From assembly GCF_004138295.1 (NCBI RefSeq), contig NZ_SCFM01000014.1, positions 1-64,000 on the forward strand: DNA of 64,000 nucleotides, written 5' to 3'. The stretch's first letter is position 1; every line of letters begins with the position of its first letter. Below the pieces are notes generated by a model. That model saw only the letters and a program-made list of their open reading frames with translations, did no database searches and was not told where the DNA came from. The stretch comes from Ectobacillus funiculus (GTDB taxonomy: Bacteria > Bacillota > Bacilli > Bacillales > Bacillaceae_G). A program made the translations under genes and the position numbers. Below are positions 1 to 64,000 of this stretch, in pieces.

Positions 1-39
1 CTTTTGTATAATTCTTCCACTTTTAGTGTTGTTTTGCAA
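1..39 (-). CDS. possible start of a leftward gene cut by the window edge
   Basis: Reading leftward, a strong ribosome binding site (AGGAGG, complement of 50-55) lies 10 bases before a TTG codon at 39-37, followed by 13 open codons to the window edge. A leftward promoter-like pair lies upstream at 163-192. Too little protein is visible to assign a family. Confidence is low because the start is TTG and only 13 residues can be read. Confidence 0.3.
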   Translation of the reverse strand, partial: MQNNTKSGRIIQK

Positions 40-162
40 CCAGTCTTCACCTCCTTTTGAAATCATATTTCATCATTTTTGCGAACTTCCAGCAGCTTAT
101 TTGCAGCTGTTGTAACCTCCTTACATACAGTTTCATATTTATTGTTGGTTGAAAATGGATAA

Positions 163-192
163 ATTATAAGGGTGATTTGGAAAAAATGTCGA
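163..192 (-). promoter_or_regulatory. leftward sigma-A-like promoter
   Basis: On the minus strand TCGACA (192-187) is followed after 18 bases by TATAAT (168-163). It would transcribe toward the partial gene at the left edge. Inference from consensus match and position only. Confidence 0.4.
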
Positions 193-369
193 AATTACAG
201 GAACAATTTTAAAAGGAAAAGTTTTTCGTTGTATCGAATGTTACAATATCCCGTTTTTTGTAATATATGTAATATTTAGTTGGAGCAGCTGTTATCGACA
301 GTAGTGAAGAATGCTGTACATATTTGTTGCATGAGAAATTAGAAGGGGACGTGGGTAGGAGTTGATACG

Positions 370-894
370 ATGAAACGACTGATGATTACGCTAGGGGTTT
401 TAGCTTGTATGGCGATAGGATACGTTGCATTAAAGGAGCTGTTTATATATTATGGAAACCGCTCTCTTAGTGCGGCAGGTACTTTACATTCGCAAACAGT
501 GGATGAGAAGGAGTCGTCGCTGCAGTTCATTCGAACTACACATGAAAGCTTAAATGCATTCTTGAATTTTGGAAAAGCTGATTCGTATACAGAGGGAGAT
601 TGGAAGAATCTGAAGCAATGGTTTCAAGAGCAGGAGCCTGCATTAAAGGAATTCCCTACTTTGCTGCGAGATACAAAGCTAAAGAACGATACAACACGTG
701 CCTATGAAGCGCTTAAGTTAGGAGTAGATAAAAGCAATATACAGCTTGTTATATACGGTCATCGTATTTACCATGATTTAGATATTTTGGTGAACCAATA
801 CAGCCTTGAAACGAATATCTGGCATTATACAGAGTTCGAGAAGCAGGAAAACGTAAAAATAGTAGAAGGGGCAATCCAATCGGCTTCACAGTAA
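370..894 (+). CDS. membrane-anchored protein of unknown function
   Basis: A 174-residue protein that I do not recognise. Residues about 4-24 form one hydrophobic segment after MKR, so it is probably anchored in the membrane with the rest outside the cytoplasm. The remainder is mostly charged and helix-like, with no cysteines and no recognisable catalytic motif. The start is supported by GTAGGAG 7-10 bases before the ATG. It is monocistronic, followed by repeat copy 1 and a bidirectional terminator hairpin (989-1030). The 369 bases before it show no other rightward gene. Confidence 0.7.
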   Translation: MKRLMITLGVLACMAIGYVALKELFIYYGNRSLSAAGTLHSQTVDEKESSLQFIRTTHESLNAFLNFGKADSYTEGDWKNLKQWFQEQEPALKEFPTLLRDTKLKNDTTRAYEALKLGVDKSNIQLVIYGHRIYHDLDILVNQYSLETNIWHYTEFEKQENVKIVEGAIQSASQ

Positions 895-920
895 AAGCAT
901 GCTTGTCCTGCAGATAAATA

Positions 921-986
921 CACTGTATACCTAAAATTTCCGGCTACGTCGAATGATTGTTTTCTGGAAATTTTAGGTATACAGTG
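921..986 (-). repeat. dispersed repeat, copy 1 (5' half only, perfect palindrome)
   Basis: Minus-strand copy of the 5' hairpin half of the dispersed repeat. The two 21-base arms (921-941 and 966-986) are perfect reverse complements around a 24-base loop. In other copies the arms pair only partly. The loop keeps the family signature CATTCGACGTA when read on the minus strand. The terminator half is absent. Read leftward, it begins two bases after the T-tract of the hairpin at 989-1030. Confidence 0.85.
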
Positions 987-988
987 CT

Positions 989-1030
989 AAAAAGCTAGCA
1001 AAGGGCTTAGGCTTCTTTGTTAGCTTTTTT
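989..1030. terminator. bidirectional intrinsic terminator
   Basis: Stem AAAAAGCTAgCAAAG (989-1003) with CTTTGtTAGCTTTTT (1015-1029), one internal mismatch, T-tracts on both strands. It can end the rightward 370-894 transcript. Read leftward it is the hairpin directly in front of repeat copy 1. Confidence 0.75.
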
Positions 1031-1287
1031 CTGCTTACGTAGCAGCTAGTTTACTGTTTCTCAGTGTAAGCTGATAAAGCTGTGCAATAAACTCTCATAA
1101 ATCAGAATTTCGTTTATATACCTGGAATCTTTGGGTTTACTATCAAGAAAAGATTGTAGCAGTGTCAAAAAACCGACAAATTCTCCCGTTGATAAGGTTT
1201 TTCTTTATTTTTATTGTTCTGTTTGTTACTATACTTGGTAGCGAGCAAAACTGCAATGCGAACCTAATAGAGCTAAGGGGGACAAAC

Positions 1288-1512
1288 ATGCTAGAACAAA
1301 AAATGAGTGATATTAAAATGCCTGCTGATGCGATTATTCGAGTAGAGGAAATGAAGGGCGGCGTTGTTTTATCGGTAGAGATAGACGGCCGTGTTATCTA
1401 TACGATGGCATATGATCAGGATACGGACAGCTATGGCGAATTGTATGACCGTAACGACAAACGGGCACGGCAGGTACACCATGATCTAATGGGATGGCAG
1501 TTGCTTCATTAA
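1288..1512 (+). CDS. small protein of unknown function
   Basis: A 74-residue acidic protein, not recognised. The frame stays open upstream to a GTG at 1162, but that start lacks a ribosome binding site. The ATG at 1288 has TAAGGGGG six bases before it, so I use it. The C-terminal half (Y-D-Q-D-T-D-S-Y-G-E-L-Y-D) is rich in acidic and tyrosine residues. No signal peptide or cysteine is visible. If the longer 116-residue form were made, residues 9-29 would be a hydrophobic anchor. Confidence 0.55.
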   Translation: MLEQKMSDIKMPADAIIRVEEMKGGVVLSVEIDGRVIYTMAYDQDTDSYGELYDRNDKRARQVHHDLMGWQLLH

Positions 1513-1778
1513 AAGCAGATTCGTAATTGCCGGTATCATTTTTGGATGAGCATTCTCTATTATTCTTACAAGACAGAAAACCAGCTTGTTTACAAAGTGG
1601 TTTGACTCTATATCTTATTAGCCATATGAGAATAGTGGACAAGCCGTGTTTTTGGCTAGTAGACGATTTCTGATAGACAGAGCACTTTTGTTTTCTAAAC
1701 TGGTTGGCTCCTTTGCAATGAGTAGATATGTGGCAGTGGAACATACTCTCAGACCTATAAATACTATATTTTCTAAAG

Positions 1779-1815
1779 AAAAGACGCACGACTGACGCGT
1801 CTTTTCGCTTTTTTA
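1779..1815 (+). terminator. intrinsic terminator before repeat copy 2
   Basis: AAAAGACGC (1779-1787) pairs with GCGTCTTTT (1797-1805), followed by CGCTTTTTT. Repeat copy 2 starts at 1816 directly after the T-tract. Confidence 0.65.
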
Positions 1816-1943
1816 CACTTTAAGAAAGTAGAAATTTCTAGCTGGAAAACAACTCGACGTAGCGAGAAGTTTTAGAAATACAGTATCAGCGCCACTACGC
1901 CTTTGTCTGCGCCCAGGGGGACAGGGCTTGCCAATCGGCGAGA
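1816..1943 (+). repeat. dispersed repeat, copy 2
   Basis: Nearly full copy. The 5' arm CACTTTAAGAAAGTAGAAAT and CTCGACGTAGCGAGAA loop are recognisable. The 3' half (cgcctttgtctgcgcccag) is present, but the terminal hairpin is followed by AACACTCC instead of the T-tract, so its own terminator is probably inactive. The surrounding 1513-2016 stretch holds no convincing gene. Confidence 0.85.
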
Positions 1944-2016
1944 ACACTCCGACCTTTGACTAAAAGAAGTCTCCTTGCGGGAATGAAGCGTTAGCGTAGC
2001 GAGTAGGTGGGAGTGT

Positions 2017-2835
2017 TCAAAAAAGGGATTGATAAATCATGCGTGCTCCAATCATAATGAGCACAGCCCGCAAGATGTTTACGATTGTTTTTCCGCTTAA
2101 TTTCATATTGATATAGGCACCAAATCTCCCTCCTGCCCAAGCTCCTGGAACGAGGAGAAGTGCATATAGCCAAATGACATTTCCGAGCAGGATATGGGTA
2201 ATAGATCCTGTTACCGATGATAGAAAAACGACGAGCATGGATGTCGCGACTGCAATATGAGGAGGAAATGCAAATAAAAGCAGCATTGCAGGTACGAGCA
2301 GCGAGCCGCCCCCGACCCCAAATAAACCGGATATACAGCCGATGAGAAAGGAAAGAATAACAGCCGTGGCAGGGTGAAAGCCGTATTGCACTGTTTTCCC
2401 TTCTTCTGTGATAAAGCTTCTCGTAATGGCGCGTTTTTTTGAGAATGGAACAGACTTCAATTTTTCCTTTAGCATCAATAAAACAGAAACTGCAATCATA
2501 AATATTCCAAAGTACAGCGAGAAGGAATCCTGATTAAAAAATTGGTTTGCCCATGAGCCAACCATGCTTCCAGGTCCGCTTCCTAGAAAAAACAGCAGTC
2601 CGCTTTTATAATCTACACGCTTGTGCTTCATATAGCTCAGTGTAGAGGACAGTCCTGTAAATACGACTGTTACGATAGATGTGCCTACTGCAAGTTGTGG
2701 GGACACATTGGGAAGGTGCAATAAAGCTCCTAGGCCGGTAAGCAAGGGAACAATCACAATCCCGCCACCTAGGCCCACAAGGCTCCCAATTGTGCCTGCA
2801 ATAAATCCAACAATAAGTAATATGATATATTCCAA
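2017..2835 (-). CDS. TauE/SafE (TSUP) family membrane transporter
   Basis: A 272-residue polytopic membrane protein of the TSUP family, whose members are proposed to export sulfite, sulfoacetate or related organosulfur anions. The hallmark duplicated structure is visible: an N-terminal half with GSLVGLGGGIVIVPLL at about 17-32 and a C-terminal half repeating it as SGLFGVGGGSLLVPAML at about 167-183. Each glycine-rich loop precedes a run of hydrophobic helices. The start is TTG at 2835 with GAGGAG nine bases before it. It stands alone, convergent with repeat copy 2, so the substrate cannot be inferred from neighbours. Confidence 0.85.
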   Translation of the reverse strand: MEYIILLIVGFIAGTIGSLVGLGGGIVIVPLLTGLGALLHLPNVSPQLAVGTSIVTVVFTGLSSTLSYMKHKRVDYKSGLLFFLGSGPGSMVGSWANQFFNQDSFSLYFGIFMIAVSVLLMLKEKLKSVPFSKKRAITRSFITEEGKTVQYGFHPATAVILSFLIGCISGLFGVGGGSLLVPAMLLLFAFPPHIAVATSMLVVFLSSVTGSITHILLGNVIWLYALLLVPGAWAGGRFGAYINMKLSGKTIVNILRAVLIMIGARMIYQSLF

Positions 2836-3122
2836 GGTACACAGCTCCTCTATGTATGGGGTATAAAATTAGTATACACTTTATTTAATGTAAGAGAGGA
2901 AAGGATTTTCAGTGCATGTTGTGTTGTAACTTGTTATAATTTTCCTGTTCTCAAATCAACATAAATGCTGAAATTTGGTGGATGTAGAAGTGAAACAGTC
3001 TGCAGCAACCATTCGGTGTTTCAATATTCAAACGGCACCTAATTAGATCAGCAAATTAGCAATATAGCTGAGGCGGCAGCAAAGAAATTTAAGATGGAAA
3101 TAGGATTCTAAAAAGAAAGGAG

Positions 3123-3242
3123 GTGAATCCTGCTATAAAAACATACAAAAGCATAGAGGCATCATTTAAAAACTTCACGAACGATTAGCGTGCAAGTGGT
3201 GAAATCGAATTCGTAGAAGCAGGAAATGATCTAACGGTTTGA
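3123..3242 (+). pseudogene. decayed small gene remnants of unknown family
   Basis: A strong ribosome binding site (AAAGGAGG) overlaps a GTG at 3123. The following frame reads M-N-P-A-I-K-T-Y-K-S-I-E, hits a TAG at 3186-3188, then continues in the same frame (ASGEIEFVEAGNDLTV) to TGA at 3242. A second coding-like stretch just upstream (about 3043-3111, ending KKFKMEIGF, stop at 3109) also follows an in-frame stop. Together they look like two small adjacent genes decayed by point stops. Family unknown. The preceding 2836-3040 otherwise holds only a TATAAT-like box at 2935. Confidence 0.35.
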
Positions 3243-3294
3243 TTTGTTTATGTTTTTAGTAGCAGCGAACAGGAACATGGATGAGGGTAAGGTC

Positions 3295-4059
3295 ATGATA
3301 AAAAATAAAATTCACACTTTATATCCTTCTTTTACGAAATCAGAACAAAAGGTTGCAAATGCAATCCTGCAACATGGGAAACAAACTATTTATTTTTCAG
3401 TGACAGAGCTTGCTGAGGCTGCGGATGTGGGAGAGGCGACAATACTACGTTTTTGCCGAAAACTTGGGTATAAGGGATATCAGGAATTTAAGCTTACGTT
3501 AGCAAAAGAGCCATCCGATGAAGCTGGGCATGGAGGGGAAGAGAAGTCAGATGTGATACAAAGATTATTACACGGCTATGCGGAAAGTCTCGAGGATAGT
3601 TCCCGCTTTTTAAATCGTGAAGTTTTAACTGCAGCGGTGAATGCTTTGTTTCGTGCCCGCTCTGTACATATATTTGGGACAGGATTATCGGGAGTTACCG
3701 CTGTTGATATGAAATACCGATTTTGGATGGCGCGCAAGCATGCTGATGCAGCAACCGATTACCATGCACAGAGAATGACTGCAGGAGCGTTGACAGAAGG
3801 GGATGTCGTCATCGCTATTTCAATTACTGGAAACGAAACAGAGATGGCACAGGCGTTGCAGGAAGCAAAACGGAATGGGGCTATTATTCTTGCTATTACA
3901 CACTATGCCGATTCTGTCGTTACACAAGCTGCAGATTATGTGCTATTCACAACTGGCGCAGAAACGTTTGCTGGCGCCAAGCTCTCTCAATTATTTATTG
4001 CGGATTGTTTATGTGAGGGAATTGCTCTACAAGAAAAAGAATCATCCGATAATGGATGA
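3295..4059 (+). CDS. MurR/RpiR family transcriptional regulator with SIS domain
   Basis: A 254-residue regulator. Residues about 1-75 form the RpiR-type helix-turn-helix (FSVTELAEAADVGEATILRF then CRKLGYKGYQEFK). Residues about 105-235 form a SIS sugar-phosphate isomerase-like domain (IFGTGLSGVTA, then VVIAISITGNETEM), which in this family senses phosphosugars. The frame is open back to TTG 3244, but the ATG at 3295 has GAGGGTAAGG six bases upstream and matches the usual family N-terminus. No sugar operon is adjacent, so the effector is unknown. Its stop codon lies inside a terminator hairpin shared with the convergent phosphate transporter. Confidence 0.85.
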   Translation: MIKNKIHTLYPSFTKSEQKVANAILQHGKQTIYFSVTELAEAADVGEATILRFCRKLGYKGYQEFKLTLAKEPSDEAGHGGEEKSDVIQRLLHGYAESLEDSSRFLNREVLTAAVNALFRARSVHIFGTGLSGVTAVDMKYRFWMARKHADAATDYHAQRMTAGALTEGDVVIAISITGNETEMAQALQEAKRNGAIILAITHYADSVVTQAADYVLFTTGAETFAGAKLSQLFIADCLCEGIALQEKESSDNG

Positions 4060-4070
4060 TTCTTTTTCTT
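4031..4070. terminator. bidirectional terminator between convergent genes
   Basis: A perfect 17-bp stem (4031-4047 with 4054-4070, core AAAAAGAATCATCC) with a 6-base loop. It has A/T tracts on both flanks, serving the regulator on the plus strand and the phosphate transporter on the minus strand. It overlaps the last codons and TGA of the regulator. Confidence 0.9.
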
Positions 4071-4071
4071 G

Positions 4072-5070
4072 TTAGAAAATTAAATTTAATAGTAAGTACA
4101 TAATAGCTGCGAGTGAAGCGGAAATAGGCAAGGTAATGAACCATGTAATTAACATGCGCTGCGCTGTTCCCCATTTTACACCTTTTACACGGTGAGCAGA
4201 ACCTACCCCTAAAATAGAGGATGTAATTACGTGGGTTGTACTTACCGGTAAGTGAATATACGTAGCCCCAAAAATGATAGCAGCTGATGTTAAGTCTGCG
4301 GCAGCGCCGTTTACAGGGCGAATTTTCATAATACGACCGCCAACGGTTTTGATAATTTTCCAACCGCCAATTGATGTACCGAGACCCATAGCAATTGCAC
4401 AGGAAATCTGTACCCAGATTGGGATATCCGTTGTGGTAAGATAGTTATTGGAAATTAGAGCCATTGTAATAATCCCCATTGCCTTTTGGGCGTCATTCGT
4501 ACCATGTGTATAAGATTGTAAAGCTGCCGTGAAAATTTGGAAAATCCGGAAGCCTTTATTTGTTTTTGCTAAGTTGTAGTTCTTAAAAATAAGCTTGAAA
4601 ATTGAGTACACAATATATCCAGCTATAAATGCAAGAACCGGGGAAATAATAAGGGATTCAATAATTTTTAGAAATCCTTGATAATTAAGCGCTCCAAATC
4701 CTGCGGCAGCAATGGCTGCACCTGCGATCGAGCCGATGATGGCATGGGAGGAGCTGCTTGGAATACCGTAGTACCATGTGATTAAGTTCCATGCAATGGC
4801 TGCAATTAAGGCAGCTAGTATTACCACTGACCCGTTTTCCAGCTTAAATGGATCAACAATATCCTTTGTAATCGTTTTTGCCACACCTGTGAACGTCATG
4901 GCACCGAGGAAGTTCATCGCAGCTGCTAGTATAATCGCCTGTCGCGGCTTTAATGCTTTTGTAGAAACGGCAGTGGCAATCGCATTTGCTGTATCATGAA
5001 AGCCGTTGATGAAATCAAAGGCTAACGCACCAATGACAACTAAAATAGTTAAAATTAAAAATGTATCCAT
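4072..5070 (-). CDS. pit: PiT family inorganic phosphate transporter
   Basis: A 332-residue integral membrane protein of the PiT family (low-affinity phosphate uptake driven by a cation gradient, metal-phosphate as substrate). The two PiT signature repeats are visible: FINGFHDTANAIATAVSTKA at about residues 20-39, and GTNDAQKAMGIITMAL in the second half. Both contain the G-x-N/H-D core. Further hydrophobic segments cover most of the length (family members are about 330-500 residues). It follows the DUF47 gene by 17 bases in the same direction, the usual pairing for phosphate-specific PiT systems. Confidence 0.93.
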   Translation of the reverse strand: MDTFLILTILVVIGALAFDFINGFHDTANAIATAVSTKALKPRQAIILAAAMNFLGAMTFTGVAKTITKDIVDPFKLENGSVVILAALIAAIAWNLITWYYGIPSSSSHAIIGSIAGAAIAAAGFGALNYQGFLKIIESLIISPVLAFIAGYIVYSIFKLIFKNYNLAKTNKGFRIFQIFTAALQSYTHGTNDAQKAMGIITMALISNNYLTTTDIPIWVQISCAIAMGLGTSIGGWKIIKTVGGRIMKIRPVNGAAADLTSAAIIFGATYIHLPVSTTHVITSSILGVGSAHRVKGVKWGTAQRMLITWFITLPISASLAAIMYLLLNLIF

Positions 5071-5087
5071 TGTTATGCCATTACCCC

Positions 5088-5708
5088 TTATGCGTTTTTC
5101 ATAATAATTGTTTCTAATACATTTGCCACACCTTGACAGCTGTCAGCAATTTCTTCAAGATTCTCGTAGATTTCTTTGTATTGAATAATTTTAATTGGGT
5201 CCTTTTCTCGTGAGAACAAATGCTTAATGGAATGTCTTAAAATGTCATCACAAGTGGACTCATGGTCCTTGATTTTAATCGCATTTGTGCGAATATCGAG
5301 CAATTTTTTGTTAGATAGAAGTTCAATCGCAGTTGCGATTTCATTTGCACAGGCATGAATTTCGTTTACAAATTTTTGTATGTATTCATCCGCTTGTGTG
5401 ATGGAGTACATATCAAATAAAGCAGCTGAGTGTTCTAGACCATCTAATACATCGTCCATACTCATTGCCAACTGTAAAATATCTTCACGTTCAATGGGTG
5501 TAATAAATGCTTTGTTTAATTCCATAATCAGCTCATGCATATAAGAGTCGCCTTTTGTTTCATACTCCTTCATACGAATGGATAATTCCTTTAAATCACT
5601 TGCGTTTTTAATTTCGTGATCGGCTAGAAATTGTGCACTCTCTTTTATGGTTTCTGAAATATTTGAAAGCATCTCAGAAAACTTATCTTTCTTTGCTTTG
5701 AAAACCAT
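5088..5708 (-). CDS. DUF47 (PhoU-like) partner of the phosphate transporter
   Basis: A 206-residue, mostly helical soluble protein of the DUF47/PhoU-like family, related to B. subtilis YkaA. These are usually co-encoded with PiT transporters and thought to modulate them. The frame extends 14 codons further upstream, but the ATG at 5708 has GGAGGT eight bases before it and begins MVFKAKKDKFSEML, the family start. Acidic/histidine motifs E-x-x-x-D (EYETKGD; KIKDHESTCDDI) that bind metal in PhoU folds are visible. First gene of a two-gene leftward operon. Confidence 0.9.
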   Translation of the reverse strand: MVFKAKKDKFSEMLSNISETIKESAQFLADHEIKNASDLKELSIRMKEYETKGDSYMHELIMELNKAFITPIEREDILQLAMSMDDVLDGLEHSAALFDMYSITQADEYIQKFVNEIHACANEIATAIELLSNKKLLDIRTNAIKIKDHESTCDDILRHSIKHLFSREKDPIKIIQYKEIYENLEEIADSCQGVANVLETIIMKNA

Positions 5709-5963
5709 CCTTGTTACCTCCACCAAAAGTAATATATAAGACACACACAACTCGGATTGTATCAGAAAAATGTCGAAAACTAAAACATTTTATCGTAATT
5801 TTTACAAACTCTTAACATTGTTGCTGTTGTTTAGTTATTAAAGTACATGATGAATTTACAAAACCTTGAAACTTATTGTATAGGATGCACAATTTAGATA
5901 GAAGTATGAAATAGTACCTTTGTTTGGTAAGATAAAGAAAATGCTGAAAAGGATTGTTTTGCT

Positions 5964-6812
5964 ATGATTTCAATAGGATTAACTGGCTGGGGCGACCACG
6001 AATCTTTATATTCTGACAAACAAGCAGCAAAGCAAAAGCTGCGTACGTACAGTCGTCATTTTTCGGTGGTCGAGGTAGATAGCTCCTTTTACGCGATGCA
6101 GCCGACTCGCAATTATCATAAGTGGATTGAAGAAACACCAGCTGATTTTTCATTTGTAGTTAAGGCATATCAAGGGATGACAGGGCATATGCGAGGGGAC
6201 ATTCCATTTACAGATGCAGAAGAGATGTTTACAGTCTTTAAACAGTCCATTGTGCCGCTGCAGGAAGCAGGAAAACTACGCATGGTGTTATTTCAATACC
6301 CGCCTTGGTTTGATTGTCAGAAGAAGCATGTAGAGTTGCTGCGTTATACGAAGGAGCGTATGAATGACATTCCATGCTCCATTGAGTTTCGGAATCAATC
6401 CTGGTTTGAGCCGCAAATGTGTGACAGAACGCTTGCATTTTTAGAGCAAGGGAAGTGGATTCATACGATTTGTGATGAACCCCAAGCGGGAGTCGGTTCC
6501 GTACCAGTTGTTTTGCAAGCGACTAGTCGTGAGGCAGCGCTTATTCGTCTGCACGGACGTAACATTCATGGCTGGAGCAATACAGGTTTGCCAAATTGGA
6601 GGGCAGTCCGCTGTTTATACCGCTACAATCAGGAGGAGTTATTAGAATGGGCAGAGAGACTGCGATGGCTACAAGAACAGACGAAGCAAATCTATGTTTT
6701 ATTTAATAATAACTCTGGCGGTGATGCTGCTGATAATGCGAAACAGCTGATGAAGCTGTTAGGGGTGGAGGAGCCACAGAAGGATTCAGAGCAAATGCGT
6801 TTATTTGATTGA
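5964..6812 (+). CDS. DUF72 family protein (YunF-like)
   Basis: A 282-residue DUF72 protein with a predicted TIM-barrel-like fold. The N-terminus ISIGLTGWGDHESLY and the segment VVEVDSSFYAMQP are typical, as are FSFVVKAYQGMTGH, SIEFRNQSW and the C-terminal IYVLFNNNSGGDAADNA. The fold resembles endonuclease IV/xylose isomerase barrels, but the reaction is not known. The ATG has AAAAGGA ten bases upstream. Single gene, ended by the hairpin at 6837-6880. Confidence 0.85.
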   Translation: MISIGLTGWGDHESLYSDKQAAKQKLRTYSRHFSVVEVDSSFYAMQPTRNYHKWIEETPADFSFVVKAYQGMTGHMRGDIPFTDAEEMFTVFKQSIVPLQEAGKLRMVLFQYPPWFDCQKKHVELLRYTKERMNDIPCSIEFRNQSWFEPQMCDRTLAFLEQGKWIHTICDEPQAGVGSVPVVLQATSREAALIRLHGRNIHGWSNTGLPNWRAVRCLYRYNQEELLEWAERLRWLQEQTKQIYVLFNNNSGGDAADNAKQLMKLLGVEEPQKDSEQMRLFD

Positions 6813-6836
6813 GGGAGAAGGAAGTGGAGAAAGAAG

Positions 6837-6880
6837 AAAAACGCTGTACAAACAGGGGGGATGCGCAGCGTTTTTCTCAT
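6837..6880 (+). terminator. intrinsic terminator of the DUF72 gene
   Basis: GAAAAACGCTG (6837-6847) pairs with CAGCGTTTTTC (6867-6877), a perfect 11-bp stem with a 19-base loop and a T-rich end. Confidence 0.8.
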
Positions 6881-6923
6881 ATACATATAGGGGGTGAACC
6901 CCATTTAAGCTTCTTGTTAATAA

Positions 6924-6938
6924 TGATAACCATTATCA
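6924..6938. promoter_or_regulatory. Fur box upstream of a small gene
   Basis: TGATAACCATTATCA matches the 7-1-7 Bacillus Fur consensus (TGATAATNATTATCA) at 14 of 15 positions. It lies 43 bases before the start of the 74-residue gene at 6981, which would therefore be iron-repressed. Confidence 0.8.
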
Positions 6939-6980
6939 ATTAAAACGTCAACAGATTTATGGAAAACGGAGGGAGATGCG

Positions 6981-7205
6981 TTGAGACAGCAGGAACAGAT
7001 TTATCATGAGATGCTTCATGCCTTACATGAGGCAAGAGACAGCCTTACATTCGCAAGCTTGTATGAGCATCTGCTGAGAAAAGGGATTATTGAGGATACT
7101 CGTGATGATCGTAAGCTTGTGGTCAGTGTGATGAGGCAGCTTGAGAGGGAGGGGAACGGTGTAGTTTCATTAATATGTCCAATCAAAAAAAATAAAGAGC
7201 AGTGA
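6981..7205 (+). CDS. small Fur-boxed protein, winged-helix-like, unknown
   Basis: A 74-residue protein, not recognised. Start is TTG at 6981 with CGGAGGGAG 6-8 bases before it. The pattern (SLTFASLYEHLLRKGII then RKLVVSVMRQLEREGNGVV) alternates helices and resembles a small winged-helix fold, ending in a lysine-rich tail. The Fur box 43 bases upstream implies production under iron limitation. It is not obviously one of the B. subtilis Fbp proteins. The last codons overlap a hairpin that acts on the other strand. Confidence 0.65.
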   Translation: MRQQEQIYHEMLHALHEARDSLTFASLYEHLLRKGIIEDTRDDRKLVVSVMRQLEREGNGVVSLICPIKKNKEQ

Positions 7206-7218
7206 GCTGCTCTTTATT
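7191..7218 (-). terminator. leftward intrinsic terminator for the recombinase gene
   Basis: A perfect 12-bp stem (AATAAAGAGCAG, 7191-7202, with 7207-7218) with a 4-base loop. Read on the minus strand it is followed by eight T residues, so it terminates leftward transcription from the 7407-7955 gene. The stem overlaps the stop of the rightward 74-residue gene. Confidence 0.7.
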
Positions 7219-7285
7219 CAAAAGAATGACGAAAGTATAGTTAAAAATATCGGTTTGCAGCAGTAACGGCAAAGCCGCTTCTTTA

Positions 7286-7409
7286 CAACGTAAGGTATAA
7301 ATCTCCAGATAGAAGCTAATTCGGCGCAGCAGAAAACTTTAGAACAAACTGTAAGTGCAGCTACGTTCCTGACGTCACCTAACGGCTCGTCAACCGGAGC
7401 GTTTTTTTA
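7286..7409 (+). repeat. dispersed repeat, copy 3 (diverged)
   Basis: Diverged copy. CAACGTAAGGTATAAATCTC then TAATTCGGCGCAGCAG and CGCCTAACGG-like 3' half (acctaacggctcgtcaa) align to the family. It ends in GCGTTTTTTTAA, and its last bases contain the stop codon of the leftward recombinase gene. It belongs to the short 3' subtype seen also in copies 8 and 11. Confidence 0.75.
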
Positions 7410-7955
7410 AGCAATGCCAAGATATTTTAATGTTTTTGCAGGTGTACTATGATTAAAAAAGTGCTGTAAAAAAGCAATATCTACACCTGCTTTATAGGCA
7501 CAATAGCCCCATGTTTTTCGCAACGTATGGGAACTTATACCCTCTAACCCGGCTTCTTTTGCTGCTTTATTCAGGATAAACCATGCATGCTGCCGGGTAA
7601 TCGGTCTTGTTCCTTTTTGTGACTTTAGGAGCGGCTCACTCGGCTTAGAATTCTGTCGCTCTGTTATATAAGCTGAGATAGCTTCTTGCAGCTCGGAGTT
7701 AATTGAGAACCATTTATGTTTTGTCGTTCTATCATTTTGAAATAAAATAGAGTTACGTACATGTCCCCTTTCATCCATTACGTCTGCTACTTTTAGCTGT
7801 AGAAGCTCACTTACTTTTAATCCGGAGTTTACAGCTAAACTAAACAGCAAAGCATCGCGTCTGGACGATTGTAAAAGGATTTGCTTTATGTGATGCAATT
7901 GCTGTTGATCTTGAATCGGTTGACCCATTTGTTTCACGTATGACACCTTCCTCAT
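7407..7955 (-). CDS. small tyrosine-type recombinase/integrase
   Basis: A 182-residue protein comprising essentially only the catalytic domain of a tyrosine recombinase. Visible active-site residues: H143-x-x-R146 (SSHTLRKTWGYCAYKAG), H169 (FFNHS) and the nucleophile Y178 near the end (KTLKYLGIA). The first catalytic arginine position (normally G-L-R-x-x-E/D-L) reads G45-L46-K47-V-S-E-L-L, a lysine. No core-binding N-terminal domain is present. The ATG at 7955 has no good ribosome binding site. GTG at 7937 has GAGGAAGG eight bases upstream and may be the true start. Repeat copies 3 and 4 bracket it in direct orientation. Confidence 0.85.
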   Translation of the reverse strand: MRKVSYVKQMGQPIQDQQQLHHIKQILLQSSRRDALLFSLAVNSGLKVSELLQLKVADVMDERGHVRNSILFQNDRTTKHKWFSINSELQEAISAYITERQNSKPSEPLLKSQKGTRPITRQHAWFILNKAAKEAGLEGISSHTLRKTWGYCAYKAGVDIAFLQHFFNHSTPAKTLKYLGIA

Positions 7956-7994
7956 GGAACAAGTAAACGAAGAGGGAAGAATCCCTGATTTTCA

Positions 7995-8126
7995 CACTGT
8001 AGGAAAGTATAATTTCCAGCTAGAAGTCATTCGACGTAGTGGGAAATTTTAAGGATACAGTGTAAGAGCAACTACGCCTCTGTCCTCGCCCAAGGGCGGG
8101 GCTCGCCAATCGGCGAGTTTTCTCTA
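7995..8126 (+). repeat. dispersed repeat, copy 4
   Basis: Full copy of the GT/AC arm subtype: CACTGTAGGAAAGTATAATT pairs toward GGGAAATTTTAAGGATACAG. The terminal CTCGCC-AATC-GGCGAG hairpin is followed by TTTTCTCTA. A short hairpin with T-tract (AGGGA-agaa-TCCCT then GATTTT) lies directly before it. It is antisense to both flanking genes, unlike most copies. Confidence 0.9.
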
Positions 8127-8182
8127 ATATAACGAGAAGATGTGTATTTCGTGTGAACTTTTTATAGAATATAGGAAAATTG

Positions 8183-9994
8183 TCAAGATCCGTGTTCAGG
8201 TTTCTGTAGCTGGAAATAAAAGGTGACTCCGTCTTCTGAATTTTGTACACCGAAGGGAGCTTTGTGCAGTTCTAATATATGTTTAGTAATTGACAGCCCG
8301 AGTCCAGTTCCTCCTGTATGCCGGCTTCGGGATGCATCAATACGATAGAACCTATCCCATATCCTCTCTAAACTATCCTCTGGAATCGGCTCACCGGTAT
8401 TATGGATAATAACCTTTACTTCGGAGCCGTAATCATATGCACCAAGTGTAATACATTGTCCGGTAGGAGTGTGGCGAATTGCATTACTTAGTAAATTGAC
8501 TACCACCTGTTCTATTTTATTTCGATTTGCTTGTACGATAAGAGTTCGGTCTGCTTCAAGCTGCACATGCAGATGTTTGTTTTCTATGTTAAACGAAAGC
8601 TTTGCGTGTACTTGGCTCAATAAATCGCCGATAGAAAAGGGAGTCATTTTCAGCTTATACGTCCCGGATTCGAGCTTCGCAAGCTCCAACATCTCCAAAA
8701 TTAGCGTATTCATGTTGTCGACTTCCTCTAAGATGACATCCGTATAATAGTCTGTATCTGAACTTATTTTGTCTTTAATTCCTTCTGCAAAGCTACGAAT
8801 CACGCTAAGTGGGGTTTTTAGTTCATGGGAAATACCCGAGATAAACTCTTTGCGTGTTCGCTCAAGCTGCCGCTCCTTTTTTACTTCCTCTTTGAGCTGT
8901 TCATTAGTAATCCGGAGCTTCTCAATACGGTCCTTTAAATTAACAGAAAGCGTATTAATACTCTTGGATAGGCTTCCAATTTCATCATGAGATATAACGG
9001 GAAGCTTTTGGCTGAAATCGAGGTTTGCCATTTTTTTTGTTACATTGTGAATTTCTAAGAGAGGGCGTGCAATCATTTTAGAAAAATAGAATGACAGCAG
9101 AATAATGATGAAAAATACAAAGATAAAGGCATACAAATAATAATGCTTTAGTACATTCATCGCTTCATCAACGGGCTGGAGCGATGTCATTGCAAAGGCA
9201 AATGCTTGAATCTTTCCGTTTTGCATAATAGGCTTTACAAACACTTGATTCCGAACCTCTTCATTTTCCTGAAACGAGTACGTAGTCAGCTTTCGTTGGT
9301 CTGCTTCCCCGAGACGCACCGCAAGTTCCCAACTTTGTACCGCCTGCATGAGTGAATCCACATTACTAATAAAATGTAAGTCAGCTTTCAAAGGAAGGTG
9401 CAGCTTTGTAATATATCCTTCGGTGTCAATCATAAATTGGTGAGAGTCAAGTTCATCCTTAATCATATCCCACTGAATGCCAAAGGCTTTCAAATCTTCA
9501 ATGACACTGTCGCTCCGCCATTTTTGATTTTTTGTCTGTATTGTTACAGGTATAATTACATTATCCTTTAAAATCCCTTTTATAAATACATGGTCACGTT
9601 CTTGGAGGGAGAGGTTCATAAATGACGAATAGGCTTCTCCGTTTAGAATGGTGTTTAATGGAATATAAAATGTTTTGTTTGTGTTAAGTTCTTTTATTTC
9701 CATATAATAGTAATCCTCGTCCTGTACGATGCCATTTCGATCGAGCAAGAGCAGCTGTGCGTTCGTTTGCTCGTAAAATCTTTGCTTAAGCTGCTTGACT
9801 GTAGTAAAATCTTTCCTGCTATGTTCATAGTCTGTGACAAATTCCTTAAACGCTTGTTGCACACGATCAGTTTTTTTCTGTATATAAAACTTTTCTAAAA
9901 AAAGGGATTGTCCGAGAAAAAAGAAAAGAAATGTAATGGTGAACAATCCCACTGTTAATAAAAATAGCTTCCAAACAACGCTTTCTCGCTTCAT
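8183..9994 (-). CDS. orphan sensor histidine kinase
   Basis: A 603-residue membrane kinase. TM1 at about 7-30, a large extracytoplasmic domain (about 31-285), TM2 at about 286-305, HAMP about 306-358, then HisKA with phospho-acceptor H390 (FISGISHELKTPLSVIRSFA), N-box VVNLLSNAIRHTP and ATP-lid GTGLGLSITKHILELH. It should autophosphorylate and signal to a response regulator, but no regulator gene is adjacent on either side. The ATG has AGGGGG five bases upstream. The gene is bracketed by repeat copies 4 (plus) and 5-6 (minus). Extracytoplasmic domain family and signal unknown. Confidence 0.9.
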   Translation of the reverse strand: MKRESVVWKLFLLTVGLFTITFLFFFLGQSLFLEKFYIQKKTDRVQQAFKEFVTDYEHSRKDFTTVKQLKQRFYEQTNAQLLLLDRNGIVQDEDYYYMEIKELNTNKTFYIPLNTILNGEAYSSFMNLSLQERDHVFIKGILKDNVIIPVTIQTKNQKWRSDSVIEDLKAFGIQWDMIKDELDSHQFMIDTEGYITKLHLPLKADLHFISNVDSLMQAVQSWELAVRLGEADQRKLTTYSFQENEEVRNQVFVKPIMQNGKIQAFAFAMTSLQPVDEAMNVLKHYYLYAFIFVFFIIILLSFYFSKMIARPLLEIHNVTKKMANLDFSQKLPVISHDEIGSLSKSINTLSVNLKDRIEKLRITNEQLKEEVKKERQLERTRKEFISGISHELKTPLSVIRSFAEGIKDKISSDTDYYTDVILEEVDNMNTLILEMLELAKLESGTYKLKMTPFSIGDLLSQVHAKLSFNIENKHLHVQLEADRTLIVQANRNKIEQVVVNLLSNAIRHTPTGQCITLGAYDYGSEVKVIIHNTGEPIPEDSLERIWDRFYRIDASRSRHTGGTGLGLSITKHILELHKAPFGVQNSEDGVTFYFQLQKPEHGS

Positions 9995-10125
9995 GTCTGC
10001 CCCCTAAGTTGCCTTAATTATTTGCTTCATTATAGCAAACGGATGAACAGACGGATGGAAAAATCAGAAGTTTATCCTAATGTTTGTTATTATTCAGCGT
10101 TTGTGCTTCTTGTTCTGAGGTATAT

Positions 10126-10259
10126 TAAAGAAAACTCGCCGATTGGCGAGCCCTGCCCTTGGGCGAAGACAGAGGCGTAGTTGCCCTTATACTGTATTCC
10201 TAAAATTCCCCACTACGTCGAATGAACTTTCAGCTGGGAATTTATACTTTCTTACAGTG
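10126..10259 (-). repeat. dispersed repeat, copy 5 (tandem with copy 6)
   Basis: Full 134-bp minus-strand copy of the GT/AC subtype (CACTGTAAGAAAGTATAAAT at its 5' end) with an intact CTCGCC-AATC-GGCGAG terminator ending in TTTTCTTTA. Read leftward it starts directly after copy 6. Confidence 0.95.
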
Positions 10260-10393
10260 TAAAGAAAACTCGCCGATTGGCGAGCCCTATCCTTGGGCGA
10301 AGACAGAAGCATAGTTGCCCTTATACTTTGTTCCTAAAATTTCTCACTACATTGAATTGTCTTCCTACTAGAAATTTATACTTTCTTAAAGTG
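10260..10393 (-). repeat. dispersed repeat, copy 6 (tandem with copy 5)
   Basis: Full 134-bp minus-strand copy of the TT/AA subtype (CACTTTAAGAAAGTATAAAT at its 5' end). Read leftward it begins directly after the T-tract of the deoD terminator. It differs from copy 5 at many positions, so the pair did not arise by simple recent duplication. Confidence 0.95.
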
Positions 10394-10395
10394 TA

Positions 10396-10437
10396 AAAAA
10401 ACGGAGCTTGTCGTTGCAACGACAAGCTCCGTTTTTT
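10396..10437. terminator. terminator downstream of deoD
   Basis: A perfect palindrome of two 21-base arms (core ACGGAGCTTGTCGTTG) flanked by A6 and T6, 24 bases past the deoD stop. It is functional in either direction. Repeat copy 6 starts behind its leftward T-tract. Confidence 0.9.
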
Positions 10438-10460
10438 CGGAAAAGACCTCCCCCACTGCT

Positions 10461-11168
10461 TTACAATTGTGAGGCCGCCTCAAGTGCAATTGTAATCATA
10501 TCGTTAAATGTTGTCTGCCGCTCTTCAGCTGTTGTTTCTTCACCGGTAAAAATATGGTCACTTACTGTTAATACAGATAGTGCGTTCACACCATACTTTG
10601 CTGCTAATGTGTATAATGCTGTTGTTTCCATTTCGACAGCTAATACACCATAATCACCCAGTTTTTTTACCATATCCATGCTTTCGCGATAAAATATATC
10701 GGCTGTTAGTACGTTTCCGACACGTACATATAATCCTTTTCCAATGCCTGCTTCGTACGCTTTTCTTAATAAATCAAAGTTGGCGCATGGCGAAAAATCA
10801 AAGCCGGGGAAAGTTAAGCGATTGATGCTAGAATCTGTACACGATGTCATAGCAAGAATAACATCTCTCACCTTTACATCCTTTTGAATACCGCCGCATG
10901 TACCAACACGAATCAAATTCTTTACACCGTAGCTTTGAATGAGTTCGTTCACATAGATAGAGATAGAAGGAATCCCCATTCCCGTGCCTTGAACAGATAC
11001 ACGCTTTCCTTTATACGTTCCTGTAAAGCCGAACATACCGCGTACATTGTTATAACACGCTGCATCCTCTAAAAATGTCTCTGCAATATACTTGGCGCGT
11101 AACGGATCACCAGGAAGCAAAATCGTTTCTGCAATCTCACCTTGCTTGGCCTCGATATGAATGCTCAT
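10461..11168 (-). CDS. deoD: purine nucleoside phosphorylase, DeoD type
   Basis: A 235-residue DeoD-type purine nucleoside phosphorylase (phosphorolysis of purine nucleosides to base plus ribose-1-phosphate, hexameric family of about 235 residues). Visible motifs: [15 protein letters not shown] near the N-terminus (phosphate site), [42 protein letters not shown] (purine/ribose site) and [17 protein letters not shown] (catalytic Asp). The ATG has AGGGGGG six to seven bases upstream. Single gene, leftward, with the palindromic terminator downstream. Confidence 0.97.
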
Positions 11169-11657
11169 GAATTGTCCCCCCTAAATATATGTAATCCAAA
11201 TTATACAATAGTGCGGGAAAGAAAACGATAAGAAAGCTGTGGATGAAGCTGCTTGAACAATTGTAGTATGCACGTCTGCTGCAGAAATCAAACTTTGGTG
11301 AACCCTTTCATATAAATGAGTGGAATCGAGCAGACTAGTAGCAGGATGACGAAGTTTTATGCCAGCTCATGCTTTATCATCTTTTGTCATCGGAATGTAT
11401 CATCTGCAAAAAGAGGGGACAGGTGGTGAAGGTGGCAAGGAAAGCATTGAAACCGTCAATCATGTGAGGAAAGAGAGGGTTTCAATAGAAAAGGCTGACA
11501 TTAGTCCAAACGGAACCGTTAGTGTAACTGCGGAAATTGCATAAGAAACGTTAGGTGCATTTTCTTTTGATGAGCGAATTGGACGAGAGACAGCTGGACA
11601 AAAGCAAGAATAGACTTATTACACAACCAATAATCTAGTGATAATGGAGGATGAAAC
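11169..11657. other. gene-poor stretch between deoD and a small gene
   Basis: About 490 bases with no firmly supported gene. The only coding-like frame is the short one at 11359-11544, listed separately. I see no repeat copy and no strong hairpin here. Confidence 0.5.
11359..11544 (+). CDS. doubtful small open frame
   Basis: A 61-residue frame, unrecognised. Only the C-terminal half (ESIETVNHVRKERVSIEKAD then ISPNGTVSVTAEIA) reads like protein. The ATG at 11359 has no ribosome binding site. It may be a remnant or a chance frame. Confidence 0.25.
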   Translation: MPAHALSSFVIGMYHLQKEGTGGEGGKESIETVNHVRKERVSIEKADISPNGTVSVTAEIA

Positions 11658-11798
11658 ATGAAGAAACAGCCATCAAACTTTACAGTCGCACATATTACTG
11701 ATGATATGCACATGCGTTTAAAGCAAATTGAAGAGGACTTCGAGCAAAAATTAGGAAAGAAAGTTGCTCTTGTCGCCTATGAGGAGGAGAAGCGTTAA
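11658..11798 (+). CDS. 46-residue conserved-looking small protein
   Basis: ATG at 11658 with GGAGG seven to eight bases upstream, TAA at 11796. The 46-residue product (MKKQPSNFTVAHITDDM then HMRLKQIEEDFEQKLGK and a charged end EEEKR) is soluble and helical. The strong initiation site and balanced composition support a real gene. Function unknown. A short hairpin with TTCTTCTT lies downstream and repeat copy 7 starts directly after it. Confidence 0.6.
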   Translation: MKKQPSNFTVAHITDDMHMRLKQIEEDFEQKLGKKVALVAYEEEKR

Positions 11799-11825
11799 AA
11801 GAAAGGGCAGCCTTGCTTCTTCTTA

Positions 11826-11959
11826 CACTATGGAAAAGTATAGATTTCCAACTAGAAGCGAATTTGGCGAAACAAGAAATTTTAGGAATACAGTATAAGG
11901 GTAACCACGTCTCTGCCTTCGCCCAAAAACAGATCTCGCCAATCGGCGAGTTTTCTTTA
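11826..11959 (+). repeat. dispersed repeat, copy 7
   Basis: Full 134-bp copy, moderately diverged (CACTATGGAAAAGTATAGAT; GAATTTGGCGAAACAAGAAA). It has an intact terminal hairpin CTCGCC-AATC-GGCGAG and TTTTCTTTA. It ends 10 bases before the Fur box of the next gene, insulating that gene from upstream readthrough. Confidence 0.93.
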
Positions 11960-11969
11960 ACTTTTCAAT

Positions 11970-11988
11970 TGACAATGATTATCATTGT
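11970..11988. promoter_or_regulatory. Fur box of the FhuF-like gene
   Basis: TGACAATGATTATCATTGT contains the 7-1-7 motif TGACAATGATTATCA (one mismatch) inside the longer palindrome ACAATGATTATCATTGT. It lies about 45 bases before the FhuF-like start, so iron repression is expected. Confidence 0.88.
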
Positions 11989-12031
11989 TGGTAGGATGGA
12001 AGAAAATATGAACGGAAGAGAAGGGGTTATT

Positions 12032-12781
12032 ATGGAGGAGTTGTGGAATAAGTATCGCATTCGTACTATGGAGGCTGCAAGCGTTCATCTGGGGGGCAAA
12101 CAGCTGATTGATGGGAAAGGGCTTGAGGCTTCTTTACAAACAATACAAAGCATGTTCCGTACTCCTGATAAAAAAACAGCAGCTTCGTTGTTTATAAAAC
12201 GATATAATGTGTACATAGCTGTGCTAGAGGCTATGAGTTGCCGGAATGCGGAGACGCGGCTGTCACTCTCACAAATGTCATTCTCCTGTTCAGCTACTTA
12301 TATTTTTACGTACGCCCCAATGTTATTTACGAAGCGAAGCAAACAAAGTCGTGATGCGTGGCGAGAGCAATTGCTGCAAGAGTTATTCCAAGAGCACCTT
12401 TCTGTCATGATTGCGTCGCTCGAACGTGAGACAGGGTTCTCAGCTTCTGTGATGTGGTCGCATATCGCGTATTATATTCATGTTATGTACGAGAGATGGA
12501 TTCGCGAAGAAACGGATCCATTGATACAAGAGCGAATTATAGCTGATTTTGCTTACCTACAGAAGCTGCCTGCAAAGTGGTTCGGAGCACGTGACCAAAA
12601 TCCGCTGTGTGTGTCATTTTCTTGCATGAAACATCCTATAGAAGACAAGCCGGTACTTGTCCGAAAAACGTGCTGTCTGAACTATAAGACAGAAACTAGC
12701 AAGGGGCCTTGCTATACCTGTCCACGTTTATCGGAGCAAGAGCGTCTTGAAAAAATACATGCATTATCTAAAAAGGCATAA
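12032..12781 (+). CDS. FhuF-like ferric siderophore reductase, [2Fe-2S]
   Basis: A 249-residue protein matching the FhuF family, which reduces ferric iron in hydroxamate siderophores in the cytoplasm using a [2Fe-2S] cluster. The diagnostic C-terminal cysteine motif C-C-x(10)-C-x-x-C is present (VRKTCCLNYKTETSKGPCYT then CPRL). The upstream segment SVMWSHIAYYIHVMYERW matches the family W-S-N/H core. ATG 12032 has GAAGGGG five bases upstream; ATG 12008 is an alternative start. The open frame extends back through repeat copy 7, which is fortuitous. Preceded by a Fur box. Confidence 0.88.
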   Translation: MEELWNKYRIRTMEAASVHLGGKQLIDGKGLEASLQTIQSMFRTPDKKTAASLFIKRYNVYIAVLEAMSCRNAETRLSLSQMSFSCSATYIFTYAPMLFTKRSKQSRDAWREQLLQELFQEHLSVMIASLERETGFSASVMWSHIAYYIHVMYERWIREETDPLIQERIIADFAYLQKLPAKWFGARDQNPLCVSFSCMKHPIEDKPVLVRKTCCLNYKTETSKGPCYTCPRLSEQERLEKIHALSKKA

Positions 12782-12801
12782 TAGATTTTATGTCTTTTTA
12801 T

Positions 12802-12829
12802 TTGGAAAAAAACGGAATAATGTTACAAT
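12802..12829 (+). promoter_or_regulatory. sigma-A-like promoter
   Basis: TTGGAA (12802-12807), 16-base spacer, TACAAT (12824-12829), 28 bases before the ATG of the 12857 gene. Confidence 0.5.
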
Positions 12830-12856
12830 AGAAGAAAAACAGTCGGGTGATAGCGC

Positions 12857-13639
12857 ATGAGAAACATAACGCTTGGAATGACGGTTTTATTTCTTGTTCT
12901 TCTTGTTGCGGCATACGTACATAAGCAAGGAAGTGGAACAGAACGTACAGTTTCTCTGATGAAGAGTGGGGTGAAATGGGAGGTTGAAACAGCGGCTATT
13001 GGCAAAAAAACAAAGGTTTCTTTTATTATTCAAGATGACAAGGGGAAGGGCCTTCGAGGCTTGAATGACGAAAAACAAAATGAAATACGAGCTGTAATTG
13101 TACCGCCGGATATGAAGGAGTATATAGAAATTCAACCTTCCTTTCTCGGAAAAGGAGCGTTTATGTTTACCCATATTTTTAAGCAAAAGGGGGAATATGC
13201 TGTCTTTTTGTACGAAAAAAACAAAAATATGCGGCAATCCTTTGCAAATACAAGGATAACAATTGGCCAAGATAGCGAGAAACAGCAGAGTTTAGTTCCG
13301 GATTCCTTGTTAACAACAGAAATCGGACCATATAAAACATCTCTTGTGTTTGATGCACTGCGAGTGGGAAAAATGGAAACATTAACCTTTCAATTCCCAG
13401 ATAAGGGAGGAAGGCTGCGCTTTCGTTCGGAAAGTGGAGAGTTACCTTCCTTTCTGTTTGTAAATGAATCAAAACGTTCACTTGTACACACCGTGGCGCA
13501 GGACCAAGAGGGGAAGAAGGAACTCTCGCTGGCTGTTACATTTCCTGAGGAAGGATTGTATAAAATGTGGGGGACCTTCTATGTAAATGGCAGGGAATAT
13601 CATCGGGATTTTGTTGTACAGGTCGGGAGTAAAAACTAG
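12857..13639 (+). CDS. secreted/anchored protein with two beta-domains, unknown
   Basis: A 260-residue protein, not recognised. Residues about 5-22 form a signal anchor. The exported part looks like two consecutive beta-sandwich modules (about 30-138 and 150-258), each ending in a tyrosine-rich strand (KGEYAVFLYEKNK and EGLYKMWGTFYVNGREYH). This resembles YtkA/FixH-like or Ig-like exported domains. No lipobox or metal motif is seen. Own promoter-like site upstream, weak terminator at 13708-13747. Confidence 0.7.
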   Translation: MRNITLGMTVLFLVLLVAAYVHKQGSGTERTVSLMKSGVKWEVETAAIGKKTKVSFIIQDDKGKGLRGLNDEKQNEIRAVIVPPDMKEYIEIQPSFLGKGAFMFTHIFKQKGEYAVFLYEKNKNMRQSFANTRITIGQDSEKQQSLVPDSLLTTEIGPYKTSLVFDALRVGKMETLTFQFPDKGGRLRFRSESGELPSFLFVNESKRSLVHTVAQDQEGKKELSLAVTFPEEGLYKMWGTFYVNGREYHRDFVVQVGSKN

Positions 13640-13707
13640 AAGCTATATAAGAGCTATTGAAGAACTAAATACTTACATGTCAAGGAACGGAATATAGTAA
13701 ATGCAAG

Positions 13708-13747
13708 AGAAGACAGATGCTGCTGTAGGAATTTGTCTTCTTTTGTT
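13708..13747 (+). terminator. weak intrinsic terminator
   Basis: AGAAGACA (13708-13715) pairs with TGTCTTCT (13734-13741), followed by TTTGTTTT, downstream of the 12857-13639 gene. Confidence 0.5.
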
Positions 13748-13871
13748 TTAACATGACAGAGCTATGCAGTAAACAGACTGCTTTCTTTTTTGTATTTTCT
13801 GAAATATTTTGGAAGATCAAGAAAACATTTATGGTAAGATACAAGTAGGAGAGCAAAAGAGGGGTGAGACG

Positions 13872-14279
13872 ATGATTATAAAACAATTCAGCGGATACGA
13901 GCTGACGAAAGCGCAACCGAATACATCCGAGGATTATTTTAATCGTTCAGAAGTAACCTACATAACTAATGGAGAAGAACGGACGCTACATGTCCTATAC
14001 GTTCGTTATTTCGAGGAGCAGCTGCAACAATTTACACCGTTTGCAGGAAATCCGGTATTTCAAATCGAAAACGAAGATATAGCATTTAAGGACATCGCTG
14101 CACTTGCCTGTTTACTGCATGACCCGGAGATGATCTCTCGAAAACGTGTGTATATTAATACAACTGAAGAACTTGCCCCGTACTTCGAGGTACACGCTGT
14201 TGAAAGATTAAAAGAAATTGCTGCCGAGTGCCGTAAAAATGGCGGCGTCCTAGTAAAGGAAGAAAACAAAACAGCATAA
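13872..14279 (+). CDS. conserved-looking protein of unknown function
   Basis: A 135-residue soluble protein, not recognised. ATG 13872 follows GAGGGG at a good distance; the frame upstream lacks another site. The middle (RTLHVLYVRYFEEQLQQF) and C-terminal half (FKDIAALACLLHDPEMISRK) are amphipathic. It precedes ypuI by 35 bases in the same direction and may be co-transcribed. Confidence 0.7.
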   Translation: MIIKQFSGYELTKAQPNTSEDYFNRSEVTYITNGEERTLHVLYVRYFEEQLQQFTPFAGNPVFQIENEDIAFKDIAALACLLHDPEMISRKRVYINTTEELAPYFEVHAVERLKEIAAECRKNGGVLVKEENKTA

Positions 14280-14314
14280 ACATAAAGTACAAGAATGAAG
14301 AGGGGGAATATAGC

Positions 14315-14806
14315 ATGTCCAATTCTGTAGTGGAAAATCAAACAAAGCAAGTAGAAGCCTTTTTACAGGATGTTGTTTCTGTTATGACAGAGTACATGAA
14401 TCATCACACGATTATATCCTTGCTTGAAGAGTCCGAGAATGGAAATAAGGAATACTACGAAGGGCTTCTTGCCGGGATGCGCCGCTTACTTGTTTTTTGC
14501 GAGGAGGGTTTAGATGCGTGCCGCGTTCTAGTCAAAAGCACTCCGTTTCGTAAAGGAGCAGCGGAGCGCATGCTCTACAAAATTTATCATCAGGTCATAT
14601 GTGAGTTTTTTACACCTAAAAACGATTATTGGTATGAAAATAGTCGTTCTGCTTATACGGGAAAAAATGCCATTGCATTTACTATGACACCACCTCTTTC
14701 CGTACAGCAGCTTATGAAATCACTTGAAGGTAAATTCCAAGTGATGCGTGAGGAGCTGGAATACTACGAAACAGATTATCAAACGAAAATGATTCAGTCG
14801 CAGTAA
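14315..14806 (+). CDS. ypuI: YpuI-like protein (DUF3907)
   Basis: A 163-residue soluble protein that I match to B. subtilis YpuI (DUF3907) by the N-terminus (MSNSVVENQTKQVEAFLQDV) and by its place upstream of dacB-spmA-spmB. Function is not known. GAGGGGG precedes the ATG by nine bases. The segment RMLYKIYHQVICEFFTPKND then YWYENSRSAYTG is the most distinctive part. A strong terminator follows immediately, then repeat copy 8. Confidence 0.8.
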   Translation: MSNSVVENQTKQVEAFLQDVVSVMTEYMNHHTIISLLEESENGNKEYYEGLLAGMRRLLVFCEEGLDACRVLVKSTPFRKGAAERMLYKIYHQVICEFFTPKNDYWYENSRSAYTGKNAIAFTMTPPLSVQQLMKSLEGKFQVMREELEYYETDYQTKMIQSQ

Positions 14807-14834
14807 AAGCAGCCGAATACGCTGCTTTTTTTTT
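14805..14834 (+). terminator. ypuI terminator
   Basis: AAAAGCAGC (14805-14813) pairs with GCTGCTTTT (14821-14829) with T9 following. Repeat copy 8 begins six bases after the T-tract. Confidence 0.88.
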
Positions 14835-14839
14835 CATCG

Positions 14840-14968
14840 CACTGTAAGAAAGAATAAATTTCCAGCCGGAAGTGAATTCGACGTAGGCGGAAATTTTAGG
14901 AATACAGTATAAGTAGGGCTACGCCTCTGTATTCGCCTAACGGCTCGCCAGTCGGCGAGTTTTCTTTA
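14840..14968 (+). repeat. dispersed repeat, copy 8
   Basis: 129-bp copy of the GT/AC, CC/GG arm subtype (CACTGTAAGAAAGAATAAAT; GGAAATTTTAGGAATACAGT) with the shortened 3' half CGCCTAACGGCTCGCC and an intact terminal hairpin plus TTTTCTTTA. Confidence 0.93.
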
Positions 14969-15048
14969 TCCTTCTTTTTGTTGGCGTCATAGTAAACCGT
15001 TAATTGGAATACATTTAGAAGGTATAGCGATGAAGCGGGGGTGTCTCC

Positions 15049-15966
15049 ATGATGCAGCGGGAACTGTTCGACCATTATTTTCACGAGGTGGAACATTGGT
15101 GTGAAAGTGTACTTCACGTATTGGATAGCCGGGCGATGGAAATCTATGACGTTCATATATTAGAGTATCGAATTCAAATGCTGCTCGAGCAGCTCAAAGG
15201 ACAAAATGCCGACTATAATGTAGAGTTAGTTTATCAAATTAGCGATGATGTAGAACATATTCAGCATCATTTGCAAGAGGTGCTAACAACTGGGCATTAC
15301 GAGGAATATGCCGCGTATGAACGGGGCTATGAAAGGGAGCCTGTCCCAATCGGAGGACACGTCCTTCCTCCGCTTTCTTACCCATACAACGCATTGGAGC
15401 CCTATATTGCAAAAGAAATTATGATGCTGCATCATGATAAGCATCATCGCAGCTACGTGGATGGTTTGAATAAAGCGGAGAAAATGATGCAAAAGGCTCG
15501 TAATACGGGAGATTATGATTTACTAAAGCATTGGGAACGTGAAGCGGCATTCCATGGATCAGGCCATTATTTGCATACTATTTTTTGGAGCAATATGAAG
15601 AAAGGAGGCGGCGGAGCCCCGAAGGGAACCCTGCTTCCGCAGCTTGAACAGGATTTCGGCAGCTTCGATCGGTTTCAAGCGCACTTTACAGAAGCAGCTA
15701 ATAAAGTGGAGGGATCAGGCTGGGCTATTCTCGTTTGGGGCCCGCGTTCAGGGCGTCTGGAAATTTTGCAAAGCACACTGCATCAGTTATTTACGCAATG
15801 GGATACGGTTCCACTCCTTGTTTTGGACGTTTGGGAGCATGCATATTACTTGCAGTACCAAAATAGAAAAGAGGAATATATTCGGAACTGGTGGAACGTT
15901 GTTGATTGGAACAATGTAGAGGAACGATTTCAAAAAGCACGGAAGCTGCAATGGCAGCCATTTTAA
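15049..15966 (+). CDS. sodF: Fe/Mn superoxide dismutase with N-terminal extension
   Basis: A 305-residue protein: a helical N-terminal extension (about 1-100) fused to an Fe/Mn superoxide dismutase domain (about 106-300). The metal ligands are all visible: H128 (MMLHHDKHH), H176 (YLHTIFW), D260 and H264 (LDVWEHAYYLQY). It converts superoxide to peroxide and oxygen. Length and extension resemble B. subtilis SodF rather than the roughly 200-residue SodA. Start ATG 15049 follows GCGGGGGTG. Ended by a strong terminator and repeat copy 9. Confidence 0.93.
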   Translation: MMQRELFDHYFHEVEHWCESVLHVLDSRAMEIYDVHILEYRIQMLLEQLKGQNADYNVELVYQISDDVEHIQHHLQEVLTTGHYEEYAAYERGYEREPVPIGGHVLPPLSYPYNALEPYIAKEIMMLHHDKHHRSYVDGLNKAEKMMQKARNTGDYDLLKHWEREAAFHGSGHYLHTIFWSNMKKGGGGAPKGTLLPQLEQDFGSFDRFQAHFTEAANKVEGSGWAILVWGPRSGRLEILQSTLHQLFTQWDTVPLLVLDVWEHAYYLQYQNRKEEYIRNWWNVVDWNNVEERFQKARKLQWQPF

Positions 15967-15998
15967 AAGCTTCGCCCATAGTCGGGCGAGGCTTTTTT
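15965..15998 (+). terminator. sodF terminator
   Basis: AAAAGCTTCGCCC pairs with GGGCGAGGCTTTT (one mismatch) with a T6 tract. It overlaps the stop codon region, and repeat copy 9 starts at 16000. Confidence 0.9.
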
Positions 15999-15999
15999 A

Positions 16000-16133
16000 C
16001 ACTTTAAGAAAGTATAAATTTCTAGCTAGAAGCCAATTCGACGTAGTGAGAAATTTTAGGAATAAAGTATAAGTAGGGCTACGCCTCTGTCTTCGCTCAA
16101 AGGCAGGGCTCGCCAGTCGGCGAGTTTTCTTTA
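16000..16133 (+). repeat. dispersed repeat, copy 9
   Basis: Full 134-bp copy of the TT/AA, CT/AG arm subtype, with CTCGCC-AGTC-GGCGAG terminal hairpin (loop AGTC) and TTTTCTTTA. Starts directly after the T-tract of the sodF terminator. Confidence 0.95.
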
Positions 16134-16290
16134 CAAGATACAAAAGTATAGCCTTTCAGAGAAAGCCGCCTAGCGCTTACGTTCTGCTCAGGTATTTGGC
16201 ATGCTCTTTGGCAGGAGCTAGGCAGATCATGCAGCTATTCCAGCATCATTTTCAGATGCGCTCTGTTTTTCCGTTCTTGCCGCTTTTCAA

Positions 16291-16318
16291 TCATAATTCC
16301 TAGGACAAAGCATACACT
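16291..16318 (+). promoter_or_regulatory. sigma-E-like promoter of dacB-spmA-spmB
   Basis: TCATAAT (16291-16297) and CATACACT (16311-16318) match the mother-cell sigma-E consensus. The start-to-start distance of 20 bases equals that of the spoIVA promoter here. The -10 box runs into the first possible upstream start codon at 16318, so translation must begin downstream at 16354. Confidence 0.65.
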
Positions 16319-16353
16319 TGTACAAAACTGGAATAGGAAAGGATGTGGAAACG

Positions 16354-17490
16354 GTGCACGTATGGGTAAAGACAACTCTTTCCGTTCTTTGTGCTGCCTT
16401 TTTATGTGTCTTGCTTCTTTCTCAGCATACATATGCCGGCTTTCAAGGTGTGAGTGCGCGTAACGCTGTTTTGATTGAACAGCAGACCGGGCGTATTTTA
16501 TACAGCAAGCAGGCGAATGCACCAGAGAAGATCGCCAGTATTACAAAAATTATGACAGCTCTTTTGGCGATAGAGTCTGGAAAAATGAAGGAGACGGTTT
16601 CCGTTAGCAATACAGCAGTGCGAACAGAGGGATCCTCCATTTATTTGACAGCAGGGCAAAAGGTGAAGCTTGAGGATTTAGTATATGGTCTTATGCTTCG
16701 ATCTGGTAATGATGCAGCACAGGCAATCGCTGAGCATGTTGGCGGAAGCACAGATGGGTTTGTCTATTTAATGAATGAGAAGGCGCGGGAAATTGGGATG
16801 AAGAATACTCATTTTTCTAATCCAAGCGGTTTAGATGGAGATGGAAATCATTATTCCTCCGCCTATGATATGGCGTTATTAACAAGATATGCAATGCAAA
16901 ATAAGACCTTTCAAAAGATATTCGGTACGGAAACGTATCAATCTGAGGCGTGGGATTATCCTTGGCACAACAAGCATAAGCTACTTACCTCTATGTATAA
17001 GTATGCAACAGGAGGGAAAACAGGATTCACGAAAAAAGCAGGAAGAACGCTCGTGACGACAGCTTCAAAGGACGGTTTGGATTTAATTGTTGTTACATTG
17101 AATGCGTCGGGGGATTGGAATGATCATATGTATTTATTTAACGAAGGCTTTAACAAGTATAGCATGACAACAATTATGCAGGATGGCGGTATTGCTGAAG
17201 TAAAGGGGAATTCGTATAAACAGCATGTATATTTAAAAAACAGCTTTTCGTATCCATTGACAACAGAGGAAAAACAGGACATAACCGTTAGTATCGAGCT
17301 GGAACCACGAGCACAAGTACAAACAGACGGCAGTATAGTTGGAAAAGCTATATTTCTATTAAAGGGGGAACGGATTGGCGAGCGAAATGTGTTTTATAGC
17401 AAGAAGCGGCTGTTGCCTGTGACAGGCTTATTTTGGGAAGATTTCCAGGAAGTATTTTCTTCCATGTTAGGTGTTACATACGATGGTTAA
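16354..17490 (+). CDS. dacB: D-alanyl-D-alanine carboxypeptidase DacB (PBP5*)
   Basis: A penicillin-binding carboxypeptidase, 378 residues from GTG 16354. It trims the terminal D-Ala of peptidoglycan peptides and in Bacillus controls cross-linking of the spore cortex. A signal peptide is visible (VLCAAFLCVLLLSQHTYA), then S-x-x-K as SITK at about residue 62, S-G-N as RSGNDAA and the K-T-G triad (GGKTGFTKKAGRTLV). The start was chosen because the sigma-E-like -10 box overlaps the earlier TTG, and GGAAAGGA precedes the GTG by about ten bases. It heads an operon whose next gene overlaps its stop. Confidence 0.93.
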   Translation: MHVWVKTTLSVLCAAFLCVLLLSQHTYAGFQGVSARNAVLIEQQTGRILYSKQANAPEKIASITKIMTALLAIESGKMKETVSVSNTAVRTEGSSIYLTAGQKVKLEDLVYGLMLRSGNDAAQAIAEHVGGSTDGFVYLMNEKAREIGMKNTHFSNPSGLDGDGNHYSSAYDMALLTRYAMQNKTFQKIFGTETYQSEAWDYPWHNKHKLLTSMYKYATGGKTGFTKKAGRTLVTTASKDGLDLIVVTLNASGDWNDHMYLFNEGFNKYSMTTIMQDGGIAEVKGNSYKQHVYLKNSFSYPLTTEEKQDITVSIELEPRAQVQTDGSIVGKAIFLLKGERIGERNVFYSKKRLLPVTGLFWEDFQEVFSSMLGVTYDG

Positions 17491-18082
17491 TCTTATCTGG
17501 GTTGCGATGACGATTATTGGTGTGTTGTACGCGATGATAAACGGCACAATGGAAGCTGTAAATAAAGCTGTATTCGATGGCGCAAAGATGGCGGTTACGA
17601 TTTGTATTGGTTTATTGAGTGTACTGATTTTTTGGCTTGGGCTGATGCGGATTGCCGAGGAAGCTGGTTTATTAAAAAAGCTGGTGGCTATATTTTTGCC
17701 GTTGATTAAAAAGCTGTTTCCTGAAGTGCCAAAGGATCATCCAGCAATGGGATTTATTCTATCAAATATGATGGCAAATTTCTTTGGGCTTGGCAATGCT
17801 GCAACGCCGCTCGGGATTAAGGCGATGGAGCATTTGAAGGAATTAAATGGGGGCAAGGACTCCGCAAGCCGTTCGATGATTACGTTTCTTGCTCTGAATA
17901 CGTCAGCGATTACCCTTATCCCGACAACTGTTATTTCCATTCGGATGACGTATAATTCAGCTAATCCAACAGATATTGTACTAGTTACGTTTATTGCTCA
18001 ACTATTATCCATGATTGGCGCGATTTGCATTGACCGTTATTTCTATAGAAGGCGTACAAAAAAGGAGGGGAACAAACGATGA
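17483..18082 (+). CDS. spmA: spore maturation protein SpmA
   Basis: A 199-residue integral membrane protein needed, with SpmB, for spore core dehydration in Bacillus. It has a nucleoside-recognition (Gate) type fold with motifs FGLGNAATPLGIKAMEHLKE and LNTSAITLIPTTVISIR. The ATG at 17483 overlaps the last codons of dacB and its stop overlaps spmB, so the three are translationally coupled and share the sigma-E-like promoter. Confidence 0.95.
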   Translation: MVNLIWVAMTIIGVLYAMINGTMEAVNKAVFDGAKMAVTICIGLLSVLIFWLGLMRIAEEAGLLKKLVAIFLPLIKKLFPEVPKDHPAMGFILSNMMANFFGLGNAATPLGIKAMEHLKELNGGKDSASRSMITFLALNTSAITLIPTTVISIRMTYNSANPTDIVLVTFIAQLLSMIGAICIDRYFYRRRTKKEGNKR

Positions 18083-18609
18083 GTATCGTGAACACCATTT
18101 CTCTTTGGCTTATACCATGCATGATTGCCTTTATTCTTTTGTACGGTACTGTCAAAAAGGTTCCAACGTACGAAACATTTGTCGAGGGGGGGAAAGAAGG
18201 TCTCGGCATTGCTGTCTCGATTTTGCCTTTTATGGTCGGCATGCTTGTCTCCATCTCCATTTTTCGTGCCTCAGGAGCATTGGATGCGCTGGTCGGTGTG
18301 ATGAAGCCTTTTTTGGACAAAATTGGGGTGCCTGCAGAAATTGTTCCACTCGCTCTGATTCGTCCGATTTCCGGATCTGCCGGTCTTAGTATTACGACGG
18401 ATTTAATTGCAACGTATGGACCTGACTCCTTTCTTGGCCGTTTGGCTGCTGTTATGCAAGGAAGTACAGATACGACCTTTTATGTTTTGACTGTTTATTT
18501 CGGGGCGGTAGGCATCCGAAAGATGGGAGACGCGCTGAAGGTCGGCCTGTTTGCTGATTTGATCGGGATTGTTTGCTCCATTATATTTGTTTCACTCATG
18601 TTCCGCTGA
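18079..18609 (+). CDS. spmB: spore maturation protein SpmB
   Basis: A 176-residue membrane protein, partner of SpmA in spore core dehydration. Motifs: ILPFMVGMLVSISIFRASGA and the conserved RPISGSAGLSITTDLIATYG followed by DSFLGRLAAVMQGSTDTTFY. ATG overlaps the spmA stop (ATGA) and GGAGGGG precedes it. The stop codon lies within the stem of the operon terminator. Confidence 0.95.
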   Translation: MSIVNTISLWLIPCMIAFILLYGTVKKVPTYETFVEGGKEGLGIAVSILPFMVGMLVSISIFRASGALDALVGVMKPFLDKIGVPAEIVPLALIRPISGSAGLSITTDLIATYGPDSFLGRLAAVMQGSTDTTFYVLTVYFGAVGIRKMGDALKVGLFADLIGIVCSIIFVSLMFR

Positions 18610-18626
18610 TCATCAGCGGTTTTTTC
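18603..18626 (+). terminator. dacB-spmA-spmB terminator
   Basis: CCGCTGAT-C-ATCAGCGG (18603-18619) followed by T6CTTT. The spmB TGA is inside the stem; repeat copy 10 starts at 18631. Confidence 0.9.
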
Positions 18627-18630
18627 TTTG

Positions 18631-18764
18631 TGCTGTAAGAAAGTATAAATTCCTAGCTGAAAGTTCATTGGACGTAGTGGGGAATTTTAGGAATACAGTA
18701 TAAATAGGGCCACGCCTCTGTCTTCGCCCAAGGGCAGGGCTCGCCAATCGGCGAGTTTTCTTTA
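18631..18764 (+). repeat. dispersed repeat, copy 10
   Basis: Full 134-bp copy, first bases TGCTGTAAGAAAGTATAAAT, with arms GT/AC and intact CTCGCC-AATC-GGCGAG plus TTTTCTTTA. Directly behind the spmB terminator. Confidence 0.95.
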
Positions 18765-18850
18765 GGAACAATGTTTTCCTTTTCGACAAACTTTTATTAT
18801 AATGAAATTAGTGTCGTTATGAGGGAAAGGTGTAGACTAGGATTTTTTCA

Positions 18851-18924
18851 CACTTTAGGAATAAAGTGTAAGTGTGACTCGCTTCTGTCTTCGCCTAACG
18901 GCTCGCCAATCAGCGTTTTTTTTA
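18851..18924 (+). repeat. dispersed repeat, copy 11 (internal deletion)
   Basis: 74-bp derivative. CACTTTAGGAATAAAGTGTA joins the two arm ends directly, removing the middle of the 5' hairpin. The deletion is explained by recombination between the direct repeats TTTAGGAA present in both arms of full copies. The 3' half is the short CGCCTAACGGCTCGCC type, ending in a damaged hairpin and T9. Confidence 0.85.
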
Positions 18925-19050
18925 TAAGGTTTGTAGAGCAAAAAGTGAACAAATTGTTAACAATTTATTGTAGAAATGCCGTCAGTTGGAAGCTGTGAAC
19001 TTGTATTCCCTATTACATAACGGTAAGATGAACTTGAGGTGGAAAACGAA

Positions 19051-19779
19051 ATGGAAAGATTGCAAAAGGTAATCGCACAAGCTGGGATTGCTTCCCGAAG
19101 AAAAGCAGAAGAACTTATTCTTGAGGGGAAGGTAAAAGTCAATGGCAAAGTGGTGACTGAATTAGGAATAAAGGTAGGCAGACAGGACGAGGTTGAAGTG
19201 CTCGGTGTGCCGATTGAGAAGGAAGAACCTGTATACTTTTTATTATATAAACCGACTGGTGTAATCTCTGCTGTAAGTGATGATAAAGGAAGAAAGGTTG
19301 TAACCGATTTCTTTCCGGAAATTAAGCAGCGTATTTTTCCTATTGGCCGGTTGGATTATGATACGTCTGGTCTTCTCCTCCTGACGAATGATGGAGAGTT
19401 CGCAAATGCGCTTATGCATCCGAAGTATGAGGTTGAGAAGGTATATGTAGCAAAAGTGAAGGGCGTATTGACTGGAGAGAAGATTCGTATGCTCCAAAGA
19501 GGCGTCATGCTGGAAGATGGTAAAACAGCACCGGCACGCGTGAAGCTTATTTCCGGAGATCGCCGTAAGGAAATAGCTGTTGTTGAAATTGCCATTCACG
19601 AAGGGCGTAATCGGCAGGTTAGAAGAATGTTTGAAGCAGTCGGCTGCAAGGTTGTGAAGCTAAAGCGGGAGCGCTATGCGTTTTTAGGGCTCACATCGCT
19701 CAGACCTGGAGAAGCACGTGCACTGTCGCCACATGAAGTGAAGCAGCTTCGCGCAGTGGCTCTCACCAAGCCGAGATAA
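19051..19779 (+). CDS. rluB: 23S rRNA pseudouridine synthase RluB
   Basis: A 242-residue RsuA/RluB/E/F family pseudouridine synthase that modifies 23S rRNA (E. coli U2605 equivalent). N-terminal S4 RNA-binding domain (about 1-60: [20 protein letters not shown]), then the catalytic motif [20 protein letters not shown] with the nucleophilic aspartate of R-L-D, and [21 protein letters not shown] 19051 is preferred over GTG 19039: GAGGTGG lies seven bases before it. It sits between spmB and resA as in B. subtilis. A U-less hairpin (19768-19791) separates it from resA. Confidence 0.95.
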
Positions 19780-19791
19780 GCAGCTCGGCTT
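19768..19791 (+). other. hairpin between rluB and resA
   Basis: AAGCCGAG pairs with CTCGGCTT around an 8-base loop across the rluB stop. No T-tract follows, so it may stabilise or partially attenuate rather than terminate. Confidence 0.5.
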
Positions 19792-19823
19792 ATGTCGGGC
19801 TATCTAGCCTAGAGGGGGAGAAG

Positions 19824-20351
19824 ATGATGAAGAAAAACAGATTTGTATTTCGTAGCGTTATTTTACTCATTCTTGTTGGTGCGCTTGCGTTCACTCTGTA
19901 TCAAAATTTCTTCACAGAGACGGAAAAGGTAGAAATCGGTAAGAAAGCACCGGATTTTCTTGTTACCGATATGAGTGGGAGCAAAATTTCACTTTCTGAT
20001 TTGCAAGGAAAAGGAGTATTGCTGAACTTTTGGGGAACGTGGTGTAAACCTTGTGAAAAGGAAATGCCGTATATGAATGAGTTGTACGCTTCCTATAAGG
20101 AAAAGGGAATTGAAATGATCGCGTTAAATGCGGATGAGACGGAGATTGCTGTGAAAAACTTTGTGAACCAATATGGTTTGACATTTCCAATCGCGATTGA
20201 TAAGGAACAGGAGATATTAAATACATACGGAGTAGGGCCACTTCCTACGACTTTTTTAATTGATGCCAGTGGTACAGTAGTAAAGCAGATTACAGGTACA
20301 CAGACGAAGGAGCAGCTTGAGGAATACATAAAGGGGATTGTTCCTGAATAA
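19824..20351 (+). CDS. resA: ResA thiol-disulfide oxidoreductase
   Basis: A 175-residue membrane-anchored thioredoxin-like protein that reduces apocytochrome c cysteines outside the membrane before haem attachment. TM anchor about residues 10-27, then the thioredoxin fold with active site W-C74-K-P-C77 ([15 protein letters not shown]) and cis-proline LPTTFLID. ResA proteins in B. subtilis have CEPC, so the middle residue differs. AGGGGGAG precedes ATG 19824. First of the resABC genes. Confidence 0.95.
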
Positions 20352-20384
20352 AGCATGTTGCAAGTAGACATAAGGGGTGAGGGA

Positions 20385-22007
20385 ATGGAACACGTAAAAT
20401 GTCAATGCGGTCATGTCAATCCTGTTGGCACCTTTTTTTGTGAGGCATGCGGGAAGCCGTTTCAACACGAAGAGTCTGTAAGTTTACTAGATATGAAGTA
20501 TGAGGGAAGTGCACGGCGTTCGATCACCTATAACAAAACACTTGTAGACAAAATATGGAGCTTTTTTTCATCTGTAAAGGTTGGAATTTGGCTTATTGTC
20601 ATTACGCTTGTGGCATCCGCTATCGGTACTGTGTTTCCGCAGCAGATGTATTTGCCTCCAGCGGTTACGCCAAGTGAGTACTATGCTGATCAATACGGTG
20701 TTCTCGGCAAGTTGTATTATAATCTTGGGTTCGATAATCTGTACAGTTCTTGGTGGTATATGGTTTTACTCGCATCCATCGGAATTTCGCTTGTTATATG
20801 CAGTCTCGATCGGGTCGTGCCTCTGTATAAAGCATTGAAAAATCAAAGAGTAACGCGTCATCGCAGCTTTTTAAAGCGGCAGAGATTGTTTGGTGTTTCT
20901 TCAGCAACGCCTGAAGACATTGCTATCGTTCAAGAAAATCTGATAAAACGGCGTTATCATGTACGAACAGAAAATGAAAACATACTAGCTGAAAAAGGCC
21001 GCTTTTCTCGTTGGGGACCTTATGTGAATCATATTGGGCTCATTATCTTTCTAATTGGTGCCATGCTTCGTTTTGTACCAGGTATGTATGTAGACGAGGT
21101 CATTTGGTTACGCGAAGGTGAAACGAAGGAAATACCGGGTACAGATGGTAAGTACTATTTAAAAAATGAAAAGTTTATTAAAGAAGTGTATAGCAAAGAA
21201 GAAGAGGATAAAGTGTTTGACGAGGCGATTGATCGCGTCGGCAACAGCATGATTCCGAAAAACTATCAAACGAATGCTGTGCTGTACGAAGCAGTAGGCT
21301 CCACAATTGCCGGTCAAGAGCCTAAGCTGAAAAAGGTAACAGATTACAAGATTCGGGTGAACGACCCTCTAAAATTTGAAAGCTTTGCTTTATATCAGAC
21401 AGATTATAAAGAGGGAGAACTAAGCAAAATGTTTCTTCATCTGGAGGATAAGACAACCCACGAGAAACGCGGTCCAATTGAAGTGAATCTTGCGAATCCA
21501 GAAGAGAAGTATGATTTAGGGAATGGATACCGAGTGGAGCTGTTAAGCTATTTTCCTGATTTTTACTTTGATGAAGAGGGAAAACCGAGCACGAAAACGA
21601 AGGTGCCGAACAACCCGGCGTTTGTATTCAAAATGTTTACTCCAACAACACCAGATGGGGAAGTAAGCTTTGTTGCGATTCGACAAAATATTGAGCCAGC
21701 AGGCACAAATAAGTATAAAATGACATTCGCAGGCATAGAGACGAGAAATGCAACTGCGCTCACTGTACGGAAGGACTTAACACTGTGGATTCTCGCTCTT
21801 GGCGGTACTATTTTCATGATAGGGGTAATCCAAGGGATGTATTGGAATCATCGCCGTATTTGGATGCAGCGTATCGACGGTGAGTGGTGGATTGCTGGAC
21901 ATACAAATAAAAATTGGTATGGATTTCGCAATGAAATTGAGACGGTTCTGTCAGGTACCGCTGTTCCGCAGCCGGAGGATAAAGCACTGATGGAAAAAAT
22001 CAGTTAA
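20385..22007 (+). CDS. resB: cytochrome c biogenesis protein ResB
   Basis: A 540-residue ResB (Ccs1-type) subunit of the system II cytochrome c synthase. The N-terminus carries a small zinc-ribbon-like segment ([20 protein letters not shown]) as in B. subtilis ResB. Membrane segments lie near 65, 120, 205 and 465, with a large extracytoplasmic domain (about 230-460). The frame opens at 20355, but ATG 20385 follows AAGGGGTGAGG. It works with ResC to deliver and attach haem to cytochromes c. Confidence 0.95.
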
Positions 22008-22020
22008 GGGTGGGAGAAGT

Positions 22021-23178
22021 ATGGCACAAATCAGCAGTAACTTTCTTTTTGCTGCCTTTATTCTATATCTTGTGGCAACCCTTTTTTTCGGAGGAAGTAT
22101 TCGGGAGAAGGGAAAGAAATGGGCAAACATTGGAATTTGCATTACAATCGCGGGATTTCTTGCTCAACTAATTTATTTTGTCACACGTTGGATTGCAGCA
22201 AAGCATGCTCCTGTAAGCAATATGTTTGAATTTACGACATTTTTTGGCATGGCGCTTGTGTTAGCCTTCATCGTTATGTACTTTATTTATCGTACAAGCG
22301 TTCTTGGACTGTTTGCATTACCGATTGCGATTTTAGTGATTGCCTATGCGAGTATGTTTCCTCGTGAAGTGACACCGCTTATTCCATCGCTTAAGAGCTA
22401 CTGGCTGTATATTCATGTGACGACAGCGGCGCTTGGAGAAGCTATTTTGGCAATTAGCTTTGTCGCGGGTCTGATTTACTTGATTAAAAACGTAAATCAA
22501 TCCAGACAAAGCAAACAAACATTTTGGCTTGAAGCAGTGCTGTTTTTTCTTGTATGTACACTGGGCTTTGTTAGTGCGACAACAGCTTTTTCTATTAGTA
22601 AGTATGAGGCGAAGTTTGAATACACGGATAAAAATGACCAAAAAACTGAGATGGTATATCAGTTGCCAGCGCTTGTTGGACCTTATGAGGGTGTGCTGCA
22701 GACAAAAGGAAAGCTTGATCCCGTGCTTCATACCCCTGCCATTGTAAATGCCAAGAAATTGAATACGGTGATTTGGTCTTTGCTGTTTGGAATCGCTATA
22801 TATACAGTGCTCCGTTTATTATTTCGTAAGCGCATCGCGGCGTTCCTGCAGCCATTTGTGCAACGTGTCAACAATGATTTGCTTGATGAAATCGGCTATC
22901 GCTCGGTCACGATTGGATTTCCGGTCTTTACACTTGGCGCTCTTATTTTTGCAATGATTTGGGCACAGGTAGCATGGACGCGTTTTTGGGGATGGGATCC
23001 GAAAGAGGTATGGGCGCTTATTACATGGTTATTTTACGCTGCCTTTTTGCATTTGCGCCTTTCAAAGGGGTGGCATGGGGAAAAGTCTGCATGGTTAGCT
23101 GTTGTTGGTTTTGCTATTATTATGTTTAATCTTGTGGCGGTGAATCTCGTCATTGCAGGTCTGCATTCATATGCGTAA
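22021..23178 (+). CDS. resC: cytochrome c biogenesis protein ResC (CcsA)
   Basis: A 385-residue CcsA/ResC membrane protein that forms the haem-handling channel with ResB. The tryptophan-rich haem-binding motif is visible ([20 protein letters not shown]), and flanking histidines occur ([27 protein letters not shown]). GGGAG precedes the ATG by five bases, 13 bases after resB. The stop overlaps a strong terminator, which separates resABC from resDE here. Confidence 0.96.
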
Positions 23179-23204
23179 AAAAGAAGCGGAAACGCTTCTT
23201 TTTT
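23177..23204 (+). terminator. resABC terminator
   Basis: AAAAAAGAAGCG-GAAA-CGCTTCTTTTTT, a perfect 12-bp stem with a GNRA-like tetraloop. Truncated repeat copy 12 starts directly behind it. Confidence 0.92.
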
Positions 23205-23205
23205 A

Positions 23206-23250
23206 CACTTTTAGAAAGTATAAATTTCTGGCTGGAAGACAATTCAAACG
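23206..23250 (+). repeat. dispersed repeat, copy 12 (truncated)
   Basis: Only the first 45 bases of the 5' half remain (CACTTTTAGAAAGTATAAAT, then GGCTGGAAGACAATTC). The rest is lost; no terminator half. Confidence 0.8.
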
Positions 23251-23427
23251 TGTTTTATGAGGTATTGTTATAAATGTTTGTAAAATTGTCAAACTCTTGG
23301 ATAGGTAATGATAGGTTTTTACTGTTATGATGAAGGAAAGGCATAAGAAGCAACAGAATGGCCAAATTTAGAGCAATAGATGAGAAAGGCAGGTGAATCC
23401 GTTTTCTGGGGTTTTCTAGAAACGGTA

Positions 23428-24150
23428 ATGAATATGCAAAATGATATCAAAATTTTGGTTGTGGATGATGAAGAACGGATTCGACGTTTATTAAAAATGT
23501 ATTTAGAGCGGGAAAATTATACAATTGATGAGGCTGATAATGGTGAGGTCGCCTTATCGAAGGCGTTGCAGTTTGAGTATGATTTAATCTTGCTTGATTT
23601 AATGATGCCTGGAAAAGACGGCCTTGAGGTATGCCGAGAGATTCGGGAAAAGAAAGCAACTCCGATTATTATGTTGACTGCAAAGGGAGAAGAAGTGAAC
23701 CGTGTACAGGGATTTGAAGTAGGGACAGACGATTATATTGTAAAGCCGTTCAGTCCGCGTGAGGTTGTACTGCGGGTGAAAGCTTTGCTGCGTCGTGCAA
23801 CTTCTACAACGTTTTTTACGAAAGAAACGGCCACCAAGGATATCATCGTTTTTCCGTACCTTACAATTGATAATGATGCCCACCGTGTCATGGCAGATGG
23901 GCAAGAAGTAAATCTAACGCCAAAGGAATATGAATTGCTTTTATTTTTGGCAAAGTCACCGGATAAGGTATTTGACCGTGAGCAGCTTTTGAAAGAAGTA
24001 TGGCAATATGAGTTTTTTGGCGATTTACGTACAGTTGATACGCACGTAAAGCGTTTGCGTGAAAAACTAAATAAAAAGTCTCCGAACGCAGCGAGAATGA
24101 TTGTAACTGTTTGGGGAGTCGGGTATAAATTTGAGGTCGTGAGCGAGTAA
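23428..24150 (+). CDS. resD: response regulator ResD
   Basis: A 240-residue OmpR-type response regulator. The receiver domain (about 5-120) has phospho-acceptor D57 (YDLILLDLMMPGKDG), acidic pocket VVDDEERIRR and conserved K in DDYIVKPFSPRE. The winged-helix DNA-binding domain (about 140-238) ends VTVWGVGYKFEV. In Bacillus ResD activates genes for respiration under oxygen limitation, including resABC and qcr. The start is uncertain: frame opens at 23380, ATG 23428 matches homologue length but has a weak ribosome binding site. Its stop overlaps the resE ATG. Confidence 0.93.
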   Translation: MNMQNDIKILVVDDEERIRRLLKMYLERENYTIDEADNGEVALSKALQFEYDLILLDLMMPGKDGLEVCREIREKKATPIIMLTAKGEEVNRVQGFEVGTDDYIVKPFSPREVVLRVKALLRRATSTTFFTKETATKDIIVFPYLTIDNDAHRVMADGQEVNLTPKEYELLLFLAKSPDKVFDREQLLKEVWQYEFFGDLRTVDTHVKRLREKLNKKSPNAARMIVTVWGVGYKFEVVSE

Positions 24151-25913
24151 TGCTTTGGAGAAGTGTAGTCGGAAAGCTTTGGGTTACTATTTTACTGCTT
24201 GTTTCCGTCGTGCTAGGCTTCGTGGCAATTCTGTTGCTGCAGTTTTTCGAAAATTATTATGTCGACACGAGTGAGACAAGACTTACAAATGTGGCGACAC
24301 GTATTTCAGAAATGATTGGAGACGGGATGGATGAACAAACGGTTGAAACCGTTGCTTATCAATTCGTTGATCCGCTCTCCCGTATTATTGTCGTAAAGAA
24401 TGGAAAGGCAGCTTCATATTCTCCAGAGGAAAAGGGACTTGTAAATCTTACAGTGGAGGATTTAAAAGCCGACCCCGATTTGGTAAAGGTGTTTACAGAA
24501 CAAAAAACAGTGCACAAAAAGATGTCTATACCTTCGGCGGATGATACTTCAAATGGTGAAATTATGATTGTCGGGGTTCCAATGAAGAACGGGGGAGGGG
24601 CTGCATTTGTATATCAATCTCTCCAAGTAGCGCAGCAGGCTGTTGCAAAGTCGATGGATTTTATCCTTTTATCAGCTGGAATTGCTATTATTCTGACGAC
24701 ATTTTTTGCTTTTTTCTTATCTACCCGTATTACTGCTCCGTTACGGAAAATGAGAGAGGTTGCGTTTGAAATTGCCCGAGGAAAATTTCAAATGAAGGCA
24801 CCCGCGGTTTCGCAGGATGAAATCGGTGAATTGGCAACTGCTTTAAATCAAATGGGAAAACAGCTAAAATTTAATATCAATGCTTTGCAGCAGGAAAAGG
24901 AACAGTTGTCTGGTATTTTGACAAGTATGGCAGATGGAGTCATTACGCTAAACCAAGAGGGCGAGGTGGTTGTCGTAAACCCGCCTGCTGAGAAATTTTT
25001 AAAGTTTTGGAATGAAGAGAATGGGACGGGTGAAGAAGAAAAGCTTCCGCCAGCGCTTGTACAGCTATTTCATGAGGTAGGCCATGATGAACGCGAAAAG
25101 GCAATTGAACTGCATTTGCAAAAAGGGAACTATGTGGTGCTCATGACTCCGCTTTATAATCAAACGAAAGTTCGCGGTGCAGTAGCGGTGCTTCGCGATA
25201 TGACGGAGGAGCGCCGGCTGGAGAAGATGCACAAGGATTTTATTGCAAATGTCTCACACGAACTTCGTACACCTATGGCGATGCTGCAAGGATACAGTGA
25301 GGCCATTTTAGATGATATTGTAACTACGAAGGAAGAAGTGAGAGAGTTTACCCAAATTATTTACGATGAATCTGTTCGCCTTGGTCGTCTTGTGAACGAA
25401 CTGCTCGATCTTGCTAGGATGGAAAGCGGGCGTGTTGAATTATATGTATCAGAAGTGGAAATCGTTGCATTTGTGGAGAAAATGATTCGTAAGTTCCAAG
25501 GGATGGCAGCTGAAAAGGATGTACGGCTATATGCCCAGTTTGCAACAGATGTTGAAAAATATGCGTTTGATGGAGACCGCATGGAGCAGGTACTAACAAA
25601 TCTCGTTGATAACGCTGTGCGTCATACAAGTGCAAAAGGAAATGTTTCTCTCATTGTTCATGAGCGGGCTGATGGTCTTGTATTTGAAGTGAAAGATTCC
25701 GGGATCGGTATACCACAGGAAGATATTCCTTTTGTTTTTGAGCGTTTTTATAAAGGGGATAAGGCAAGAACACGAAGCATAGATGGAGGTACAGGTCTCG
25801 GATTAGCCATTGCTAAAAATATTGTAGAAGCACATGGAGGAGAAATTTCTGTTTCAAGTGTTGTGAATGAAGGAACGACATTTTCTGTGTTTCTTCCGAA
25901 GCAGTTATGCTAA
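24150..25913 (+). CDS. resE: sensor histidine kinase ResE
   Basis: A 587-residue kinase partner of ResD. TM1 about 10-30, extracytoplasmic sensor about 31-165, TM2 about 168-190, HAMP about 191-243, PAS about 250-355, HisKA with H370 (FIANVSHELRTPMAMLQGYS) and HATPase with N-box QVLTNLVDNAVRHTS and GGTGLGLAIAKNIVEAHGGE. The PAS domain is thought to sense the redox state. ATG at 24150 shares a base with the resD stop, so the two are coupled. Confidence 0.95.
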   Translation: MLWRSVVGKLWVTILLLVSVVLGFVAILLLQFFENYYVDTSETRLTNVATRISEMIGDGMDEQTVETVAYQFVDPLSRIIVVKNGKAASYSPEEKGLVNLTVEDLKADPDLVKVFTEQKTVHKKMSIPSADDTSNGEIMIVGVPMKNGGGAAFVYQSLQVAQQAVAKSMDFILLSAGIAIILTTFFAFFLSTRITAPLRKMREVAFEIARGKFQMKAPAVSQDEIGELATALNQMGKQLKFNINALQQEKEQLSGILTSMADGVITLNQEGEVVVVNPPAEKFLKFWNEENGTGEEEKLPPALVQLFHEVGHDEREKAIELHLQKGNYVVLMTPLYNQTKVRGAVAVLRDMTEERRLEKMHKDFIANVSHELRTPMAMLQGYSEAILDDIVTTKEEVREFTQIIYDESVRLGRLVNELLDLARMESGRVELYVSEVEIVAFVEKMIRKFQGMAAEKDVRLYAQFATDVEKYAFDGDRMEQVLTNLVDNAVRHTSAKGNVSLIVHERADGLVFEVKDSGIGIPQEDIPFVFERFYKGDKARTRSIDGGTGLGLAIAKNIVEAHGGEISVSSVVNEGTTFSVFLPKQLC

Positions 25914-25952
25914 TGTGGTGCAGCTGTACTAATTCCAGGGAGGGGAATCAGT

Positions 25953-26546
25953 ATGAAATTGTATACGAAAACAGGGGATGGAGGAAAAACGAGTTTAATT
26001 GGCGGGCGCGTTGACAAGCACCATCTTCGTGTTGAGGCGTACGGAACTATTGACGAGGCGAATTCCTTTATTGGCCAAGCGATGACAATGCTGACGGATG
26101 CGAAGTTTGCCGATGTGTATCAGGAGCTTAAGAAAATACAACATGAATTATTTGACTGTGGCGGAGACCTAGCGATTGTACAGAATAAAATTCCGTATAA
26201 AGCAACCGCAGAAATGATTACGTTTCTAGAGCAGCGTATTGATGCATATATTGACGAGGCGCCGCCGCTTGAACGTTTTATTTTGCCAGGAGGAACTCCG
26301 GCAGCGGCAGCGATTCATATAGCGAGGACTGTGACGCGTAGAGCAGAGCGCTGTATTGTAGCGCTCAAGCAAACCGAAGAAATAAATACCTATGTTTTGG
26401 CTTATATAAATCGTTTATCTGACTACTTGTTTGCGATAGCTAGAGTGGTAAATGCTCGGTCTGGTGTACAGGATGTGGAATATGCAAGGAGTGCGATTGT
26501 GTTCCGGGATAAACCAGAACAGAAGGAAATAGAACCCTCAGAATGA
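25953..26546 (+). CDS. yvqK: cob(I)alamin adenosyltransferase, PduO/YvqK type
   Basis: A 197-residue ATP:cob(I)alamin adenosyltransferase. It transfers adenosyl from ATP to corrinoid, forming adenosylcobalamin. The N-terminal ATP-binding segment KLYTKTGDGGKTSLIGGRVD and the C-terminal RRAERCIVALK and INRLSDYLFAIARVVNAR motifs are diagnostic. GGGAGGGG lies seven bases before ATG 25953, 40 bases after resE. Its product is the ligand expected by the B12-binding regulator at 33126. Confidence 0.94.
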   Translation: MKLYTKTGDGGKTSLIGGRVDKHHLRVEAYGTIDEANSFIGQAMTMLTDAKFADVYQELKKIQHELFDCGGDLAIVQNKIPYKATAEMITFLEQRIDAYIDEAPPLERFILPGGTPAAAAIHIARTVTRRAERCIVALKQTEEINTYVLAYINRLSDYLFAIARVVNARSGVQDVEYARSAIVFRDKPEQKEIEPSE

Positions 26547-26559
26547 TGGTTATGTGTCC

Positions 26560-26597
26560 AAAAAAATGTCTGCCGCTTTGCGGTAGACATTTTTTTG
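26560..26597 (+). terminator. terminator after yvqK
   Basis: AAAAAAATGTCTGCCGC pairs with GCGGTAGACATTTTTTT (one G-T pair) around a TTT loop. Confidence 0.9.
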
Positions 26598-26749
26598 TAT
26601 TTTAAGAAAGAAGTTTCCACTTTCCCCCTTTGTGGTAGAAATGCAGGAAAATTGCTAGCCTACTATCCTTTCTATTTTTTTTGCATACTTTTTCGTTAGG
26701 CTATGCAAAATAGATAAGGTGAATCTTAAGATAAAACGGAGGTTGAGGA

Positions 26750-27367
26750 ATGAGAGGGTATAGGAAGTGCTTGTTTTTGCTGTTTGCATTCGGTTCCTTG
26801 TATGCAGGAGGTGCAGAAGCAGCAGAACAATGGACATGGCCTGTGTCCGGGGTGATTAGCGATTATTTTGGAACGCGCAATGGCAAGCATTATGGAATTG
26901 ATGTGGCCGCCGCAGTAGGGACGACAATTGTGTCTGCAGGTGATGGCAAGGTGACAAAATCGTATTATTCTAGTTCGTATGGAAATGTTGTATTTATCCG
27001 GCATAGCAACGGCTATGAAGCAGTGTACGCACATATGAAGCAGCGTCTTGTAAAAGAGGGGCAGCAGGTTACAGCGGGTCAACCGATTGGGCAGGTAGGA
27101 AATACAGGGCAATCACATGGTGCTCATTTACATTTTGAGGTGCATAAGGGGTCATGGAACTTCGGAAAAACAAATGCTATTAATCCGTTGGCTGTACTTG
27201 GAGAGCCGTTACATGAGAGTGTTTCATCGTCCTCCTATATTGTGCAGAGGGGAGATACTCTAACCGCAATTGCAAGGAAATTCGGGATGACGGTTGAAGA
27301 ATTAAAGCAGGTCAACCAGTTGAGTCGCGATGTAATTTATCCGTCTCAAAAGCTGACGATTAATTAA
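26750..27367 (+). CDS. M23 peptidase with C-terminal LysM domain
   Basis: A 205-residue exported protein: signal peptide (about 1-25, ending AEA), M23/LytM domain (about 30-155) and one LysM peptidoglycan-binding domain (about 160-205: YIVQRGDTLTAIARKFGMTV). Zinc ligands of M23 peptidases are visible: H-x(3)-D (KHYGIDVAAA) and H-x-H (GAHLHFEVH), with an additional H in VYAHMKQ. It likely cuts peptide cross-links in cell wall or cortex. CGGAGGTTGAGG precedes the ATG. Single gene. Confidence 0.92.
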   Translation: MRGYRKCLFLLFAFGSLYAGGAEAAEQWTWPVSGVISDYFGTRNGKHYGIDVAAAVGTTIVSAGDGKVTKSYYSSSYGNVVFIRHSNGYEAVYAHMKQRLVKEGQQVTAGQPIGQVGNTGQSHGAHLHFEVHKGSWNFGKTNAINPLAVLGEPLHESVSSSSYIVQRGDTLTAIARKFGMTVEELKQVNQLSRDVIYPSQKLTIN

Positions 27368-27384
27368 GTAGAATAGTTTGTTTA

Positions 27385-27518
27385 CACTTTAAGAAAGTAT
27401 AAATTTCTAGCAGGAAGCCCATTCGACGTAGTGAGAAATTTTAGGAACAAAGTATAAGTGCAACTACGCCTCTGTCTTCGCCCAAGGGCAGGGCTTGCCA
27501 ATCGGCGAGTTTTCTTTA
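27385..27518 (+). repeat. dispersed repeat, copy 13
   Basis: Full 134-bp copy of the TT/AA, CT/AG subtype, terminal hairpin TTGCC-AATC-GGCGAG (first pair G-T type) with TTTTCTTTA. It starts 17 bases after the M23 gene stop. No clear host terminator hairpin precedes it, although GTTTGTTTA is T-rich. Confidence 0.93.
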
Positions 27519-27524
27519 TAACCA

Positions 27525-27570
27525 AAAGGAGACATCAAAAGAGCAGAATTGCTTGTTTGATGTCTCCTTT
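27525..27570. repeat. perfect 15-bp inverted repeat
   Basis: AAAGGAGACATCAAA (27525-27539) and TTTGATGTCTCCTTT (27556-27570) around 16 bases. There is no long T-tract on either side. It may end leftward transcription from the 27782-28465 gene. A second inverted repeat, GTATATTCCGT-ggt-ACGGAACATAC, follows at 27636-27660. The 27571-27781 stretch holds no gene that I can support. Confidence 0.5.
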
Positions 27571-27781
27571 ACATAGTTTTGTTTTGGAGCGGTGTCTATT
27601 TTCACAGTTAAATAACATTCTTACAAAAGAAAAAAGTATATTCCGTGGTACGGAACATACCGAATACTTCTATAAACCGTCCCCGCCTGAACCATGCGTC
27701 TTATGTGCAGGTTGTTTTACTGTGCTGAGGAAACAAAGGAGGGACATAACCACTTTTCCGAATTATAGTCAACAGCTCTCT

Positions 27782-28465
27782 TTACCAAAAAATGAAAATA
27801 GAAATAAAGCCAGTGATACATAAATAGCTGTAAATATAGAGGACTTTTTCCCTTGTTTTCGGTTCTAATTTTGGCAGGACAATTGTCGGTTCAATAAGCC
27901 CGATCGTTAAGCAAAGCAACCCGAGAAGCATTATCCCAATCGAAAGGGAGAACATGGCGATCTCGGCTTTATAAGGCAGGAGCAGCTTAAATAAAAGCGA
28001 AAGCAGCGCGCTGTAAAGCAGCGAGGCTATATATATGTTTCGTTTTGTTTTCGAACGGTAGCCAGGAATTTTCCGCCATGCTGGCCGCGGCATTTCTTCT
28101 ATAGAAAGCGTAGTATACGTCTCGATAAGTTGTTGGACTTCTTTTCCTTTATGCATAATATATAAAATCCAGTTGGGCTCGCCTTGAAAGATAAACTGTG
28201 AATTTGTTAAATAATGGTCCACTTTTACATTTTGCCAGCTAGACCAAGGATGACGTGTAATGAGCTTTATTTTGCTCTCAAGCGTTTTATCATATTCATA
28301 AATGCTAATGCCGTCTGTATCAAAGGCTGCATAATGAAAATGCTTGGATAGTTTTCCGAAGTCTACCTGACAATAAAACAGTAAGTCCCGTTTTAAATAA
28401 AAATACTCTTTTCGAAGACTTTTTTTCATTACTTCGTATATAGTCTGTTTTTGTTGTTTTTTCAT
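27782..28465 (-). CDS. membrane protein of unknown function
   Basis: A 227-residue protein, not recognised. N-terminal about 125 residues are soluble and beta-rich (HYAAFDTDGISIYEYDKTLE; WSSWQNVKVDHYLTNSQFIF), resembling a PH-like domain. Two hydrophobic hairpins follow (about 145-205 and 212-227). The frame opens at 28501, but ATG 28465 has TTGGAGGAAG five to six bases upstream. It stands alone, leftward, downstream of fer. Confidence 0.7.
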   Translation of the reverse strand: MKKQQKQTIYEVMKKSLRKEYFYLKRDLLFYCQVDFGKLSKHFHYAAFDTDGISIYEYDKTLESKIKLITRHPWSSWQNVKVDHYLTNSQFIFQGEPNWILYIMHKGKEVQQLIETYTTLSIEEMPRPAWRKIPGYRSKTKRNIYIASLLYSALLSLLFKLLLPYKAEIAMFSLSIGIMLLGLLCLTIGLIEPTIVLPKLEPKTREKVLYIYSYLCITGFISIFIFW

Positions 28466-28566
28466 GGTACTTCCTCCAACAAGAAACATAGCTTTTTCCA
28501 CTGTAAGCGAGGGAGGTTCATTTAAATCAAAAACGCTATTCCAGCAGGAATAACGTTCTTATGCGA

Positions 28567-28890
<324 letters not shown>

Positions 28891-28940
28891 CTACCCTTAT
28901 TTTAAAACGGTTTGTCGAGATTTTCAATATAAAATTATAA

Positions 28941-28955
28941 TGATAATGCTTATCA
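28941..28955. promoter_or_regulatory. Fur-box-like site between fer and ypbB
   Basis: TGATAATGCTTATCA matches the 7-1-7 Fur consensus with one mismatch. A rightward promoter-like pair TTGTCG (28912-28917), 18 bases, TATAAT (28936-28941) abuts it, and on the minus strand TTGACA lies just beyond. The target could be fer, the ypbB operon or both. Confidence 0.55.
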
Positions 28956-29110
28956 ATTAAAAATGTCAATCAAATTTGTAAATTATTCAAAAGAAATGAG
29001 CAAATAAACATTTTTCTTTGTTACACGGCAAGGCAAAATGATTCATAAATGACTGCTCCTATGCTCGTTTGTTACAATACATATAACAGCAAAAGAAGGA
29101 GTGAAATTTC

Positions 29111-30172
29111 TTGCAGCTGCTATATACAATTTTGTACGGGCTACAGCGAATAAAAGGGGAACGTACAGCATCTTCCATTTACCACTTGTTAAAAGGTAAG
29201 CGTTCGTCTCAAACGTTGCAGGATGGTGCGATCTATCGTCTGTCATTTTTGTTTGGCGTGTATAAGAAACTGAACCGACACGTTTATGATGAACAAATCC
29301 AGCTTCTTTTAAACGAAAATTGTATTGAACAAATACAGGAAAATACGTATGCTGTAACTGCGAAGGGAGAGGACAGGCTGGCGCAGTATGGCGCTGTTGT
29401 TCCTTTGCCCCTGCATTTGGAGGGAGTGCGTTATGGGGATACGGGTGAAGTGCTTTGGAAGCGTCTTTCCCTTGTTGTGCAAAGTTTATCGCATTTACAG
29501 AGAAATAGTTCTTCTTTTCTCCCTATTCAGCAGGACATAGAAGTGACAGAATGGGTGAAAAGGTTTTTTTTATCGGCACTAGTTTCGCGTACGCAGCTAG
29601 CAGCTGCTTTGTATGAAGAATGCATGAGTGCACTCTCCGCTCTGACGGAAGCAGAATGTACTGCATTTGTGTTACGGCTCAGCGGCTATCACCGAGTTGG
29701 ATATACGGAAGGGCAGATTGCTGAGATGCTGGATGCGGATCCTCTTCGCATTCATTTTCAATTCCTTAGCGCGCTTCATTGGCTCACAAAGCAGGGACTT
29801 GAGGAGGATGGAAGATATCCGTTATTGTCGCAAATGACATCCTATAAAGAAAAAAGAGTTGCTGTCCTGAGCTTATCTACCATTAAAACGTACGATTTGT
29901 GGAAGCAAGGAAAAACAATAGCGGAGACAGTGCGCATACGCGGCTTAAAGCGAAGTACTATTGAGGACCACATCGTAGAGATTGCGTTGCATGAGCCGGA
30001 TTTCCCGATTGAATCTTTTCTGGCAGAAGATAAAGTGAGAAGGATCACGGAAACAATTCAACGCATGAATACGAGAAGGCTGCGAGAATTGAAAAAGTAT
30101 GCAGGAGACGATGTAAGCTATTTCGATATTAGACTGGTGCTTGCAAGGATAGGGGGAGCGAATGAGGATTGA
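29111..30172 (+). CDS. ypbB: YpbB, helix-turn-helix protein paired with RecS
   Basis: A 353-residue protein corresponding to B. subtilis YpbB, always found before the RecQ-like helicase gene. The C-terminal part (about 255-330) is a helix-turn-helix/RQC-like segment (TYDLWKQGKTIAETVRIRGL then KRSTIEDHIVEIAL) resembling the HTH_40 domain found at the C-terminus of full-length RecQ. It may therefore supply that module in trans (inference). Start TTG 29111 has AGAAGGAG nine bases upstream. It overlaps recS by 11 bases. Confidence 0.88.
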   Translation: MQLLYTILYGLQRIKGERTASSIYHLLKGKRSSQTLQDGAIYRLSFLFGVYKKLNRHVYDEQIQLLLNENCIEQIQENTYAVTAKGEDRLAQYGAVVPLPLHLEGVRYGDTGEVLWKRLSLVVQSLSHLQRNSSSFLPIQQDIEVTEWVKRFFLSALVSRTQLAAALYEECMSALSALTEAECTAFVLRLSGYHRVGYTEGQIAEMLDADPLRIHFQFLSALHWLTKQGLEEDGRYPLLSQMTSYKEKRVAVLSLSTIKTYDLWKQGKTIAETVRIRGLKRSTIEDHIVEIALHEPDFPIESFLAEDKVRRITETIQRMNTRRLRELKKYAGDDVSYFDIRLVLARIGGANED

Positions 30173-31694
30173 GGATGTGTTATATGAAAAATTCGGTTAC
30201 CGTGTTTTTCGCATCGGACAGAAGGAAATTATTGAGGATCTACTGCGCGGTGTTTCTGTTGTAGCGATGCTGCCAACTGGGGGAGGAAAGTCGGTTTGTT
30301 ACCAAGTTCCAGGATATATGATGCACGGGACCGTATTGATTGTATCGCCGTTGCTATCCTTAATGGAGGATCAGGTCAATCAGTTGCGGCTTATTGGGGA
30401 GAAGCGTGTTATTGCATTTAACAGCTTTCGCACAATGGAAGAAAAGAGAGAGGCTATTCGCAATCTCAGCTTTTATAAATTTATTTTTGCATCTCCGGAA
30501 ATGCTGCAGGCTCGCTCTTTTCTCCATGCCCTCAAACAGATGAATATCGCTTTATTTGTTGTAGATGAAGCGCACTGTATTTCGCAATGGGGGTATGATT
30601 TTCGACCGGACTACAAAAAGCTTGATCATGTCATTCAGGAGCTTGGAAATCCCGCTGTACTTGCACTAACAGCTACAGCGACAAGAGAGGTGCTGAAGGA
30701 TATTGCTCATAGTCTTCATCTGACGACCGCCTCGTTTCACTTGCATTCTGTAGATCGTCCTAATATTGCCTTACAGGTAGAGCACGTAGAAACACTTGAT
30801 GACAAAAAAGAAAGGGTGCTTTTATATGCTAGTCAGCTGCAAGGGCCGGGCATTATTTATTGCTCAAGCCGCAGTTGGGCTGAAGCGCTTGCGCAAGCGC
30901 TGCGAGCATCAGGGATAGAAGGGGTAGCGTATTATCACGGCGGTATGGAGCAGGAGGAGCGGATGCTCATTCAGCAGCAGTTTATGAAAGGGCAGCTTTC
31001 TATCATTGTTTGTACAAGTGCCTTTGGAATGGGAATTAATAAACCTGATGTTCACTATATTATTCATTTTCATTATCCTGCTAACTTAGAGTCATATTTG
31101 CAGGAAATCGGAAGAGCAGGACGAGATGGAGGGGCGAGCATTGCCATTTTATTATTCTGTACGGTTGATCATGAATTGCCGCTCTCTCTTATTCAGGAGG
31201 AACTTCCGAATGAGAGAAGCATAGCGTATTGTCTTTCGTTGTTTAAGGAGGAACTAGTTCGTCGACCGGTGCTCCTGCTATCTGATGCTGAATATATAGC
31301 GCGAAATGTTGCGGGTTTTGCAGAACAGCATTGGCGGTTTTTACAATACCGCCTCGAGCAAATTGGCGCAGTGAAAGGCAAAGAACTTATCCTAGGGGCG
31401 ATCCCTTCCCATGCTCCTGCCCTCTTTTATGAAAGGGTAATAGAAAGGCTTAACCAAAAATATGAAAAGCTACAAGTGATGCGGAGTTGGCTGGAGGGAA
31501 GCGGCTGCCGAAGAGAATCGCTGCTTCGGTTTTTTGACTATGAAAAAGAGAGCGTGCCTAAGCAATGCTGTGATGTTTGCGGAATCATGCTTGATGCGTA
31601 TAAAAAGAACAGCAAGAGCGGCGCGCTTCCTTATGCGGGATGGCGTGAGGAGCTGAAGCAAATACTGGGTATTGGAGAAACGGAAGCTATATGA
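30162..31694 (+). CDS. recS: RecQ-family ATP-dependent DNA helicase (RecS/YpbC)
   Basis: A 510-residue 3'-5' DNA helicase. Walker A is MLPTGGGKSVCYQVPG (about 37-52) and Walker B is D135-E-A-H138 (FVVDEAHCISQWGYDFRPDY). Helicase motifs SPLLSLMEDQV, LTATAT, STAFGMG-like CTSAFGMGINKPDV and QEIGRAGRDG are all visible. A partial zinc-binding region ends CCDVCG. It lacks a C-terminal HRDC domain, fitting the short RecS type. Starts inside ypbB and its TGA overlaps the ypbD ATG. Confidence 0.95.
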   Translation: MRIEDVLYEKFGYRVFRIGQKEIIEDLLRGVSVVAMLPTGGGKSVCYQVPGYMMHGTVLIVSPLLSLMEDQVNQLRLIGEKRVIAFNSFRTMEEKREAIRNLSFYKFIFASPEMLQARSFLHALKQMNIALFVVDEAHCISQWGYDFRPDYKKLDHVIQELGNPAVLALTATATREVLKDIAHSLHLTTASFHLHSVDRPNIALQVEHVETLDDKKERVLLYASQLQGPGIIYCSSRSWAEALAQALRASGIEGVAYYHGGMEQEERMLIQQQFMKGQLSIIVCTSAFGMGINKPDVHYIIHFHYPANLESYLQEIGRAGRDGGASIAILLFCTVDHELPLSLIQEELPNERSIAYCLSLFKEELVRRPVLLLSDAEYIARNVAGFAEQHWRFLQYRLEQIGAVKGKELILGAIPSHAPALFYERVIERLNQKYEKLQVMRSWLEGSGCRRESLLRFFDYEKESVPKQCCDVCGIMLDAYKKNSKSGALPYAGWREELKQILGIGETEAI

Positions 31695-32272
31695 AAAGCC
31701 AGCAGGAGAAAATTAAAAATATGTCTGACCGTGAGCTACGGCTCAATTTGTATATTACACAAGCTCTTATTTTGTTTGCGTGTATGGTTTTATCGTACTG
31801 GCTGTTTGATGATGCCGCAGCATTTTTAGCTATGTGGCAATGGAAGCCTATTTCTATCGTCTTGCTCGGGGGAGGAGCGGCTTTTGTGATTATTATAATG
31901 GATTACGCTGCTATGCGCGTGTTTCCTGAGTCCTGGTTTGATGACGGAGGGATTAATGAACGGATGTTTCGCGGCTTATCCATTCCGCATTTACTAGGCG
32001 TTACGCTCTTAATAGGAACTTGCGAGGAACTATTATTTCGCGGCATTTTGCAAACGCACTTTGGATTGCTAGCTGCAAGTGTGATGTTTGCTGTTTTGCA
32101 TGTGCGTTATATAAAAAAGCCATTTTTATTTTGTTTTGTGTTAATAATTAGCATAGCCTTTGGGTATTTGTTTGCATATACAGGAAACCTTTTGGTTACA
32201 ATTTTCTCCCATTTTCTTGTGGACTTTGTGATGGGCCTATACTTGCGCCGGAAAAATGAAGATATATTATGA
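31691..32272 (+). CDS. ypbD: CAAX (CPBP) family membrane protease
   Basis: A 193-residue membrane protein with the CPBP/Abi catalytic motifs: E-E-x-x-x-R (GTCEELLFRGILQTH), F-x-x-x-H (MFAVLHVRY) and H-x-x-x-D/N (FSHFLVDFVMG). These are intramembrane metalloproteases; the substrate is unknown. Fourth gene position of the fer/ypbB neighbourhood, overlapping recS by four bases. Confidence 0.92.
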   Translation: MKSQQEKIKNMSDRELRLNLYITQALILFACMVLSYWLFDDAAAFLAMWQWKPISIVLLGGGAAFVIIIMDYAAMRVFPESWFDDGGINERMFRGLSIPHLLGVTLLIGTCEELLFRGILQTHFGLLAASVMFAVLHVRYIKKPFLFCFVLIISIAFGYLFAYTGNLLVTIFSHFLVDFVMGLYLRRKNEDIL

Positions 32273-32325
32273 TTTGTATAAGTTATGTATTAGTAATTGT
32301 ACAATGAAAATGTAAGGAGTATACA

Positions 32326-33099
32326 ATGATCGTTATTTTGATGCTCATTATCATCGCATGTCTTACTTGGATTGTTTTTATGTATAAGGAAGCACATGTA
32401 AATCGGGTCATATATCAAGAATACTGTTTTCCTGATTTCCCTCGAAGCTTTGGAGAGGTTCGTATTTTTTTTATTTCAGATATTCATAAGCGAAAGCTGC
32501 CAGATCCATGGATTCGTGATATGCAAGGAAAAGTGGATTTTGTGGTAATCGGGGGCGATTTAACAGAAAAAGGAGTGCCGCTTACAAGAGTGTCACATAA
32601 TCTTCGTCTGCTTAGCCAGATTGGCCCTGTTTATTTTGTTTGGGGCAATAATGACTATGAAACGGAACGTCATGATTTAGATGCGCTTCTTCTTGATCAT
32701 AAGGTGAAGAGCTTAGATAATACAGCTGTTTTGTTTGAGTCAGAAGAAGGGGAAAAGCTTTGGCTGCTCGGTGTTGATGATACATCGTTAGGCAAAGATC
32801 GTTTGGATTGGGCGCTAGCAGATTGTGAGGAGGAAGGGTTTCGCATTCTTGTTAGTCATAACCCAGATATCGTTCAAAAGTTTACAGAGAAAGAGCGTAT
32901 TTCATTTGTGCTAAGCGGTCATACACATGGGGGACAAATCTATTTGCTGCCTTCAGACAAATATATGCGAGGAGGAACTTACTCGTATGCGCACACATTA
33001 TTGTTGGTCAGCAACGGTTATGGTACAACATTCGTTCCGCTGCGGTTTCGTGCTCCTGCACAAACTCACTTACTCTCGCTAAAAAGGAAAGAAGTATAG
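32326..33099 (+). CDS. ypbG: membrane-anchored metallophosphoesterase YpbG
   Basis: A 257-residue calcineurin-like phosphoesterase with an N-terminal membrane segment (about 2-19). Metal ligands: D-x-H (FISDIHKRKLPD), G-G-D (VVIGGDLTEKG), G-N-N-D (FVWGNNDYETE), S-H-N (LVSHNPDIV) and G-H-T-H (LSGHTHGGQIYLLP). The physiological substrate is not known. GTAAGGAG precedes the ATG by six bases. No ypbE or ypbF homologue lies between it and ypbD. Confidence 0.92.
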   Translation: MIVILMLIIIACLTWIVFMYKEAHVNRVIYQEYCFPDFPRSFGEVRIFFISDIHKRKLPDPWIRDMQGKVDFVVIGGDLTEKGVPLTRVSHNLRLLSQIGPVYFVWGNNDYETERHDLDALLLDHKVKSLDNTAVLFESEEGEKLWLLGVDDTSLGKDRLDWALADCEEEGFRILVSHNPDIVQKFTEKERISFVLSGHTHGGQIYLLPSDKYMRGGTYSYAHTLLLVSNGYGTTFVPLRFRAPAQTHLLSLKRKEV

Positions 33100-33125
33100 A
33101 TTTATTGTTTAAGGTGGGAAAGGGT

Positions 33126-34022
33126 ATGTCAACCTTAGAAGGGAAATACAACATTAAGGCAGTTTCAAACATGCTTGGTATTCAGTCAGGCACGTTGCGA
33201 GCATGGGAAAGACGTTATCAAATGATTGCTCCAAAACGCAATGAAGCAGGCCATCGCCTTTATACCGAGGAGCATGTCAAGATATTAAAGTGGTTGATCA
33301 CAAAGGTGAATGAAGGATTTACAATCGGGCAGGCAGTAAGTTTACTTGAAAGCAATCAGTTGAATACCCAAGTGTTTTCTGAGCAAGAGGATAATAAAGC
33401 AGAGTCATTAACGGAAGCAATTTTGTATGCATTGTTAAAGTTTGATGAGATGAAGGCGCATGAACATTTGAATGAAGCGTTTAGTTTATTTTCTGTTGAA
33501 AAGGTAACAATGGATATTTTGCGGGGGATTTTAGTGCGGATTGGGGAGCTTTGGCGGCAGGGGGCTATTACAAGTGCTCATGAGCATTATGCTACATCTT
33601 TTCTACGTTCGCGAATTGGTATGATTTATCATAATCTACCTGCTAATGCTGTGCTGCCAAAAGTCGTTGCTGTATGCGGGCCAGGGGATTCTCATGAGCT
33701 TGGACTGTTGATTTTTACGATTTATTTACGCCGTAAAGGCTATGAGGTTATATATCTTGGGACAAGCATTGATGAAAAAGATATTCATGCTATCATTGAA
33801 GAAGTAAGGCCTAAATTTTTATTTATGTCCTGCACGTTGACAAAATATGTTGTCCCAACGATAAAACTTGCCAATTGCTTGCGGGAGGAGTATGATTATC
33901 TATCCATAGGAATCGGAGGAACTGCTTTTTCGCTCTTGCCTGAGCAAGAAAGAGCGGCGCTAGAGGAGTATCTTGTGGGAACAACGAAAGACGATTGGGA
34001 TCAATGGATGGTGAGAGCGTAG
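33126..34022 (+). CDS. MerR regulator with B12-binding domain (CarH/LitR-like)
   Basis: A 298-residue regulator: N-terminal MerR helix-turn-helix (about 7-75: YNIKAVSNMLGIQSGTLRAW), helical cap (about 95-170) and cobalamin-binding domain (about 178-296). The CarH/LitR signature W-x9-E-H is present as W143...E153-H154, as is the B12 motif D188-x-H190-x-x-G193 with H190 as expected lower cobalt ligand. The residue after W143 is Arg, where T. thermophilus CarH has the His that binds cobalt in light. ATG 33126 follows AAGGTGGGAAAGGG. Possible light- or AdoB12-responsive repressor; target unknown. Confidence 0.88.
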   Translation: MSTLEGKYNIKAVSNMLGIQSGTLRAWERRYQMIAPKRNEAGHRLYTEEHVKILKWLITKVNEGFTIGQAVSLLESNQLNTQVFSEQEDNKAESLTEAILYALLKFDEMKAHEHLNEAFSLFSVEKVTMDILRGILVRIGELWRQGAITSAHEHYATSFLRSRIGMIYHNLPANAVLPKVVAVCGPGDSHELGLLIFTIYLRRKGYEVIYLGTSIDEKDIHAIIEEVRPKFLFMSCTLTKYVVPTIKLANCLREEYDYLSIGIGGTAFSLLPEQERAALEEYLVGTTKDDWDQWMVRA

Positions 34023-34100
34023 CCTCATTCTATGAACCATCCGATTCATCCTTCATATAATAAACATTAGGTGTAACGGTTGAGGTAAGGAGGGTAAGAG

Positions 34101-34706
34101 ATGAGATTGGAACGTTTGAACTACAATAAAATCAAGATTTTCCTTACGTTTGACGATTTGTTGGAACGTGGGCTCACGAAAGAAGATTTATGGCAAAATG
34201 CGCCGAAAGTACAGCAGCTGTTTCGCGATATGATGCATGAGGCAAATAAAGAGCTTGGATTTGAGGCAGACGGACCAATTGCTGTAGAAGTATTCTCACT
34301 TCAGGCGCAAGGTATGGTTGTCATCGTGACAAAGGAGCATCAAGAGATAGGGCTGGATGAAGACTTTAGCGATGACTTTATTGAAATGCAGGTAACTCTT
34401 GATGAGAGCGAGGATATTTTATATGAGTTTGCTTCATTCGAGGACATTATTTCCTTGGCAGAGCGTTTATATCCTCTGGGGATTGAAAATGGGAAATTGT
34501 ATTCCTTTCAAAATCATTTCTACTTATTGCTGGAAGAATCAGCTACATCGCTCTCTCATGAAAATTTAATCGCTATCTTGGCGGAATTCGGAAATTCTGC
34601 AACGATTACAATCTATAGGTTAATGGAATATGGGAAGGAACTGATGGCAGAGCGTGCATTAGCCCAGTTGTATCACTATTTTGTAGCGAAATCAAACCTC
34701 AACTAA
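34101..34706 (+). CDS. mecB: adaptor protein MecA paralogue (YpbH/MecB)
   Basis: A 201-residue MecA-family adaptor that delivers substrates to the ClpC unfoldase. The N-terminal substrate-binding part starts MRLERLNYNKIKIFLTFDDL; a linker of acidic residues follows (about 85-115), then the ClpC-binding C-terminal domain (about 120-201) with FEDIISLAERL. Genomic position after ypbG matches YpbH rather than MecA itself. GGAGGG precedes the ATG. Ended by a strong terminator that is followed by the five-unit repeat array. Confidence 0.92.
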   Translation: MRLERLNYNKIKIFLTFDDLLERGLTKEDLWQNAPKVQQLFRDMMHEANKELGFEADGPIAVEVFSLQAQGMVVIVTKEHQEIGLDEDFSDDFIEMQVTLDESEDILYEFASFEDIISLAERLYPLGIENGKLYSFQNHFYLLLEESATSLSHENLIAILAEFGNSATITIYRLMEYGKELMAERALAQLYHYFVAKSNLN

Positions 34707-34726
34707 GGTATAGTTGGGGTTTTTTG
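34695..34726 (+). terminator. mecB terminator
   Basis: AACCTCAACTA pairs with TAGTTGGGGTT (one G-T) around AGGTA, then T6-7. The tandem repeat array starts at 34727, one G after the T-tract. Confidence 0.92.
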
Positions 34727-35393
34727 CACTGTAGGAGTATAAATTTCCAGCGAGAGGTCATTCGACGTAGTCGGAAATTTTAGGGATACAGTATAAGTAG
34801 GGCTACGCCTCTGTTCTCGCCTAGGGGCAGCGCTTGCCAATCGGCGAGTTTTCTTTACACTTTAGGAAAGTATAAATTTCTAGCTAGAAGCAAGTTCGAC
34901 GTAGTAAGAAATTTTAGGAACAAAGTGTAGGTGCAACTATGCCTCTGTCTTCGCCCAAGAGCAGGGCTTGCCAATCGGCGAGTTTTCTTTACACTTTAGG
35001 AAAGTATAAATTTCTAGCTAGAAGCAAGTTCGACGTAGTAAGAAATTTTAGGAACAAAGTGTAGGTGCAACTATGCCTCTGTCTTCGCCCAAGAGCAGGG
35101 CTTGCCAATCGGCGAGTTTTCTTTACACTTTAGGAAAGTATAAATTTCTAGCTAGAAGCAAGTTCGACGTAGTAAGAAATTTTAGGAACAAAGTGTAGGT
35201 GCAACTATGCCTCTGTCTTCGCCCAAGAGCAGGGCTTGCCAATCGGCGAGTTTTCTTTACACTTTAGGAAAGTATAAATTTCTAGCTAGAAGCAAGTTCG
35301 ACGTAGTAAGAAATTTTAGGAACAAAGTGTAAGTGCAACTACGCCTCTGTCTTCACCCAAGAGCAGGGCTCGCCAATCGGCGAGTTTTCTTTA
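34727..35393 (+). repeat. tandem array of five dispersed-repeat units (copies 14-18)
   Basis: Units: 34727-34857 (131 bp, GT/AC arms), 34858-34991, 34992-35125, 35126-35259 (three identical 134-bp units, TT/AA arms) and 35260-35393 (134 bp). The last differs from the identical three at four positions, all in its 3' half. Every unit ends in CGCC-AATC-GGCGAGTTTTCTTTA, so the array is five terminators in series. No spacers intervene. It occupies nearly all of the 850 bases between mecB and gudB. Confidence 0.97.
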
Positions 35394-35479
35394 TCAGAAA
35401 GGATGCATGATGCTTTTTTATTACGGAAAACCTATTATAACCATGTTTTTAAGTGCTTATGAACCGGAGATGTCAAATT

Positions 35480-35507
35480 TTGCATTCCGGTTTTCAGAGT
35501 GTATACT
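35480..35507 (+). promoter_or_regulatory. sigma-A-like promoter of gudB
   Basis: TTGCAT (35480-35485), 16-base spacer, TATACT (35502-35507), 48 bases before the gudB ATG and 86 bases after the repeat array. Confidence 0.6.
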
Positions 35508-35555
35508 AAGCAATAAAGGCTTACTCAAGAAATGTATACAGGGGGTTTACTGATT

Positions 35556-36833
35556 ATGGTGGCCGAAAAGGGAGATCATTCACAACAGAAAGCTGAACAA
35601 TTAGATGTATTGAGGTCTACACAAATTGTTATCCATCAGGCGTTAGACAAGCTAGGCTATTCGCAAGAAGTATATGAACTGCTAAAAGAACCTATCCGCA
35701 TGATGACGGTAAAGATCCCAATTCGTATGGATGATGGCACTGTGAAGGTATTTACAGGTTATCGCGCACAGCATAATGATGCAGTGGGACCAACAAAGGG
35801 GGGCATTCGCTTTCACCCGAATGTAACAGAAAAGGAAGTAAAAGCTTTGTCAATTTGGATGAGCTTAAAGTGCGGTATTGTGGATCTGCCTTATGGTGGC
35901 GGAAAGGGTGGTATTGTTTGTGATCCGCGTGACATGTCGTTCCGCGAGTTAGAACGTTTAAGCCGCGGATATGTAAGAGCAATTAGTCAAATTGTAGGAC
36001 CAACAAAAGATATTCCGGCACCTGATGTATTCACAAACTCGCAAATTATGGCGTGGATGATGGATGAATACAGCCGGATTGACGAGTTTAATTCACCTGG
36101 CTTCATTACGGGAAAGCCTCTTGTGCTCGGAGGATCGCATGGACGTGAAACCGCTACCGCAAAGGGCGTGACGATTTGTATTCGAGAAGCTGCTAGGCGA
36201 AAAGGAATTAACATTGAGGGTGCCCGTGTTGTTGTACAAGGATTCGGAAATGCGGGCAGCTATCTTGCAAAATTCATGTATGATGCTGGAGCAAAGGTAA
36301 TAGGGATTTCTGATGCGTATGGGGCGCTGCATGACCCGAACGGACTTGATATCGATTATTTGCTTGACCGTCGTGATAGCTTTGGAACGGTAACGAAGCT
36401 GTTTACAAACACAATTACAAATAAAGAGCTGCTTGAGCTTGACTGTGATATTCTCGTACCGGCAGCAATCGAAAATCAAATTACGGAAGACAATGCGCCT
36501 CATATTAAAGCAAAAATCATTGTGGAGGCAGCTAATGGTCCGACTACCTTGCAAGCGACAAGTATTTTAACAGAGCGCGGTATCTTACTCGTTCCTGACG
36601 TATTAGCCAGTGCGGGCGGCGTGACGGTATCGTATTTTGAATGGGTGCAAAATAATCAGGGTTACTATTGGACGGAAGAGGAAGTAGAAGAAAGATTGGA
36701 AAAGGTAATGGTAAAGTCATTTAGCTCTGTATATGAAATGTCCCAAGTTCGCAAGGTGAACATGCGTCTTGCTGCTTATATGGTTGGTGTTCGCAAGATG
36801 GCAGAAGCGAGCCGATTCAGAGGCTGGGTATAA
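35556..36833 (+). CDS. gudB: NAD-specific glutamate dehydrogenase GudB
   Basis: A 425-residue glutamate dehydrogenase (glutamate to 2-oxoglutarate and ammonium). Visible motifs: [14 protein letters not shown], the catalytic-lysine region [35 protein letters not shown] and the Rossmann [12 protein letters not shown]. The coding sequence reads EVKALSIW without the extra VKA direct repeat that inactivates gudB in B. subtilis 168, so the enzyme should be active. ATG 35556 is chosen over 35532 because CAGGGGG precedes it and it matches homologues. Single gene with its own promoter and terminator. Confidence 0.96.
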
Positions 36834-36837
36834 CCGG

Positions 36838-36881
36838 AAAAATGTCCAAAACGACAGTGCTTGTTGTTTCGGGCATTTTTT
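36838..36881 (+). terminator. gudB terminator
   Basis: Long imperfect stem AAATGTCCAAAACGACA with TGTTGTTTCGGGCATTT and T6, just after the stop. Confidence 0.7.
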
Positions 36882-37039
36882 GTTTGTATTTTACACTTGC
36901 CGAAGCAACAAACTGTGCTGACGCTTTGCACTAACCGGTATTTGCTTTATTGGCAAGGTTGTGTGTGGCGGTTTTACTTCTATTGGGACGAACGGTTGGA
37001 ATACATATATAGGGATATATCATGCATGGAGATGATCAG

Positions 37040-37567
37040 ATGAGATTTCCGATAGAACGAATTTATATTAGCTACGGCAACTCTAGACCCGGCAGCCGTT
37101 TGTCAAAAGTCCGTTTTATTGTAGCGCATGATACAGGGAATCCCGGGAGCAATGCCATTGGAAACCGTGACTATTTTCAGGAAACAATGCCCAAATCGTC
37201 TGCTCATACGTTCGTTGATGATCAGCGTATTATTGAAATGATTCCCATTGATGAAGTTGCGTATCATGTCAGATACAGCGTACCAACCGATAATGAGCTG
37301 TATGGGTATAATGCAAACAGTGCTGCAATAGGCGTAGAGCTTTGCTACGGAGGGAATATTAGTTTTTGGGATGCCTATACAAGATATGCCTGGTACCTCG
37401 CATATCTATGTCAGGTATATGGGCTGAATCCCAAAACAGATATTGTGTCTCATAAACGGCTCGATCCAGCACGCAAAATCGATCCCGAAAATGTTTTGAA
37501 GCAGCAAGGTATTCCGTTCAAACAATTTTTAAATGATGTATATCGTATGTATGTATCGCTTAGGTGA
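37040..37567 (+). CDS. N-acetylmuramoyl-L-alanine amidase (amidase_2)
   Basis: A 175-residue amidase_2/PGRP-fold protein that cleaves the MurNAc-L-Ala bond. Zinc-site residues: H in VRFIVAHDTGNPGS, H in DIVSHKRLDP and the following K-x-D-P. The YNANSAAIGVELCYGG strand (I-G-V/I-E) is typical. No signal peptide is seen, as in cryptic prophage or mother-cell amidases of the CwlA/CwlH type. ATG 37040 has GGAG eight bases before it; ATG 37022 is an alternative. Confidence 0.9.
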   Translation: MRFPIERIYISYGNSRPGSRLSKVRFIVAHDTGNPGSNAIGNRDYFQETMPKSSAHTFVDDQRIIEMIPIDEVAYHVRYSVPTDNELYGYNANSAAIGVELCYGGNISFWDAYTRYAWYLAYLCQVYGLNPKTDIVSHKRLDPARKIDPENVLKQQGIPFKQFLNDVYRMYVSLR

Positions 37568-37603
37568 CAAACAGTACAGAAAAGCATACAATACAAATGG
37601 GCG

Positions 37604-37629
37604 CCTACTTCGAATGGTAGGTTTTTTCT
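37604..37629 (+). terminator. terminator after the amidase gene
   Basis: CCTAC (37604-37608) pairs with GTAGG (37617-37621), then T6CTTTTT. Confidence 0.6.
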
Positions 37630-37675
37630 TTTTATATATGTGGTTATCGAAACGGAGTGTTGGGGAGTGAGCAGT

Positions 37676-38656
37676 ATGCAACAAGAGAAAGTAATTATTG
37701 TGGGTGGAGGTCCGTGCGGCTTGGCGGCAGCGATTTCCTTGCAGCGCATTGGAGTTGATGCGCTAGTCATTGAGAAGGGAAACATTGTCAATGCCATCTA
37801 TCATTATCCAACTCATCAGACTTTTTTCTCTACAAGTGAGAGGCTCGAAATCGGCAATGTTCCTTTTATAACAGAAAATCGAAAACCTGTTCGTAATCAG
37901 GCGCTTGCTTATTATCGTGAGGTTGTGAAGCGGAAGCAGGTGCGTGTCCAGCCCTTCGAGCGGGTTGAGCATGTGGAGAAGCAGGATGATCATTCATTTG
38001 TTATACGTACGACGAAGCAGGGTGGAGAGGCGGCAGAGTATCGTTCTCAATATGTTATCGTAGCGACAGGGTATTATGACCATCCTAATTATATGAATGT
38101 ACCGGGTGAGGAATTAGCGAAAGTGTCTCATTACTTTAAAGAGGCACATCCATACTTTGATCAGGATGTAGCTGTCATCGGCGGTAAAAATTCAAGTGTG
38201 GATGCGGCACTTGAGCTTGTAAAAGCGGGCGCACGTGTCACGGTGCTTTATCGCGGTGATGTTTTCTCATCAAGTATTAAGCCATGGATTTTACCGGAGT
38301 TTGAGGCTCTCGTTCGCCAAGGAGAGATTACGATGGAATTTCAAGCACATGTGAAGAAAATAACAGAGCATACACTTACGTATGAGGTGAACGGTGAGGA
38401 GAAAATCATTGTGAACGATTTTGTGTTTGCGATGACGGGATACCATCCTGACCATGCCTTCTTAGCGAACATGGGTGTAGGTATTGATCAAGAAACCGGT
38501 CGCCCGCTCCATGATCCAGATACGATGGAGACGAGTGTACAAGGTATTTTTATTGCAGGTGTTATCGCAGCAGGTAATAACGCGAATGAAATATTTATTG
38601 AGAATGGGCGGTTCCACGGGGACGCTATTACTAGAGAAGTTGCCAAACGGCAGTAG
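37676..38656 (+). CDS. ypdA: bacillithiol disulfide reductase YpdA (Bdr)
   Basis: A 326-residue FAD/NAD(P)H-dependent oxidoreductase of the YpdA family, which reduces bacillithiol disulfide in Firmicutes. FAD motif VIIVGGGPCGLAAAISLQRI with the conserved Cys14 after GGGP (GGGPCG), second nucleotide motif VAVIGGKNSSVDAALEL, and C-terminal FAD motif GIFIAGVIAAGNNANEIF. The frame opens at 37640, but GGGGAGTG precedes ATG 37676. It sits one gene after gudB. Confidence 0.93.
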   Translation: MQQEKVIIVGGGPCGLAAAISLQRIGVDALVIEKGNIVNAIYHYPTHQTFFSTSERLEIGNVPFITENRKPVRNQALAYYREVVKRKQVRVQPFERVEHVEKQDDHSFVIRTTKQGGEAAEYRSQYVIVATGYYDHPNYMNVPGEELAKVSHYFKEAHPYFDQDVAVIGGKNSSVDAALELVKAGARVTVLYRGDVFSSSIKPWILPEFEALVRQGEITMEFQAHVKKITEHTLTYEVNGEEKIIVNDFVFAMTGYHPDHAFLANMGVGIDQETGRPLHDPDTMETSVQGIFIAGVIAAGNNANEIFIENGRFHGDAITREVAKRQ

Positions 38657-38710
38657 TATAAATCACGTGTACTTGTTCTAAACTGTGAAAAAGGACAAGG
38701 CGGGATAAGT

Positions 38711-38884
38711 GTGAAAAGGGTAGAGCATTTTATTATTAAGCTTGTGCTAGTGCAGTTTTTACTTCTTTTGCTGGCGCAAGTGCTGCTGATGCAGCCGCGT
38801 ATTGCACCTTATTTATCAAAGGTTGTGTACTACGAGGGCGTCACAAAGGGAGAGGTTACAAAAAGTTTAGAAACAGGAAAGTAG
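38711..38884 (+). CDS. ypfB: YpfB-like small membrane protein (DUF5359)
   Basis: A 57-residue protein starting at GTG 38711 (AAGGCGGG eight to nine bases upstream), TAG at 38882. It has one TM segment (about 8-28, LVLVQFLLLLLAQVLLM), then PRIAPYLSKVVYYEGV, matching the YpfB/DUF5359 family that lies directly before cmk in Bacillus. Function unknown. The usual upstream neighbour ypfA (c-di-GMP receptor) is not here; ypdA is in its place. Confidence 0.82.
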   Translation: MKRVEHFIIKLVLVQFLLLLLAQVLLMQPRIAPYLSKVVYYEGVTKGEVTKSLETGK

Positions 38885-38891
38885 TTTTGAT

Positions 38892-38919
38892 TTGCTTCTC
38901 TGCATGGTTGTGTTACAAT
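38892..38919 (+). promoter_or_regulatory. sigma-A-like promoter of cmk
   Basis: TTGCTT (38892-38897), 16 bases, TACAAT (38914-38919), about 96 bases before the cmk ATG. Confidence 0.55.
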
Positions 38920-38948
38920 AAATGGAGACTTTCAAGGGAAAAACTTAC

Positions 38949-38979
38949 AAAAGCAGGTCAGATTCCTGCTTTTCTCTAT
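38949..38979 (+). terminator. terminator-like hairpin in the cmk leader
   Basis: AAAAGCAGG (38949-38957) pairs with CCTGCTTTT (38965-38973), followed by CTCTATTTCTTTTT. It lies between the likely cmk promoter and the cmk start, so it either ends ypfB or attenuates cmk. Confidence 0.55.
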
Positions 38980-39014
38980 TTCTTTTTATTTAGGTGAAAT
39001 TATGAGGTGTTACT

Positions 39015-39692
39015 ATGAATCAAAAAATCTCTATTGCAATTGACGGACCAGCCGCTGCGGGGAAAAGTACGGTTGCAAAAATTATCGCAAAGTCTCTTTC
39101 TTATGTATATATCGACACAGGAGCGATGTATCGCGCTCTAACATATGCTGCTTTAAATCATAGTATCGATGTGAACGATGAGAGCAGTGTGGTGCAGATG
39201 CTCAATGCGGTTGAAATTCGCTTCGAAAACCGGGGCGATGGACAGCATGTATTGTTAAATGGCAATGACGTTACAGATGCGATTCGATCTCCTGAGGTAA
39301 CCAATACTGTCTCTATTCCCGCGAAGCATCGTCTTGTTCGAGAAGAGATGGTAAAAAGGCAGCGAGTGCTCGGTGAGAGCGGTGGTGTTGTGATGGACGG
39401 GCGTGATATCGGAACGCATGTCCTACCGTATGCAGAAGTTAAAGTTTTCCTTTTGGCTTCTGTTGAAGAGCGGGCGCAGCGACGCTATCAGGAAAATATA
39501 GAGAAAGGTTTTTCGTCAGATTTAGAAAAACTGAAGGAAGAAATTGCCCTGCGTGACAAGCTGGATTCCGAGCGGGAGTTTGCGCCGTTGCAGAAAGCAG
39601 AGGATGCAATTGAATTAGATACAACATCTTTATCCATTGAACAAGTCGTGGAAAAGATTATGGATATTGTCTCTTTGAAATTAGCACAATAA
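39015..39692 (+). CDS. cmk: cytidylate kinase
   Basis: A 225-residue CMP/dCMP kinase (NMP to NDP using ATP). P-loop is [15 protein letters not shown] near residues 8-22; [13 protein letters not shown] and the substrate-binding [20 protein letters not shown] with the lid region RAQRRYQE are typical. Family length about 225. GAGGTG precedes the ATG by seven bases. It precedes ypfD as in most Bacillus. Confidence 0.96.
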
Positions 39693-39723
39693 GGAAAGAG
39701 TAGGATCTCTTTCCTTATTTTTA
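39691..39723 (+). terminator. cmk terminator
   Basis: AAGGAAAGAG (39691-39700) pairs with CTCTTTCCTT (39707-39716), then ATTTTTAT. Overlaps the cmk stop. Confidence 0.85.
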
Positions 39724-39807
39724 TAAGAGGACAATTTACTTGACAAATTCTTGGATTTGTTAGAACTTAGTAAAAGAAGATATTTTCTGAATACTTTTCC
39801 AACATGC

Positions 39808-39832
39808 AAATGGAAACTTATTCTTTCCATTT
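39808..39832 (+). repeat. inverted repeat in the ypfD leader
   Basis: AAATGGAAA-cttattc-TTTCCATTT, 47 bases before the ypfD start. It could be an mRNA leader hairpin. A role in S1-type autoregulation is speculative. Confidence 0.4.
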
Positions 39833-39878
39833 CGTATATACATAATATGCACTTTCATTTTAGTAGGGAGGTATTTCC

Positions 39879-42118
<2,240 letters not shown>

Positions 42119-42220
42119 GATGTCTAGCTTTTTCAGGTCAAATATTTTTCCCGATCCGAAGCCCAAGAGCGGCTTTCATAGTGAGAAACGTTGGCCCTCT
42201 GGAGCTGAGGAGTTATAGTT

Positions 42221-42355
42221 TTAATGCTTGTTTTGTTCACGTGCGAGCTCTGGTGTATCGAGACCAGTAGCCCCTGGGTATTGCAGATTTTGATCACGGT
42301 CGGATTCAACGCGACGTGATTCTCTCATTTTCTTTTCTTGGCGGTCTTTACCCAT
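42221..42355 (-). CDS. ypzI: YpzI family small protein
   Basis: A 44-residue protein read leftward from ATG 42355 to TAA 42221, starting MGKDRQEKKMRESRRVESDR and ending PELAREQNKH. It matches the YpzI family found at this place in Bacillus. GGAGGTGGAGAGG directly precedes the ATG. Highly charged, function unknown. Confidence 0.88.
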   Translation of the reverse strand: MGKDRQEKKMRESRRVESDRDQNLQYPGATGLDTPELAREQNKH

Positions 42356-42469
42356 CCTCTCCACCTCCTTATTGTAAGTGTTTCTGTTTCGGGATGAACT
42401 ATACGATTTTACATGAAGGATTATTTTTCATAAAAAGCACCCATAATGGAAATGATAGGAGGGAGTAGC

Positions 42470-43069
42470 ATGGAAGGGGCTTATTTTTATTTCTTCTCTT
42501 GGCTCGGTTGGATTTTTGTTACATTTTTTATGAAAAAAAGCAAAGCGCGTCTTGTTTATGCAGCAGTTCTTTTGTTCACGATTATGATTTCACAAACAGT
42601 CGTAACGTTCGGGGAATTCCGAATATGGATCGGTGCATTTTTTCTGCTAGTCATTGGCATTATCGGTATTAGTCGTCTGTCGATGTTGACAAAGCTGTAT
42701 TATGCTGTGTGTTCGACAATAGTGGGAATGGTGTATGCAATTGTTCATCTTGTTGAATTGTACGATCCGGTCTGGATTATTATCAACCATACATGGTTTC
42801 TTAGTATATTGCTTGCGTACATATCTTACGTATTAATTCGTTTACCAGAAGAGCGTATTTTGGTACTTTGTGTTGGGGTTGTACAGGGTGAAATTTTAGT
42901 TACAGCTGTTTTAGAGCCATATGGTTTTCATAATGAGTTTGGATCGATGTTGTTTCTAGATGCAGTTGCATGTGCTGTTTTTTTACTGTGCGTATTGTCC
43001 GCCATCTTGAAGGGACTCGCGTTTGTAGAACCATTCAAACAAAAACAAGTAAGGGAGAGACAGGGCTAG
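42470..43069 (+). CDS. yphA: YphA family membrane protein
   Basis: A 199-residue protein with about six hydrophobic helices, matching YphA by length and by position before the YIEGIA gene. ATG 42470 has AGGAGGG seven bases upstream, preferred over the frame start 42446. Function unknown. It is followed after three bases by yphB. Confidence 0.85.
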   Translation: MEGAYFYFFSWLGWIFVTFFMKKSKARLVYAAVLLFTIMISQTVVTFGEFRIWIGAFFLLVIGIIGISRLSMLTKLYYAVCSTIVGMVYAIVHLVELYDPVWIIINHTWFLSILLAYISYVLIRLPEERILVLCVGVVQGEILVTAVLEPYGFHNEFGSMLFLDAVACAVFLLCVLSAILKGLAFVEPFKQKQVRERQG

Positions 43070-43072
43070 GAT

Positions 43073-43966
43073 ATGAATCATTATACGTTCCCAATTTTAC
43101 TTGGTGTGCTTGTGGGGGTTATCACACGTCTAATTATGCTAAGGACCGATACGAGACAATATCCGACCCGTTTGCATGGGAAGATTGTTCATATTGCAAT
43201 GGGGTTTATTGCGGCTATTTTGGGAGCAGTTGCCATTCCTTCTATTATGAAAAAGGACTTTTCGGCACTAACATTTTTAACGCTCGCTGCTTCGCAATTT
43301 CGCGATGTCCGCAATATGGAACGCAATACTTTACAGCAGCTTGATGGCGTTGAACTTGTACCGCGCGGAAGCACCTATATAGAAGGAATCGCACTTGTGT
43401 TTGAGAGCCGGAACTATTTGGCGATGATGGCATCCTTCGTGACGACATTTGCATATTTCGCCTTTAATTCTCCCATAGCGGGTGTTATCGCAGGCATTGC
43501 TTCCTTTTTCGCAGCGAAAGCGCTCATGTCCGGAGGCAGGCTGCAGGATCTTGTCGAGATTGAACATGCTCCGCTTCGATTTGATGGGGCTGGTTTGTAT
43601 ATTGATAATATCTATATTATGAATATCGGCTTACCGGCAAGACAGAAAGAGATTATGAAGTATGGAATGGGATTTTTGTTAAAGCCAAAGTCAATGGATG
43701 CAAATATTACGCTCTCAAACCTTGGACAACGGCAGGCGATTTTGCATGATGTGGCAGTTGGGCTTGGTGTTGTGCGTGATTCAGGCACCCCAGCTCTAGT
43801 GCCTCTTGCTAAGCGGGACTTAAATGATGGTCGAATAGGAGTGTTTGTTCTTCCGCAGGAGCAGGATGTGGAAAAGGCGATACAGATTATTGGTAATGTG
43901 CCAACACTTGAAAACGCTATTCGCCTCTCCTCTGAAGCGGCAAAAGGGGGGCGTACATCGTCATGA
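43073..43966 (+). CDS. yphB: YIEGIA family membrane protein
   Basis: A 297-residue protein with three or four N-terminal membrane helices and the name-giving motif Y-I-E-G-I-A (RGSTYIEGIALVFESRNYLA). The C-terminal 150 residues are soluble. The family occurs in spore formers; function is not clearly established. Overlaps the next gene by four bases, suggesting their products act together. Confidence 0.9.
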   Translation: MNHYTFPILLGVLVGVITRLIMLRTDTRQYPTRLHGKIVHIAMGFIAAILGAVAIPSIMKKDFSALTFLTLAASQFRDVRNMERNTLQQLDGVELVPRGSTYIEGIALVFESRNYLAMMASFVTTFAYFAFNSPIAGVIAGIASFFAAKALMSGGRLQDLVEIEHAPLRFDGAGLYIDNIYIMNIGLPARQKEIMKYGMGFLLKPKSMDANITLSNLGQRQAILHDVAVGLGVVRDSGTPALVPLAKRDLNDGRIGVFVLPQEQDVEKAIQIIGNVPTLENAIRLSSEAAKGGRTSS

Positions 43967-44151
43967 TATTGGAAAAATGCATACTAGCCGTTATTACAAC
44001 GGATGCAAGTAAGTTTGCAGGCGGAGCACCTTTATTCACATGCCCTTCTACAGAGGAGATGGAATTTGTTGCAGCAAATCTAGAGGCTATTTTAGATGGG
44101 ATTGCGCACAGACTTCAGGAGAACGTATATATTATTGTGAAACACTCCTAA
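43963..44151 (+). CDS. small partner of YIEGIA (capping subunit)
   Basis: A 62-residue soluble protein (MILEKCILAVITTDASKFAG then GAPLFTCPSTEEMEFVA). Its ATG overlaps the yphB stop. It matches the family annotated as capping complex subunit for YIEGIA, always adjacent to that gene. Confidence 0.82.
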   Translation: MILEKCILAVITTDASKFAGGAPLFTCPSTEEMEFVAANLEAILDGIAHRLQENVYIIVKHS

Positions 44152-44164
44152 CATATGATATAAT
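44135..44164 (+). promoter_or_regulatory. sigma-A-like promoter of der
   Basis: TTGTGA (44135-44140), 18 bases, TATAAT (44159-44164). A terminator-like hairpin at 44199-44229 follows before der. Confidence 0.5.
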
Positions 44165-44198
44165 GTGTAGTGCTTGAAAGATAGGAAATATTGTTGAT

Positions 44199-44229
44199 AC
44201 CCCCTTCTTGCGCAAAGAGGGGGTTTTTA
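44199..44229 (+). terminator. terminator-like hairpin before der
   Basis: ACCCCCTTCTT pairs with AAAGAGGGGGT and is followed by TTTT. It ends the yphA-yphB transcript, or attenuates der if the 44135 promoter is used. Confidence 0.75.
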
Positions 44230-44263
44230 CATACAGATTAGTCAGAGAAAGGATGAAAGTAAT

Positions 44264-45574
44264 ATGCCAAAACCAACAGTTGCCATTGTTGGACGTCCAA
44301 ACGTTGGTAAGTCTACGATTTTTAATCGCATTGTCGGGGAACGGGTTTCGATTGTGGAGGACATTCCAGGTGTAACACGTGATCGCATTTACAGCTCTGG
44401 TGAATGGCTTACGCATGAATTCAATATTATTGATACGGGCGGAATTGATATCGGTGATGAGCCGTTTTTGTCACAAATTCGTCAACAGGCGGAAATTGCG
44501 ATTGATGAAGCTGATGTTATCGTGTTTTTAACAAACGGTCGAGATGGGGTTACGTCAGCTGATGAAGAGGTAGCAAAAATTTTATACAGATCTAAAAAGC
44601 CTGTTGTACTTGCGGTAAACAAAATCGACAATCCTGAAATGCGGGAGGATATTTACGATTTTTATTCGCTTGGTTTTGGGGAGCCGTTTCCGATCTCCGG
44701 TGCACACGGTCTTGGACTTGGTGACTTGCTTGATGAAGTTGCGAAGCATTTTCCGAAATATGAAGGCGAGGATTATGACGAAGGTGTGATCCGCTTTTCC
44801 TTGATTGGGCGTCCGAACGTTGGGAAATCGTCGCTTGTGAACGCTTTGCTTGGTGAGGAACGCGTAATTGTGAGCGATATTGAGGGCACGACGCGCGATG
44901 CGATTGATACACCGTATCGAAAAGACGGACAGGATTATGTAATTATTGATACAGCGGGTATGAGAAAAAAAGGGAAAGTGTACGAGAGTACCGAAAAATA
45001 TAGTGTATTGCGCGCGTTAAAAGCAATAGAGCGCTCTGATGTCGTTCTTGTGGTCCTAGATGGTGAGCAAGGGATTATTGAGCAGGATAAAAAAATTGCA
45101 GGTTACGCACATCAAGCTGGACGAGCTGTTGTAATCGTGGTGAATAAATGGGATGCAGTTGAGAAAGATGAGAAAACAATGAAGGAATTCGAAGAGAATA
45201 TTCGTGCGCATTTTCAGTTTTTAGATTACGCGCCGATTGTTTTCTTGTCCGCTAAAACGAAGAAACGGACGCATACACTTTTACCGATGATTCAAGCAGC
45301 TAGTGAAAGCCATAATTTACGTGTACAAACGAATGTCTTAAACGATATCATCATGGATGCGGTAGCGAGAAATCCTACGCCGATGCATAACGGCAAGCGT
45401 TTGAAGATTTATTATACAACGCAAGTAGCTGTAAAACCGCCGACGTTTGTTGTATTTGTCAATGATCCGGAATTATTGCATTTTTCGTATGAGCGTTTTT
45501 TAATTAATCGCATTCGTGATGCCTTTAATTTTGTGGGAACACCGATTAAGATTCTGGCAAGAGCTAGGGATTAA
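44264..45574 (+). CDS. der: ribosome biogenesis GTPase Der (EngA)
   Basis: A 436-residue essential GTPase of 50S assembly with two consecutive G domains. G1 motifs are [12 protein letters not shown] (about 9-20) and [12 protein letters not shown] (about 183-194); G3 DTGG and DTAG; G4 NKID and NKWD. A C-terminal KH-like domain ends [24 protein letters not shown] precedes the ATG. gpsA follows after 19 bases. Confidence 0.97.
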
Positions 45575-45593
45575 TGGGGGAGGATGAGGTTGT

Positions 45594-46616
45594 ATGACAG
45601 TTGTTGCAGTAGCAGGGGCTGGCAGTTGGGGAACGGCTTTAGCGATGGTTCTAGCCGATAATGGCCACGAAGTGCGTCTATGGGGACATCGCGAGGAGCT
45701 TATGCAGGAAATCAATGAAACTCGTATGAATAATCGTTATTTGCCGGGGGTTGAACTGCCGGATGGAATCCGTGCGTATGCTTCCTTAGAGAGCGCCTTG
45801 CAGGATGCCGAGCATATTTTGCTTGTTGTGCCGACAAAGGCATATCGCGACGTATTACGGCAAATCAGGCCGATGCTGTCTAGTCCTGTAACATTCATTC
45901 ATGCGAGCAAGGGGATTGAACCAGACTCGTCTAAACGTATTTCCGAGGTAATTGAGGAGGAAATTCCAGCTCATCTTATTGCGTCTGTTGTTGTTCTCTC
46001 TGGTCCAAGCCATGCGGAGGAAGTTGGATTACGCCATCCGACGACCGTTACGTCAGCGTCTAAGCATCTGGAAGCAGCAGAGATGGTGCAGGATTTATTT
46101 ATGAACAGCTATTTTCGAGTGTATACAAATCCAGATATTATCGGTGTAGAACTTGGCGGCGCTTTAAAGAATATCATTGCGTTGGCTGCCGGTATTACAG
46201 ATGGTTTAGGACTTGGAGATAATGCAAAAGCAGCACTTATGACGCGCGGTTTAGCGGAAATCGCGCGTTTGGGACGAATGATGGGAGCAAATCCGTTAAC
46301 TTTTGCCGGTTTAACCGGTATGGGAGATTTAATCGTTACGTGTACAAGTGTACATAGCCGAAATTGGCGAACTGGGCATATGCTTGGTAAGGGTCAATCG
46401 CTAGAGGATGTACTGGCGAATATGGGGATGGTTGTAGAAGGAGTACGCACAACAAAAGCAGCTTATCAGCTTGCTGGTAAAATGAATGTGGAAATGCCGA
46501 TTACAATCGCTCTTCATGAAGTGTTATTTAATGGGAAAAGTGTCAAGGAAGCGGTTGAATCGCTGATGGGGCGTGTCCGAAAACATGAAATGGAGGCTAT
46601 TCCCGATTTATTGTAA
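45594..46616 (+). CDS. gpsA: glycerol-3-phosphate dehydrogenase [NAD(P)+]
   Basis: A 340-residue enzyme converting dihydroxyacetone phosphate to sn-glycerol-3-phosphate for phospholipids. N-terminal Rossmann motif VAVAGAGSWGTALAMVLADN, then HASKGIE, SGPSHAEEV, the catalytic lysine region GGALKNIIALAAGITDGLGL and RNWRTGHMLGKGQ. GGGGGAGGATGAGG lies before the ATG. Co-directional with der. Confidence 0.97.
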   Translation: MTVVAVAGAGSWGTALAMVLADNGHEVRLWGHREELMQEINETRMNNRYLPGVELPDGIRAYASLESALQDAEHILLVVPTKAYRDVLRQIRPMLSSPVTFIHASKGIEPDSSKRISEVIEEEIPAHLIASVVVLSGPSHAEEVGLRHPTTVTSASKHLEAAEMVQDLFMNSYFRVYTNPDIIGVELGGALKNIIALAAGITDGLGLGDNAKAALMTRGLAEIARLGRMMGANPLTFAGLTGMGDLIVTCTSVHSRNWRTGHMLGKGQSLEDVLANMGMVVEGVRTTKAAYQLAGKMNVEMPITIALHEVLFNGKSVKEAVESLMGRVRKHEMEAIPDLL

Positions 46617-46641
46617 AAGAGAGCTCACAGCTCTCTTTTTA
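46615..46641 (+). terminator. gpsA terminator
   Basis: AAAAGAGAGCT-CAC-AGCTCTCTTTT with an extra T, directly after the gpsA stop. Confidence 0.88.
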
Positions 46642-46721
46642 GTTTCGTAAAGTATACATGTTCAGCTGGGGGACCTTTGATATAATGGGAACATGCAAAT
46701 GCAACGATGCCTTGCTTTTTA

Positions 46722-46855
46722 CACTTTAAGAAAGTATAAATTTCTAGCTAGAAGACAATTCGAGGTAGCGAGAAATTTTAGGAATACAGTATAAGTAGGG
46801 CTACGCCTCTGTCTTCACCCAAGGGCAGGGCTCGCTAATCGGCGAGTTTTCTTTA
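46722..46855 (+). repeat. dispersed repeat, copy 19
   Basis: Full 134-bp copy with a TT 5' arm but AC-type 3' arm, so this pair of positions mismatches (a mixed subtype). Terminal hairpin CTCGCT-AATC-GGCGAG (one G-T pair) and TTTTCTTTA. It starts after an imperfect hairpin GCAA..TTGC with T5 (46695-46720), 80 bases past the gpsA terminator. Confidence 0.94.
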
Positions 46856-46866
46856 TTGGGTGTTTT

Positions 46867-46893
46867 CACCAATTCTCCGCTCTCGCATAGGAT
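46867..46893 (+). promoter_or_regulatory. possible sigma-K promoter of spoVIF
   Basis: CACC (46867-46870) and CATAGGAT (46886-46893) resemble the sigma-K pattern AC, about 16 bases, CATA-N3-T, 30-40 bases before the spoVIF ATG. Sigma-K control is known for B. subtilis spoVIF; the match here is inference. Confidence 0.4.
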
Positions 46894-46924
46894 GGATTGT
46901 AGATTACAGGAGAGGGTGGAGTTC

Positions 46925-47182
46925 ATGAACGGCAACAACAACTTTTTTGATAATATTGAAAAGCAAACAAAAGTCAATAAAGAAGATATTTTTAAGCTGG
47001 CAGCTTCTGTACAAAATGCGAATTTAAAGGATGAAAAAGTACTGCGTCAGCTCATTCAGCAAGTCGCTTTGCTTGCGGGGCGTCCAGTATCGAAGGATAA
47101 GGAAGAGCAAATTGTAAAAGCAGTCGTAAATAATAATATCCCTGCTGATTTAAGCGCTTTAGGCAATTTATTTAAGAAATAA
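46925..47182 (+). CDS. spoVIF: stage VI sporulation protein F
   Basis: An 85-residue protein (MNGNNNFFDNIEKQTKVNKE, then DIFKLAASVQNANLKDEKVL) matching SpoVIF/YjcC, which is required for late coat assembly in B. subtilis. The C-terminal VKAVVNNNIPADLSALGNLF is typical. The frame opens at 46856 inside the end of repeat copy 19, but ATG 46925 has GAGAGGGTGGAG before it. Position between gpsA and spoIVA differs from B. subtilis. Confidence 0.88.
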   Translation: MNGNNNFFDNIEKQTKVNKEDIFKLAASVQNANLKDEKVLRQLIQQVALLAGRPVSKDKEEQIVKAVVNNNIPADLSALGNLFKK

Positions 47183-47282
47183 ATGACACAACTTTCATAA
47201 AAGTGGGAACCATCCGCATTTCGTATAGCATATGATACTATGTATAATAGGAACATGGATTGGCAATGGGAGATATTTGGTC

Positions 47283-47320
47283 AACGGAAGCGAAGATGCC
47301 CCTCTTCGCTTCCGTTTTTT
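47283..47320 (+). terminator. terminator after spoVIF
   Basis: AACGGAAGCGAAGA pairs perfectly with TCTTCGCTTCCGTT around TGCCCC, followed by T4. It lies 100 bases after the spoVIF stop. The 47321-47472 stretch has a coding-like minus-strand fragment (see findings) but no supported gene. Confidence 0.85.
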
Positions 47321-47472
47321 AGTGGGAAATTTTCTTATTGATTGTAAGCGAGGATAGGGTCTGGATTCTTTTCATACAGGTCCTGTATTTTTACTTTTTC
47401 TTTAGATACATAATTTGCTAAAATAAAAAAGAGTTATAGTACTAGATTGTCATTACATAAAGGGGGGTATGT

Positions 47473-47676
47473 ATGTCTGTCGGGTTAATAAAAATGTGGT
47501 TTGCGCTTGGAGCAATTGCATTTATGTTTATTTCAGTTATGTTTATTTTGCTGAGCCGTTATAAAATTCGGAATAAGCTTTTGAAAGGGATTACAGCCGT
47601 TATTGCGTACGTGCTTATGATTGTGTCTGGATTTATTATTTTTATTGTTGTGTTTAGTGGTCCGGTAAGTGAGTGA
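47473..47676 (+). CDS. yphE: YphE family membrane protein (DUF2768)
   Basis: A 67-residue protein of two hydrophobic helices separated by a basic loop (SRYKIRNKLLKG), matching YphE/DUF2768. AAGGGGGG precedes the ATG by five to six bases. Function unknown; conserved beside spoIVA in spore formers. Confidence 0.85.
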   Translation: MSVGLIKMWFALGAIAFMFISVMFILLSRYKIRNKLLKGITAVIAYVLMIVSGFIIFIVVFSGPVSE

Positions 47677-47689
47677 AGGACGGATGTAT

Positions 47690-48406
47690 ATGAAAAATAT
47701 TGCAATTGTAATTATAATGATGTGTATTGTAAGCGTGTTAACAGGATGTTTGTATCCGCAGGAGAAATTACAGCAAAACCAAGCCCCGTATGCTGACCAA
47801 CTTGCTGCTGTGCAGGCTGCCGTAGACTCGTTTCAGAAGGAGAGCGGTGGTCTGCTTCCCATTAAAACACGGGATATGAGCACGTCGCTATACCAAAAGT
47901 ATCCGATTGAGTTTACTAAATTAGTGCCGCGCTTTATGCAGGAGCCTCCCGGCAACTCGTTTGAAAATGGCGGTATCTATCAGTATGTACTCATTGATGT
48001 GGAAACGAAGCCGACGGTAAAGCTTATTGATTTGCGTGTGACTGAGAAAATTCGTGATCTAAAGCTAAAGCTACAAATGTACCGTGATCAACATCAATAT
48101 CCGCCATTTCAAAAAGTGCTTGCAAATGGTGTGTATACGTTAGATTATAACAAGCTTGGTTATGATGAAGAACCGTATGTTGTGAGCCCGTATTCTGGTA
48201 AAAACTTGCCGTTGGTGATCGATGGACAAGGAGAAATTTATGTAGACTACAGGGTGGACCTATATGAAGCGCTGCAGAAGCATGGGGACAAAGTGCAACC
48301 AGACAGCGATATCCGCTTTCTGCTCACAAAGGAATCCCCTTTTGTACCGGCGTATTCCCTTCCCTATAAGGCAGAGGACAAACAACCCGTTTTTTTCATG
48401 CAATAA
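47690..48406 (+). CDS. yphF: YphF-like lipoprotein
   Basis: A 238-residue lipoprotein: signal peptide with lipobox VLTGC (Cys about residue 19), then a soluble domain. It matches YphF by position between yphE and spoIVA. The frame opens at 47669, but AAGGACGG precedes ATG 47690. A Y-P-rich central motif (QHQYPPFQKVLANGVYTLDY) is noticeable. Function unknown; likely sporulation-linked from context. Confidence 0.85.
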   Translation: MKNIAIVIIMMCIVSVLTGCLYPQEKLQQNQAPYADQLAAVQAAVDSFQKESGGLLPIKTRDMSTSLYQKYPIEFTKLVPRFMQEPPGNSFENGGIYQYVLIDVETKPTVKLIDLRVTEKIRDLKLKLQMYRDQHQYPPFQKVLANGVYTLDYNKLGYDEEPYVVSPYSGKNLPLVIDGQGEIYVDYRVDLYEALQKHGDKVQPDSDIRFLLTKESPFVPAYSLPYKAEDKQPVFFMQ

Positions 48407-48412
48407 GTCATG

Positions 48413-48454
48413 AACCCTTCTATTTAAGAATACGTTCTAAAAGAAGGGTTTTTT
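48413..48454 (+). terminator. yphF terminator
   Basis: AACCCTTCT (48413-48421) pairs with AGAAGGGTT (48442-48450), inner pairing AAGAAT/GTTCT, T6 tract. Confidence 0.75.
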
Positions 48455-48500
48455 ACTTCTTCTGACTACACAACGAAGAAAAAATTTCTTTATAAAATAG

Positions 48501-48528
48501 TCATACAACACGGACAACATCATAAGTA
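48501..48528 (+). promoter_or_regulatory. sigma-E-like promoter of spoIVA
   Basis: TCATA (48501-48505) and CATAAGTA (48521-48528), same 20-base start-to-start spacing as the dacB promoter. spoIVA is a known sigma-E gene in B. subtilis. Confidence 0.5.
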
Positions 48529-48593
48529 TGTAATGTCCTAACTACTAGAATGATCGCAATTTTATTTCCAACAACTCTTGGGGAGGGGATCAC

Positions 48594-50072
48594 TTGGAAA
48601 AGGTCGATATTTTCAAAGATATTGCCGAGCGTACAGGCGGTGATATTTATCTAGGGGTAGTGGGTGCCGTTCGGACAGGGAAGTCAACTTTCATTAAAAA
48701 GTTTATGGAGCTCGTTGTGATTCCGAACATTGAAAGTGAAGGCGATCGTCAAAGAGCGCAAGATGAGCTCCCGCAAAGTGCGGCAGGCAGAACGATTATG
48801 ACGACTGAGCCGAAATTTGTTCCGAATCAAGCGGTCTCCATTCAAGTGGAGGACGGCTTAGCTGTTAATATTCGTCTTGTCGATTGCGTTGGCTATACTG
48901 TTCCTGGTGCCAAGGGATACGAGGACGAAAACGGACCGCGTATGATTAGTACACCTTGGTATGAGGAGCCAATTCCTTTTCATGAGGCGGCAGAAATTGG
49001 AACTCGTAAAGTGATTCAGGAGCATTCTACAATCGGTGTTGTTATCACAACAGATGGAACGATTGGTGAAATTCCGCGCCGCGATTACTTAGATGCAGAA
49101 GAGCGCGTTGTGAATGAATTGAAAGAAGTAGGTAAGCCTTTTATCATGATTATTAATACGGTACAGCCGTATCATCCAGATACTGAACAACTGAGACAAA
49201 GTTTGATTGAACAATATGATATCCCTGTTCTAGCGATGAGTGTGGAAGGGATGAGAGATGGTGACGTCTTCAATGTTTTGCGTGAGGCGCTGTATGAGTT
49301 CCCTGTACTTGAGGTAAATGTAAATTTACCGAGCTGGGTTATGGTGCTAAATGAAAGCCATTGGCTGCGTCAAAGCTATCAAGAAGCGGTTCAAGAAACG
49401 GTCAAGGACATTAAACGCCTGCGTGACGTAGACCGTGTCGTATCGCAATTTGGCGGGTATGATTTTATTGACCACGCGAGCCTTGCAGGTATTGACATGG
49501 GGCAAGGGGTGGCAGAAATCGACCTATATGCGCCAGATGAGCTATATGATCAAATTTTAAAGGAAGTTGTCGGTGTTGAGATTCGAGGCAAGGATCATTT
49601 GTTAAAGCTCATGCTTGATTTTGCTTATGCAAAGACGGAGTATGATCAAGTGGCTGATGCCTTGCGGATGGTCAAACAAACAGGCTATGGCATCGCGGCG
49701 CCAGCTTTGGCTGATATGAGCCTCGATGAACCAGAAATTATTCGTCATGGCTCCCGCTTTGGCGTAAAATTAAAAGCTGTTGCGCCATCTATCCATATGA
49801 TTAAAGTAGATGTAGAGTCAACCTTTGAGCCAATCATTGGAACCGAGAAGCAAAGTGAAGAGCTGGTTCGTTATTTAATGCAAGATTTTGAGGATGACCC
49901 GCTCTCTATTTGGAGCTCTGATATTTTTGGACGTTCATTGAGCTCTATCGTGCGCGAAGGGATTCAGGCAAAGCTATCTCTCATGCCGGAGAACGCTCGT
50001 TACAAGCTTAAGGAAACGCTGGAACGTATTATCAATGAAGGCTCCGGTGGTCTAATTGCTATTATTTTGTGA
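48594..50072 (+). CDS. spoIVA: stage IV sporulation protein A
   Basis: A 492-residue ATPase that polymerises on the forespore surface as the basement layer of the coat. Walker A is GAVRTGKSTF with K30; the Walker B-like VDCVGYTVPGAKGYE follows. The C-terminal end GSGGLIAIIL is the conserved membrane/SpoVM-interacting tail. Length equals B. subtilis SpoIVA. The start is TTG 48594, with GGGGAGGGG eight bases before it. Confidence 0.97.
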   Translation: MEKVDIFKDIAERTGGDIYLGVVGAVRTGKSTFIKKFMELVVIPNIESEGDRQRAQDELPQSAAGRTIMTTEPKFVPNQAVSIQVEDGLAVNIRLVDCVGYTVPGAKGYEDENGPRMISTPWYEEPIPFHEAAEIGTRKVIQEHSTIGVVITTDGTIGEIPRRDYLDAEERVVNELKEVGKPFIMIINTVQPYHPDTEQLRQSLIEQYDIPVLAMSVEGMRDGDVFNVLREALYEFPVLEVNVNLPSWVMVLNESHWLRQSYQEAVQETVKDIKRLRDVDRVVSQFGGYDFIDHASLAGIDMGQGVAEIDLYAPDELYDQILKEVVGVEIRGKDHLLKLMLDFAYAKTEYDQVADALRMVKQTGYGIAAPALADMSLDEPEIIRHGSRFGVKLKAVAPSIHMIKVDVESTFEPIIGTEKQSEELVRYLMQDFEDDPLSIWSSDIFGRSLSSIVREGIQAKLSLMPENARYKLKETLERIINEGSGGLIAIIL

Positions 50073-50423
50073 AACAGGGCTCCTTTTTGGGGCCTTTTTC
50101 TTTTTTTAAAATAACATATTGTTGAAGGGAATATGGTGAAATTTCTTTTTTTTTGTTATGAAAAAATCTACTATTACTTTGAAAAGAGCAAATATAGCCA
50201 GAGTTAGAGTAGATTTTGCGGTGTTTTCGATTTTTTTCTTGTTTTCTTGGCAACATTTTCTTTAAAAATATTGAATTCTAAGAAAGAATCATATAATATA
50301 GGCGTTGATAAAGAATTATCTGTAGCTTTGTAGTATAGAACTTGTGAAATTTGCCTACAAATTAAAATAAGACTCACTTTATTAATATTCATACAGTGGT
50401 CCCTTTGGGAGGAGGTGAATGGC
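50073..50423 (+). other. intergenic region between spoIVA and hbs
   Basis: 351 bases without a gene. It opens with the spoIVA terminator (GGCTCC/GGGGCC stem then TTTTTCTTTTTTT, 50076-50108). It then is very A/T-rich, with promoter-like boxes for hbs: TTGAAT (50271-50276) with TATAAT (50292-50297), spacing only 15, and TTGATA (50304 region) with TAGTAT. It ends in the GGGAGGAGGTGA ribosome binding site of hbs. Confidence 0.6.
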
Positions 50424-50702
50424 ATGAATAAGACAGATTTAATTAATGCAGTTGCGGAAGCAAGTGATCTTTCAAAAAAGGACGCAACGAAAGCAGTTGA
50501 TGCTGTTTTCGATTCAATCTTAGATGCATTAAAAAATGGTGATAAGGTACAATTAATCGGATTCGGTAACTTTGAGGTTCGTGAACGTGCTGCTCGCAAA
50601 GGGCGCAATCCTCAAACTGGCGAAGAGATTGAAATTGCGGCTAGCAAGGTGCCTGCTTTTAAACCAGGCAAGGCTCTTAAGGACGCAGTACAAGAAGCGT
50701 AA
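50424..50702 (+). CDS. hbs: HU-type nucleoid protein
   Basis: A 92-residue HU homologue, the main histone-like protein that bends DNA. Typical N-terminus [20 protein letters not shown] and the DNA-binding arm [20 protein letters not shown]. The frame starts at 50415, but ATG 50424 follows GGAGGAGGTG. A strong terminator and truncated repeat copy 20 follow about 100 bases later. Confidence 0.97.
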
Positions 50703-50804
50703 AAGGCAAGGTGCTTAGAAGAAAGTTGCTGAACTAAGCGAGTGTAATACATACAAAGACTCAGCGTTGATAACTTCTACAAATAAGTGCCTTATTACAA
50801 AAAT

Positions 50805-50842
50805 AACCCTCTGCCTCGAAAGAAGCAGGGGGTTGTTTTTTT
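50805..50842 (+). terminator. hbs terminator
   Basis: AACCCTCTGC (50805-50814) pairs with GCAGGGGGTT (50825-50834, one G-T), then GTTTTTTT. Repeat copy 20 begins two bases later. Confidence 0.85.
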
Positions 50843-50843
50843 G

Positions 50844-50882
50844 CACTATAGGAAAGTATAAAGTTCCAGCGAGAAGTCACCC
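50844..50882 (+). repeat. dispersed repeat, copy 20 (truncated)
   Basis: Only about 39 bases of the 5' half (CACTATAGGAAAGTATAAAG then TTCCAGCGAGAAGTCA). Everything after is lost; the folE promoter region follows. Confidence 0.75.
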
Positions 50883-50966
50883 GGTCAGCGGTGCTTTTTG
50901 CTTTTCCAAATGTTTCTATGCTAGAATATGTTCATAAATAGGTTTTAGTCTGGAGGATCTTGGTGG

Positions 50967-51536
50967 ATGGCAAAAGTGAATTTAGAGCAGATTGAATATG
51001 CAGTTCGCCTTATTCTTGAGGCGATTGGTGATGACCCGAATCGTGAAGGGGTATTAGAGACGCCAAAGCGTGTTGCCAAGATGTATGCTGAAGTTTTCGC
51101 AGGCATGAATGAGGATCCGAAGTTGCATTTGCATAAAGTATTTGGAGAAGAACATGAAGAACTCGTTCTCGTCAAAGATATTCCGTTCTTTTCTATGTGT
51201 GAGCACCACTTAGTGCCATTTTACGGAGTAGCCCATGTTGCATATATACCAAGGGGCGGACGCGTAACAGGGTTAAGTAAATTAGCTCGTACAGTGGACA
51301 CGGTAGCGAGGAGGCCGCAACTTCAGGAGAGAATCACGTCTACCGTAGCCGATGCTATTTTAGATGTACTTGACCCACACGGTGTAATGGTTGTGTTAGA
51401 GGCAGAGCATATGTGTATGACGATGCGCGGCGTAAAGAAACCGGGGGCGAAAACGGTGACGTCAGCGGTTCGAGGTGTACTAGCAACAGACGCTGCAGCA
51501 AGAGCTGAAGTGCTATCCCTTATTAAATCCAACTAA
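50967..51536 (+). CDS. folE: GTP cyclohydrolase I
   Basis: A 189-residue homodecameric enzyme making dihydroneopterin triphosphate, first step of folate synthesis. Zinc and active-site motifs: [20 protein letters not shown] and [30 protein letters not shown] lies before the ATG. In B. subtilis (mtrA) the TRAP gene mtrB follows; here it is absent and a terminator follows directly. Confidence 0.96.
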
Positions 51537-51538
51537 AA

Positions 51539-51568
51539 GAAAAGCAGAAGGCTGCTTTTCTTTTTTTA
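51539..51568 (+). terminator. folE terminator
   Basis: GAAAAGCAG-aagg-CTGCTTTTC then T7. A TATAAT box at 51592-51597 just downstream may start the hepS operon. Confidence 0.85.
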
Positions 51569-51643
51569 ATAGGAAATTGATGTGTATGTGTTATAATAGG
51601 TTTTACGGATTATGTTATGCATGGACTTTGAAGGACAAGGGTG

Positions 51644-52378
51644 ATGAGTGTGGATGACATCTATGAATGCATTAAGGAAATAAAAGAGCGCTTGGAAGAA
51701 AAATTGCGGCATCCCTACGTAATGCGTCACATTGACCTTCCGTTTGTAGACGAAGATAAATTATTGCTTTTATACTCTCTGTTACAAAGTGCAAACTTAC
51801 ATATAGATGAGATTCAGCATTATGCCTTGACGATTATGCTTGTACAAATCGCTCTTGATACTCACGAGAATGTTTCAAATAATACAGGATCGGAAGACTC
51901 TCATACAAAACGGCAGATAACCGCGTTGGCGGGGGATTATTACAGCGGATTGTATTATTATCTGTTGGCGGAACGACATAATATTGCTTTGATTCGGACA
52001 TTAGCAGAGGGGATTGAAGAGGTTAACGAGGAGAAGATTGTGCTCTATCAAGAGGAGAAAAAGATGGTAGCAGTTGTTGTGGAGAGTGTGGCTATTATCG
52101 AATCGGCACTTCTTCAAAAAGCCTGTGACCATTTTAATGTACCGTTATGGAAACCGTTTGTTGCGGCAGCTGCAGCACTCAAGCGCATGGAGCGTGAGTA
52201 TGTGATGCACCAACAGGGGAAGGAGACACCTGTGCGGTCCCTTTTTTTACGGATGCTCCCGAGCGAGGAATTGAATGAAGCATATGAGTCTTGTATCAAA
52301 AATGCGAAGACAGAGTTGCGTAAACTGGCGGAAGGTCATGAAAAGCTAATAGGAACCATGAAAATGTTGAATATATAA
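51644..52378 (+). CDS. hepS: heptaprenyl diphosphate synthase component I
   Basis: A 244-residue small subunit of heptaprenyl diphosphate synthase. It lacks Asp-rich motifs and acts with HepT to build the C35 menaquinone side chain. Recognisable segments: LRHPYVMRHIDLPFVDEDKL and QITALAGDYYSGLYYYLLAE. The start could be GTG 51641, ATG 51644 or GTG 51650; AAGGACAAGG favours 51644. Heads hepS-menG-hepT. Confidence 0.92.
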   Translation: MSVDDIYECIKEIKERLEEKLRHPYVMRHIDLPFVDEDKLLLLYSLLQSANLHIDEIQHYALTIMLVQIALDTHENVSNNTGSEDSHTKRQITALAGDYYSGLYYYLLAERHNIALIRTLAEGIEEVNEEKIVLYQEEKKMVAVVVESVAIIESALLQKACDHFNVPLWKPFVAAAAALKRMEREYVMHQQGKETPVRSLFLRMLPSEELNEAYESCIKNAKTELRKLAEGHEKLIGTMKMLNI

Positions 52379-52422
52379 TAATAAGCTTTTGACAGAAATC
52401 CACTGGAAGAAGGGTAGAAGGC

Positions 52423-53136
52423 ATGCAACAGTCGAAGGAAGAACGAGTGCACGATGTGTTTGAGAAGATTTATAAACGATATGATGTAATGAACTCTGTG
52501 ATCAGCTTTCAACGCCACAAAGCATGGCGTCAATATACGATGCAGGTGATGGATGTAAAGCAAGGAGAGGCAGCGCTGGATGTTTGCTGCGGAACATGTG
52601 ATTGGACGATTGCGCTTGCTAGGGCAGTTGGCAAAGATGGGAAGGTGTATGGCCTTGATTTTAGTCAAAACATGCTTTCTATTGGAGAGGAGAAAATCAA
52701 GGCGCTAAATTTGGAGCAAGTAAAGCTTGTGCATGGAAACGCAATGCAGCTTCCGTTTGCGGATAATACGTTTGATTACATAACAATTGGTTTTGGATTA
52801 CGCAATGTTCCAGATTATCTGCAGGTATTACGGGAGATGACAAGAGTTGTAAGACCAGGGGGGAAGGTTGTATGCTTGGAAACATCACAGCCTACAATAT
52901 TCGGTGTGCGTCAACTCTATATGTTATATTTCCGCTACATTATGCCGATATTAGGGAAAATGTTAGCGAAAAGCTACAAGGAATATTCTTGGCTTCAGGA
53001 GTCGGCAAGCACGTTTCCAGGAATGCAGGAATTAGCAAGGATGTTTGAACAGGCAGGATTAGAGAAAGTGCAAGTAAAGCCGTTTACGTTTGGCGTTGCG
53101 GCGATGCATGTAGGGTATAAACCAAAGAAGTTTTGA
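52423..53136 (+). CDS. menG: demethylmenaquinone methyltransferase
   Basis: A 237-residue SAM-dependent C-methyltransferase (UbiE/MenG, also menH in B. subtilis) for the last step of menaquinone synthesis. Motifs: [23 protein letters not shown] motif [56 protein letters not shown] precedes the ATG. Lies between the two prenyl synthase subunits. Confidence 0.97.
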
Positions 53137-53152
53137 AGTCAAGGTGAACAGT

Positions 53153-54115
53153 ATGAAGTTACAAGTAACGTACTCTTTTTTAAGGTCGGATATTGAAAAA
53201 ATTGAGCAAGAATTAAAAGCGGTTGTATCGTCTGAAGAGGCACTGCTGCAGGATGCAGCGATGCAGTTAATTCAGGCAGGCGGCAAGCGGATCCGCCCTA
53301 TTTTTGTGCTGCTGTCAGGAAAGTTTGGTAATTATCGGCTAGATGTCATTAAGCATGCAGCGGTTGCTCTGGAGCTGATTCATATGGCCTCTCTCGTTCA
53401 CGATGATGTGATTGATGCAGCCCTTGTAAGACGCGGCAGCCCGACAGTAAATGCGAGATGGGGAGAGCGCATTGCTATGTATACTGGAGATTATCTGTTT
53501 GCCAAATCACTCCGTTGTATTACAAATATCGAGATCCCAGAGGTGCATCAAACTTTATCAAAAGCGATGGTAGAGCTATGCAAAGGAGAAATTGAGCAAA
53601 TTCGCGATAAATATAATTTTGATCAGAGTCTACGTACATATTTAAGACGGATTAAAAGGAAAACAGCTTTGCTCATCGCTGCGAGCTGCGAACTTGGAGC
53701 AATTTCATCGGGGGCGTCCCCTGATACTATCAAGCGTTTGTTTTGGTTTGGTTATTTTGTAGGAATGTCGTATCAGATTATTGATGATATTCTCGATTTT
53801 GTTTCAACAGAGGAGAAGCTCGGCAAACCAGCAGGGGGCGATCTCTTACAGGGAAATATTACACTCCCGGTATTATATGCGATGGAAATTCCTTCTCTCC
53901 GTGAACGGATTGTTAAGGTTCACTCAGAAATTGATACAGATGAGATGAAAGATATTATTGCTTTGATTAAAAATAGTGATGCGATTGAGAAATCCTTTAT
54001 GCTTAGTGAAAGGTATTTGCAAAAGGCATTAGAAGTAATTAAGCCGTTGCCAAGAGGGCAAGCTAAAACAGCGTTGTATAATATTGCTAAATATATTGGG
54101 AAAAGAAAGTTTTAA
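53153..54115 (+). CDS. hepT: heptaprenyl diphosphate synthase component II
   Basis: A 320-residue catalytic trans-prenyltransferase. First Asp-rich motif is DDVIDAALVRRG (LVHDDVIDAA) and the second is QIIDDILDF; GGKRIRPIFVLLSGKF binds substrate. Forms the C35 chain with HepS. ATG 53153 follows CAAGGTGAAC, 16 bases after menG. Confidence 0.96.
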   Translation: MKLQVTYSFLRSDIEKIEQELKAVVSSEEALLQDAAMQLIQAGGKRIRPIFVLLSGKFGNYRLDVIKHAAVALELIHMASLVHDDVIDAALVRRGSPTVNARWGERIAMYTGDYLFAKSLRCITNIEIPEVHQTLSKAMVELCKGEIEQIRDKYNFDQSLRTYLRRIKRKTALLIAASCELGAISSGASPDTIKRLFWFGYFVGMSYQIIDDILDFVSTEEKLGKPAGGDLLQGNITLPVLYAMEIPSLRERIVKVHSEIDTDEMKDIIALIKNSDAIEKSFMLSERYLQKALEVIKPLPRGQAKTALYNIAKYIGKRKF

Positions 54116-54168
54116 GGTCTATTTTTGAAAGAATTGAATTTTAAGAAAATTCCTCCATTTCGAAACTG

Positions 54169-54197
54169 TTGATAAATTAAGAAAGTAATGATACTAT
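54169..54197 (+). promoter_or_regulatory. sigma-A-like promoter of ndk
   Basis: TTGATA (54169-54174), 17 bases, TACTAT (54192-54197), 50 bases before the ndk ATG. Confidence 0.6.
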
Positions 54198-54247
54198 TGT
54201 CATGGGATGGTAATATACATAATGAATGCAGAAATGGAGAGAATTTC

Positions 54248-54694
54248 ATGGAAAAAACGTTTTTAATGGTAAAGCCTGATGGTGTGCAGCGTGCATTGAT
54301 TGGCGATATTGTTGCTCGTTTTGAAAAGAAGGGGTATCAACTTATCGGCGCGAAGCTTATGCAAATTTCTAAGGAAACAGCAAGTCTTCATTACGCTGAA
54401 CATGCCGAACGTCCGTTTTTTGGCGAACTTGTAGATTTCATCACATCGGGTCCTGTCTTTGCTATGGCTTGGCAAGGTGAGGGAGTCATTGCGACTGCAC
54501 GTCAAATGATGGGGAAAACAAATCCGAGAGAAGCTACTCCGGGCACTATTCGCGGCGATTTCGGGGTAGCACTGAATAAAAATGTAATTCATGGATCAGA
54601 CTCTCCTGAAAGTGCGGAGCGTGAGATTTCCATCTTCTTCAAAGAAGAAGAGCTTGTGTCCTATACAAAATTACTAAACCAATGGATTTACTAA
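54248..54694 (+). CDS. ndk: nucleoside diphosphate kinase
   Basis: A 148-residue NDP kinase (phosphate transfer between nucleoside di- and triphosphates). Active-site histidine is in [32 protein letters not shown] is the N-terminal nucleotide site. ATG 54248 follows ATGGAGAG. The gap to aroC (136 bases) contains no cheR, unlike B. subtilis. Confidence 0.97.
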
Positions 54695-54769
54695 TTGGAA
54701 TTGAAAACGCTTTAGATAAAAAGGCAGGAGACCACTATGGCGGGCTCATGTCTTTTTTGTTTGAACTAG

Positions 54770-54798
54770 TTACGAAAGAGAAGACGATGTGTTATATT
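54770..54798 (+). promoter_or_regulatory. sigma-A-like promoter of the aro operon
   Basis: TTACGA (54770-54775), 17 bases, TATATT (54793-54798), 32 bases before aroC. No room for an attenuator or T-box leader, so regulation by leader RNA is unlikely. Confidence 0.55.
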
Positions 54799-54830
54799 GA
54801 TACATAAATACTGCATAAGGAGGTATCGCC

Positions 54831-56003
54831 ATGCGCTACTTAACAGCGGGAGAATCACATGGACCGCAACTAACAACAATAATAGAAGGCGTGCCAGCCG
54901 GATTGCCACTACTGGCTGAACAAATCAATGAGGAATTAGCAAGAAGACAAAAAGGACACGGTCGCGGAAGAAGGATGCAAATCGAAAAGGATGAAGCACA
55001 AATCTTAAGCGGTGTGCGCCACGGCGTGACGCTTGGTTCACCGATTGCACTTGCGGTAGAAAACCGTGACTTCAAGCATTGGACAAAGATTATGGGGGCA
55101 GCTCCATTAGATCAAGAAGAGGATAGTGAAATCAAACGCAAAATTACAAGACCTCGTCCGGGGCATGCGGATTTAAATGGTGCTATCAAATACGGTCATC
55201 GTGATATGAGAAATGTTCTTGAACGTTCTTCAGCACGTGAAACGACGGTACGTGTTGCAGCTGGTGCTGTAGCAAAACGTATTTTGGAGGAGCTTGGGGT
55301 AAAGGTTGCAGGACATGTTCTTGAAATCGGCGGTGTCAAAGCTGAAAAGACTGCTTATACATCGATTGATGAGCTGAAAGAAGTTACAGAAGCGTCACCT
55401 GTACGCTGCTTAGACGAAGAAGCAGCAGTGAAGATGATGCAGGCAATTGATGATGCGAAGAAAAACGGAGATTCTATTGGCGGTATTGTAGAGGTAGTTG
55501 TAGAAGGTATGCCAGTGGGTGTTGGTAGCTATGTGCAATACGACCGCAAGCTGGACGCGAAGCTAGCGGCGGCAGTCATGAGCATTAATGCTTTTAAAGG
55601 CGTAGAAATCGGCATTGGTTTTGAAGCGGCGCACAAACCTGGAAGTGTTGTACATGATGAGATTACATGGGATGAGCAAGCTGGTTTTTCACGGAAAACA
55701 AATAATGCAGGTGGATTAGAGGGCGGAATGACAACTGGTATGCCAATCGTTGTGCGCGGTGTGATGAAGCCGATTCCGACATTGTACAAGCCACTGCAAA
55801 GCATAGATATTGACACGAAAGAGGCATTCCAAGCGAGCATTGAGCGCTCTGACAGCTGTGCCGTTCCGGCAGCTAGTGTGGTTGCAGAAGCAGTTGTTGC
55901 TTGGGAGCTTGCGTGCGCTTTAGTGCAGCAATTTGGTCAAGACCGTATTGACTTGCTGAAGGAAAATATTGAAAAGCATAAACGATATGCGAGGGAGTTT
56001 TAA
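54831..56003 (+). CDS. aroC: chorismate synthase (aroF in B. subtilis)
   Basis: A 390-residue FMN-dependent enzyme converting EPSP to chorismate. Motifs: [20 protein letters not shown] at the start, [36 protein letters not shown] region, and C-terminal [22 protein letters not shown] lies seven bases before the ATG. First of six tightly spaced genes for aromatic amino acids. Confidence 0.96.
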
Positions 56004-57094
56004 TGAAGAGCGTACATATTGCAACGAAATCGAAGCAATATCCGCTGTATTTAGGACAAAACACCTTGACAAAGCTTGAGGAAACAGTAGCGGCTATGAA
56101 GCCGGCTGTTTCCTCTGTGCTTATCATCTCAGACGAGGCGGTTGCTTCTCGTTACTTAGACGATGTTACAAATGCCATTCATTCTGACTTGTCAGTATAT
56201 TCATTTGTCGTTCCTAGCGGGGAAAAGGAAAAATCTTTTGAGAACTATTACAAAGCTCAAACGCGCGCCCTTGAAATCGGGCTAGACCGACATTCCCTTG
56301 TGATTGCACTTGGCGGGGGGATGATTGGTGATTTAGCTGGGTTTGTTGCTGCAACATTTATGCGCGGCATCCGATTTATACAGATTCCGACAACTTTGCT
56401 CGCTCATGATAGTGCGGTTGGCGGGAAAGTAGCTGTCAATCATCCCCTTGGGAAAAATATGATTGGAGCGTTTCATCAGCCAGAAGCTGTTTTGTACAAT
56501 ATTTCATTTCTCGATTCGCTTCCGGTACAGGAATGGCGTTCTGGATTTGCTGAAATGCTAAAACATGCGCTTATTTGGGATGCGGAGCTGTATGCTTGGC
56601 TGCGCAACGAGGTTCGCACGTTAGAGGATTTACGCGGTGATAAGCTGATTTATGCATTAGAGAAAGCAATCGGAGTAAAGGCTGCGGTCGTTTCTCAAGA
56701 TGAGACCGAAAAGGGTATCCGAGCGTATTTAAATTTTGGTCATACGCTTGGGCACGCGATTGAAGCTGAGTTAGGATACGGAACAGTGACACATGGGGAC
56801 GCTGTAGCAATTGGGATGCTATACGCAATTTTATTGAGTGAACGTGTATACCATAAGGATTTGCAATATAAGTCATTTGTACAAACGTTCCGCGCTTACG
56901 GCTTTCCTAAGCTTCCGGCCGGTCTATCGGCAGATCGCCTGATTGAATTGATGAAGAAGGATAAAAAAGCAAATAGCGGTGTAATCCGCATGGTGCTGAT
57001 GAAGGAAATTGGTGAAGTAGAAGTTGTGCCGGTGTCAGATGAACTCATTGCATCGACACTTGAGGAGTTTATGAATAGGGAGTGGTCATTGTGA
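56003..57094 (+). CDS. aroB: 3-dehydroquinate synthase
   Basis: A 363-residue NAD- and zinc-dependent enzyme for the second shikimate step. Motifs: PSGEKEKSFENYYKAQTRAL, VIALGGGMIGDLAGFVAATF, GGKVAVNHPLGKNMIGAFHQ and the zinc site LNFGHTLGHAIEAELGYGTV. Its ATG shares a base with the aroC stop (TAATG), indicating coupling. Confidence 0.97.
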   Translation: MKSVHIATKSKQYPLYLGQNTLTKLEETVAAMKPAVSSVLIISDEAVASRYLDDVTNAIHSDLSVYSFVVPSGEKEKSFENYYKAQTRALEIGLDRHSLVIALGGGMIGDLAGFVAATFMRGIRFIQIPTTLLAHDSAVGGKVAVNHPLGKNMIGAFHQPEAVLYNISFLDSLPVQEWRSGFAEMLKHALIWDAELYAWLRNEVRTLEDLRGDKLIYALEKAIGVKAAVVSQDETEKGIRAYLNFGHTLGHAIEAELGYGTVTHGDAVAIGMLYAILLSERVYHKDLQYKSFVQTFRAYGFPKLPAGLSADRLIELMKKDKKANSGVIRMVLMKEIGEVEVVPVSDELIASTLEEFMNREWSL

Positions 57095-57453
57095 TGCGTG
57101 CAATCCGCGGCGCGACAACGGTTGAGCATAATGAAGCAGATATCATTTTGGAGGCGACCGAGCAGCTATTTAAAGAAATAATTGAGAAAAACAACCTTTC
57201 TCCTACCGATGTTGTGTCTGTACTTATTTCTGCCACTGCGGATATAAATGCGTGCTTTCCGGCAGCTGCCCTTCGCAGAATAGATGGATGTATGTATGTG
57301 CCTGTGACGTGTATGCAGGAAATGGATGTAGTTGGAGCGCTTCAACAATGTATTCGTATTATGGTGACAGCAGAAACGACGCTAACACAGCAAGAGATTA
57401 TACACGTATATAAAGAGAAGGCTGTTCAGCTGCGTCCCGATTTACAAAATTGA
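57094..57453 (+). CDS. aroH: chorismate mutase, AroH class
   Basis: A 119-residue monofunctional AroH-type chorismate mutase (chorismate to prephenate). Active-site residues R7 (MRAIRGATTVEHNEAD), the DVVSVLISATADINACFPAA stretch and R in CMYVPVTCMQEMDV context are visible. ATG 57094 overlaps the aroB stop (TGATG). The trp genes that follow aroH in B. subtilis are absent. Confidence 0.94.
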   Translation: MRAIRGATTVEHNEADIILEATEQLFKEIIEKNNLSPTDVVSVLISATADINACFPAAALRRIDGCMYVPVTCMQEMDVVGALQQCIRIMVTAETTLTQQEIIHVYKEKAVQLRPDLQN

Positions 57454-57476
57454 TTGACTGAAGTGAGGGAATTTTT

Positions 57477-58583
57477 ATGAACGTAAAACAACAGCTATTA
57501 TCGTTAAAAGCTTATTCGCCTGGAAGAACGATTGAAGAAGTAAAAAAGCAATATGGATTGGAAAAAATCATCAAACTTGCATCAAATGAGAATCCTTTCG
57601 GCTGCTCTCCGAAGGTTGCGGAGGCATTAGCAGCTCTTTCCTCACAGTTTGCATTGTATCCGGATGGTGCTGCAACAGTATTACGCCAAAAGGTTGCAGA
57701 GCATGTTGGAGCTGAGCAAAATCAACTGTTGTTTGGAAGTGGATTGGATGAAGTAATCCAAATTATTAGCCGAGCACTCTTAGATGAAACAACAAATGTT
57801 GTTATGGCATCACCGACGTTTTCACAATATCGCCACCATGCGGTGATTGAAAATGCGCAAATTCGTGAGGTGCCATTGCGAGATGGTGTTCATGATTTGG
57901 AAGCTATGCTTGGACAAGTAGATGAAAATACAAGAATCGTTTGGATCTGTAACCCGAACAATCCAACGGGAACATATGTGAATGAGGCAGAGATTGTTTC
58001 CTTCCTAGAGCGCGTACCAAAAACAGCGCTTGTTATTATGGACGAGGCGTACTATGAATATGCAACGGCGGCGGATTATCCGAATACATTGGCGCTTCTT
58101 CCTCGCTACGAAAACTTAATGGTACTGCGCACATTCTCGAAAGCTTATGGTATTGCGGCACTTCGTATGGGGTATGCGGTCGGTCATGCAGATCTTATTC
58201 AGAAAATTGAAGTGACAAGATTGCCATTTAATACATCAACAGTTGCACAAGCGGCAGCTATTGCAGCATTAGACGACAAGGAGTTTTTAGAATATTGTGT
58301 GAAAGTAAATGAAGAAGGTCGTCAACAATATTACGAGTTTTGCAAAGCGCATGACATCCCGTATTACCCATCTCAAGGAAACTTTGTGTTTATGGAGATC
58401 GGTAAGACAGGTGATGATGTGTTCCAGTATTTGATGCAAAAAGGCTTCATTGTTCGTTCTGGTGCGGGTCTAGGACTTGGAAGAGGTGTTCGTGTAACTG
58501 TTGGGAAACGGGAGGATAACGAGCAATTAACGCAGTTGTTGCTTTCATTCTTAAACAGCAGCCGTGAGGAGACACGTTCGTGA
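57477..58583 (+). CDS. hisC: histidinol-phosphate aminotransferase
   Basis: A 368-residue PLP enzyme serving histidine synthesis and, in Bacillus, also tyrosine/phenylalanine transamination. Motifs: [41 protein letters not shown] and the PLP lysine in [27 protein letters not shown] precedes the ATG. Its stop overlaps the tyrA start. Confidence 0.95.
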
Positions 58584-59680
58584 AACAGCGCGTTTTGCTT
58601 GTCGGTGTTGGGCTCATCGGTGGTTCGGTAGCACTTGCTATCAAACAGGAGCACGATGTAACCATTATCGGACAAGATGTTAATGCGGAGCACTGTAAGC
58701 TTGCCCAATCATTAAATATTATTGATGAAATCACAGATCAGTTTATGGAGGAGGCCGAGCGGGCAGATTTAATTCTGCTCGCTGCTCCTGTGCAGGAAAC
58801 GGAAAAGCTTCTTACGCAGCTAGAACAATGTTCCTTAAAGGAAAATGTGATTATTACTGATGTAGGAAGTACAAAGGAAAGAATTATGGAGCGCGCACGC
58901 GTGCTGCATGAGAAAGGCATTACCTTTATCGGTGGCCATCCAATGGCTGGTTCCCATAAAACCGGTGCTGGCAGTGCAAAGGCTCATCTATTCGAAAATG
59001 CTTTTTATATTCTCACTCCGTTTGCAGATACGAAGAATGAGAAGGTTGAGCAGTTGAAGGAATGGCTCAAAGGGACAAAAGCACGATTTTTAACGATGGA
59101 TGCGATGCAGCATGATAGGTTGACAGGGATTGTAAGTCATTTTCCTCATGTCATTGCGGCAAGTCTTGTACGCCAGGTTAAGCAGCATGCTGACAGGGAT
59201 GACCTTGTAAATGGGCTTGCAGCAGGCGGATTTCGTGATATTACGCGTATCGCGTCCAGCAGTCCGTTTATGTGGCGTGATATTATCAAACACAACAAGG
59301 AAAATATTCTCTCGTTCCTCGATGAATGGATGGAGGAAATGCGGGAGGTACGCAGCATGGTAGAGCAAGGAAATGGGGAACAGTTATACGATTATTTCCG
59401 CGGCGCCAAGCAGTTTCGGGATACACTTCCGATTCGGTCAAAGGGTGCCATTCCATCCTTTTACGATTTATATGTAGATATCCTTGATCGTACAGGTGTT
59501 GTCTCGCATATTACAACCTTGCTCGCTATTAAAAATATCAGCATTACGAATATTCGAATTCTTGAAACGCGTGAGGACGTATACGGCGTACTGCGGCTTA
59601 GCTTCCAAACGGAAGAGGACAGGGCGAATGCGAAGCTTTGTCTCGAGCAGCACGGATACGGAACCTATACGACGATGTAG
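58580..59680 (+). CDS. tyrA: prephenate dehydrogenase with ACT domain
   Basis: A 366-residue NAD-dependent enzyme converting prephenate to 4-hydroxyphenylpyruvate. Rossmann motif [20 protein letters not shown], catalytic histidine region [20 protein letters not shown] and [12 protein letters not shown]. The C-terminal 70 residues form an ACT regulatory domain ([20 protein letters not shown]), probably for tyrosine feedback. Start is GTG 58580, overlapping hisC. Confidence 0.95.
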
Positions 59681-59691
59681 GGGTGACAACG

Positions 59692-60975
59692 ATGACAAAA
59701 TTGATGAAAGCAACGCAAGGCTTACGCGGAACGTTGCAGGTACCGGGAGATAAGTCTATTTCTCACCGAGCTGTCATGTTCGGAGCAATTGCAAAAGGGA
59801 AAACAACAATTAATGGATTTTTGCCAGGTGAAGATTGCCTAAGCACGATTTCATGCTTTCAAAAACTTGGCGTAACGGTTGAACAAAATGGTGACTATGT
59901 TGAAGTATACGGAAATGGAATTGACGGCTTACAGGAGCCAAAGGAAGTATTGGATGTCGGCAATTCTGGCACGACGATTCGCTTAATGATGGGTATTTTG
60001 TCGAACACGCCGTTTCATTCTTGCTTAGTGGGAGATAGCTCTATCGCCAAACGTCCAATGAAACGCGTAACAGAGCCCCTAAAGCAGATGGGCGCACAGA
60101 TTGATGGGAGAGAAGGCGGTCAATTTACGCCAATCAGCCTTCGCGGCGGGCAAGTGAAGGGAATGCATTACGATTCTCCTGTTGCAAGTGCGCAGGTAAA
60201 ATCAGCTGTGCTTTTAGCTGGTTTAAAAGGAGAAGGCGTGACTTCTGTAACAGAGCCACTGCAATCACGTGATCATACAGAGCGAATGCTGCGTGCTTTT
60301 GGATGCAGCGTACAAACAGATGGACGCACTGTTTCCTTACAGGGACAGCAAGAACTGAAGGCAGTTCATATTGAGGTACCTGGCGATATTTCCTCAGCGG
60401 CGTTTTTCCTAGTAGCAGGTGCGATTGTGCCAGACAGCAAAATTACGTTGAAAAAGGTTGGACTCAATCCAACAAGAACAGGTATTTTAGATGTGCTAAA
60501 GGCAATGGGTGCAGCTATTACCATTGAAAATATCCAAAATGAAGAGTTTGAGCCATTCGGTGATGTAACAATCGAGACTTCTCAATTACAAGGAACAGAA
60601 ATAGGTGGGGATGTAATTCCTCGTTTAATCGATGAAATTCCAATTCTTGCATTAGCAGCAACTCAAGCACAAGGAGTAACAGTTATTAAGGATGCGGCGG
60701 AATTAAAAGTAAAGGAAACAAACCGCATTGATACGGTTGTACATGAATTGCGCAAAATGGGTGCAAACGTGGAAGCAACAGAAGACGGCATGATCGTATA
60801 CGGAAAATCCAGTCTTTCTGGCGCTGAGGTAAATAGCCATGGAGACCATCGGATTGGTATGATGCTTGCAGTGGCGGCATGCTTGGCTGATGGAGAAACG
60901 GTTATTGAAAACAGTGAAGCGGCAGCTGTGTCCTATCCGAATTTCTTTGAACAGTTGAAAGAATTGCAACAGTAA
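59692..60975 (+). CDS. aroA: EPSP synthase (aroE in B. subtilis)
   Basis: A 427-residue 5-enolpyruvylshikimate-3-phosphate synthase. Motifs: [63 protein letters not shown] and the C-terminal KVKETNRID and SHGDHRIGM. The RPMKR and SAQVK forms place it with class II EPSP synthases. ATG 59692 follows AGGGGTG. Last gene of the aro operon. Confidence 0.96.
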
Positions 60976-61003
60976 GAATCTCCCTTTGGGGGATTCTTTT
61001 TTT
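60974..61003 (+). terminator. aro operon terminator
   Basis: AAGAATCTCCC-TTT-GGGGGATTCTT (one G-T pair) then T5. Repeat copy 21 begins at 61004. Confidence 0.9.
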
Positions 61004-61095
61004 CACTGTCGGAAAGTATAAATTTCCAGCCAGAAGCCAATTCGACGTAATCGGAAATGTTAGGAATACAGTATAAGTGCAGCTACGCCTCTGTG
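61004..61095 (+). repeat. dispersed repeat, copy 21 (3' truncated)
   Basis: 92-bp copy with GT/AC and CC/GG arms (CACTGTCGGAAAGTATAAAT; CGGAAATGTTAGGAATACAG) and CAGCTACGCCTCTGTG, then loss of the terminal hairpin. It starts directly behind the T-tract of the aro terminator. Confidence 0.9.
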
Positions 61096-61228
61096 GAACA
61101 TTTACAGTGTGATAAAGAGGTTGTACGACCGTTACTTAAGGGGGGAGAGGTTCTATAGTTGCCCTATTCTTCTCAATTGTTTATCATAATAAAAATGGCA
61201 GTATTACGGAAAAGGAGTACTATATACG

Positions 61229-62491
61229 ATGAATAAATTGAGTCAAGCTATTGATTACATAGAACAAGGGGAAATTGAGGAAGGTTTAAAGCTCCTTAAT
61301 GCTTGCGTTCAAGAAGGTACGGATGAAGAAAAATATAATATCGCTCGCTATTATCATACATTAGGTTTTGTTGAACAAGCGTTAAAAGTGACTGAGGAAC
61401 TGCGCATGCGCTATGAAACCGAGAGTGAGCTTACGCTGTTTTTGGCTGAGCTATATACTGATTTGGACAGGGAGGATGAAGCCATTGAAGTGCTCGGTGA
61501 GGTTACGGAAGATGATGATTTATACGTACAGGCATTATTGACGCTTGCTGATTTATACCAAATGCAAGGATTGGAGGAAGTTGCAGAGCAGAAGTTGTTA
61601 ATGGCACGCCGCTTGATGCCTGATGAATCTGTCATTGCGTTTGGATTAGGAGAACTGTATAGCGGACGCGGCAGTTATGCAGAGGCTGTTCCTTATTACA
61701 GAGAGGTACTTGCTGAGCATGACGATATAGCGGGGGTCAATATTTCACTTCGTTTAGCAGAATGTTTAAGTGCGCTTGGACAGTGGGAAGAAGCTGTTCT
61801 TTATTATGAATCAGGTTTGCAGGAGCAGCGAGATATTCATTCATTGTTTGGTTATGCGTTTACACTCTATCAGGCTGCTTTGTATGAAAGAGCAATTGCG
61901 GCTTTCTTAGAGGTGAAACAAGAGGATCCGGAATATGCATCGCTTTATTTATACTTGGCGGAGTGTTATGACAAAGAGGGATTGTTTCAGGAAAGCTATG
62001 ACACGTTAAGAGAGGGATTGAAAACAGATGAATACTCTGCCGATTTGCATGTTCAAGTGGCAGAGGCGGCAGCAAAACTTAGTAGAATGGATGAAGCACA
62101 GCTAGAGCTTGAGCAAGCTATTGCAATAGATCCGTCTCATCTGCGAGCAGCGTTACAACTCATACATCTATTTAAGCAGCAAGAAAAGTATGAAGAGGTG
62201 ATTGAGATAGCAGCAGATGCAATAAAATATGGAGAAGATGATCCGCAACTCATATGGGAGACGGCATACGCAAAAAAACAGCTTGAGTTGTATTCAGATG
62301 CATTAAACCATTATCGCGATGCATATACTTCTTTTAAGGATGATTCTTCCTTTTTGGAAGAGTACGGTTACTTTTTGCTGGAGGAAGGGCTGCGAAAAGA
62401 AGCAAAAGACGTGTTTCAGCGTTTGCTGCAACTAGACCCGACACAAGTCCAAATTGAGGAACTGCTATATAATTTAGAGGATTTACAGTAA
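61229..62491 (+). CDS. ypiA: TPR repeat protein YpiA
   Basis: A 420-residue soluble protein built of about 11-12 tetratricopeptide repeats (e.g. EVAEQKLLMARRLMPDESVI; SLYLYLAECYDKEGLFQESY; ELEQAIAIDPSHLRAALQLI). TPRs mediate protein contacts; the partner is unknown. AAAAGGAG lies nine bases before the ATG. Position before ypiB-ypiF-qcrA matches YpiA. Confidence 0.93.
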   Translation: MNKLSQAIDYIEQGEIEEGLKLLNACVQEGTDEEKYNIARYYHTLGFVEQALKVTEELRMRYETESELTLFLAELYTDLDREDEAIEVLGEVTEDDDLYVQALLTLADLYQMQGLEEVAEQKLLMARRLMPDESVIAFGLGELYSGRGSYAEAVPYYREVLAEHDDIAGVNISLRLAECLSALGQWEEAVLYYESGLQEQRDIHSLFGYAFTLYQAALYERAIAAFLEVKQEDPEYASLYLYLAECYDKEGLFQESYDTLREGLKTDEYSADLHVQVAEAAAKLSRMDEAQLELEQAIAIDPSHLRAALQLIHLFKQQEKYEEVIEIAADAIKYGEDDPQLIWETAYAKKQLELYSDALNHYRDAYTSFKDDSSFLEEYGYFLLEEGLRKEAKDVFQRLLQLDPTQVQIEELLYNLEDLQ

Positions 62492-62568
62492 TTTAGGAAG
62501 GAAACTTGGTCGCGTTTCTTGAATGTAAAGGGTAAAGAAAAAGAAAGACAGAGGAGGGACGGCGCGCG

Positions 62569-63105
62569 ATGAATACCCCTGTTTCTGTGAATGAAAAGAA
62601 AGATTTCGTCAAATGGTTTTTAGGCAATTACCAGCTTAAACAGCGAGAGTGTGTATGGATTTTAAACTATTTGATGAGCCATGACCAGCTCATGAGAAAG
62701 GTGCATTTCGTAGAGCATGCGAAATACTGTCCACGTGGGCTAGTAATGTCTACAAGCTGTGTAAAAGAGGCTCCATTTCATTTCTATAAACAAAATGTTA
62801 TGACAACGGATGCAGAAAAGTCCTTTCATGACATTCGGCTAAATCGGGACGAGGACATATATATTCAACTCAATTTTAAAAGTTCGTTTCAAAATGCAAA
62901 CTACGTTGCAGTATTGGAAGAAAACCCATACGTCCCAAAAAGCATGGAAGTGAATGAGAAGGATCGCCTTTTAGCAGAACGATTTTTAGAGGAGAGCGTG
63001 TTCAAGTTTCAACGCGACAGACTAATGACTTTAATTGATGAGGCGCTTGATGAGCAAAATGAAGCTGCTTTTTTGCAGCTGACAGAGCAGTTAAAGAGAA
63101 TATAA
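62569..63105 (+). CDS. ypiB: YpiB family protein (UPF0302)
   Basis: A 178-residue protein of the YpiB/UPF0302 family: [20 protein letters not shown] then [20 protein letters not shown] in the N-terminal domain, and a helical C-terminal YpiB-type segment ([20 protein letters not shown]). Function unclear. GAGGAGGG precedes the ATG by ten bases. Confidence 0.92.
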
Positions 63106-63151
63106 TGAAATTGATAGCATTGTCTTGGTATAGTCAAGATTATGATGAGTG

Positions 63152-63192
63152 AAAAAGAAAAACCCTTATTTAAGGGTTTTTCTTTTTTTTTC
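63152..63192 (+). terminator. ypiB terminator
   Basis: AAGAAAAACCCTTA-TT-TAAGGGTTTTTCTT then a long T-tract. Confidence 0.88.
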
Positions 63193-63245
63193 CTGTAGTT
63201 CTATGATTTAATAGAAGAAAGAGGAAATTTGAAGGGGGAGTGCAT

Positions 63246-63698
63246 ATGAATTGGACCGTTAAGGATATACAGCTGTACGAACAGGCGAAGGAATATGTTG
63301 ATACGGCCATTATTCCGCTTATTCCGCTTTCTTTCGGAAGCAATATGCAAAACACTGTGCAAAAAGGGGAGTTTATCTCTATTTTTGCTGAGGCGCTAGA
63401 ACGGGAATATCGAGGACGGCTCCTTTTATTTCCGCCATTTACCTATCTGATTGGACAAAAGGAAGAAGAGAGCCGCCTGCAAAAATGGACTGATTTCGTT
63501 ACACAAAATGGAATGCGTCACATTGTGTACATAACGAGTGATTACGAGTGGAAGCAAGCTTCCTTAGAGGGCAATTTGTTTTGGCTGCCGGCAATGTCAC
63601 TTGAGCAGCTTGATGACAAAGCGAAGCGCGAAGTTATGGGGTCACAAATTCGCGAAATCATGGCTATTTTGACTGAAAAATGGGAAAATACAGAATAA
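63246..63698 (+). CDS. ypiF: YpiF family protein (DUF2487)
   Basis: A 150-residue soluble protein starting MNWTVKDIQLYEQAKEYVDT and containing AIIPLIPLSFGSNMQNTVQK, matching YpiF. It always lies just before qcrA; function unknown. The frame opens at 63240, but ATG 63246 with AAGGGGGAG six bases upstream matches homologues. Confidence 0.9.
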   Translation: MNWTVKDIQLYEQAKEYVDTAIIPLIPLSFGSNMQNTVQKGEFISIFAEALEREYRGRLLLFPPFTYLIGQKEEESRLQKWTDFVTQNGMRHIVYITSDYEWKQASLEGNLFWLPAMSLEQLDDKAKREVMGSQIREIMAILTEKWENTE

Positions 63699-63840
63699 AT
63701 TGATTGTTTATATCATTATGAGTAGTCTGATATTGACCAATGAGAGTGCTTATTATATCATGATAGTGTCTTAGTTTTTTTTCCCATTTTTTCTTGTATT
63801 ATCCTAATGGGTATAACTTTTGATAGAGGGGGGAACTTTC

Positions 63841-64000
63841 ATGAGCGAGAAAGAACATAGGGTTTCAAGACGCCAATTTCTTAACTACACGCTAACAGGT
63901 GTAGGCGGATTTATGGCAGCCGGTATTATTATGCCGATGGCGCGTTTTGCACTTGATCCGATTTTAGAGAAGGAAGCAGGAACCGAGAAGGTAGCTGTTG
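63841..64000 (+). CDS. qcrA: menaquinol:cytochrome c reductase Rieske subunit, 5' part
   Basis: The first 53 codons of QcrA, the Rieske iron-sulfur subunit of the bc-type complex; the gene continues past the window. A Tat-type signal/anchor is visible (SRRQFLNYTLTGVGGFMAAG), which fits export of a folded Fe-S protein. The Rieske cysteine-histidine motifs lie beyond the edge. GAGGGGGG precedes the ATG by seven bases. Expected first gene of qcrABC, which uses the menaquinone made by genes in this window. Confidence 0.93.
   Translation, partial: MSEKEHRVSRRQFLNYTLTGVGGFMAAGIIMPMARFALDPILEKEAGTEKVAV

Follow-up and report, generated by a model that had tools for sequence, protein, structure and literature searches.

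The five tandem units between mecB and gudB are copies of a dispersed repeat, and the explanation that we regard as probable is a structured mobile repeat that inserts behind intrinsic terminators and rebuilds its target, arrays being seeded by insertion and enlarged by recombination. In detail, the non-coding structured repeat measures about 134 bp and is presumably mobilised by an enzyme whose gene lies elsewhere. It would insert directly after the T-tract of an intrinsic terminator, mostly behind ...TTTA or ...TTTG and without target duplication. Its own 3' end is an intrinsic terminator with the tail TTTTCTTTA, and each insertion would leave a new acceptable site there. A second, unrelated copy could then land behind the terminator of the first and give a head-to-tail dimer with the younger unit on the 3' side. 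In a further step the tandem copies would recombine (by unequal crossing-over, gene conversion or slippage) and units would be duplicated, which would leave identical units in runs and, in part of the loci, middle units that are chimeric. At the locus described here, the mecB terminator would have been the target of unit 1, and the end of unit 1 that of the founder of units 2–5, this founder being finally amplified to four units.

The array between mecB and gudB

The window, i.e. the whole 64,000-nt stretch of DNA that was analysed, belongs to a genome of 5.45 Mb in 146 contigs (G000) and holds 21 family matches according to nhmmer. Its features are as follows, with genes called as plain ORFs.

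34101–34706, + strand: mecB (MecA-family adaptor), host gene upstream of the array (Pfam PF05389, E 3.4e-41)
34697–34726, + strand: intrinsic terminator of mecB with T-tract TTTTTTG (from the sequence; flank score -12.7 kcal/mol); the element begins at the following base
34727–34857, + strand: array unit 1, 131 bp, probably the older copy, other subtype, outside the clade of units 2–5
34858–34991, + strand: array unit 2, 134 bp, identical to units 3 and 4
34992–35125, + strand: array unit 3, 134 bp, identical to units 2 and 4
35126–35259, + strand: array unit 4, 134 bp, identical to units 2 and 3
35260–35393, + strand: array unit 5, 134 bp, differing from units 2–4 at 35332, 35342, 35355 and 35371
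35532–36833, + strand: gudB (glutamate dehydrogenase), host gene downstream of the array (Pfam PF00208, PF02812)
10126–10393, - strand: second array of the window, a dimer of two subtypes (5' unit 10260–10393, 3' unit 10126–10259)
27385–27518, + strand: single family copy (nhmmer)
Starts at 1816, 7292, 7995, 11826, 14840, 16000, 18633, 46722 and 61004, + strand: further copies (nhmmer)
918–973 (- strand), 18851, 23206 and 50844: shorter or fragmentary matches (nhmmer)

The five units follow each other head-to-tail with zero spacer, and all four junctions consist of GAGTTTTCTTTA directly followed by CACTTTAG. Tandem Repeats Finder gave the array a score of 1120 and also reported the dimer, at 10126–10402; because of this score and the multi-unit loci of the same family found elsewhere, a chance origin of the array is excluded. 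Units 2–4 are identical, although their number may be off in an assembly of 146 contigs, and unit 5 departs from them within its 3' half only, at unit positions 73, 83, 96 and 112. The identity of unit 1 with unit 2 is 0.81, which corresponds to the 35th percentile among unlinked full-length copies; as this is no higher than for unlinked copies, unit 1 is a separate family member from units 2–5. The two 134-bp units of the dimer are 0.86 identical (60th percentile of unlinked copies). The original prediction, made from the sequence of the window, had described five spacer-free units of 131, 134, 134, 134 and 134 bp, and its coordinates, lengths and counts were right, as were the identity of units 2–4 and the four differences of unit 5. 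It had also taken unit 1 for the other subtype and a separate insertion, in agreement with its identity of 0.81 and its place outside the clade of the remaining units, and had recognised the dimer (its copies 5–6) as a two-unit array of different subtypes.

By reading the sequence, the terminator hairpin is kept in all five array units; a simple pattern scan flagged that of unit 1 only. As a separate observation, the unit junctions carry a weak promoter-like match (TTGCCA, 16 bases, TACACT; 9/12), at 34834–34861 and at the three later junctions of the array, formed by the same bases that form the terminator. It is reminiscent of the junction promoters of insertion sequences.

A structure model consisting of a closing helix P1, a hairpin P2, a pseudoknot and the terminator hairpin was proposed from the sequences and compared over 55 aligned copies. 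In unit 2 its elements lie as follows.

34874–34914, + strand: 5' hairpin P2, arms 34874–34881 and 34907–34914, with covarying pairs and 96.4% of cells paired in the 55 copies
34900–34941, + strand: proposed pseudoknot of CGTAGT (34900–34905) with ACTATG (34936–34941), 90.6% of cells paired, mainly wobble changes
34967–34991, + strand: terminator hairpin (34967–34982) with the tail TTTTCTTTA (34983–34991), the presumed regenerated target

The proposed structure is paired in 92.1% of cells, and pairing falls to 30–44% if the partners are slid by 1–3 columns. Both sides have changed in 78 cells compared to 30.4 (sd 6.4) in shuffles, none of 500 shuffles reaching 78, although the kinship of the copies inflates such covariation scores; counted by pairs, such double-sided changes are unremarkable (9 vs 6.8, reached by 60 of 500 shuffles). 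Covariation is strongest in P1 (UA 26, GC 22) and P2, and by eye the pseudoknot is absent from the Neobacillus form. RNAalifold predicted two hairpins, the folding of a single unit was not better than that of shuffles (z -0.41), and Rfam gave zero matches at gathering score in the window and only sub-threshold ones on the array, with E up to 5. It is thus the comparative test that argues for the predicted structure. The selected form may be RNA or single-stranded DNA.

Insertion sites and distribution of the family

For the flank test we scored the 70 bases upstream of those 136 first units whose 5' end is intact for a hairpin plus T-tract at or below -9 kcal/mol. An upstream intrinsic terminator was found at 74 of the 136 loci, compared to 5/136, 1/133, 2/134, 6/131, 4/136 and 6/136 in the controls. 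In other genera, where 86 right ends were found and 50 copies were scorable, it was present in 38 of these 50 vs 2 of 93 controls, the 50 being not all independent as several come from one species and at least two pairs (L034/L042 and L064/L080) seem to represent one site shared by two species. Elements therefore sit directly behind intrinsic terminators, as had been read from the window alone. At 46 of the 136 loci no upstream terminator was scored even at -3 kcal/mol; many of these still show a T-rich site, and here plain T-tract targeting cannot be separated from recognition of a terminator.

The insertion motif, derived from 77 loci with both ends intact, has T at position -3 (96%), T (84%) or C (14%) at -2, and A (65%), G (25%) or T (10%) at -1. 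Suffix–prefix matches for k = 1–8 were the same as in shuffles at these 77 loci, so there is no sign of a target-site duplication in this range. The element ends in a terminator plus TTTA, its 3' end being GTTTTCTTTA in 65 of the 77 loci. A gene lies upstream on the same strand at 107 of 155 loci, and predicted ORFs contain only 2 of 157 classified loci. Those copies of G000 that lack an upstream terminator likewise follow the orientation of the local genes (26 vs 8), which may reflect single-stranded targeting of the lagging strand or simply decayed terminators.

A filled and an empty version of the same site could be compared in Gottfriedia. One of these genomes (G015) carries six copies in 400 kb, two of which are comparable with G011. 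At the mecB–gudB site G015 has one copy behind the mecB terminator, and G007, G011 and G018 have none. The insertion joins bluntly, right behind the terminator and without duplication, and the flank at the empty site ends in TTT, not in TTTA or TTTG. At the second site (L144) the left join lies directly behind a terminator that is also present in G011, and a decayed second copy on the right leaves only the left side readable. From the remaining four copies one is common to G011, one has no counterpart in the compared stretches and two are too different, the G011 counterpart of one of the latter also being a terminator.

A first look at the whole genome of the window gave 934 candidates, 40 of which were scored and yielded 86 matches. 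In contig C82 of this genome, 20 stretches totalling 400 kb contain 62 matches (40 full-length); this sample omits two stretches of C82 already taken for their arrays. By extrapolation the genome would hold several hundred copies. Among the relatives, with one genome per species in the comparison set, 21 of 59 genomes have matches, including a high-copy genome with 104 first-look candidates (G039); the three other genomes of the same genus gave no family match. A pattern scan of named genomes found at least 74 stretches, in Neobacillus, Cytobacillus, Scopulibacillus, Evansella, Gottfriedia, Metabacillus and others. Copies from Neobacillus and Scopulibacillus have the 3' module and a short 5' motif in common with the others and different hairpin arms, and because of these other arms the repeat is better described as a superfamily. 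Using the array as blastn query against 72,556 plasmids we obtained a match in one, which is Gottfriedia-like, and in zero plasmids of the B. cereus group, and the search for carriage by phages or viruses gave no match. The repeat is not described in the literature covered by a literal sequence and keyword search of titles and abstract openings, which included few subscription papers.

Two side observations concern individual copies. A plasmid labelled Arthrobacter citreus NEB 577 (CP053689.1, L009) holds a copy of this otherwise Bacillaceae element, which suggests that the record may be misnamed. Furthermore, non-coding inserts are found inside copies of Cytobacillus citreus (L058:3546-3737, L099:6633-6942, L053:6222-6474 and L102:2058-2282) and also in L093, L103, L105, L071 and L084. 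They carry ACAGGATGT/ACAGGACGT palindromes in both orientations and look like a second small repeat nested within the first.

Seeding and growth of arrays

We counted 24 multi-unit loci of the family in 20 stretches and 5 in another 20; these frequencies are rough, since the former 20 had been selected for arrays or strong matches and the C82 sample lacks two array stretches. Including the window, 55 of 57 unit junctions read ...TTTCTTTA directly followed by (C/T)A(C/T)T; of the other two, one has ...TTTTCTTGACACT instead and the second is a join at which the right end is missing. The 3' end of the element is thus the same kind of site as that used for insertion, as expected from the earlier claim that an inserted copy offers a fresh target. 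In 31 multi-unit loci the last unit is nearer to the family consensus than the first in 26, farther in 3 and tied in 2 (p = 1.5e-5); the ratio is 24 vs 2 for loci with at least 60 comparable columns and 7 of 7 for the window plus the C82 stretches. Since the last unit is nearer to the consensus in most arrays, new copies enter on the 3' side, behind the resident terminator. Against this polarity stands L144, where by eye the intact copy is upstream and the decayed one downstream. Target regeneration is supported as the way in which arrays start. A preference of the element for its own terminators is not established: with the same scoring for both kinds of site in 464 kb, an independent copy was carried by 4/40 own ends vs 29/412 host terminators at the -9 cut-off (p = 0.52), by 5/47 vs 32/595 at -7 (p = 0.18) and by 5/50 vs 35/877 at -5 (p = 0.058, a trend). 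This comparison is rough because of the sampling, the window having been selected on account of its array and C82 being short of two array stretches.

Growth beyond the dimer looks different. Unlinked full-length copies have a mean identity of 0.829 and a maximum of 0.985, with 0.05% of pairs at 0.97 or above, whereas the inner units of long arrays are identical or nearly so and the period is particular to each array (132, 133 or 134). Longer arrays in G000 are C114:132362-133571 with 9 units and C24:213107-213913, C82:282561-283351 and C78:56001-56792 with 6 units each. In 3 of 8 arrays with at least three units the middle unit is chimeric, with the 5' part of the last unit and the 3' part of the first, as unequal crossing-over in a mixed dimer would produce. 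The middle unit of L179 has 12 sites as in the last unit and then 6 as in the first, that of L108 has runs of 8, 5 and then 1 sites (one AGGG block making up 4 of the 5), and that of L109 has 1 site and then 4, these 4 being one AGGG block. The array of the window is not a clean chimera, as 23 of 25 sites are as in the last unit and only 96 and 112 match unit 1. No clear switch is seen in L107 (mostly as the first unit) and L110 (all as the last), and L111 and L119 have partial first units with sites too few or one-sided. Among 26 first pairs there are 8 with an unusually high similarity of the 3' halves (percentile at least 0.94) but not of the 5' halves (below 0.9), the reverse being found in none, with limits that were set after seeing the table. 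Identical units and chimeras point to local recombination.

The unit phylogeny proposed along with the original prediction was also reconstructed, and in it units 2–5 and a copy on contig C72 (L126:10063-10195) form a clade of five with a support of 0.93 and unit 1 outside. The C72 copy is the nearest unlinked copy found to unit 5 (0.985 overall, identical over 128 bases) and has the base of unit 5 at position 96, which some other copies also carry. The lineage of unit 5 and the C72 copy thus appear to be linked by recent movement or conversion, which may have gone in either direction. The first few bases of the C72 copy differ from unit 5, and it is apparently inserted inside a palindrome. 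In the likeliest history, whose order is our inference, unit 1 settled behind mecB, the founder of units 2–5 followed behind unit 1, a duplication occurred and an inner unit was amplified to three.

Two simpler histories use only one of these processes each. If all five units were independent insertions, each behind the previous one, the exact head-to-tail phase, the TTTCTTTA junctions of the CAC type (55/57) and the many mixed dimers would be explained; this is very improbable given that units 2–4 are 100% identical compared to a mean of 0.83 and a maximum of 0.985 for unlinked copies, that the inner units of long arrays are near-identical and share the period of their own array, and that chimeric middle units occur in 3 of 8 arrays. 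Array growth by repeated self-insertion is accordingly not supported. A single insertion followed by unequal crossing-over or slippage, with unit 1 merely diverged, would account for the homogeneous inner units and for the chimeras at other loci and is just as hard to believe, as unit 1 is no more identical to unit 2 than random unlinked copies are and lies outside the clade of units 2–5 and the C72 copy. The original idea of self-made targets giving arrays therefore holds for their start, where the 3' unit is the younger in 26 vs 3 loci, and is not supported for their growth; instead of crossing-over from a single ancestral insertion only, the outcome that it had named against itself, both processes act. 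Another possibility is that the identical run was delivered behind unit 1 in one event by rolling-circle or multimer insertion, from which exactly identical head-to-tail units would result. The hairpin near the 3' end, the lack of duplication and the T-rich target are reminiscent of HUH elements; still, with zero Y2 and only two partial Y1 matches in G000, and with chimeras at other loci that need homologous recombination, we find this improbable. Seeding by insertion and enlargement by recombination is the reading that we keep.

Candidate mobilising enzymes and related elements

Five enzyme families were compared between 22 element-bearing and 38 other genomes of one set of 60, with uncorrected p-values and collapsing to genera as the only phylogenetic control. 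No association was found for Y1_Tnp (17/22 vs 32/38, p = 0.51), GIIM (12/22 vs 12/38, p = 0.10) and Y2 (2/22 vs 3/38, p = 1.0). IS110 was rejected, since its p = 0.03 (17/22 vs 18/38) becomes 0.31 at genus level and G000 has no match. Y1 is represented in G000 by two partial matches only, covering 77 (with four stops) and 39 of 121 positions, and gave no match in the element-bearing G009, G010, G012, G014 and G015. RVT_1 was found in 18/22 vs 15/38 genomes (p = 0.003). Taken together, none of Y1, Y2, IS110, the group II maturase and RVT_1 appears to be consistently present with the element. We also looked for a larger autonomous element. Combining left ends with distant right ends gave unconvincing pairs and, for Cytobacillus and Neobacillus, internal inserts of non-coding DNA. 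In the intervals separating left from right ends that had no partner, no obvious transposase was seen over about 2.16 Mb of sequence, in which the smaller part of the genome is represented and whose open stretches were judged without a profile search.

Movement in trans by a group II intron or another reverse transcriptase, with a target choice like that of class C introns, is unlikely in our view but has points in its favour. According to the excerpts available of two papers, class C (IIC) group II introns insert at intrinsic terminators using the DNA hairpin plus a short sequence (PMC4424553, PMC3898094), and both they and the repeat insert behind intrinsic terminators. RVT_1 co-occurs with the element at genus level (10/11 vs 14/34, p = 0.005, the lowest of the five families and uncorrected), and G000 has two group II intron loci. 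On the other hand, 4 of the 22 element-bearing genomes have no RVT_1 match, and the high-copy G039 has no GIIM match and two RVT_1 loci without group II intron RNA, because of which RVT_1 was set aside as an unproven helper. Target-primed reverse transcription was rejected too, as it predicts 5' truncation and the reverse was seen: among 221 copies 37 are truncated at the 3' end only, 22 at the 5' end only and 7 at both, so no 5' excess exists. Unlike class C introns, the window has no group II intron (domain V) match in Rfam at gathering score and the 134-bp unit is too small for a reverse transcriptase. The consensus start of group II introns is GUGYG, and the unit starts with CAC instead.

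The structured, terminator-seeking repeat that we propose has likenesses to further known systems. IS200/IS605-type elements have no target duplication, a one-sided short target and hairpins near both ends, and the repeat likewise lacks a duplication and inserts 3' of a short TTTA or TTTG at most of the 77 loci; however, Y1 is only partial in G000 and gave no match in the five element-bearing relatives. Integron cassette arrays consist of head-to-tail units from repeated insertion at a regenerated site, but the units described here carry no gene. The 134-bp unit is short, non-coding, high-copy and dispersed through intergenic DNA and is MITE-like in a broad sense on these criteria, although the target-site duplication of classical MITEs is absent (k = 1–8, 77 loci). 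In these properties it resembles bcr1–bcr3 of the B. cereus group (group A), which are short, non-coding, interspersed, MITE-like and high-copy mobile repeats of Bacillaceae and for which a TTTAT motif has been reported in connection with mobility; the excerpts available of these reports do not mention terminator targeting or a terminal terminator for bcr1 (PMC6542083, PMC3446304). As a tentative suggestion, the repeat could stand for a so far undescribed class of mobile elements that home to terminators. The mobile form would be a structured molecule of about 134 nt, either RNA or single-stranded DNA, and by rebuilding its target with each insertion it would seed arrays throughout Bacillaceae.

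For the mobilising enzyme, G000 vs G001–G003 and Gottfriedia with vs without the filled site are available as groups for a genome comparison. If a small repeat both seeks out terminators and carries one at its end, its spread to so many copies without gene disruption would be explained: it would arrive where transcription is already over and stop it once more. Target regeneration would also explain the head-to-tail arrays in this family, and the arrays would then be unstable tandem repeats that may be used as strain markers.
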